A stretch of DNA of 32,499 bases from Gammaproteobacteria bacterium (GTDB taxonomy: Bacteria; Pseudomonadota; Gammaproteobacteria; GRL18), in contig JAPHSW010000044.1 in assembly GCA_026196615.1 (NCBI GenBank), positions 1 to 32,499 of the forward strand. Direction: 5' to 3'. The position numbers and the translations under genes are program-made. The notes beneath the pieces are model-generated. The model worked only from the letters and a program-made list of their open reading frames with translations, searched no databases and was not told the origin of the DNA. Below are positions 1 to 32,499 of this stretch, in pieces. Positions within the stretch are counted from its first letter, which is position 1, and each line of letters opens with the position of its first letter.

Positions 1-96
1 CACGATAACGCCCTTGCCCTTTTCCTAGCCTTCGGCTCTGCGAATACCTGGCAGGAGGACTTACACCTCCCTAGTTTAGTGCCATGCCCGGCACAC
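1..96 (-). mobile_element. 5' end of a group IIC-type intron, cut by window edge
   Basis: On the minus strand the intron begins at 96 with GTGTG, the group II 5' consensus, and runs leftward out of the window. It matches the start of the intron at 1778-2510 at 91 of 96 positions. Stems of domain I are visible: a five-pair stem 54-58/66-70 and a small AGCC/GGCT hairpin. It sits in the R' box of an attC, with exon GT at 98-97. The rest of the intron, including any reverse transcriptase gene, lies outside the window, so I cannot say whether this copy is complete. Confidence 0.75.
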
Positions 97-220
97 ACGT
101 TGTCATCTCGGGAATTCTGGTCTCCCAGAGACTTAATTTTTGGTACGAAAGTTCAAATTAAACCTCAGGTTTTGAAAAATCGCTAAGACCAGAATTTCCC
201 TGAGCATGACTTTGTTATGT
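97..220 (-). other. attC site of cassette C (long, VCR-sized), split by intron
   Basis: Minus-strand attC after the gene at 215-643. R'' is ACATAAC (220-214); the L'' arm lies around 208-186 and the L' arm around 123-104. The arms pair almost perfectly around AGACCAGAATT, except that L'' carries three extra bases, the usual extrahelical bases that set recombination polarity. Only the GT of R' (98-97) remains before the intron starts. The length of about 124 nt resembles long attC sites of sedentary chromosomal integrons. The stop codon of the cassette gene overlaps R''. Confidence 0.75.
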
Positions 221-643
221 GATTGATACATATCTATAGTCAAAGTCGTATGGTGCACCATACAAAAAGCCATTCAACTTAGTGTCAAATGTTACTTGTG
301 CCCAGTCACCTGAAAAGTTTTCTAAATTCCATTTCGTTACTGAGCCATTTTTGTGTTTTAGAGTAACTACTGACTCATTAAGTGTTAATTCACCAAGTCC
401 ACTTTTTTTGAGGATTGGATTGCCACCCCACAAGCCAATAAATGGTATTTCTTTTCCTTGAAGTAAAATTACATTTCTAGTCTCATCAAAATCCCAGTCA
501 TCAATTTCGGTGACTTCACCAGAGTTAAGATTGTAGTAAACAAGATCTTCAAATGAAACAATATAAAAACACTTGTTTTCTGGAATAGAAAACCCCTGAC
601 TCCGTTCCATATATCCTGGATATTGTATTTTTTCTTCACTCAT
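215..643 (-). CDS. hypothetical protein of integron cassette C
   Basis: A 142-residue protein that I do not recognise. It has no signal peptide or membrane segment and looks beta-strand rich, with many aromatic residues, short charged turns and a WGGNP motif near the middle. The ATG at 643 is chosen because a longer reading (to 691) would run back through the attC site and the cassette junction. This start lies ten bases inside the cassette, close to the junction as in most cassettes, but I see no good ribosome binding site. The gene fills its cassette and its stop codon overlaps the R'' box of attC. Function cannot be inferred; a soluble accessory role is all the sequence allows. Confidence 0.65.
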   Translation of the reverse strand: MSEEKIQYPGYMERSQGFSIPENKCFYIVSFEDLVYYNLNSGEVTEIDDWDFDETRNVILLQGKEIPFIGLWGGNPILKKSGLGELTLNESVVTLKHKNGSVTKWNLENFSGDWAQVTFDTKLNGFLYGAPYDFDYRYVSIT

Positions 644-652
644 ATTTTTTTC

Positions 653-709
653 ACATAACGCCACGCTTTGTGGAGAGCGAAGCGATTCCATAACAGCGTA
701 TTGTTATGC
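653..709 (-). other. attC site of cassette B (57 bp)
   Basis: Minus-strand R'' GCATAAC (709-703), L'' GCTGTTATGGA, loop ATCGCTTCGCTC, L' TCCACAAAGC, R' GTTATGT (659-653). L'' and L' pair with one extra base in L'' and one mismatch, the signature of attC. The loop is identical to that of the attC at 1097-1153, so both belong to the same attC family. The R' bases TTATGT belong to the next cassette (C), whose own R'' is ACATAAC. Confidence 0.85.
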
Positions 710-740
710 GAATCTTTCAAAGATAATGACAAATTCATAT

Positions 741-1100
741 TCATTCAGATATTTTTAAAAACGATATGTACAAGCCACTGAGGCACATACATGCCACTAA
801 GAAATATAGGATAAAATTCTGAATTTTATCAATTGGCGTAGACTCATAAGTATAATGGTTAGTAGATGTGTATTTTGCAATTTTTTTCTTAGCCATTCGG
901 ACACCCCCAACCAAACCACCCATCACAGGAATGAACAGAAAAAAGAAATAGTAAACAATTTGATGCCAATCTTGTGAATCAATAAATCCCGTAGTTCTTC
1001 TAAAGTACCAAGACCCAAAAAAACTGATAAGAAAAGTGGCAAAAAAACAGATTAAGAATCCGATTATAAACGCAGGGAAATCAAATTTAGGTTCACGCAT
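741..1100 (-). CDS. small membrane protein of integron cassette B
   Basis: A 119-residue integral membrane protein of unknown family. Three hydrophobic segments are visible: about residues 9-29, 48-68 (which ends in a Gly-rich MGGLVGG stretch) and 95-113. A basic loop (MAKKKIAK) follows the second segment and should be cytoplasmic. The start codon lies inside the cassette junction: the ATG is part of R' GTTATGC, so recombination itself supplies the upstream context. No clear ribosome binding site is visible, and expression may depend on read-through from the upstream cassette. A phage-defence or toxin-antidote role would be a guess. Confidence 0.7.
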   Translation of the reverse strand: MREPKFDFPAFIIGFLICFFATFLISFFGSWYFRRTTGFIDSQDWHQIVYYFFFLFIPVMGGLVGGVRMAKKKIAKYTSTNHYTYESTPIDKIQNFILYFLVACMCLSGLYISFLKISE

Positions 1101-1153
1101 AACGCCGAGCTGTGCGGAGAGCGAAGCGATTCCGTACGAGCGTTTTGTTATGC
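1097..1153 (-). other. attC site of cassette A (57 bp)
   Basis: Minus-strand R'' GCATAAC (1153-1147), spacer AAAAC, L'' GCTCGTACGGA, loop ATCGCTTCGCTC, L' TCCGCACAGC, spacer TCGGC, R' GTTATGC (1103-1097). The arms pair with one extra C in L'' and one G/A mismatch. The position of the extra base gives the orientation: the cassettes read on the minus strand. Confidence 0.88.
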
Positions 1154-1750
1154 ATTTTGCTCAATTGGAAGTCCAAAATAGCAGCGCACAACCCTTTTTG
1201 CTGTTTGTAGCAAACCTTGATTTATTGTCGAGGAATGTATTTTTATAGCCATTGTCACTGATACTTGATCTTTAAGAAGGTCTTTAGATTCAAGACCATT
1301 TAGCTTAAGTAATTTAGCCATTAAAATTTCATCGGCTTTTGGTATATTAGCCGCTTGATAATACGCTGCGAAATTTTTATCTAATTGCTGGCCTGAATGC
1401 TTGCTGAGAAGTTCAGCTAATACGCCGCCACCAACCTCCATGCCTTGTATTAAAATGGTGTCTTCATAGATGGCAAGGTCAGTATCAGTGATTATTGACC
1501 AATGTAAATTGGCCCATGTGTAAGCTACGCCCTCTATAAATATACTGTCTTGGTTTGCAGCTTCGATGATGCCTTTTTCATGCAGCGTATTTTGTAAATG
1601 AAGACCACCATACAAACATAACTGATATATTGTGAATACAACCTGATCAGGTTGGATATTCGATAGGTTCAGTCTTTTCACAATGTTGTCAGGGGTCAAC
1701 TTTCGATACTCCTTGTAAAGATTCCCTCTTTTACTCTTCAGCCAGAACAT
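1148..1750 (-). CDS. hypothetical protein of integron cassette A
   Basis: A 200-residue protein that I do not recognise. It appears soluble and mostly helical, with no signal peptide. The N-terminus is basic (KSKRGNLYKEYRK), the middle has an aromatic patch (YTWANLHWS), a glycine run follows (EVGGGVLAELL), and the C-terminus is basic and Cys-containing. The ATG at 1750 lies 27 bases into the cassette, after an AAGG at suitable spacing, and the stop codon overlaps the R'' box of attC. The cassette starts at 1778 in the original array, where a group II intron now splits its junction. No function can be assigned. Confidence 0.65.
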   Translation of the reverse strand: MFWLKSKRGNLYKEYRKLTPDNIVKRLNLSNIQPDQVVFTIYQLCLYGGLHLQNTLHEKGIIEAANQDSIFIEGVAYTWANLHWSIITDTDLAIYEDTILIQGMEVGGGVLAELLSKHSGQQLDKNFAAYYQAANIPKADEILMAKLLKLNGLESKDLLKDQVSVTMAIKIHSSTINQGLLQTAKRVVRCYFGLPIEQNA

Positions 1751-1777
1751 AAGGTACTACCTTGGTTTGATTGCATA

Positions 1778-1852
1778 ATCGGGATAGGGAGATGCCTCAC
1801 AGCACCTCTCCTCCCACACCACCGGGCATACGGATCACGTACCACGGCGGTT
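1778..1852 (-). ncRNA. Group II intron domains V and VI
   Basis: Minus-strand domain V spans 1852-1818: the outer arms ACCGCCG and CGGTGGT pair with one G-U, and inner GTACG pairs with CGTAT, giving the 34-35 nt catalytic hairpin with a CGC-type triad. Domain VI follows with a GGGA/TCCC base stem and an unpaired A at 1785, seven bases before the 3' end, as expected for the branch point. The intron ends in AT. Confidence 0.75.
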
Positions 1853-2510
1853 CGATTGATTGATTTAAGTTAATTTGATTGTTATCCATTATATCCTTCG
1901 TAAAATAGAATTTCACATTTGTTTTGTGAGCTTTACGACCAAGCAGGGCTTGTTTCTATTGTGTTTAGGCTCTCTATAATGGGGCTGAAATAAGATTTAA
2001 ATCCATACATCCTATAACAACTACAAACTAATTAAACTGACTGTAGTATCAACTAAATTGAGCCAATATCGGTTTCACCGGGTCTGGTGCAGTACCATAT
2101 TCCAGCAATTAATTGACAGCCATTCAATCGTTCAGGCCTTCCTGAGACTTCAGTACTATGCCTTCTGCTGACTTCTGTATCTCGGTCAAACCCAATTGCT
2201 CAGGACTCAGTTCACTCCATGAACGAGATACAGACCTCCCGGGGTAAGACACTAAACTTTCATTGCGTAGATGCCGGATTTATAAAATATGCGTCAGATG
2301 CAGATGGAGGGCTTAATGGTCACGTGCCCACTGGCCCCACGCATATCACACCTCAGATCCGGTTTTTGTACATCACCCCACAATTTTGGATTGGACTTCC
2401 TTCAGACCCTATCTCACGATAACGCCCTTGCCCTTCTCCTAACCTTCGGCTCTGCGAATACCTGGCAAGAGGACTTGCACCTCTCTAGTTTAGTGCCATG
2501 CCCGGCACAC
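1778..2510 (-). mobile_element. Group IIC-type intron lacking its reverse transcriptase, inserted in attC
   Basis: A 733-nt intron on the minus strand, from GTGTG at 2510 to CCCGAT ending at 1778. Joining the flanks (GT at 2512-2511 and TATGC at 1777-1773) restores a perfect R' box, GTTATGC. The 5' part has domain I stems shared with the copy at 1-96. The 3' part has a domain V hairpin (1818-1852) and a domain VI with a candidate branch A at 1785. Between them about 0.3 kb of AT-rich sequence replaces the roughly 1.2-kb reverse transcriptase gene usual for this class. I find no RT motifs in any frame, so the element can move only with a protein supplied in trans. Confidence 0.8.
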
Positions 2511-2577
2511 ACGCCTGCATTTGCGGCTGGTTTGGAGCGCAGCGGAAAACCAGTCCGACAACATGCACTTGTTATAT
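2511..2577 (-). other. attC site of cassette D, split by the 733-nt intron
   Basis: Minus-strand R'' ATATAAC (2577-2571), L'' CATGTTGTCGGACTGGTTT, L' AAACCAGCCGCAAATG. The arms pair fully except for three extra bases (G, T, A) in L'', the extrahelical bases. GT at 2512-2511 is the first part of R'; the remaining TATGC is at 1777-1773 beyond the intron. The stop codon of the nuclease-like gene lies inside R''. Confidence 0.85.
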
Positions 2578-3558
2578 TTGATTTAGAAAATCTGGGACAA
2601 CTGCTGGCTCAATGTCAAAAATGTATTTAATAATGCCTGCTCTTAGGTTTTCTTCAATACCACTCCTGAAATCTAAGACACTTGAAATCGCAGTATCATG
2701 CCGCAGATGACTCCTCCAATGAACCTCGTCCTCTCGACCGTGAAAAGAGAGCAATCTAGTTAACGCCATATGAGCAAACATTCCCGATTCTTCATCAATT
2801 GTATTATGCATCAATACGTGTGAATCTGAGTGTGTTTCTGTTGTAGCAAGGTCCCAAGAATGGAATAGCTGCTGAGCAATAGGAGATAGATCTCTTATCT
2901 GCTCACGTTCCCCGTTAGTGAAATACACATCATCTATTACCATGTGCCAATTTTCTTGTAGCCCGTCATTTGTTTCGATACTTTCAATAAGTTTTTCTTT
3001 CTTAAAGCTAAGATGAACACCTGAATTGACTTGTGGAGTATATGAGAAGTCGCCCAAAATTTTACTCATTAAGCTATTTCTCATTGCGTCATTGAAGTTA
3101 AGATTGAAATTTTTCTTGGCTTTTGAAAAAACCTCTAAATCTACCAAGCTCCAAATACCGTACTTTCTCCAAGCAATTAAAACGGGCAACCCTAACAATT
3201 GACCATATGCCTTTAATTTAGATACGTAATCAGGCCTAAGAGACAAAACATTTTTCTCACAAGACTTAACTTCAATTAAAACAGTAGTATTCCCTGCACC
3301 ACGGACGTTAAAGTTTGCTAGTAAATCAGGAACCTGAAAGGTATTTTTAGAAGTAGTTGGGTACTGCTGTTGGTCTAATTTATGAACCAAATCGCATTGG
3401 CCTAGCCAGCCGCAGATAATTGAAAACTCGTCTTCTAATGGAAGACCTATATTAAGTCTATGTACTCTATCAGCGATACTCTTAGCGTCAGCCTCCCAGC
3501 CTAGCTGCTCTAGAGATTCGTGAACAAGCCTCTCTAAATCTAATGGTTTATCTTCCAA
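2572..3558 (-). CDS. Probable PD-(D/E)XK nuclease-fold protein, integron cassette D
   Basis: A 328-residue soluble protein. Residues 78-98 carry an Asp in VPD78LLANF followed by a strand with E96-V-K98 (LIEVKS), then a helix with Y118/Q120 leading into a hydrophobic strand (PVLIAWR). This spacing and strand-helix pattern is the PD-(D/E)XK phosphodiesterase core of restriction enzymes and Holliday-junction resolvases. Acidic residues 41-43 may supply the helix Glu of the fold. The C-terminal half (about 180-328) is unfamiliar and may recognise DNA or a partner. No methyltransferase is beside it. The ATG at 3558 lies 28 bases inside the cassette, with GGGAG upstream. A solitary nuclease in a cassette suggests anti-phage or anti-plasmid defence. 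The fold assignment is from motif reading only. Confidence 0.6.
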   Translation of the reverse strand: MEDKPLDLERLVHESLEQLGWEADAKSIADRVHRLNIGLPLEDEFSIICGWLGQCDLVHKLDQQQYPTTSKNTFQVPDLLANFNVRGAGNTTVLIEVKSCEKNVLSLRPDYVSKLKAYGQLLGLPVLIAWRKYGIWSLVDLEVFSKAKKNFNLNFNDAMRNSLMSKILGDFSYTPQVNSGVHLSFKKEKLIESIETNDGLQENWHMVIDDVYFTNGEREQIRDLSPIAQQLFHSWDLATTETHSDSHVLMHNTIDEESGMFAHMALTRLLSFHGREDEVHWRSHLRHDTAISSVLDFRSGIEENLRAGIIKYIFDIEPAVVPDFLNQI

Positions 3559-3580
3559 AGTGGCTCCCTATACGCAATAA

Positions 3581-3587
3581 ATATAAC
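3581..3587 (-). other. Cassette D 5' junction core site (GTTATAT)
   Basis: Minus-strand GTTATAT at 3587-3581 is exactly complementary to the R'' box (ATATAAC) of this cassette's attC at 2577-2571, as required for the two ends of one circular cassette. The bases from 3588 rightward are therefore the receiving site (attI or a secondary site). Just upstream is an imperfect hairpin, ATACGGAA/TTCCGTAT (3634-3627 with 3603-3596). No integrase gene follows in the window. Confidence 0.65.
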
Positions 3588-3624
3588 AGTTAAATATACG
3601 GAAACATGAATATTGGATAATAAC

Positions 3625-3640
3625 GATTCCGTATTTCTCT
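3625..3640. repeat. 16-bp direct repeat, copy 1
   Basis: GATTCCGTATTTCTCT here is repeated exactly at 3958-3973, 333 bp away. It lies 38 bp from the outer cassette junction, and its TTCCGTAT also pairs with ATACGGAA at 3596-3603. Confidence 0.6.
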
Positions 3641-3883
3641 TTTCAATATTATTGCCTATTGAAATAAATTTTTCATTTTTTCCAGTCAGTCTTATCCGAC
3701 AAAAAAGCTATTTTTTAAAAAATATTTCTTTAAATCACTCTAAAAATAAATTACTCATTATTTGAAGCTTATTTTCATTAAAACTAACCTTATGATAATT
3801 ATAGTGTTATAAGGATCATATAAAATTACAAGTAGACTCGACTCTGATAAAGCTTTTTATAATAGTTTAAAAACAAAACAAGT

Positions 3884-3908
3884 TATATCATTCATTTTGA
3901 ATGATATA
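3884..3908. repeat. Perfect 11-bp inverted repeat with 3-nt loop
   Basis: TATATCATTCA pairs with TGAATGATATA around TTT. It lies between the two 16-bp direct repeats. No T-run follows, so a terminator is not clear; it could be an operator or part of a small inserted element. Confidence 0.5.
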
Positions 3909-3957
3909 TTAGAGCAACTTCAGCTCAAAAACTAAAATATCAAAAAGCAGAAAACAA

Positions 3958-3973
3958 GATTCCGTATTTCTCT
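3958..3973. repeat. 16-bp direct repeat, copy 2
   Basis: Exact second copy of the repeat at 3625-3640. On the minus strand it is preceded by GGGTTATTAC, unlike the first copy, so the two copies differ in context. Confidence 0.6.
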
Positions 3974-4078
3974 GTAATAACCCGCGAAGAAGATATTCAA
4001 GACCATTGATAAACAAAAAAAGCCCAACAGTCACTTTTCCGCAAAAAAAGAAACTGCCAGGCCTTTATTAAAAGAATA

Positions 4079-4125
4079 CTGAGCCCAAGGAGGAGGGAGG
4101 CTCAGAATGGCTCTTAAAAAGAGCC
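4079..4125 (-). terminator. Two hairpins after the truncated oxidoreductase gene
   Basis: GGCTCTT/AAGAGCC (4109-4115 with 4119-4125, loop of 3) directly follows the stop codon at 4129. A second stem, CTGAGCC/GGCTCAG (4079-4085 with 4099-4105), comes next. Neither has a strong T-run right after it on the minus strand, so termination is likely but not certain. Confidence 0.45.
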
Positions 4126-4128
4126 TAA

Positions 4129-4656
4129 TTAAGTGATATTACGTGGTGCAAAGGACATGCCTCGGAAGTCTTTCTTGAACTCAGACTTGCCGATTTTCTT
4201 GATTTCACCTACATCCATTTTGTAATTGTAGTTACCTGAAATATTATCAGGGACACGAATTGTTAATGAGTTAGTAGGCTGTTTCATATCAAGGAAGTTG
4301 CCGTACATTGCCCCCTTCTTGGTTGTTGGTGTCACAAGAACAACCGCAGAAATTGACGCTTTATCAAGTTTAATATGGCCGTTCTTCATCAGTTCAGAGA
4401 ACTGGAAGTCTTTACCATGAACACCCCAAATAGTGTCTTTGAAAACAGGTACACGATCAGGGTACATCATGACCATATCACCTGATTCAATACCACGTAC
4501 TTTGGCATCATCTGGATGAAGTTCTACCCAGTTTCCAGGCCAACGCTGCATGATGTATTCACGACGTTCAACATCATCAAAACCAGATCGCCAGACTTCG
4601 TTGACACGTCCATTGCTGACCCACAACTCATCTTTCTTAGGTGATAACCATTCCAA
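4129..4656 (-). pseudogene. C-terminal remnant of a molybdopterin oxidoreductase (arsenite oxidase/iodate reductase type)
   Basis: About 175 residues, matching only the C-terminal molybdopterin-dinucleotide-binding domain of DMSO-reductase-family catalytic subunits. The early WVSNGRVNEVW segment, RWPGNWVELHPDDA, GIESGD and the final MSFAPR region are typical of AioA/IdrA-like enzymes. Full-length relatives are over 800 residues, so the Fe-S and active-site parts are absent. The only possible start is TTG at 4656. The frame stays open upstream to 4674 with sequence that still looks like the family (FGDLLEW), and then a stop occurs. This is best read as a 5'-truncated relic left by a deletion or rearrangement. 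Whether the parent acted on arsenite, iodate or another oxyanion cannot be told from this domain. Confidence 0.65.
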
Positions 4657-4720
4657 CAGGTCACCAAATAGGAGTTATTTTCATCGAAGGATAAAAAGAG
4701 AAGATTTAAAACGTTATTAT

Positions 4721-4963
4721 TTATAGAGAATATTTGTCTTTGTGTTTTTGTTTACGCTGATTTGCGATGTTTAAGACATCATGTTGTTCTTCATCAGACA
4801 TTTGAGTCCATTTCATAATTTCATCAACACTTCTAAAACAACCAAGACAAATATCATGGTCATCAAGACAACAGTTTCTGATGCATGGAGAACGGCTATC
4901 TTTTCTAACAAACTTTCTGGTTCCTAAAATTGGATATCTCAGTTTTCCATTCTTGTATATCAT
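4721..4963 (-). CDS. DUF1289 family protein
   Basis: An 80-residue protein with the DUF1289 signature: SPC27IRNC31 followed by LDDHDIC39LGC42 and then FRSVDEIMKW. The four spaced cysteines suggest a metal or Fe-S site, but the biochemical role of the family is unknown. The C-terminus is rich in Lys and Gln. The gene starts 15 bp after the stop of the upstream erythromycin-esterase-like gene on the same strand, so the two are probably co-transcribed. Confidence 0.85.
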   Translation of the reverse strand: MIYKNGKLRYPILGTRKFVRKDSRSPCIRNCCLDDHDICLGCFRSVDEIMKWTQMSDEEQHDVLNIANQRKQKHKDKYSL

Positions 4964-4978
4964 TTGTTTATTAGTCCA

Positions 4979-6394
4979 TTAATTATTTTTTAAAGCAATC
5001 GTGGGTGTTGTTGTGTTAATAAAAATGATGGCATTAAACTGATCGCTTAAATGAGTATAAGTATAATGAGAATCCATTTCATCGTCTGGCCGATAGACCA
5101 CTCCAACATGACGTTGCAGTCTGGTTTGATTTAATAACTGATAGATTTCTTCAGACTCATGAAGGTCAATCAAAAAATGTGAAATACCCAATGAATGAAA
5201 AAGTGCTTCATTACTATCAGGGTGTGCATTGCGTAATTTTTTTATTTTTGTCGGACTATTCCAGTCATCCGCAGCAGCAACCCCTCCATTATACGTCAAC
5301 ATACCAATAGAAAACATCTTTTCTCCAAAAGTCTGTCGCATCAATTGACCAATGTTAAGTTGATGACTTTTAATCATTTCAGTCACCCGAGCATCACCAA
5401 GATGCGAATTATGTGCCCAGACAATTGTTTTAGGCTGTTTTAAGTGTTTATAAACAGCCAGAAAGGATTCCATCATATGTAAATCACGTTGATTCCAGGA
5501 AGCTGAATCATCACCTGTCTTATATTGAATACGAAAGCTTTTTTCAGTATTTCGAATGATTCGAGCATTTTCCTGCGCATAAAAAAATGCCTCCTTATCA
5601 ATGAATTCATACTCATCAGGACAAGGAAGTCGACAATCAGAAAAATCACGAAATTGTTCAACAGCTGCTAACTCACAACTTAATGCTGGGTTCTTAGCAA
5701 CTGCTTTTCCATAGTGGTGTAAATTGTTATTAAAACGACTAAAACAGGCATAGCGTTGATAAGCCTGTTGAGCAGCCAGAGGAGAAAACATTTGCAGATA
5801 ATCAATAACCGCTTGTTTGGAGCGTTCAAAGCTATAAATATCTATACCATGTAAACTGACCTTTTGCTCTCCTTCCGGCATCTGATCATTATATTTTTTT
5901 AACCACTTGATAAAGTTGAGCATTGCCACATTGCCCCAAAGCCAGGCTCCTTGTGGATTCCTAACTTCTAATGCCTGTCTTGCCGTAATAGGTATTAATG
6001 AGTGAACATATTGATTTATACGGTGAACATTGGGCAAGTCACCTTCAAGTACAATGAGTTTAAAATTTTTTTCCTGTATCAGTTTTTTACTGATATTTAT
6101 TCTTTGTTGATAAAACTCATAAGTACCATGTGTCGAATCTCCAATTAGCACATAAGGTAGTGAGCCTATAAGTTCAAGCATTCTAGTTGAATCATCCAGG
6201 CTGCTTAATGGAACAACAGATTTTTTTAATATAGATATCTGGGAGCCGACTAAAGGTGAAGATGGACTTTGTTGGTTATTTAAAGCGTGTGCTTTAAAAG
6301 AAAGCGCAACAATTAGAAGCAGAGTAAAGCTAAGAAAAAGATCATAACGAACACGCCTGGTTGCTGTCATTTTATTAAGCCTATATTTAAGCAT
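4979..6394 (-). CDS. Erythromycin esterase family protein, exported
   Basis: A 471-residue member of the erythromycin esterase (Ere) family. An N-terminal hydrophobic stretch (about 18-34) ending in KAHA looks like a signal peptide, so the protein should be periplasmic or membrane anchored. Family motifs are present: GDSTHGTYEF with His89, IVLEGD with Glu117, HGIDIYSF near 182-189, a WNQRDLHM segment near 300, and VWAHNSHLGDA with His328 and His331. These correspond to the conserved His/Glu/His residues of the hydrolase site. The usual GE-x-x-HG is GD-x-x-HG here. Many chromosomal relatives have no proven macrolide activity, and the substrate may not be a macrolide. Although ere genes are known as cassettes, this one has no attC. 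A second possible start is Met9. Confidence 0.85.
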   Translation of the reverse strand: MLKYRLNKMTATRRVRYDLFLSFTLLLIVALSFKAHALNNQQSPSSPLVGSQISILKKSVVPLSSLDDSTRMLELIGSLPYVLIGDSTHGTYEFYQQRINISKKLIQEKNFKLIVLEGDLPNVHRINQYVHSLIPITARQALEVRNPQGAWLWGNVAMLNFIKWLKKYNDQMPEGEQKVSLHGIDIYSFERSKQAVIDYLQMFSPLAAQQAYQRYACFSRFNNNLHHYGKAVAKNPALSCELAAVEQFRDFSDCRLPCPDEYEFIDKEAFFYAQENARIIRNTEKSFRIQYKTGDDSASWNQRDLHMMESFLAVYKHLKQPKTIVWAHNSHLGDARVTEMIKSHQLNIGQLMRQTFGEKMFSIGMLTYNGGVAAADDWNSPTKIKKLRNAHPDSNEALFHSLGISHFLIDLHESEEIYQLLNQTRLQRHVGVVYRPDDEMDSHYTYTHLSDQFNAIIFINTTTPTIALKNN

Positions 6395-6595
6395 TTACTA
6401 CGAAAAATGTCTGACGCGATATATTTTATATAGGCCAATTTTCAATAAAAATCAAATTTGAGACCTCTAAAATTACGTAGTTTCCGAAAAATAGCAGGTA
6501 ATTTAACGAATACTAGGCATTACATTTATTCTTTATCATTGTTTTAAATATATTTGATAAACCATCTATGAAAACAAATCTAAAGGATGCTTCTA

Positions 6596-7084
6596 ATGAA
6601 TAAACTACTTTCGTTTTACCAACTATTTAATAATAAAATTGAATTAATGTCCCCAGCCTTTCAATTTGGAATTCGTATTTATCTATTTGATGTCTTTTTT
6701 TCTTCTGGTTTGACAAAAATTCAAAGCTGGGAAACCACTAAAATGCTTTTTGCTTATGAATATAATGTGCCTCTCTTGAATCCAGAATTAGCTGCATGGT
6801 TAGGAACTGCTGCAGAATTGACTTTACCTATTATTATATTGCTTGGAATATTTTCACGCCCCACCGCTTTAGCCTTATTTGCATTTAATGCAGTTGCGGC
6901 ACTCTCCTATCCAGACATCAGCCCAGCAGGTACAGTTGATCATATTATGTGGGGCGTAATGTCAGCAGCTATATTCTTCCACGGTCCAGGAAAAATATCA
7001 TTTGATCATCTGATATTAAATAAATTGATTGATAAAAAAACCAATTCATTATCACTTAATAATGAAGCGGAGCTTGCGTCATAA
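6596..7084 (+). CDS. DoxX family membrane protein
   Basis: A 162-residue DoxX-like protein with about four membrane segments. The family pattern is visible: an early FGIRIYLFDVFFSSGLTKIQSW segment (here ending in the conserved K-x-x-x-W), then PELAAWLGTAAELTLPIIILLG, then SRPTALALFAFNAVA. DoxX-family proteins are inner-membrane proteins, some linked to quinone or thiosulfate oxidation, but for most the role is unknown. I chose ATG 6596 over 6587 because the AAAGGA at 6582-6587 overlaps the earlier ATG and is correctly spaced for the later one. The gene is divergent from the ere-like gene and alone in its transcript as far as I can see. Confidence 0.8.
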   Translation: MNKLLSFYQLFNNKIELMSPAFQFGIRIYLFDVFFSSGLTKIQSWETTKMLFAYEYNVPLLNPELAAWLGTAAELTLPIIILLGIFSRPTALALFAFNAVAALSYPDISPAGTVDHIMWGVMSAAIFFHGPGKISFDHLILNKLIDKKTNSLSLNNEAELAS

Positions 7085-7129
7085 GTCATCATTATTATTG
7101 TTATCACCTTTTAAGGTATTAATAGCTGC

Positions 7130-7173
7130 TCATTGAATACCAGTGTATGCCGTGTACTCTGGTATTGAGATGA
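7130..7173 (+). terminator. Hairpin downstream of the DoxX gene
   Basis: AATACCAG (7136-7143) pairs with CTGGTATT (7159-7166), and the stem extends imperfectly outward through TCATTG/GAGATGA. It lies 46 bp after the DoxX stop. There is no T-run, so it may be a weak terminator, an mRNA-stabilising hairpin, or an operator for the next gene. Confidence 0.4.
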
Positions 7174-7312
7174 TAATGACAGATATTGACTAGGTAATTC
7201 CCCCCTGGTAACACGTAACATTACGAACAGATTTTAAAAGATAATTTATTTAAACTGAATGAATTAACAATAAATACATTGACGTGAAAGAAAATAAAAA
7301 GGATATATTAAA

Positions 7313-7516
7313 ATGAATAAATACATGATGAAAAGTAAAGCTCTTAGATCACAATTTTTATTTATCGGATTAGTCATCAGCTTAGGCATTTGGCTGACAG
7401 GCATCAATATCGTCCATTGGGTGTTATTTATTCCTGCATTTTTTCTGACATTTGCCGGAATTTCTGGGATATGCCCAGGCTTGATTATACAAAAGATGAT
7501 CTTTGGAGAAAAATAA
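7313..7516 (+). CDS. Small DUF2892-like membrane protein
   Basis: A 67-residue protein with two hydrophobic segments (about 14-30 and 34-50). The second ends in GISGICPGLIIQK, close to the 'GxCP' ending of the DUF2892/YgaP-type membrane domain. A basic N-terminus (MNKYMMKSKALR) should be cytoplasmic. AAGGAT sits 10 bases before the ATG. The role is unknown; such proteins often accompany rhodanese or sulfur-related genes, and the nearby DoxX gene fits that loosely. Confidence 0.65.
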   Translation: MNKYMMKSKALRSQFLFIGLVISLGIWLTGINIVHWVLFIPAFFLTFAGISGICPGLIIQKMIFGEK

Positions 7517-7556
7517 TCCGCTAATATATCGTTCTATTTATGCTCCTATAAAATGC

Positions 7557-9143
7557 TTAACGCCATGTATGAACACGGTTTCGACCTTTTCTCTTCGCCT
7601 GATACATGGCTTGATCAGCTCTCTCCAGAATCGTATCACACTCTTGACCATGGTCAGGATAAGTCGCAATACCAAGACTGATAGTAATATTAAACTGTCT
7701 ATTGCCTAAATCAAGATTAAAATTATGAGTCTTAATACGCAACCTTTCTGCCAGTTCTTCGGCTTCTTTTAAAGATGTTTCAGGTAAGATGATCACAAAT
7801 TCTTCTCCACCGTATCGAGAAAGAAAATCAGTATTACGAATAGTTTCTTGTAAAAAGTTGGCATATTTTTTCAAAACTCGATCACCAACTGGGTGACCAT
7901 AAGTATCATTAATTTGTTTAAAGTGATCAATATCGATCAAAAAAATGGATAAACTACGCCCATATCGCTCACTCCTGCTCAATTCTTTTTGAAAGTATTT
8001 TTCTAATTCAACTCGATTAAATAAGCCCGTTAGATGATCATGTTTTGCCCTAAACTCCAGTTCTTTTTCCATATTTTTTCGACAGCTAATGTCCTGATGT
8101 GTTCCACAAAGACGTATTGGTTCATGGGTCACACTATCTGATTCAATTAAGGCCCCTGAACCTTGAATCCATACCCAATAACCATCTTTATGTTTCATTC
8201 TAAAATCAGCCACATATGGTGTATTAGTCTTGATAGCATTTTCAATTGTATCAATCATTCGCTGTTTATCATCTGGATGAATACGTATATCCCAATCAGT
8301 GACATTATTTTCTATATCACCACGAGATAAGCCCAATATATCCAACCAACGACTATTAACGATTTGATGTCCTGTCTGGTAATTCCAGTCCCAATATCCA
8401 AGCCCTGCACCAACAATCACATTTTGTAATCGATTTTCAGAATCTAGAATTTTCTGGCGACTTCGTTCCAGCTCTTTTGTTCTTGAGTGAATGAGTTCTT
8501 CACGATGAATAATTTCTTTTCGTAGTTGATTAATTAAAGCTTCATTTTTTAATCTCAATGCTAAAGAATGAATAGTTTGTTTGTTATTATTTCGAGCCAA
8601 AAGCACAAGCATTATAAAATATACAAAAACAGAAGCACTGAGGTAATAATCAACGGCATAATTCAAAGTATGAAGAGAAATGATAAAACAAACAACAATA
8701 GGCAATGTATAAACAACAAAAGCCACTAAAGAAACAGATAGCACTGGTATTGCCGATGCAGTCACACCAAAAAAAACCATTAAAAAAACACCAAAGAGTG
8801 TTAAGTCAGGGTTTACATAGGGTAGTAAAAATAGACTCCCCCAACTGCATCCAACAATCATCGAACCCAGAATATAGTGATTAATCCATTGAGCATCAGG
8901 CCGTAAAACAGGTGTATTTTTTCTTTGATAGCAAAGAAATAAGCGATACACCGCAGCAGCTGTCATTACCAGAGACCAAATAAAATGAAAAGATGAGTTA
9001 GAATAACTACTCAGAATAAAAAAGAAGATAAGTGTAATAAATAAGATTGTTCCATTGGAGGTGAGTGCATGCAGGTATAATGTATCTGCAATTTTTTTAA
9101 GCATTTTTTGTGAATCAACAGATGTCTCATTGATATCTAACAA
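7557..9143 (-). CDS. Membrane PAS-GGDEF diguanylate cyclase
   Basis: A 528-residue sensor. Residues 25-185 hold about six membrane helices forming an integral-membrane sensory domain of the MASE kind. A coiled coil follows (about 195-240), then a PAS_3-type domain with PAC (about 241-356; DIRIHPDD, MKHKDGYWVWIQG), then a GGDEF domain (about 365-528). The active-site loop is GGEEF at 445-449, a catalytically competent variant, and RNTD at 436-439 is an intact inhibitory I-site. It should make c-di-GMP and be product inhibited. It ends 41 bp from the convergent DUF2892-like gene. Confidence 0.92.
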   Translation of the reverse strand: MLDINETSVDSQKMLKKIADTLYLHALTSNGTILFITLIFFFILSSYSNSSFHFIWSLVMTAAAVYRLFLCYQRKNTPVLRPDAQWINHYILGSMIVGCSWGSLFLLPYVNPDLTLFGVFLMVFFGVTASAIPVLSVSLVAFVVYTLPIVVCFIISLHTLNYAVDYYLSASVFVYFIMLVLLARNNNKQTIHSLALRLKNEALINQLRKEIIHREELIHSRTKELERSRQKILDSENRLQNVIVGAGLGYWDWNYQTGHQIVNSRWLDILGLSRGDIENNVTDWDIRIHPDDKQRMIDTIENAIKTNTPYVADFRMKHKDGYWVWIQGSGALIESDSVTHEPIRLCGTHQDISCRKNMEKELEFRAKHDHLTGLFNRVELEKYFQKELSRSERYGRSLSIFLIDIDHFKQINDTYGHPVGDRVLKKYANFLQETIRNTDFLSRYGGEEFVIILPETSLKEAEELAERLRIKTHNFNLDLGNRQFNITISLGIATYPDHGQECDTILERADQAMYQAKRKGRNRVHTWR

Positions 9144-9798
9144 TGGAAGCTCTCAACTAATTTGTGAATATATTTTTTTGCTTACACCTAACCTATTAAT
9201 AATAGTTCATAAAACTTTTAAAATAAACCAGAGGCTATACCCCCTAAAAGTCATTAGCTGTATCAAGCATTAGGTTTTTTAAAAGGTTTCATCATTCAAG
9301 AAATTCAAAAACAAATGATAAAATCAAATTAAATGACATAAAAATTCTATAAAAATTAATAACTTATCTAAGAATAAGTATACCAATATAAATAAAATGA
9401 TTATTAAACAATTCAATAGTCTTTCATAACTTATTAATCTTTGTGCTTTTTTCTTCATAAATAGTCATGAAAGGATAAAGAAAGAACAAACTTGAAAATT
9501 GAATGACTTGTTCAATTACTTTTAATAAATAAAAAGATTTGTTCAAATAAACTCAGTTGAACAAATCGTTCACTTGATTAAATTTTGTACAGCACAGAAA
9601 AGTAAAATGATAAAGATTATCCATCTCATTGTTTTAAAAGTGTTTATTATTTCAGCTATACTCGAAAAGGACATTTTTAAAAATATTGATACGATACTTG
9701 TCAATTGATATTAATGACTTATCACCTGAGGATATGCTTCCGGTCTATACCTTTAGCTAGAAAATGAGTCTTTCTTCCCCCTATTTGGAGTACGTAAA
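9144..9798. other. 655-bp gene-free region
   Basis: AT-rich, with no ORF that I can support. It must hold the divergent promoters of the PAS-GGDEF gene (minus) and the HEAT-repeat gene (plus), but I could not pick a reliable -10/-35 pair. The notable structure is a cluster of TTGTTCAA/TTGAACAA motifs at about 9498-9567. Confidence 0.5.
9536..9567. promoter_or_regulatory. Perfect 11-bp inverted repeat built on TTGAACAA
   Basis: GATTTGTTCAA and TTGAACAAATC flank a 10-nt spacer. Another TTGTTCAA-like site lies just upstream (ATTGAA-N7-TTCAAT at 9498-9516). The repeats sit about 230 bp before the HEAT-repeat gene and 390 bp before the divergent GGDEF gene. With no T-run, a regulator-binding site is more likely than a terminator. 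The regulator is unknown. Confidence 0.4.
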
Positions 9799-12036
9799 TT
9801 GCAGACAATGAGTAATAAAGTCATCAATAGCTTACTAAACTATCTGGAAAATGGTGATGAAGTCGATAGATGCTATGCAGCAAAAACCTTAGGCAACCTG
9901 AAAATAAAAGAAGCGACTAAAGCCTTATTGGAACGTCTCAAAGATGAAGATGTTAATGTTTGTATTGATGCCATCAGTGCACTAGGAAAAATCAAAGAAC
10001 CTTCAGTCCTACCCTCCTTACTCAAATCTCTTGAGAAAAATCCAGATATTGATGTCAAGTTTGCAATCACCGAATCACTTGCTCACTATCAAAGCAAAGA
10101 AGCCATTAACACTCTTCTAAAATTAGCTGAAAAATATCCTAAAGAAATGAATTTTGATCAAAATGAAGACAGCGATAGTTGGTGGGATCTACAAGAAAAA
10201 GCCATTGTCATTTTGGGTGAGATGAAAGTAAAAGCAGCCTATCCCGTATTAAAAAATATTCTTGAAGATGATGTTAGTCAGGACATTGAAGCAATTATTC
10301 TCAAAGCCCTTGCAAAACTTGAAGATCCTGATGCCGACGAATATCTCATTAATCGCATGAATGGGACAGATAATGACAGCACGGAAGTTCAACAAAGAGG
10401 TGCTGCAACCGCCTTAGGTTTCTCAAACACAAAAACTACTCTTCAAGCTCTTGGTCGTTCGTTAGTGAGCAATTCAGCAGATATACGAGAAAATGTACTG
10501 TATGCTTTGGGAAAACGTAAAGCTACACCATACATAAAAGTGGTTGTATTGAGCCTAAGAGATCCTGCTGCCAATGTGAAGCGTGCAGCTCTTCAGGTGC
10601 TGCAAGATTTATCCACAGAACCACAAAGCAATAAGAGATTTAACTTTAATCAGATAGCTATCATGCTCGAAGAACAAGATGCGACTCTTCAAGCTGCCAT
10701 ACTCGCTTTTTTTCAAGAACAACAAAAACTAAACTCTGTCGTTGATAGCCTTTCTGAAGAAAGCCTGCAATTAATCAACCAATGCCTCAAATCAGATAAT
10801 GATAATGTTCTGGCACAAGCTGCTCAACTAGCGAGAATCACTAGTAACCCCAAAAGTGTCGATTTATTATTCAATTTGGCTTCAAACGATGATTGCTCAG
10901 CCTGGGTCAGAAAAGAAGCAATTCTTGCTTTAGGTCAAACACTTGATACAATAAACGATGCCGATGAAAAAAAGAATGCTTTATTAAATTTAAGAGCCTT
11001 AATACAAAATGAAGAACAAGCCGTTCGTTCTTCTACAATACAAGCTCTATTAGATTTATCAAATTCATCCGATATCCAGGAAGAAAGCCTACCTCCTATT
11101 TTAATATTATTAACCACATTAAGAGGAGAACAATTCAATCTTCAGGGAGATGAAGCCTGTGAAACAGGAGATAATACCCACCTGTTCTCTATAGATGAAG
11201 CTCAAAACATCAACTCTACCATATCAACTCTTGAAGCCATTATGTGGAAGAACTTCAGCAAAGGTAAAAAAATAGTCCGATGTAAGATTGATACTTATTC
11301 TGATGCTCGACGTATCTGTGCTCGATTACTAAGTAGCAATACTCAAAAAAAGTACGACGAATTAATTGTTAACGCTTTATCTGAGTGTTTGAATGATGAT
11401 GATGAAAACTTACGAGAAGAAGCAATAGAATCACTTTCAAATATCAGTTTAAAAAACCCATTAGTACCTGGCTTAAATAATATTTTTGGTCAATTAGTCA
11501 CCCTATTAGATAGTAAAAACAGTGATATAAGGCTAGCTTGTATCCATGCCATTGCACATTCAGGTAATCGTGCTGCACTACCACATTTAATCGACTATCT
11601 ATCTGATGAAAATTATCTGGTGCAATTGCACGCCTTGAATGGTCTGGTTTATATCCTAAAAAACAAGGCTAATTTAACCGAAGCTCAACAAATTGAGCAT
11701 ATGACTATCAATAACATCAGCAATGAACAAATTATTGAAGTACTTTTTGATTGCTTACAAGCTAAAAATTACAGCGTCTCTATGGCCACTATAGAAGCTT
11801 TAAGTGATTTACAGCAAAAAAGCGCGATTGAACAAATTATTGATATTGCACTCACAGATGAAGGTCAGTCCGTCAGACATATCTCAGAGTTATTGAAGCG
11901 ACTGGATACTGAGAAAAGTACTGAATTTCTTTTAACACGACTTAATACAATGTCTGACAGCTCCTATAGACGCTATGTTATGGAAATGCTGGAAGTAATC
12001 ATCAGTCCCGATAACGATCACAAAGATGTGGCTTAA
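9799..12036 (+). CDS. Large HEAT-repeat protein
   Basis: A 745-residue protein made almost entirely of HEAT/PBS-lyase-type helical repeats. The pattern A-x-x-AL-x-x-L recurs from about residue 20 to 730, for example AAKTLGNLK, AISALGKIK, EAILALGQT, AIHAIAHSG and HALNGLVYI. There is no signal peptide, membrane segment or catalytic domain. Such solenoids act as protein-binding scaffolds. A break in the repeats near 455-515 (QGDEACETGD, then a basic KGKKIVRCK) may be an inserted loop. The TTG at 9799 is taken as start because GGAG at 9787-9790 is 8 bases away; ATG at 9808 is the alternative. It stands alone, so the partner is not evident. Confidence 0.85.
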   Translation: MQTMSNKVINSLLNYLENGDEVDRCYAAKTLGNLKIKEATKALLERLKDEDVNVCIDAISALGKIKEPSVLPSLLKSLEKNPDIDVKFAITESLAHYQSKEAINTLLKLAEKYPKEMNFDQNEDSDSWWDLQEKAIVILGEMKVKAAYPVLKNILEDDVSQDIEAIILKALAKLEDPDADEYLINRMNGTDNDSTEVQQRGAATALGFSNTKTTLQALGRSLVSNSADIRENVLYALGKRKATPYIKVVVLSLRDPAANVKRAALQVLQDLSTEPQSNKRFNFNQIAIMLEEQDATLQAAILAFFQEQQKLNSVVDSLSEESLQLINQCLKSDNDNVLAQAAQLARITSNPKSVDLLFNLASNDDCSAWVRKEAILALGQTLDTINDADEKKNALLNLRALIQNEEQAVRSSTIQALLDLSNSSDIQEESLPPILILLTTLRGEQFNLQGDEACETGDNTHLFSIDEAQNINSTISTLEAIMWKNFSKGKKIVRCKIDTYSDARRICARLLSSNTQKKYDELIVNALSECLNDDDENLREEAIESLSNISLKNPLVPGLNNIFGQLVTLLDSKNSDIRLACIHAIAHSGNRAALPHLIDYLSDENYLVQLHALNGLVYILKNKANLTEAQQIEHMTINNISNEQIIEVLFDCLQAKNYSVSMATIEALSDLQQKSAIEQIIDIALTDEGQSVRHISELLKRLDTEKSTEFLLTRLNTMSDSSYRRYVMEMLEVIISPDNDHKDVA

Positions 12037-12081
12037 TTTTCTACAGTTTTTTTGATTAACAAATTAACAATCACGCTCTAA

Positions 12082-12325
12082 TACAAGTTAGGAATTACTG
12101 AATCTTATATTTATACAGCAAAAGTGCATGATTTGAGCTTAAAAAAATGGAAGGTTCTTTACCAGAACAATTCAAGAAGAAGATGAACTTGAACGACAAA
12201 TAGATATTCATGCATCCTTAACTTCTAAGGACTTATCCATCAATATAGGCTCTTATTTAATTCGGGTCGAGCAAGTCTGTGAGAAAGAAAATCTTGGCAC
12301 TTTAGAAAAGCACTTCAATCAGTGA
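12082..12325 (+). pseudogene. Possible frameshifted small gene
   Basis: Two overlapping open frames look like parts of one protein. Frame 1 (12082-12186) reads LGITESYIYTAKVHDLSLKK and onward to a stop at 12184. Frame 2 (12143-12325) continues as EEDELERQIDIHASL through to EKHFNQ and a stop at 12323. A single indel near 12150-12180 would fuse them into about 80 residues. Neither frame has a good start codon. The composition looks coding and helical, but I do not recognise the family. It lies 45 bp after the HEAT-repeat gene and may be a decayed partner of it. The alternative is chance open frames in non-coding DNA. Confidence 0.3.
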
Positions 12326-12333
12326 TAAAATGA

Positions 12334-13743
12334 TTAAACTTCTTTACATGCATTATATTTAACCACACGATTTCGGCCTTCTTTTTTCGCAGTATATAAA
12401 GCTTGATCTGCATGTGAAACCATTTCATCTAATGTTGAATATTTGTCATTATTGCGTTCTGATAAACCAAAGCTAGCAGTCACAGAACCCACCGATGAGA
12501 ATGAATAATTTTGAATCAAAATTCTTAATTTTTCAGCCAAAACAAAAGCATCATTTAAGTTCGTTTTAGGAGAAATAATAATAAATTCTTCTCCTCCCCA
12601 ACGACCAAGAATATCCGTTTTACGAATATGTTCTCTTAGTATCATAGAAAACTCAATTAAAACTTGATCCCCGGCCTGATGTCCATATTCATCATTCACA
12701 CGTTTAAAAAAGTCAATATCAACAATCATAATACTATACATTTGCTTATATCGTTTATATAAGGCTTCTTGTTGTTCTAAAATTTCATCCAGTTTTACAC
12801 GATTATAAATTTGTGTCAGTTTATCTGTGACGGAAATAATTTCTAATTTTGAATTATATTTTTTAAGTAAAAAATTGCGATACAGAAGAAATGAAAGTAT
12901 AACAGCTAAAGCAACTACCCATTTCCATAAACGACCATAATCAACTACTTTTTCATAACGTATAGCTAACCATTGATTTAATATATTCTGCTTTTGTTTT
13001 TCAGAAATATCTTCAATGGACTTTTCAAAAATACTATACAATAGAGGCTCATCATTTCTGGTGGCAATTCCTAACTCCCACTTATCATCAAACTTTCCAA
13101 TAATTTTTAGTTCTCCAACAAAGTTACGTTGAAACTCATAACCAATCGTTACTAAGGTACCAATAAAACCATATAATTCCCCATGATTTACCATTTCTAA
13201 ACCTTGATGAAGAGAGTCAACATCAACGAAAGTCATTTCAGGATGTTTTTCACGTAAAATTTCACCAAAAGCATAACCTCGGACAACGCCTAGTTTTTTA
13301 TTTTTTAGTGTTGAAAAGTCTGCAATGAAATATTGATCTGTTTTAGCCGCTACAACCAGAGGAATTGAAAGATAGGGTTTTGTGAAATTCATATAATTTT
13401 TTCGTTCTTCAGTTTCCATTGCAAGAGAATAAATATCACACTTTCTTGCTTTAGCAAACTCAATCGATTCAACCCATGAAGTAGTAGGTTGTAGAACAAT
13501 GGGGATACCAATTTTTTGTTCTAATATGGCAATATATTCAGCAGTCATTCCAATATGTTCACCCTTATCAATTTTTTCAAAGGGCATCCAGTCCGGATCA
13601 ACACACACTTTCACTTGTTTCTTTTCTTTAAGGTATGAAAGCTCATCATCTGTTAGCTCTATTTCTGAATTAATAGATGAAATAACATTACTGCTATAAA
13701 CAGTAAAAAAAATGATAAGTAAAGATACAACTAAATTATTCAT
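12334..13743 (-). CDS. Periplasmic solute-binding domain fused to GGDEF
   Basis: A 469-residue protein. A signal/anchor (about 1-22) is followed by a family-3 solute-binding (SBP_bac_3) domain from about 43 to 262 with VCVDPDWMPFE, GMTAEY and LGVVRGYAFG motifs. Then come one membrane helix (about 272-290) and a GGDEF domain (about 300-465). GGEEF lies at 383-387 and the I-site RKTD at 374-377, so an active, feedback-controlled diguanylate cyclase is expected. A small ligand, probably an amino acid or similar, would be sensed in the periplasm. Its start overlaps the stop of the preceding GGDEF-EAL gene by 8 bp, so the two are translationally coupled. Confidence 0.93.
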   Translation of the reverse strand: MNNLVVSLLIIFFTVYSSNVISSINSEIELTDDELSYLKEKKQVKVCVDPDWMPFEKIDKGEHIGMTAEYIAILEQKIGIPIVLQPTTSWVESIEFAKARKCDIYSLAMETEERKNYMNFTKPYLSIPLVVAAKTDQYFIADFSTLKNKKLGVVRGYAFGEILREKHPEMTFVDVDSLHQGLEMVNHGELYGFIGTLVTIGYEFQRNFVGELKIIGKFDDKWELGIATRNDEPLLYSIFEKSIEDISEKQKQNILNQWLAIRYEKVVDYGRLWKWVVALAVILSFLLYRNFLLKKYNSKLEIISVTDKLTQIYNRVKLDEILEQQEALYKRYKQMYSIMIVDIDFFKRVNDEYGHQAGDQVLIEFSMILREHIRKTDILGRWGGEEFIIISPKTNLNDAFVLAEKLRILIQNYSFSSVGSVTASFGLSERNNDKYSTLDEMVSHADQALYTAKKEGRNRVVKYNACKEV

Positions 13744-16237
13744 TACTTAATATACCACGATTACTCTTTAATAATTTAATGAAGTCATTGATAGGTACTG
13801 GTTTAGAAAAATAATAACCTTGAAACAATTGACAGTCATGAGAAAGTAAAAAATCCAACTGCTCTTTAGTTTCAACACCTTCTGCAATAACTTCTAAGCC
13901 AAGGTGTCTTGCCATTACAATTATAGTTTCAACAATAGCATCGTCATTTTTATCTTTAGTCACATCACGTATAAAAGACTGATCAATTTTCAACATATTG
14001 ACAGGTAATGATTTCAAATATGATAATGATGAATATCCTGTACCAAAATCATCAATAGAAAAATTAATTCCCATGTCTTGCATTTTTTTCATTTTATCTG
14101 AAAAAGATGAAAAGTTTCCAACCAAAGATTGTTCTGTTACTTCCAATTCAATATATTTTGCTTCAACATTATACTTATCTAACAAAGAGATAACTTCATC
14201 CAAATAATCCTTTCGACCAAATTGCCAGGGGCTTACATTGATAGCAATACCTTTAAATGAATCAGAAGTATTATTTTTTAGAATATTATTTAAATGTTGG
14301 AGCGCAAGTTCCATAACAGATTTACCTAAAGCATGAACCAAACCAGATTCTTCTGCAATAGGAATAAACTCAGCAGGTGAAATAAAACCTTTTTCAGGAT
14401 GATTCCAACGCACTAAAACTTCTGCCGAAATAATAGTATTACTTTCATTGTATTGTGGTTGTAAATGAATGGTCAGTTGCTTTTCTGTTATTGCAACACG
14501 TAAATCATTTTGCAAACTTAAACGATGTTCTAAAAGTAATTGCATATGTGAGGCAAATAATTTTACTGTATTTTTTCCTTCATCTTTTGCCTGATACATT
14601 GCAATATCTGCATATTTTATGATGTCATGACTGTCTCTGTCTTTTTCCGGAAACATGACAACACCAATACTACAACTAATTTGGTGCTTCTCTTCTCCCA
14701 GTTCATAATATTCCTGTAAAAGCTTCAGTGTTTTATAAGCAATATTCTGCGCATAATTTGAAGCGGAAACAATATTATCACCTAAACTACACAAAAGGAG
14801 AACAAACTCATCACCTCCCAGACGGCAAGCAAGATCTTCTTTACGTATGAGTGAATTCAACCGTATTGCCACTTCTTTGAGTAGTAAATCCCCCATTTGA
14901 TGTCCACGACTATCATTGATTGTCTTAAAATCATCTAAATCAATAAAAAGCAATGCTCCATGATCATTGTGGCGATTGCAACGAGAAATTTCCTGATCTA
15001 ATCGTTCCATCAATAAACGTCGATTAGATAAACCAGTCAATGGATCAAACAATGATAAATGATAAGCTTCTTTTTTTGCATGGATCTGTTCACTCATATC
15101 ATGAACAATAAAAATAATCATTCCTTTTTCTGATCGATTTTCATGTTCATAATCCAGAACGGATGTATGTCCCTGAAAATATTTAATTTCATTATTAATT
15201 TCTAATTCATAGTCAATAACTTTAGACTCATTACTCTCTAAAGTCTGAGCAATAGTCTTCATCACTTTTGTTGATACTTCTAAGGGTAGAATATCAGTCA
15301 GCCTTTTTCCAAGCAAAAATTCTTTATTTTGGAAAAGTAATCGATCATTGTTACCAAATATTTCAATATACTCCCCATCTTCATCCAGGATGAATGCGAG
15401 TTCTGGCATTGCATTAATAAAAGCACACAGTAATGCATGTTGTTCCTGTAAATCTTTTTTACTTTGAATAGCTTCAAGTTCAGCCTTTGCCTGCTTAAAC
15501 ATTTTTTGAGAAATAATTTCAGACATATGATTTAATCCACTCACAAGTTCTGTTATTTCATCATTATCATTATTTTTTTCAGACCATATCTTCATATCAC
15601 CATTCTTAATTGATTTTATTTGTAGCAAAGCTCGTTCAATACGTTTGACAAAATAATTTGAAAATAAAAAGCCAGCAATAAGAGCGATACTGAGTACAAT
15701 AAAAAAAGCTTTTATGACAACATCTTTATATTCATTTAATCGTGAATAAAGTTTGTCATGTTCTAATACAACAAATATGCCCAGGTCCCACTGAGGCATT
15801 TTTTTATAAAAATAAACCCATTGGTCATCACGAATTCTATTACTATCCTTTGGATGTTTAATTATCGCTAAATGTTTTTTACGAAGTAAGTTTTTATCAA
15901 CAATGTTATCTCCAATCGTAGAAAAGACAATTTTGGCCTCTCTATCTAATAGTATGACAATTCCTTTTTCATTTTTATATTGTGAACTGAGATCAATTTC
16001 AAGCTGACTTAATAATTTCAGATAATAGCCTTTAACATCCTGTAAGCCATGCTTTTTTAATGTATCATATTCTTGACTGATACGCAGCTGTACATGTTCC
16101 AAATCATTTTGTATGACATTACTATTTAAGTCATAAATAATATCTTTTATCGTGTTAATACTAATGAACATACTTATGACTGCTGTTGTCGTCACCAACA
16201 CAATTGTAAACAAGCTGAGTTTAGGTAATAATTTCAT
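13736..16237 (-). CDS. Membrane Cache-like/HAMP/PAS/GGDEF/EAL c-di-GMP enzyme
   Basis: An 833-residue protein. TM1 is about 8-27, a periplasmic sensor of about 145 residues resembles a Cache fold, and TM2 is about 174-194. Then come HAMP (to about 248), a PAS domain (about 268-385), GGDEF (about 395-560) and EAL (about 572-833). GGDEF is canonical at 474-478 with I-site RKED at 465-468. The EAL domain has EVL-V-RW at 606, VTE, DDFGTGYSS (729 onward), the EGVE loop and QGY, so the phosphodiesterase residues are present as well. The protein may switch between making and breaking c-di-GMP. I prefer the ATG at 16237, 5 bp after the upstream stop, because it begins a typical signal-anchor; a longer start at 16300 would overlap the upstream gene. 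Confidence 0.93.
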   Translation of the reverse strand: MKLLPKLSLFTIVLVTTTAVISMFISINTIKDIIYDLNSNVIQNDLEHVQLRISQEYDTLKKHGLQDVKGYYLKLLSQLEIDLSSQYKNEKGIVILLDREAKIVFSTIGDNIVDKNLLRKKHLAIIKHPKDSNRIRDDQWVYFYKKMPQWDLGIFVVLEHDKLYSRLNEYKDVVIKAFFIVLSIALIAGFLFSNYFVKRIERALLQIKSIKNGDMKIWSEKNNDNDEITELVSGLNHMSEIISQKMFKQAKAELEAIQSKKDLQEQHALLCAFINAMPELAFILDEDGEYIEIFGNNDRLLFQNKEFLLGKRLTDILPLEVSTKVMKTIAQTLESNESKVIDYELEINNEIKYFQGHTSVLDYEHENRSEKGMIIFIVHDMSEQIHAKKEAYHLSLFDPLTGLSNRRLLMERLDQEISRCNRHNDHGALLFIDLDDFKTINDSRGHQMGDLLLKEVAIRLNSLIRKEDLACRLGGDEFVLLLCSLGDNIVSASNYAQNIAYKTLKLLQEYYELGEEKHQISCSIGVVMFPEKDRDSHDIIKYADIAMYQAKDEGKNTVKLFASHMQLLLEHRLSLQNDLRVAITEKQLTIHLQPQYNESNTIISAEVLVRWNHPEKGFISPAEFIPIAEESGLVHALGKSVMELALQHLNNILKNNTSDSFKGIAINVSPWQFGRKDYLDEVISLLDKYNVEAKYIELEVTEQSLVGNFSSFSDKMKKMQDMGINFSIDDFGTGYSSLSYLKSLPVNMLKIDQSFIRDVTKDKNDDAIVETIIVMARHLGLEVIAEGVETKEQLDFLLSHDCQLFQGYYFSKPVPINDFIKLLKSNRGILSNE

Positions 16238-16241
16238 TCCC

Positions 16242-17240
16242 CTAATTCTTCCATCGGTAGGACTCAGCATTACGTAAGAAATCAATGTCAAAAAGAACAT
16301 CCAGTTGATCCGCTAAATCTAAATTAACCGTCAAATTGACCTGTTGATTCTGCCGGATGGGTATTGAATTCGGAGTCTCTCCTTGCAAAATTCTGATTGC
16401 TGTTTTGGCAGCATATTCTCCCTGTTCTTCAGGTACATGTACAAAACCAAGTAATACATAAGGAATCATCACTTCCTGAATCGTACCCGTTGGTATTCGA
16501 GTATTACTCATAATAAATTGATGCATTTCATCTTTATTCCAATTTTTAACACTCATGCTATTTTGAATAATAAGCATGTCAACTTCGTCTTGTAACAATA
16601 GATAAGCTTCACGCCACTGCTCTGAATTGTCAACAAAGATTTTTTTATTAAAAACAATACCCATTTTATTAATAAAGTTTTTGACATTAGTCTGATCACT
16701 GAGTGCTTTACCCGATAAAATACCTAAGCGATTACCATGAGCATGACGTGCAAGTTCTTTTGGTAGCGATTCAATAAGCTGAATTTCTTCCATCCCTGTC
16801 GCATTGTCATAGGGATAACCATAAACTGAGACATCCCAATTAATTCCACAAAAAACAATAGGAAGTTCTACATTTTTAAAATAAGGTTCAATTAAATATT
16901 TACTGGCATTATCATCTGCAGCAATCACTAAATCAGGTTTCCATATTTCTATTTTTTCTTTTGCTTTTAATGCACTTTTTTTTATAAATTCTATATCCCT
17001 GTTCCGTTTCGTATCCATGGAATAAACTTCCATCTCAATACCTTTACGCTCAAGAACAGAGCGAGCTCCAGCAACAATACCGGCTGACCAGGCATATTCC
17101 TGATGATATGAATCAATAAATAAAATACGTTTAGACTGAAGTTCATCGTCCGCTGATTGAACAATAAGGGGAAGGTTGAAACTAAAAAAAATGGCAATCA
17201 GTATAAAAAAGTGGGGAGTACTGAATGTTCGCCTATACAT
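16242..17240 (-). CDS. Periplasmic ABC-type substrate-binding protein (ABC_sub_bind family)
   Basis: A 332-residue exported protein. A signal peptide (about 1-29, ending in VQSA) precedes two alpha/beta lobes of the ABC_sub_bind (PF04392-like) type. The first has KRILFIDSYHQEYAW and PDLVIAADDNASKY, the second GNRLGILSGKALSDQ and a GFVHVPEEQGEYAAKTA segment near the end. No permease or ATPase gene is adjacent. Instead the gene is the first of a three-gene unit with two c-di-GMP enzymes (next start 5 bp away). I infer that it delivers a ligand signal to the sensor domain of its neighbour rather than feeding a transporter. The ligand is unknown. Confidence 0.88.
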   Translation of the reverse strand: MYRRTFSTPHFFILIAIFFSFNLPLIVQSADDELQSKRILFIDSYHQEYAWSAGIVAGARSVLERKGIEMEVYSMDTKRNRDIEFIKKSALKAKEKIEIWKPDLVIAADDNASKYLIEPYFKNVELPIVFCGINWDVSVYGYPYDNATGMEEIQLIESLPKELARHAHGNRLGILSGKALSDQTNVKNFINKMGIVFNKKIFVDNSEQWREAYLLLQDEVDMLIIQNSMSVKNWNKDEMHQFIMSNTRIPTGTIQEVMIPYVLLGFVHVPEEQGEYAAKTAIRILQGETPNSIPIRQNQQVNLTVNLDLADQLDVLFDIDFLRNAESYRWKN

Positions 17241-17370
17241 TTAATATCTCTCATCTCTTTGATACAGCTGGGTTTATTTAAAGTTTCTTTAAATATATTA
17301 AGCTTAAAGAATAGAAAACATACGATATAAAAGCAATGGCATTTGAGAGAGGAAAAATGGAAAAATAAAT

Positions 17371-17406
17371 AAAAATCCTACATTGTTACGAAAATGTAGG
17401 ATTTTT
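17371..17406. terminator. Strong bidirectional terminator after lpdA
   Basis: A perfect 14-bp stem, AAAAATCCTACATT with AATGTAGGATTTTT, around an 8-nt loop, with A/T runs on both sides so it can work on either strand. It lies 60 bp after the lpdA stop and before the start region of the substrate-binding-protein operon, separating the two minus-strand operons. Confidence 0.9.
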
Positions 17407-17465
17407 CAGGCATCAACGAGTATTCAGGTGTTAATTAAGACACCAAACACATGGATTTATCGCCT

Positions 17466-19235
17466 TTATTTTTTCTTAGGTAAATAAATGTCAGTACATG
17501 TCCCCTCTGCGACTTCAGTAGCAAAGTTGACAGTTTCTGATAAGGTTGGGTGTGGATGAATTGTTAAAGCAACATCTTCCATTTCAGCGCCCATTTCAAC
17601 CGCCAGAGCTGCTTCAGCAATGAGTTCACCTGCATTTTTACCTAATATACCTGTACCCAACATACGATGTGTCTGTTTATCATACAGCACTTTTGTCATA
17701 CCAACATCAGCACCGACAGATAATGCTCGACCACTGGCAGCCCAGGGAAAAACACCTTTTTCATACTCAATTCCATCAGCCTTAAGTTGCTCTTCCGTCT
17801 GACCACACCAGGCAATTTCAGGTTCAGTATAAGCCACGGAGGGAATAGTTCGAGCATCAAAGAAACGCTTTTGACCATCAATAACTTCAGCGGCTATTTT
17901 AGCTTCATGGGTGGCTTTATGTGCCAACATGGGCTGACCAACCACATCTCCAATCGCATAGATATGATCAACATTGGTTCGTTGTTGTTTATCTACAGGA
18001 ATAAAGCCCTGTTCATTGACCATCACTCCAGCTTTATCTGCATCAATCAGCTTACCATTTGGTGAACGTCCAATGGCAACAAGCACATTATCAAAAGTGT
18101 CTTGTTCAGGTTCTTTTTTACCTTCAAATTTACAGACAATTCCTTCGTCTGACGGCGTTAATTCTGTGACTTTAGTATTCACAAAAATATTTTCATAACG
18201 TCGCTTCAAGGTGCGCTCAAATGGCTTAAGCAAATCACGATCAGCCCCCGGAATTAAACCTGGACCTAATTCAACCACCGTCACTTGAGCACCTAGTGCA
18301 TGATAAACAGTTGCCATTTCCAAACCAATAATACCTCCACCAACAACTAAAAGTCGTTTAGGTATATTTTTTAGTTCAAGTGCATCCGTTGAATCCCATA
18401 CGCGTTCATCTTCCCAGGGTATAAAGGGTAACTTGGTTACAGATGAACCCGCTGCAATAATACAGTTTTCAAAAGAGACAACAGTCTTAGAGCCCTTATC
18501 GTCTACAACTTCTATACTATTCGCTGAGACAAACTTACCAAAACCAGTGACAATCTGAACCTTACGTTGTTTTGCCAGTTGTTTTAAACCACCCGTCAAA
18601 CGCCCAACGACTTTATTTTTATGAGCACGTATTTTATCAGTATCAATTTCAGGCTCTTGATAAGTGACACCAAGATCAGAAAACTCACGAGCTTCATTGA
18701 CTACTTCTGCAACGTGTAATAATGCCTTAGAAGGAATACAGCCGACATTTAGGCAAACACCACCTAAAAAGTTATCTTTTTCTATTAATACAACTTGTTT
18801 GCCAAGATCGGCAGCTCTAAAGGCTGCGGTATAACCACCAGGGCCAGAGCCCAGTACAACCACTTGAGCTTGAATATCAGTATTACCGTCGTAATGAGCC
18901 GCTGCAGGTGCAACAGTCTCTGCTTGAGCTGCTTTTGATTCAACAACCCCATCATTTTTTTCAGGAGTTGTCACTTCTGCTTCTTGAGCGACTTCAGCTG
19001 ACTCTAACTCAAGAATAACACTGCCTTGTGAAACAGCATCTCCCAGTTTAACTTTAACGGCCTTAACAACACCCGCACCAGAAGAAGGAATCTCCATGCT
19101 GGCTTTATCAGATTCCACAGTGATTAATGGATCTTCAACATTAACTTTATCACCTGGATTGACCAAAAGTTCAATTATTTCAACACTGTCAAAGTCACCT
19201 ATATCCGGGACTTTTACTTCAATGGTATGACTCAT
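17466..19235 (-). CDS. lpdA: Dihydrolipoyl dehydrogenase (E3) with N-terminal lipoyl domain
   Basis: The E3 subunit of pyruvate dehydrogenase: it reoxidises dihydrolipoyl groups using FAD and NAD+. At 589 residues it is about 115 longer than E. coli Lpd because of an N-terminal lipoyl domain (1-78; lipoylated Lys44 in ESDKAS) and an Ala-rich linker to about 120. Next are the FAD site GSGPGGY (129-135), the redox disulfide C161-LNVG-C166, the NAD site VVGGGIIGLE, and the C-terminal HPHPTLSE (560-567) that supplies the catalytic His/Glu pair. Third gene of the aceE-aceF-lpdA operon, 18 bp after aceF. Lipoyl-E3 forms are known in several proteobacteria. Confidence 0.97.
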   Translation of the reverse strand: MSHTIEVKVPDIGDFDSVEIIELLVNPGDKVNVEDPLITVESDKASMEIPSSGAGVVKAVKVKLGDAVSQGSVILELESAEVAQEAEVTTPEKNDGVVESKAAQAETVAPAAAHYDGNTDIQAQVVVLGSGPGGYTAAFRAADLGKQVVLIEKDNFLGGVCLNVGCIPSKALLHVAEVVNEAREFSDLGVTYQEPEIDTDKIRAHKNKVVGRLTGGLKQLAKQRKVQIVTGFGKFVSANSIEVVDDKGSKTVVSFENCIIAAGSSVTKLPFIPWEDERVWDSTDALELKNIPKRLLVVGGGIIGLEMATVYHALGAQVTVVELGPGLIPGADRDLLKPFERTLKRRYENIFVNTKVTELTPSDEGIVCKFEGKKEPEQDTFDNVLVAIGRSPNGKLIDADKAGVMVNEQGFIPVDKQQRTNVDHIYAIGDVVGQPMLAHKATHEAKIAAEVIDGQKRFFDARTIPSVAYTEPEIAWCGQTEEQLKADGIEYEKGVFPWAASGRALSVGADVGMTKVLYDKQTHRMLGTGILGKNAGELIAEAALAVEMGAEMEDVALTIHPHPTLSETVNFATEVAEGTCTDIYLPKKK

Positions 19236-19253
19236 TTTTAAAATTCCCGTCGT

Positions 19254-20546
19254 TTACATCAATAAATAGCGAACATCTGATAACATCTTACTCAGATAAG
19301 TTGAAAATGCAGCGCCCTGAGCACCATCAATCACACGGTGATCATAAGAGAGCGATAAGGGACACATTAAACGTGGTTCAAAATCAGAACCATTCCATAC
19401 GGGCTCCATCTTGGAACGTGAGACACCAAGAATTGCCACTTCAGGTGCATTGACAATTGGTGTAAAACTGGTTCCACCAATACCGCCTAAACTGGAAATA
19501 GTAAAACATCCACCTTGCATTTCAGAAGGTTTCAGTTTTTTATCACGTGCCTTGATAGAAACTTCGCGTAACTCTGTAGCCAACTCACCAAGACTTTTTT
19601 GGTCAACATCACGAATAACAGGAACAACTAAACCATCCGGAGTTGCCACAGCAATACCAATATGATAATAGTTTTTCTGTATAAGTGATTCACCTGAAGC
19701 ATCCAAAGAAGAATTGAAGCGAGGGAATTCTTTAAGACCGGCAACCACAGCTTTCATGATGAAAGACAGCATGGTAATTTTAATGCCTTTATCCGCATAC
19801 TCTATATTACTTTTCTTACGAAATGCTTCTAATTCAGTAATATCTGCTTCATCAAACTGCGTCACATGAGGAATATTCACCCAGTTACGATGCATAAACT
19901 TGCCCGTTAGGATATTAATCTTAGACAGTTTTTTGGTTTCGATATCACCCCACTGACTAAAATCAATTTCAGGCATTGGTGCAACACCCAAACTGGCTCC
20001 ACCACCTTGAGGCTCTTTTAAGGCTTGTTTTACATAGTCCTTAACATTTTCTTTAAGAACACGTTCACGATTCCCTGTCCCCTTCACTCTAGTCAGGTCA
20101 ACACCCAATTCACGAGCAAACTTTCGCACAGAAGGTGAAGCATGTGCTTTTTTGAAATTATCGTGATCAATGTTTATTGTTGGTGATTGTTTTTTTACTG
20201 CAGAAGGTAGCTGAGCTGGTGCAGCTTTCTCTGTAGCTGAAGCTGGTGCTTGTACTGGCGCTTCTTTTACTGGAGCAGGCACTGGTTCTGCGACTTCACT
20301 CACTGAGGTAGCATCTAACAAGATGACTAAAGAGCCTTCAGATACTCGATCACCAATATTCACTTTAACTTTTGCAACAACTCCCGCATGACTACTGGGA
20401 ATTTCCATAGTGGCTTTATCTGATTCAACCGTGACTAAAGAATCTTCCACACCAATTGTATCGCCTTCAGAAACTAAGACTTCAATGACTTCAACATCAT
20501 CAAAATCACCAATATCCGGTACAAATACTTCTATCATTTTACTCAT
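19254..20546 (-). CDS. aceF: Dihydrolipoamide acetyltransferase (E2 of pyruvate dehydrogenase)
   Basis: The E2 core of the pyruvate dehydrogenase complex: it transfers acetyl from lipoyl to CoA. It is 430 residues, shorter than the E. coli enzyme because there is one lipoyl domain (1-77; Lys44 in ESDKAT) rather than three. An Ala/Pro linker (about 80-125) and the E1/E3-binding domain (about 133-171; SPSVRKFARELGVDL) precede the catalytic domain. The active-site motif DHRVIDGA begins at 402, with His403 and Asp407. The 15-bp gap from aceE supports one operon. The second lipoyl domain of the complex is on E3. Confidence 0.97.
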   Translation of the reverse strand: MSKMIEVFVPDIGDFDDVEVIEVLVSEGDTIGVEDSLVTVESDKATMEIPSSHAGVVAKVKVNIGDRVSEGSLVILLDATSVSEVAEPVPAPVKEAPVQAPASATEKAAPAQLPSAVKKQSPTINIDHDNFKKAHASPSVRKFARELGVDLTRVKGTGNRERVLKENVKDYVKQALKEPQGGGASLGVAPMPEIDFSQWGDIETKKLSKINILTGKFMHRNWVNIPHVTQFDEADITELEAFRKKSNIEYADKGIKITMLSFIMKAVVAGLKEFPRFNSSLDASGESLIQKNYYHIGIAVATPDGLVVPVIRDVDQKSLGELATELREVSIKARDKKLKPSEMQGGCFTISSLGGIGGTSFTPIVNAPEVAILGVSRSKMEPVWNGSDFEPRLMCPLSLSYDHRVIDGAQGAAFSTYLSKMLSDVRYLLM

Positions 20547-20561
20547 GATATTCTCCCTTCC

Positions 20562-23237
20562 TTAAGCAGTTGCTGGATTTGGTTTTTCAGGATCAATGCC
20601 ATATTTTACAATAGCATCCTGTACCTTGCCCGCAGGGAACTGCCCGTCATCAGCCAATGATTTTAAAGCGGCAATTACAATATAGGTGGCATTCACTTCG
20701 AAGAACTTACGTAATTGAGCACGTGTATCAGAACGACCGAAACCATCTGTACCCAATACTTCATATTTTGCCGGTACCCATTTTCTGATTTGATCAGAAT
20801 AGCCTTTGACATAATCCGTTGCTGAAAGCACTGGACCACGGCGATCTTTTAAACATTTCTCAATATAAGAAACTTTGGCATCTTCTAGAGGGTGTAGCAT
20901 ATTCCAACGATCCACATCTTGTGCCTCACGACGTAATTCGTTATAGCTGGTCACACTCCAGACATCTGCATCAACAGACCAGTCTTCATCTAGCATACGT
21001 GCTGCTTCAATTACTTCACGTAAAATTGTACCTGACCCCATTAATTGAATCTTCTTACGACGTTTACCACCACCTTGTAGTAGATACATTCCCTTGATAA
21101 TGCCTTTTTCAACTCCCTTAGGTAAGGCTGGCTGTTTATAATTCTCATTCATTACGGTAATGTAATAGAACACATTTTCCTGTTCTTTATACATACGTCT
21201 CATACCATCTTGAATAATCACTGCAAGTTCATATGCAAATGTTGGATCATAAGTGACACAATTTGGAATCGTTGCAGCAGTTATTAAAGAATGACCATCC
21301 TGGTGTTGTAGACCTTCACCAGCCAGAGTGGTACGACCTGCAGTACCTCCCATCAGGAAGCCTCGTGCTTGCATATCACCCGCCATCCAGGCCAGATCAC
21401 CAATACGCTGGAAACCAAACATTGAGTAGTAAATATAAAACGGCACCATATTGACATTATGATTACTATAAGCCGTTGCTGCAGCAATCCATGAAGACAT
21501 AGCACCGGCTTCATTAATACCTTCTTGAAGAATATGACCTGATTTGTCTTCTTTATAGAACATAACCTGATCTTTATCCTGAGGTGTATAAAGCTGTCCT
21601 ACAGAAGAGTAAATACCTAATTGACGGAACATGCCTTCCATACCAAACGTACGGGCCTCATCGGGAACAATCGGTACCACATTGTCACCCATCTTTTTAT
21701 TACGACTTAGCAAGGTCAACATTCTGACAAAGGCCATTGTCGTTGACATTTCTTTATCACCTGAACCTTTTAACAGAGGTTCGAAAATAGATACTTCAGG
21801 AATATCTAGAGGTGGTGCAGTCTGATTTCGCACAGGCATTAAACCACCCAGAGCATCACGTCTGGACATCATGTATTTGTATTCATCACTGTCCTTATCG
21901 GGGCGGAAATAATCTGCTTTGGCCGCCTGCTCATCACTGATGGGAATATTGAAACGATTCTTATAAGCAATCATTTCTTCCGCATCCAGCTTTTTCTGAG
22001 AGTGTGTACGCATCTGGCCTTCACCTGCTGACCCCATGCCGTACCCTTTTACAGTATGAGCCAAAATAACCACTGGCTGACCCACTGTATCAGCGGCTTC
22101 TTTGTAGGCAGCATAAACTTTATGAGGATCGTGTCCACCACGATTCAAACGCCAGATATCGGCATCAGACATATTGGCGACCATGGCCTTGAGTTCTGGG
22201 TATTTACCGAAGAAATGCTCTCGAACATAAGCCCCATCTTTCGATTTGTAGTTTTGGAAATCACCATCAACACATTCCATCATACGGCGTTTGAGTAAAC
22301 CATCTTTGTCTTTGGCTAATAATGGATCCCAGTAGCTGCCCCACATAACCTTAATCACTTTCCAACCAACGCCACGGAACTGTGCTTCAAGTTCCTGGAC
22401 AATTTTGCCATTGCCACGAACAGGCCCATCAAGACGCTGTAGATTACAATTAATGACCCAAATTAAATTATCCAGCTTTTCACGCGCTGCCAGTGAAATT
22501 GCACCCAGGCTTTCTGGCTCATCCGTTTCACCATCACCAATAAAAGTCCAGATTTTACGACCACGAGTACTGGATAAACCACGATCATGCATATAGTGCA
22601 TAAAACGTGCTTGATAAATCGATTGAATAGGACCGAGTCCCATAGAGACAGTTGGAAATTGCCAAAAATCAGGCATAAGCCAGGGATGCGGATAAGATGA
22701 TAAACCATCGCCATCAACTTCCTGACGAAATTTATCCAGTTTTTCTTCATCCAGACGACCTTCTAAAAAAGCACGGGCATACATACCTGGTGCTGAATGT
22801 CCCTGAAATAAAACCATATCGCCACCATGTTCATGGGTAGGTGCACGGAAAAAATGGTTAAAACCAACATCATATAAAGTGGCAGCAGAGGCAAAACTGG
22901 CAATATGTCCACCCAGTTCAGTTGATTTACGATTGGCTTTAACCACCATAGCAGCAGCATTCCAGCGGATCAGAGAACGAATTCTTGCCTCCATAGCCAC
23001 ATCACCTGGAATAGCTTGTTCCAGATGAGTCGGAATCGTATTCACATAAGCCGTTGTTGATGAGTGAGGTAAGTTCACTCCCGAACGTCGAACTTTTTCA
23101 ATCATTTGCTCTAGTAAGAAATGAGCTCTTTCAGGACCTTCTACTTCGAGTACACTCTCAAGGGCATCAAGCCATTCTTGTGTTTCCAGCTGATCAATAT
23201 CTTGTTCAGAACTCTGGTTGGAACTCTGGTTGGACAT
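20562..23237 (-). CDS. aceE: Pyruvate dehydrogenase E1 component, homodimeric type
   Basis: Thiamine-diphosphate-dependent decarboxylation of pyruvate and reductive acetylation of E2. At 891 residues it matches the usual length (about 887) of the gammaproteobacterial homodimeric E1. The ThDP/Mg motif is GDGE at 234-237 with Asn263 about 27 residues later. GHSAPGMYARAF, EGQMRTHSQKKLD and WIAAATAYS are typical family segments. The N-terminus has a short tandem SNQSSNQSS repeat. GGAG is 8 bases before the ATG. First gene of the operon, with palindromes upstream at 23315-23372. Confidence 0.98.
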   Translation of the reverse strand: MSNQSSNQSSEQDIDQLETQEWLDALESVLEVEGPERAHFLLEQMIEKVRRSGVNLPHSSTTAYVNTIPTHLEQAIPGDVAMEARIRSLIRWNAAAMVVKANRKSTELGGHIASFASAATLYDVGFNHFFRAPTHEHGGDMVLFQGHSAPGMYARAFLEGRLDEEKLDKFRQEVDGDGLSSYPHPWLMPDFWQFPTVSMGLGPIQSIYQARFMHYMHDRGLSSTRGRKIWTFIGDGETDEPESLGAISLAAREKLDNLIWVINCNLQRLDGPVRGNGKIVQELEAQFRGVGWKVIKVMWGSYWDPLLAKDKDGLLKRRMMECVDGDFQNYKSKDGAYVREHFFGKYPELKAMVANMSDADIWRLNRGGHDPHKVYAAYKEAADTVGQPVVILAHTVKGYGMGSAGEGQMRTHSQKKLDAEEMIAYKNRFNIPISDEQAAKADYFRPDKDSDEYKYMMSRRDALGGLMPVRNQTAPPLDIPEVSIFEPLLKGSGDKEMSTTMAFVRMLTLLSRNKKMGDNVVPIVPDEARTFGMEGMFRQLGIYSSVGQLYTPQDKDQVMFYKEDKSGHILQEGINEAGAMSSWIAAATAYSNHNVNMVPFYIYYSMFGFQRIGDLAWMAGDMQARGFLMGGTAGRTTLAGEGLQHQDGHSLITAATIPNCVTYDPTFAYELAVIIQDGMRRMYKEQENVFYYITVMNENYKQPALPKGVEKGIIKGMYLLQGGGKRRKKIQLMGSGTILREVIEAARMLDEDWSVDADVWSVTSYNELRREAQDVDRWNMLHPLEDAKVSYIEKCLKDRRGPVLSATDYVKGYSDQIRKWVPAKYEVLGTDGFGRSDTRAQLRKFFEVNATYIVIAALKSLADDGQFPAGKVQDAIVKYGIDPEKPNPATA

Positions 23238-23314
23238 GGTTTAATCTCCTGCCATGTACTAGTATCGGTAATATCATCCAACCGACATTAGTATTTTATT
23301 ATTTAATAATCATT

Positions 23315-23339
23315 AATTAGCAGTGATATTGTGCTAATT
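23315..23339. promoter_or_regulatory. Palindrome upstream of aceE, AATTAGCA-N9-TGCTAATT
   Basis: A perfect 8-bp inverted repeat with a 9-base spacer, centred about 90 bp before the aceE start codon. The half-sites are about 1.5 helical turns apart centre to centre, which fits a dimeric regulator. It does not match the PdhR consensus (TTGGT-N3-ACCAA). Confidence 0.5.
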
Positions 23340-23351
23340 TTATACTCTTCA

Positions 23352-23372
23352 TACCATAAATTTTACATGGTA
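23352..23372. promoter_or_regulatory. Second palindrome upstream of aceE, TACCAT-N9-ATGGTA
   Basis: A 6-bp perfect inverted repeat, also with a 9-base spacer. Its centre is 35 bp from that of the palindrome at 23315-23339. Equal spacers but different half-sites suggest either two regulators or chance. Confidence 0.3.
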
Positions 23373-23635
23373 ATTTTTATTTACTTATTTTTCAATTAGT
23401 TACAAAGAGCAAATAAATATTTAATTATTCTTCGGCCAAGTATAGAAAATTATCCAACAGATTACAATGCTATTACTCATTAGAAAAGCAGGGGATTCTA
23501 CTGATATTAGTCATAAACCGACTTTGTATTGAGCAAGAAATTTAATTTGAAAAATAATATATGGATTAATACAAATATGTTTCCTATTCTTTAAATTGAA
23601 AAATCAGAAAGAAGAACTGAGGTAATGAATTTACG

Positions 23636-24154
23636 ATGAAACCTAAGATACAACCACTAGATATTGAACGAAAGCTGCCCGAAAACTCCTATATTGTGTC
23701 AAAAACCGATCTAAAAGGTAAGATTACCTACGCCAACCGCATTTTTATGGATATGGCATGTTATTCTGAAAGTGAATTATTGGGTGTACAACATAATATT
23801 ATCCGCCATCCCGACATGCCCAGAGGTGCATTTAAATTTGTCTGGGATACTATCGCCCAAGGCAAAGAAGTCTTTGCCTATGTAAAAAATCTTGCAAAAG
23901 ATGGACATTATTATTGGGTGCTTGCCAATATCACTCCTGACAGAGATATCAATGGGAACATCATTGGTTATCTCTCCGTCCGAAGAAAACCCAGCAGTCA
24001 AGCCATAGCCACAATTGAACCTATTTATCAGCAAATGTTGGATATTGAAAAACAACACCATGCAAAAGATCAAATGGATTATTCTATCGGTTTCTTAGTT
24101 GATGCATTAAATAGTCAGGGGGTGAGCTATGAAGAATTTATCCTTTCAATCTAA
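23636..24154 (+). CDS. Aer/CetB-like PAS domain protein
   Basis: A 172-residue soluble protein with one PAS domain (about 15-130) of the Aer/CetB redox type: [19 protein letters not shown], then [14 protein letters not shown], then [19 protein letters not shown] and GYLSVRRKP. In E. coli Aer this fold binds FAD and senses redox state. The C-terminal part (130-172) is a short helical tail with no membrane segment or signalling domain. Its last 26 bases overlap the start of the chemoreceptor gene, so the two products are made together. I infer that it passes its signal to that receptor, as CetB does to CetA. Confidence 0.88.
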
Positions 24155-25577
24155 ATTAAAGTTTATGATTCATGGTTTTAACTTCCTGATTTTTACTCTT
24201 TTACTAACAACTTTTGTTCAACATGGTTTTAACATCTGGTATTTAGGATTTTGGCTTGTTGCCAGTGCTTATGGTATTTATTCTTTATTATTGATAAAAA
24301 AACCATTTCAAATGATGGACAACATCACTCAAATTATGAGTGAAGCAAGCGATGGTCAGTTTGGACGTCGTATTACCAATGTGAGCCCTGAAAAAGAACT
24401 GTATGATATGTCATGGCATATCAATGATATGCTTGATCAAATTGAACCTTTCTTTCGAGAAGTCAATACCACATTTAATTATGCAGCTGAAGGGAGTTTT
24501 TTTAGAAAAGCTCAGCCCGAAGGTTTACATGGTGATTTTAAAACTTCTCTATCACATATTAATGATACACTTCAAATTATGGAAGACAATATCGCTTACG
24601 TTAATCGCAATGATTTACTATCACGATTAAGCGAGCTAAATATTAGGAAAATGCTCAGTAATTTAAAATTAAATCAACAGGATATGATGGATATTACTGA
24701 GCAAATGTCGATTGTTGTCAATATTGCAAAATCCAATACTGAAGAAGTAACTGAAGCACAACAGGCTTTAGTTCATATAGTTAAAGTACTGGAGGGTGTT
24801 ATGACTCGCGTTGACACTACCAGTGATGCCATTGAACAGCTCAATGAACGCAGTGTACGAATGAATGATGTCATTACAATGATCGCCGGCATTGCAGAAC
24901 AGACTAATCTTTTAGCACTTAATGCCGCCATTGAGGCCGCACGTGCTGGCGAACAAGGTCGAGGCTTTGCAGTCGTTGCCGATGAGGTACGCACACTGGC
25001 AGCTAATACTAAAAATGCAACTGATGAAATTACCAGTTTAATAGCCAGTATTACTACAGACACCAAGAAAATGTTAACCGACTCTGCCCAAATGCGTGAA
25101 ATGACCAATGAATCTCAAAGTGAGATTAATGATTTTGAGAAAAAATTTACAGATTTTTCTAAATCAACTCACACTACACTAAAAAAAATAACTTATGCCC
25201 AACAAGTCAACTTTGCATCGTTGGTTAAAATCGATCATATGGTCTTTAAGCAAAATGGATATATGGCCATTAGCAAGGGTCATGATTCTGAGGAGGCTTT
25301 AGCTGTAAAAGTTGACCATAATAGTTGCCGCCTGGGTAAATGGTATTATGATGGCGATGGACAAAAAAACTTCAACGAAACCAGTGCATTTAAAAAATTA
25401 GAATCACCTCATGCTCAGGTTCACAATTCAATCCATCAAGTCATTGAATTAATCAGTAACGATTGGGAAAAAAATAAAGAACTCAAAGATCAAATTATTC
25501 AGGCTTTTGAATCTGCGGAAGATGCCAGTGATCAGGTGATGGTATTTCTTGATCAAATGGTTCAGGAAAAACAATGA
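24129..25577 (+). CDS. Membrane chemoreceptor with C-terminal CZB zinc-binding domain
   Basis: A 482-residue methyl-accepting chemotaxis protein without a periplasmic sensor. Two close membrane segments (about 17-30 and 36-56) form a hairpin, then a HAMP-like region (about 57-160), then the signalling domain with the hairpin tip [34 protein letters not shown] at 255-288. Near the C-terminus is a CZB domain with His370, His397, Cys400 ([13 protein letters not shown]), His428 and His432, matching the 3His/1Cys zinc site of that family. AGGGGG precedes the ATG by 8 bases. The architecture resembles CetA plus CZB. It should respond through the PAS partner and possibly to zinc or oxidants. Confidence 0.92.
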
Positions 25578-25583
25578 AGTAAC

Positions 25584-25600
25584 ACCCTATGATATAGGGT
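25584..25600. terminator. Short hairpin between convergent genes
   Basis: ACCCTAT/ATAGGGT with a 3-nt loop, 6 bp after the chemoreceptor stop and before the end of the convergent RsbS-like gene. TTTAG follows; a weak terminator is plausible. Confidence 0.5.
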
Positions 25601-25611
25601 TTAGAAAATAC

Positions 25612-25959
25612 CTATACAAAAAGCTGTCTGGCAGCCTCAATATTCAAAGCAGTTTTAAACGGGGGAGACTCATTAATACAGCGTGATAATCCATAAGCAG
25701 CAGAAGGTTTCATATGAATGACAATTAACTCAGTATTATTTAACTTACAGAGTGTGTTCAGATATTTTAACCATTCATAGTAGGTTTTATCGATTAAAGA
25801 AATACTTTTTAAATCATAAATAAGCCCCTTTGTTCGATTTTTTTGTAAAAAACGAATCACCCCTGAAGCATATTGTTCAGGGTTAGATGGATCAAGACTT
25901 ACTCCTGGTTCAAATAAAACACACTGTCTGGACAGTATGGTTAAGTGTACATCTTGCAT
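25612..25959 (-). CDS. RsbS-like STAS domain protein
   Basis: A 115-residue single STAS domain. It is the last gene of the stressosome-like operon, starting in a TAATG overlap with the stop of the RsbR-like gene. The central strand-loop GLIYDLKSISLIDK aligns with the RsbS region that carries the phosphorylated Ser, but here the residue after Asp57 is Lys58, followed by Thr59. The usual phosphoserine is therefore replaced, and only Thr59 could serve. In known systems RsbS scaffolds RsbR and holds RsbT. Whether this protein is phosphorylated is doubtful. It could also be a general STAS scaffold. Confidence 0.7.
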   Translation of the reverse strand: MQDVHLTILSRQCVLFEPGVSLDPSNPEQYASGVIRFLQKNRTKGLIYDLKSISLIDKTYYEWLKYLNTLCKLNNTELIVIHMKPSAAYGLSRCINESPPFKTALNIEAARQLFV

Positions 25960-26843
25960 TATGAACCCTTACTAGAAACAACAATGTTAAGATGACGAAA
26001 TGCTTCCTTTAAACCTTCTGATAGAGTTGCTCTGGTTACAACATCCCCCAGGTCTATATTTAAATTAGTCAACGCTCTTGCAATTTCTGGTCGAATTCCC
26101 GTGATTATTGGCGTTGCCCCCATTAATTTGACAGCACGCATCATTTGAATCAAATGATGTGCAACTTGAGAATCAATTGTAACCACTCCAGTCACATCAA
26201 TAACCACCATACGAGAACGTTCACTTTCAATTCGTTGTAATAGTTTCTCCATAACAACCATTGTTCTGGATGAATCAAGACTACCAATAATAGGTAAAGT
26301 TAATACACCATCCCAAATTTCAGTAATCGGCGTAGAAGTCTGTAATAGTTCTTCTTGTTGCGCCTTAATGGTAAACTCCTTTTCACCAAGATAGATCTCA
26401 AAAACATGTAGGGTCATATCATTAAACAAAGAAGCCATCATTAATAGAACTTCACGGTATTGAGCCATGGTCATTGATGTATCATCTTGCAAACCTTCGA
26501 TTAAACTGGTTTGCAAAAAATGCATATATGAAACAAAGAGATCCATAGTACCACCACGAATCTGGATTTCTTCTGAACAGTTATTAAAAAATGAAATCAG
26601 CGCTTTGTACTCATGAGAATTTTTGTTTGACTCAATATTTGCCCCATCCTGAGTTTGTAAAATTGCAACAAATAGCTCTAGAAATTCAATGGAATAATCC
26701 TCAATTTCTTCCCCCGAAAGTAGGCTATTATTACCAAAAGCATCTGCTCCTTTGGTTTCAATAAGTGATGTAATATTGCCAATATTTAACTTTAGATTTT
26801 CAATCAGCAATTCAGATGTAGATATTTTTTTCTTTCTAGCCAT
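25959..26843 (-). CDS. RsbR-like stressosome sensor protein
   Basis: A 294-residue protein. The N-terminal sensor domain (about 1-165) is helical, ends in a linker helix, and has no recognisable haem or LOV motif. The C-terminal STAS domain (about 172-285) is clearly RsbR-like: TPITEIWDGVLTLPIIGSLD, VVIDVTGVVTID, VAHHLIQMMRAV, then GIRPEIARALTNLNIDL. The two Thr phosphorylated in Bacillus RsbR are replaced by Ser188 (IGSLD) and Ser225 (IDSQVAHH), which are still phosphorylatable. Coupled to the RsbS-like gene by TAATG and preceded by the RsbT-RsbX fusion 40 bp upstream. Confidence 0.85.
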   Translation of the reverse strand: MARKKKISTSELLIENLKLNIGNITSLIETKGADAFGNNSLLSGEEIEDYSIEFLELFVAILQTQDGANIESNKNSHEYKALISFFNNCSEEIQIRGGTMDLFVSYMHFLQTSLIEGLQDDTSMTMAQYREVLLMMASLFNDMTLHVFEIYLGEKEFTIKAQQEELLQTSTPITEIWDGVLTLPIIGSLDSSRTMVVMEKLLQRIESERSRMVVIDVTGVVTIDSQVAHHLIQMMRAVKLMGATPIITGIRPEIARALTNLNIDLGDVVTRATLSEGLKEAFRHLNIVVSSKGS

Positions 26844-26883
26844 AGATACCTCGAATACATTATTATATTTTATTATTTCGACG

Positions 26884-28008
26884 TTAAAGTCGTTTCAAAG
26901 CGATAATAGACTGATCGTCACTGCTTCTACCTTTTTTATTACCCAGGAAAAAACAAATCAGCTGTGGATGTTTATCCCACAGCACTGAAAAATCTTTCAA
27001 TTTCCAATTTCTTCGAATACCATCTGAGGCACTGAATATTACTTCACCGGTTTTTAATTCAAATTTTTGCCTGCTATAACTACGGGAAGCACTACCTAGA
27101 ATTCCTGAACAGACTTTGAGCTCTTTTAATTGAGATTTCTCTAACTGTTTATCTGAAGATTGAACAATTCTAAATAAACGCATATCACCTACAGCACAGT
27201 ACTCCCCTTCACCAACTTCTGAATTATATTTAAGAGCAACCACTGCTGCACCAGCAGTCGTTGCTAATGTCCTTTGTGTAATATCAAGCATTTTTTCAAC
27301 ATTATGCACATGGATATCTGTTTTTATTGTTCTGACTTTTTGGGCAATTTTTTCAGCTTCTGGACCATGCCCTGTTGCATCTAAATGCAAACAACTCATT
27401 TTATTTTCATTCAGATTCAACCAAAGGTCATCACCATTTTGCGCCATATCATGATAAGCCCTGCAAAACATGCCATATTGATAAGCATCTATTTTCTCTT
27501 TTTGAGAACGGTAAAAACGTGCCCAACAAGCAACACCATGCCAAACATTTTTATCTGTTGATGTTTCTGTAATAGTAAACAGGTCAGATTCATCGGCCAT
27601 ACGACTAATTGAGCCCAAGCCCTTTCCCATTGTTTTTGATGTGGTAAAACCATCCTTATAAGCTTTATCTACATCTTTAATACCTGGTCCATAATCCATT
27701 GCGAAGATATCAATTGTTACTGGCGCTGGTGATTGTCTATTCCCTTTTCTATCACTTCGTTTTTCATTCGTTTTTCGCTCACTTTGAAAGCGTTCTCCAT
27801 TAGGCCTTTCACCATGAAACCAAAGTTGCACCATTCCTGTCTTATTTGAATATTTAACCTGATTTGACAGCATTTCACTGGCAACAATTTGCATATTTTC
27901 AATACTAATTGGATCAAAGCCTAATTTTTTGGCAAGTGTTTTCAAACGCACTTTAAATAATACCAAGCTACTTTCATCTTTAACGACTTGTTGTATTGAA
28001 AGCTTCAT
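26884..28008 (-). CDS. RsbT-like kinase fused to RsbX-like PP2C phosphatase
   Basis: A 374-residue two-domain protein. Residues 1-165 are a GHKL ATPase of RsbT type: the N box has E45 and N49, the G1 box is D105-YGPG, and DGFTTSKTMGKGLGSISRM (119-137) resembles the RsbT lid. A charged, Arg/Lys/Glu-rich insert (about 67-95) separates two core strands. Residues 172-374 are a PP2C/SpoIIE-type phosphatase: GDD (192-194), LDATGHG (209-215), GDMRLF, SASDG (326-330) and DDQS (364-367) give the metal-binding Asp set. The protein should both phosphorylate and dephosphorylate the STAS partners encoded next to it. Fusions of this kind occur in Gram-negative genomes, but I know of no detailed study. Confidence 0.88.
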   Translation of the reverse strand: MKLSIQQVVKDESSLVLFKVRLKTLAKKLGFDPISIENMQIVASEMLSNQVKYSNKTGMVQLWFHGERPNGERFQSERKTNEKRSDRKGNRQSPAPVTIDIFAMDYGPGIKDVDKAYKDGFTTSKTMGKGLGSISRMADESDLFTITETSTDKNVWHGVACWARFYRSQKEKIDAYQYGMFCRAYHDMAQNGDDLWLNLNENKMSCLHLDATGHGPEAEKIAQKVRTIKTDIHVHNVEKMLDITQRTLATTAGAAVVALKYNSEVGEGEYCAVGDMRLFRIVQSSDKQLEKSQLKELKVCSGILGSASRSYSRQKFELKTGEVIFSASDGIRRNWKLKDFSVLWDKHPQLICFFLGNKKGRSSDDQSIIALKRL

Positions 28009-28044
28009 TACATTAATATCCCAAATTTGTAATTAAGAAAGGTA

Positions 28045-29076
28045 TTAGTTTGGTACATTTTCTAATTCATGATCAATAACAATCTGACCTCGCCCTCTTT
28101 CTTTAGCTTCATATAGTGCTTCATCTGTGCGTGAAATTAATGATTCAACCGTATCATCAGCTCTTAATAAAGCAATACCAATACTGACTTTATTATCCAT
28201 GCTCTGTAATATTTTTTCTGCAGAGCGATGAGCAAATTCTGTCTCCGCAAAACAAATAACTGCAAATTCATCACCGCCCATGCGACAAACATGGTCAACA
28301 TCTTTTCGTGTAAACTGAGTCATAAACTTTGCCATATTTTTCAACACTTCATCACCTGCCTGATGCCCCAGGTTATCATTTACCTCTTTAAAATAATCAA
28401 GATCAAGCATTATTAGAGACAAGGGATTACCTTGTCTTTGACAATACTTTACGCCATCTTCTAAACGTCGGTCATAGGCGCCTCGATTATAGATTTGAGT
28501 CAGACTGTCAATTTCAGCTGCACGAATACTTTCTTGCAATTGAGAACGTTTAGCATCCAGTTTTTGTTCCAGTTGTAATAATTCCTGTGCAGCACGTTCT
28601 TTGGCGGCATTCATTTCAAGACGGATACTTTCATTATGTTGACGAAGTAATTCCGGATCGCTGACTTCACTTTCCAAACGTAACATCTCTCTGATTTCTT
28701 CTATACGTTCTTCAGAGGGTTGCTCAGATAACGACAATAAAAATTCATCCTGAGTACAATTTAAGCTGCTATTTTGAACTCTATCACAAGTACCTAAATA
28801 AAGTTTATTAGCCTGAAGGACAAGTTGTAAATTTGAATATTCAGCTTCAGAACCTTGTGTCTTTGAAATATTCTCAAGCATTGCTGGTAACTTTGCAGCT
28901 CCGACAAACGGACTAACATTAAGCATCTCAAGACATTTCATAACAAATTGTATAAATCGTTGTTTATCAGGCTCCACAAAAAAAGGAAGCTTTAAAAGAA
29001 GCATGGATTTCACACCTAATGAGTCATTAGGTTCAGAAGCAGTAGTTGATGTCGTTAGTAATGGGGTGCTGGACAT
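28045..29076 (-). CDS. Cytoplasmic diguanylate cyclase of the stressosome operon
   Basis: A 343-residue soluble protein and first gene of the operon. An N-terminal region (about 20-140) of unknown fold has no membrane segment. A long Glu/Arg-rich coiled coil (about 140-188) leads into GGDEF (about 188-335). The catalytic loop is canonical GGDEF at 267-271. The position of the inhibitory RxxD holds KDVD (258-261), so product inhibition may be weak. I infer that it is the output of the RsbR/S/T-like proteins encoded downstream (36-bp gap). Control might be through the N-terminal region binding the RsbT-like domain. Confidence 0.9.
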   Translation of the reverse strand: MSSTPLLTTSTTASEPNDSLGVKSMLLLKLPFFVEPDKQRFIQFVMKCLEMLNVSPFVGAAKLPAMLENISKTQGSEAEYSNLQLVLQANKLYLGTCDRVQNSSLNCTQDEFLLSLSEQPSEERIEEIREMLRLESEVSDPELLRQHNESIRLEMNAAKERAAQELLQLEQKLDAKRSQLQESIRAAEIDSLTQIYNRGAYDRRLEDGVKYCQRQGNPLSLIMLDLDYFKEVNDNLGHQAGDEVLKNMAKFMTQFTRKDVDHVCRMGGDEFAVICFAETEFAHRSAEKILQSMDNKVSIGIALLRADDTVESLISRTDEALYEAKERGRGQIVIDHELENVPN

Positions 29077-29170
29077 ATTTATATTAATCTATTTTGTTAT
29101 TCAGTCCGTGTTATTATGTTTATTAGTTATAGTACATCTCAGAAATAATGCAAATCTGCACAGATAGAAT

Positions 29171-30544
29171 ATGAATTACTCAAAATTTTCATCCTCACAT
29201 AGCGATCATCCACTAACAAAGCAGTTACTCCATTTGCTGACTTTGGCAACTCCTGTTTTTGCTACTCAATTCAGTCAGATGGCAATGGGAGTTGTTGATA
29301 CTGTGATGTCAGGTCATGCCAGTGCAGCTGATTTGGCGGCAGTAGCTGTTGGTTCCAGTATTTGGATTCCTCTTATATTGTTTTTTGGAGGAATTTTAAC
29401 TGCAATCACTCCTACCATTGCTCATTATTGTGGAGCGAAAGAGCTCTCTAAAATCGGACATACAATTCGACAGTCAGCCTGGATAGGAGGAGTTCTCAGC
29501 ATATTGGGCTTTGTTGCATTATTTTCTATTCATGATTTATTTGTTTTTATGTCTGTTGAAGCCCCAATACTTCCTATTGCCAGCGGTTATTTACGAGCCA
29601 TCGCCTGGGGGATGCCTGCCATCATCGGTTTTTTTATCTTACGTTATCTTAATGAAGGTATGGCTAATATCATGCCGATAATGATCACAGGGTTTCTGGG
29701 ACTATTGGTGAATATTGTTTCCAACTACATTTTAATTTTTGGCCATTTTGGTTTTCCTGCTCTAGGTGGAGTGGGTGCAGGCTGGGCCACGACCATAACC
29801 CACTGGGTCATGTTTGTCTGCTTATTAATTTATCACTTAAAGAGTCAAAAATTCCTAGCGATCAAGCTATTTATACCCGATTTATCGCCTCATTTTCATG
29901 AGTTGATAACATTGTTAAAACTGGGTATTCCCATCGGGATCAGCTTTTTTGTCGAAGGTAGTATTTTTTCAATCATTGCTTTGTTCCTTGCACCCATGGG
30001 GGTTATAACTGTTGCGGCACATCAAATTGCATTAAGTTTTTCTTCATTAATTTTTATTTTACCCCTCAGCTTGTCCATTAGTCTGACTATTCAAGTAGGG
30101 CAAAATATAGGGGCACAACAATATCAACAGGTACGTGACACCATTAAAGCAGGTTACTTGATTAGTCTCAGCATATCATTGATTGCAGCATTTATAATCA
30201 TGAGTTTTTCTTCTGATATTGCCGCCTTATACACGAACAATATCGAAGTCATTGAATTAGCCAGCAGCTTAATGATTTTTACTGCCTTATACCAATTCTC
30301 TGATGGAATTCAATTATGCTCAGCAGGTTCATTACGAGGCTTAAAAGACACTGCTATTCCCATGTTTCTATCCATAGTCGCTTATTGGATAATTGGCTTT
30401 CCATTAGGTTATATATTGGCTTTAACGAATTTAATTACAGAGGAAATGGGTGCGAAAGGCTTTTGGATTGGCTTATTATGCGGCTTGAGTTTATCCGCTA
30501 TCTTTATGACTTTGAGACTCTACACCAGACCTAAAATACGCTAA
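29171..30544 (+). CDS. MATE family efflux transporter (NorM-like)
   Basis: A 457-residue inner-membrane multidrug/cation antiporter with about 12 membrane helices, the usual length for NorM. Family segments include PVFATQFSQMAMGVVDTVMSG near the start, GMPAIIGFFILRYLNEG, and in the second half IGISFFVEGSIF and SDGIQLCSAGSLRGLKDT. Acidic and aromatic residues typical of cation coupling are retained in the early helices. Divergent from the stressosome operon with a 94-bp intergenic gap, and 53 bp before metR on the same strand. Substrate unknown. Confidence 0.93.
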   Translation: MNYSKFSSSHSDHPLTKQLLHLLTLATPVFATQFSQMAMGVVDTVMSGHASAADLAAVAVGSSIWIPLILFFGGILTAITPTIAHYCGAKELSKIGHTIRQSAWIGGVLSILGFVALFSIHDLFVFMSVEAPILPIASGYLRAIAWGMPAIIGFFILRYLNEGMANIMPIMITGFLGLLVNIVSNYILIFGHFGFPALGGVGAGWATTITHWVMFVCLLIYHLKSQKFLAIKLFIPDLSPHFHELITLLKLGIPIGISFFVEGSIFSIIALFLAPMGVITVAAHQIALSFSSLIFILPLSLSISLTIQVGQNIGAQQYQQVRDTIKAGYLISLSISLIAAFIIMSFSSDIAALYTNNIEVIELASSLMIFTALYQFSDGIQLCSAGSLRGLKDTAIPMFLSIVAYWIIGFPLGYILALTNLITEEMGAKGFWIGLLCGLSLSAIFMTLRLYTRPKIR

Positions 30545-30597
30545 GATAGAGATAGTAATCACTTCTTATCACAGAAGATTTTAACAAAAGGTTTCAT

Positions 30598-31545
30598 ATG
30601 GATTTAGAAATTCGTCATCTTAAAACGCTGGTTGGCCTGAAAGAAACGGGGAGCCTGGTGGCGACTGCAGAACGACTTAATTTATCACAATCTGCACTAT
30701 CTCATCAGCTTAAGGTTTTAGAAGATTATCTCGGTACCCCCGTATTAGTCAGAAAAACTCGCCCAATGCGTTTTACTCCAGTAGGTCAAAAACTACTTGA
30801 ATTAGCAGATAAAATCTTACCTTTAGTTAAACAAACAGAACAACAAGTATCCCGTATCAAAACGGGTGATAGTGGTAGTCTTCGAATAGGCGTTGAATGC
30901 CATAGTTGCTTTGACTGGCTGATGCCCACTCTCGACCAATACCGTCTGAACTGGTCTGATGTCGAGTTAGATCTCTTAACTGGTTTTGACTTAAACCCTA
31001 CAGAATCATTATTACGAGCTAACACCGATTTGATTGTCACTTCCGATATTCGTAATAGTGATGAAGTCATTTATATTCCATTATTTCACTATCAAATATT
31101 ATTAGCAGTCTCTAAGGATCATCCATTGGCATCAGAAGCCTGTATTTATGCTGAAGATATGTATGATGACACCTTAATCACTTATCCAGTCGAACGTGAA
31201 CGTTTGGATATTTTTACTCGTTTTTTAACACCTGCTGGTGTTGAACCCAGTCTGGTGAGACACTCCCAGGTCAATGCAATGACTTTGCAACTGATTGCCA
31301 GCAATCGAGGAGTCTCGGCATTGCCCTGTTGGGTGCTCAACCAAAAGGTACTGGAACAATATGGTATTAAAGCACTGCCACTGGGAGAAAAAGGTTGCTG
31401 GGGTACATTGTATGCAGCCATTCGCAAAGAAGATCAACATCAGGCTTATTTTATCGCTTTCATTAAGCAGGCCAAAGACATCATTGAGAGTCATCTGGAA
31501 GGTATTATTCCCATTGATGAAACCTCAAAACAAACTCCAAAATGA
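30598..31545 (+). CDS. metR: LysR-family regulator MetR
   Basis: A 315-residue LysR-type activator. The N-terminal winged helix-turn-helix (about 1-60; GSLVATAERLNLSQSALSHQ) and the effector domain match E. coli MetR over most of their length: MDLEIRHLKTL, VRKTRPMRFTPVGQ, RIGVECHSCFDWLMP, TSDI, YPVERERLDIF and FLTPAGVEPSL. In enterics MetR uses homocysteine to activate metE and other methionine genes. No met gene is adjacent, so its targets lie elsewhere. AAAGG is six bases before the ATG. The stop overlaps the next start (ATGA). Confidence 0.93.
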   Translation: MDLEIRHLKTLVGLKETGSLVATAERLNLSQSALSHQLKVLEDYLGTPVLVRKTRPMRFTPVGQKLLELADKILPLVKQTEQQVSRIKTGDSGSLRIGVECHSCFDWLMPTLDQYRLNWSDVELDLLTGFDLNPTESLLRANTDLIVTSDIRNSDEVIYIPLFHYQILLAVSKDHPLASEACIYAEDMYDDTLITYPVERERLDIFTRFLTPAGVEPSLVRHSQVNAMTLQLIASNRGVSALPCWVLNQKVLEQYGIKALPLGEKGCWGTLYAAIRKEDQHQAYFIAFIKQAKDIIESHLEGIIPIDETSKQTPK

Positions 31546-32499
31546 CGCCTGAAACAAAAGTCCATAATATTCTTTTTATTGGTCATCTATGGCCTGAACC
31601 AACATCCTCTGCAGCTGGCTATAGAACACTTGCCCTTTTAAAAGCACTTTTGAGGATGCTAGAAAACCCTGATTTTAAAAAAACCAATGGAGCTCATTGG
31701 CAACTTCATTTTACCAGTGCTGCAGAAAAAACTGAATTTTGTGCCGAAATGGATCATTGGGGTATTCTCAGTCATCAAATAAAACTCAATGACAGTTCAT
31801 TCGATCATTTTGTTAAAAATTTGAACCCAGAGATTGTTTTTTATGATCGTTTCATTACTGAAGAACAATTTGCTCCACGTATTCATGAACAGTGTCCTGG
31901 TGCCATTAATATTCTCGACACTCAGGATTTGCACTTTTTGCGCAGGGCTCGCCAAAATGAATTAAAGAACTCTGTACAAAACTCAAACTCTGATTTATCA
32001 ATACCACAAGCAATCAACTTACAAACCGATGATAGTATCCGAGAAATAGCGGCTATTTTACGCTGTGATCTCAGTTTAATTATTTCAAGCTATGAAATGA
32101 CGTTATTAACTCAACAATTTAAAATTGATTCTGAGTTACTTCATTACTGCCCTTTTATGTTAACTCTGAATCAAGAAAATAACCTTTCCCCTTCTTTTGA
32201 AGAAAGAGAACATTTTGTGATGATTGGTAACTTCCTTCATCCCCCTAATTGGGATGCAGTACTTTGGTGTTACCAATCCATTTGGCCTAAGATTCGAAAA
32301 CAACTCCCACAGGCTGAAATACATATTTATGGTGCTTATCCTTCTGAAAAAGTCTGGCAATTACACCAGCCTAGCAAAGGTTTTATTATTAAAGGCCGTG
32401 CCGATGATGCGTTAAAAACACTTGAACAATATCGAGTCAATCTTGCCCCATTACGATTTGGCGCTGGAATAAAAGGTAAAATTGCAGATGGTTTTATAG
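31542..32499 (+). CDS. Glycosyltransferase, family 4-like (3' end outside window)
   Basis: An open frame of 319 codons that continues past the right edge. It starts at ATG 31542 inside the metR stop (ATGA), so it is translationally coupled. The N-terminus (NILFIGHLWPEPTSSAAGYRT) is the first strand-loop of a GT-B fold; later MIGNFLHPPNWDAV, IHIYGAYPS and LAPLRFGAGIKGKI mark the nucleotide-sugar-binding half of group 1 glycosyltransferases. It probably adds sugar to a surface glycan. No signal peptide. The acceptor and donor cannot be told, and the link with metR is positional only. Confidence 0.85.
   Translation, partial: MTPETKVHNILFIGHLWPEPTSSAAGYRTLALLKALLRMLENPDFKKTNGAHWQLHFTSAAEKTEFCAEMDHWGILSHQIKLNDSSFDHFVKNLNPEIVFYDRFITEEQFAPRIHEQCPGAINILDTQDLHFLRRARQNELKNSVQNSNSDLSIPQAINLQTDDSIREIAAILRCDLSLIISSYEMTLLTQQFKIDSELLHYCPFMLTLNQENNLSPSFEEREHFVMIGNFLHPPNWDAVLWCYQSIWPKIRKQLPQAEIHIYGAYPSEKVWQLHQPSKGFIIKGRADDALKTLEQYRVNLAPLRFGAGIKGKIADGFI

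Follow-up and report, generated by a model that had tools for sequence, protein, structure and literature searches.

A conserved stressosome-type module with a probably dedicated diguanylate cyclase and an RsbS relative that lacks the phosphorylatable serine

In a 32,499-nucleotide stretch of a gammaproteobacterial genome (assembly GCA_026196615.1, contig JAPHSW010000044.1; here called the window) we found a four-gene operon encoding a diguanylate cyclase (DGC), a fusion of an RsbT-type kinase with an RsbX-type phosphatase (TX), an RsbR-like co-antagonist (R), and an RsbS-like STAS protein (S) in which the residue normally phosphorylated in RsbS is a lysine. On the strength of this anatomy and of a precedent from Moorella thermoacetica, we favor, with moderate confidence, a stressosome-type partner-switch module dedicated to the one DGC, in which phosphorylation would take place in R alone.

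The original prediction, made from the letters of the window, had placed the four genes in the order GGDEF, RsbT-RsbX fusion, RsbR-like, and RsbS-like, with the last two coupled by TAATG. All four open reading frames and the overlap were found in these places (Table 1), and the DGC and TX genes are separated by 36 bp and TX and R by 40 bp. The operon lies between a divergent MATE transporter gene upstream and a convergent chemoreceptor gene downstream. It had also been predicted that a sigma factor, an anti-sigma factor, and RsbU would be missing, and indeed no sigma or anti-sigma gene was found among the operon neighbors. A search of the whole 5-Mb genome gave not a single RsbU_N protein, which also disposes of an unlinked RsbU as the target; a separate HsbR/HsbA-like locus (RR-PP2C-HATPase plus STAS) is present elsewhere in the genome. 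A promoter scan returned no signal above that of shuffled sequence, and every terminator-like site that it listed fell inside a gene.

Table 1. Features of the operon, in positions of the window
Feature	Position	Strand	Remarks
DGC, 343 aa, first operon gene	28045-29076	-	N-terminal alpha/beta domain, helical stalk, and GGDEF domain
DGC module-specific N-terminal domain, residues 20-118	28723-29019	-	Predicted beta-alpha-alpha-beta-beta-beta; no Pfam family
GGDEF active-site motif, residues 267-271	28264-28278	-	Invariant in 22/22
RsbT-RsbX fusion (TX), 374 aa	26884-28008	-	Open reading frame
RsbR-like co-antagonist (R), 294 aa	25959-26843	-	RsbRD_N-type helical sensor and STAS domain
R Ser191 codon	26271-26273	-	Equivalent to B. 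subtilis RsbR Thr171 and V. vulnificus Ser199; Ser in 22/22
R Ser225 codon	26169-26171	-	Equivalent to B. subtilis RsbR Thr205 and V. vulnificus Thr233; Ser/Thr in 22/22
TAATG, overlapping R stop and S start codons	25957-25961	-	Direct reading
RsbS-like STAS protein (S), 115 aa	25612-25959	-	RsbS phospho-serine absent
S Lys58 codon	25786-25788	-	RsbS Ser59 position, followed by the aromatic motif Y60-Y61-x-W63

A survey of operon conservation had been suggested along with the prediction. Searched for with TX, the DGC-TX-R-S set turned out to be present in the same order in 16 of the 369 genomes sampled from the class, representing 12 families, and a sample of the phylum added one further family (G589). 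The order was retained in every locus not interrupted by a contig end, and at one locus (L047) each of the three junctions is a 4-bp overlap. Outside the family of the host itself the flanks were almost wholly unalike, with two neighbors common to two loci. An apparent DGC-TX gene fusion of 594 aa (L003 and L027) was rejected, as it extends across a stretch of N in the assembled sequence. Recurrence on this scale indicates that the grouping of the four genes is beyond chance.

The STAS domain of S gave a Pfam match of E=1.4e-3, under the Pfam cut-off. In profile comparisons its best match was the solved RsbS (1.3e-8) and not the SpoIIAA-type antagonists, and against canonical RsbS hhalign returned a probability of 97.6 and E=5e-12, at 18% identity in the profile alignment. 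The RsbS-like label therefore stands as a statement of descent, while the defining phospho-serine is missing. At the Ser59 position the 23 members of the S family carry K (six), Q, E, and R (three each), T and P (two each), and H, N, A, and D (one each); Ser is thus found in none of them and Thr in 2/23, nor is there a conserved hydroxyl residue at the position that follows. Y60 and W63, in contrast to this variability, are each conserved in 19/20, and the YYxW motif marks the start of the helix that bears the phospho-site in RsbS. The B. subtilis RsbS row of the alignment agrees with a stretch of 6jhk. G049 and G105 each carry, besides the module described here, a canonical one in which the Ser is retained (L057 and L058 versus L042 and L034). 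S would accordingly be classed as an RsbS relative without the phosphorylatable Ser59.

In RsbS, Ser59 is normally the site of phosphorylation (PMC6760441), and in Listeria the substitution S56A at the equivalent site abolished signaling (PMC8942246). A core with a natural loss of this residue must therefore work differently or not assemble, and without the canonical phosphosite the classical switch, in which RsbS is phosphorylated and RsbT released, cannot operate as described. The original prediction of a stressosome-like operon with a cyclase as its output was thus borne out for the type of module, the likely DGC output, and the lack of a sigma-B branch; the missing phospho-serine of S had gone unnoticed in it.

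R, in contrast to S, has both phosphosites. Its STAS domain was recognized by Pfam (E=7.7e-14), the RsbRD_N sensor was detected in 18 of 22 members, and a Foldseek search with the R model gave the RsbR of the Listeria stressosome (7b0u) as the best match, with E=3e-13 over 290 columns covering both domains. A heme-globin sensor was rejected for R, the N-terminal domain being RsbRD_N-like. The sequence contexts of the two sites are LDSSR (Ser191) and IDSQV (Ser225), and they were placed with the numbering of V. vulnificus RsbR, Ser199 and Thr233 (PMC9237108). An "IAQT/IARA" position considered for Thr205 of RsbR was rejected on this numbering and on the alignment. By sequence, R thus has the makeup of an RsbR, an N-terminal sensor followed by a C-terminal STAS domain with both phosphosites. 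No conclusion depends on the B. subtilis RsbR row of the alignments.

TX comprises an RsbT-type kinase domain (T, about residues 1-150) and a PP2C/SpoIIE phosphatase domain (X, about residues 176-374; Pfam SpoIIE, E=1.5e-6). The T domain matched stand-alone RsbT with an hhalign probability of 99.8 and E=2e-28, and the best profile match of the X domain was the Moorella phosphatase 3zt9 (8e-21), with RsbX (3w40) also found (3e-12). The kinase residues of the N-box and G-boxes (E45, N49, D105, G107, G109, G128, G130, and G132) and the metal-binding aspartates of the phosphatase (D193, D210, D329, D364, and D365) are all invariant. TX is thus predicted to combine an RsbT-type GHKL serine kinase with an RsbX-type feedback phosphatase, and since the catalytic motifs of both domains are invariant, substrates must exist. 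With the writer and eraser domains intact, S devoid of its phosphosite, and R keeping both of its sites, R would be the only conserved target of the usual type. That the fusion limits release of the kinase alone, as had been proposed, is plausible; TX could leave as a whole protein.

The GGDEF domain of the DGC was recognized with E=7.9e-37, and D225 and N233, examined as a test of the metal-binding Asp, are invariant in 22/22. The I-site is not a canonical RxxD, with R257 sitting four, not three, residues before D261. These features are those of an active diguanylate cyclase, and activity is predicted. For the AlphaFold2 model of the whole protein (mean pLDDT 87), the matches listed by Foldseek were all to GGDEF, the best being SiaD (7e6g). 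The N-terminal domain was found in 14 of 274 genomes, in a single copy each, and the module was present in all 14. The DGC is thus a constant member of the module, with a regulatory domain confined to this system in the sampled genomes, and because that domain occurs only with the module, the DGC is very probably its output. RsbU_N was not found in the DGC family, and the N-terminal domain had no similarity to RsbT or STAS profiles and no detectable relative. Its beta-alpha-alpha-beta-beta order had suggested a degenerate RsbT/GHKL half-domain, for which hhalign gave a probability of about 0.1%.

We then compared the loss of Ser59 with the state of the kinase in other modules. T-X fusions turned out to be widespread, usually beside a separate RsbT, and in modules with a separate RsbT position 59 of RsbS was Ser or Thr in 30/31. 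Among the other modules checked in which RsbT exists solely as a fusion with RsbX, Ser59 was lost in 5/5, in a survey that is small and whose rows are not independent. Four of the five (L081, L082, L085, and L086) belong to another class of the phylum and carry Q, Y, Y, and Y, respectively; the fifth, the PAS-type module L084, carries Leu (read by eye). In the R tree, where R of the module described here is monophyletic (100/100), the DGC-TX-R-S family and the loci of the other class form separate clades (100/100 and 98/94); the placement of L084 is uncertain. Loss of Ser59 together with a sole T-X fusion thus appears to have arisen at least twice, probably three times. We tentatively propose a class of stressosomes in which RsbS would be naturally unphosphorylatable and the kinase present only as a kinase-phosphatase fusion, so that all the switching chemistry would fall on RsbR and the messenger would be the whole T-X protein, not free RsbT, the two traits having evolved together in at least two, and probably three, lineages.

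The mechanism we favor for the module builds on what can be read directly: which genes are there and in what order, how they are conserved, that the catalytic sites are intact, which phosphosites are kept or missing, and that the DGC has a domain unique to the module. R and S would form a core on which TX is held via its RsbT domain, S serving as a constant docking or scaffold subunit rather than as a switch. A stimulus sensed by the RsbRD_N-type domain would lead the T domain to phosphorylate R at Ser191 and/or Ser225, upon which TX would switch partner and act on the N-terminal domain or the stalk of the DGC, altering the c-di-GMP output; dephosphorylation of R by the X domain would reset the switch. 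RsbU_N is the RsbT docking domain of RsbU and MtG. The DGC lacks it, and its N-terminal domain resembles neither RsbT nor STAS, which speaks against the contact of TX with the DGC; we infer this contact, as we do the assembly of the core, the phosphorylation of R, and the sign of the control. Inhibition of the cyclase is as likely as activation, because in Moorella the RsbT-type kinase MtT binds to the DGC MtG, which it reportedly attenuates (PMC7647112).

The same signaling logic would also be compatible with R, S, and TX forming a small STAS-based switch with no megadalton stressosome, the resemblance being one of ancestry only. The divergence of S, at 18% identity, speaks for such a switch, but R retains the full RsbR architecture and matched the solved Listeria subunit over both domains, so that we regard it as rather unlikely. 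The main rival to the mechanism favored above, itself an unlikely one, makes S the messenger: set free from the complex with R and TX, in an amount controlled by phosphorylation of R, S would bind the stalk or the N-terminal domain of the DGC and activate it, on the model of HsbA-HsbD, BgrV-BgrR, and SiaC-SiaD. It draws on the Foldseek match to SiaD, whose long stalk binds the activator SiaC, on the conserved aromatic motif at the helix start, and on the fact that S is always encoded together with the DGC. However, the match to SiaD is owed mainly to the GGDEF domain and a generic stalk, the nearest profile of S is RsbS and not that of the SpoIIAA-type antagonists, and in the HsbA and BgrV systems the switch is whether or not the small STAS protein is phosphorylated (PMC8457831), for which S has no site.

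TX might instead modify the DGC directly, T phosphorylating Ser/Thr residues and X removing the phosphates, while R and S would do no more than adjust the balance of kinase and phosphatase. Both active sites of TX are kept, a bifunctional enzyme is suited to reversible modification, and a downstream cyclase in Moorella has been described as a phosphorylation target (PMC4976288). Against this, RsbT-type kinases otherwise act on STAS proteins, and no conserved Ser/Thr was found in the N-terminal domain of the DGC, where only E16, F38, and L66 are near-invariant; we consider direct modification improbable. That the DGC is merely cotranscribed and follows a signal of its own, while TX, R, and S serve another target such as the HsbR/HsbA-like system encoded elsewhere, is very improbable given that the four genes have remained linked in 12 families despite unrelated flanks and that the DGC N-terminal domain was never found without TX, R, and S.

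Neither c-di-GMP as the output of a stressosome nor the fusion of kinase and phosphatase is new. Such an output is established for Moorella MtT/MtG (cited in PMC4976288, PMC12143880, PMC7647112) and has been proposed for stressosome loci of Vibrio, Chromobacterium, and Herbaspirillum (PMC9237108). The M. thermoacetica system (MtR-MtS-MtT-MtX plus MtG) resembles the present one in joining RsbR/S/T/X homologues to a GGDEF protein with no sigma factor, and its phosphatase is the one that fits the X domain best. In Moorella, however, the kinase and the phosphatase are two proteins, MtS receives phosphate on Ser58, and RsbU_N and GAF domains are found in MtG. In the present module a single polypeptide combines T and X, S is phospho-dead, and the DGC, encoded first in the operon, has an unrelated N-terminal domain. 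That domain also sets it apart from RsbT-RsbU_N output pairs (RsbU, MtG), as the RsbU_N four-helix domain is missing. The Vibrio-type rsbRSTX systems (Heinz et al. 2022, PMC9237108) are likewise Gram-negative minimal stressosomes without RsbU/sigma-B and with the output gene in the operon, the outputs being c-di-GMP or two-component; they differ in the heme globin sensor of Vibrio R, the order R-S-T-X followed by the output, a separate T, and an RsbS that acts, as is usual, as a phosphorylated antagonist.

An RsbT-SpoIIE fusion, of about 340 aa, is shared by the R-S-T-[T-X]-histidine kinase modules of Pseudomonadota and others, such as those of Paraburkholderia, Xanthomonas, Variovorax, and Halobaculum, both active sites of which were intact in the whole-genome examples read; unlike the TX operon, these modules have a stand-alone RsbT, an RsbS with Ser/Thr59, and no dedicated DGC bearing this N-terminal domain. 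Closer are the R-S-TX-(GGDEF) modules L081, L082, L085, and L086 and the R-S-TX-histidine kinase module L084, in which a T-X fusion is the sole kinase and Ser59 is lost, yet their gene order is canonical, the R proteins of the first four fall in a separate clade, and their GGDEF or kinase outputs are different. In HsbR-HsbA-HsbD and SiaABCD of P. aeruginosa and BgrUWV-BgrR of S. meliloti, a partner-switch phosphatase/kinase and a small antagonist also govern a diguanylate cyclase, but in these systems it is the small antagonist that switches by phosphorylation, and there is no RsbR-type sensor subunit. Neither a description of the operon nor the conserved combination of a phospho-dead RsbS with a dedicated DGC domain was found in the literature that could be searched, priority being not fully established.

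The accepted stressosome switch needs phosphorylation of RsbS, and in a conserved family that lacks the residue nature has done the experiment: the parts played by phosphorylation of RsbR and of RsbS can be told apart, and the question arises whether the kinase has to be released in the first place. The module would also be a compact path, in four genes, linking a stress sensor with c-di-GMP, and its cyclase carries a new regulatory domain.

The window's own genome contains a second partner-switch system, which is separate from the stressosome-like operon and lies elsewhere in that genome, at locus L117. In the operon's window we also observed a second c-di-GMP gene cluster (7557-17240), all members of which are on the minus strand. 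The genes for a PAS protein and a CZB chemoreceptor that face the operon are not kept beside it, even in near relatives. The erythromycin esterase family, also represented in the window, includes resistance enzymes as well as many members with unknown function. Downstream of the group II intron matches, the ORFs are all short (119-200 aa), and the element is perhaps a degraded group II intron.

Features of the window and of locus L117
Feature	Coordinates	Strand	Basis or remark
Matches to group II intron domains D1-D4	2135-2423	-	Rfam, 121.8 and 48.8 bits
Erythromycin esterase family protein	4979-6394		PF05139, E=2e-98
PAS-GGDEF protein	7557-9143	-	domain content
HEAT-repeat protein	9799-12036		745 aa, repeats over almost whole length
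SBP_bac_3-GGDEF protein	12334-13743	-	domain content
GGDEF-EAL protein	13736-16300	-	domain content
ABC-type substrate-binding protein, c-di-GMP cluster	16242-17240	-	domain content
PAS protein and chemoreceptor with CZB zinc-binding domain	23636-25577	convergent to operon
HsbA-like STAS protein, then response regulator-PP2C-HATPase protein (577 aa) and Hpt-like protein	L117 1227-3289 (contig C20)

In four R-S-TX-(GGDEF) loci from another class of the phylum (L081, L082, L085, and L086) and in a histidine kinase locus (L084), the RsbX-fused RsbT is the sole RsbT of the module, and RsbS lacks Ser59 in each. The residue at this position is Gln in L081, Tyr in L082, L085, and L086, and Leu in L084 (read by eye). 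Since Ser59 is absent from these five loci too, the pairing of a sole, RsbX-fused RsbT with an RsbS lacking Ser59 suggests a general rule for fusion-only modules.
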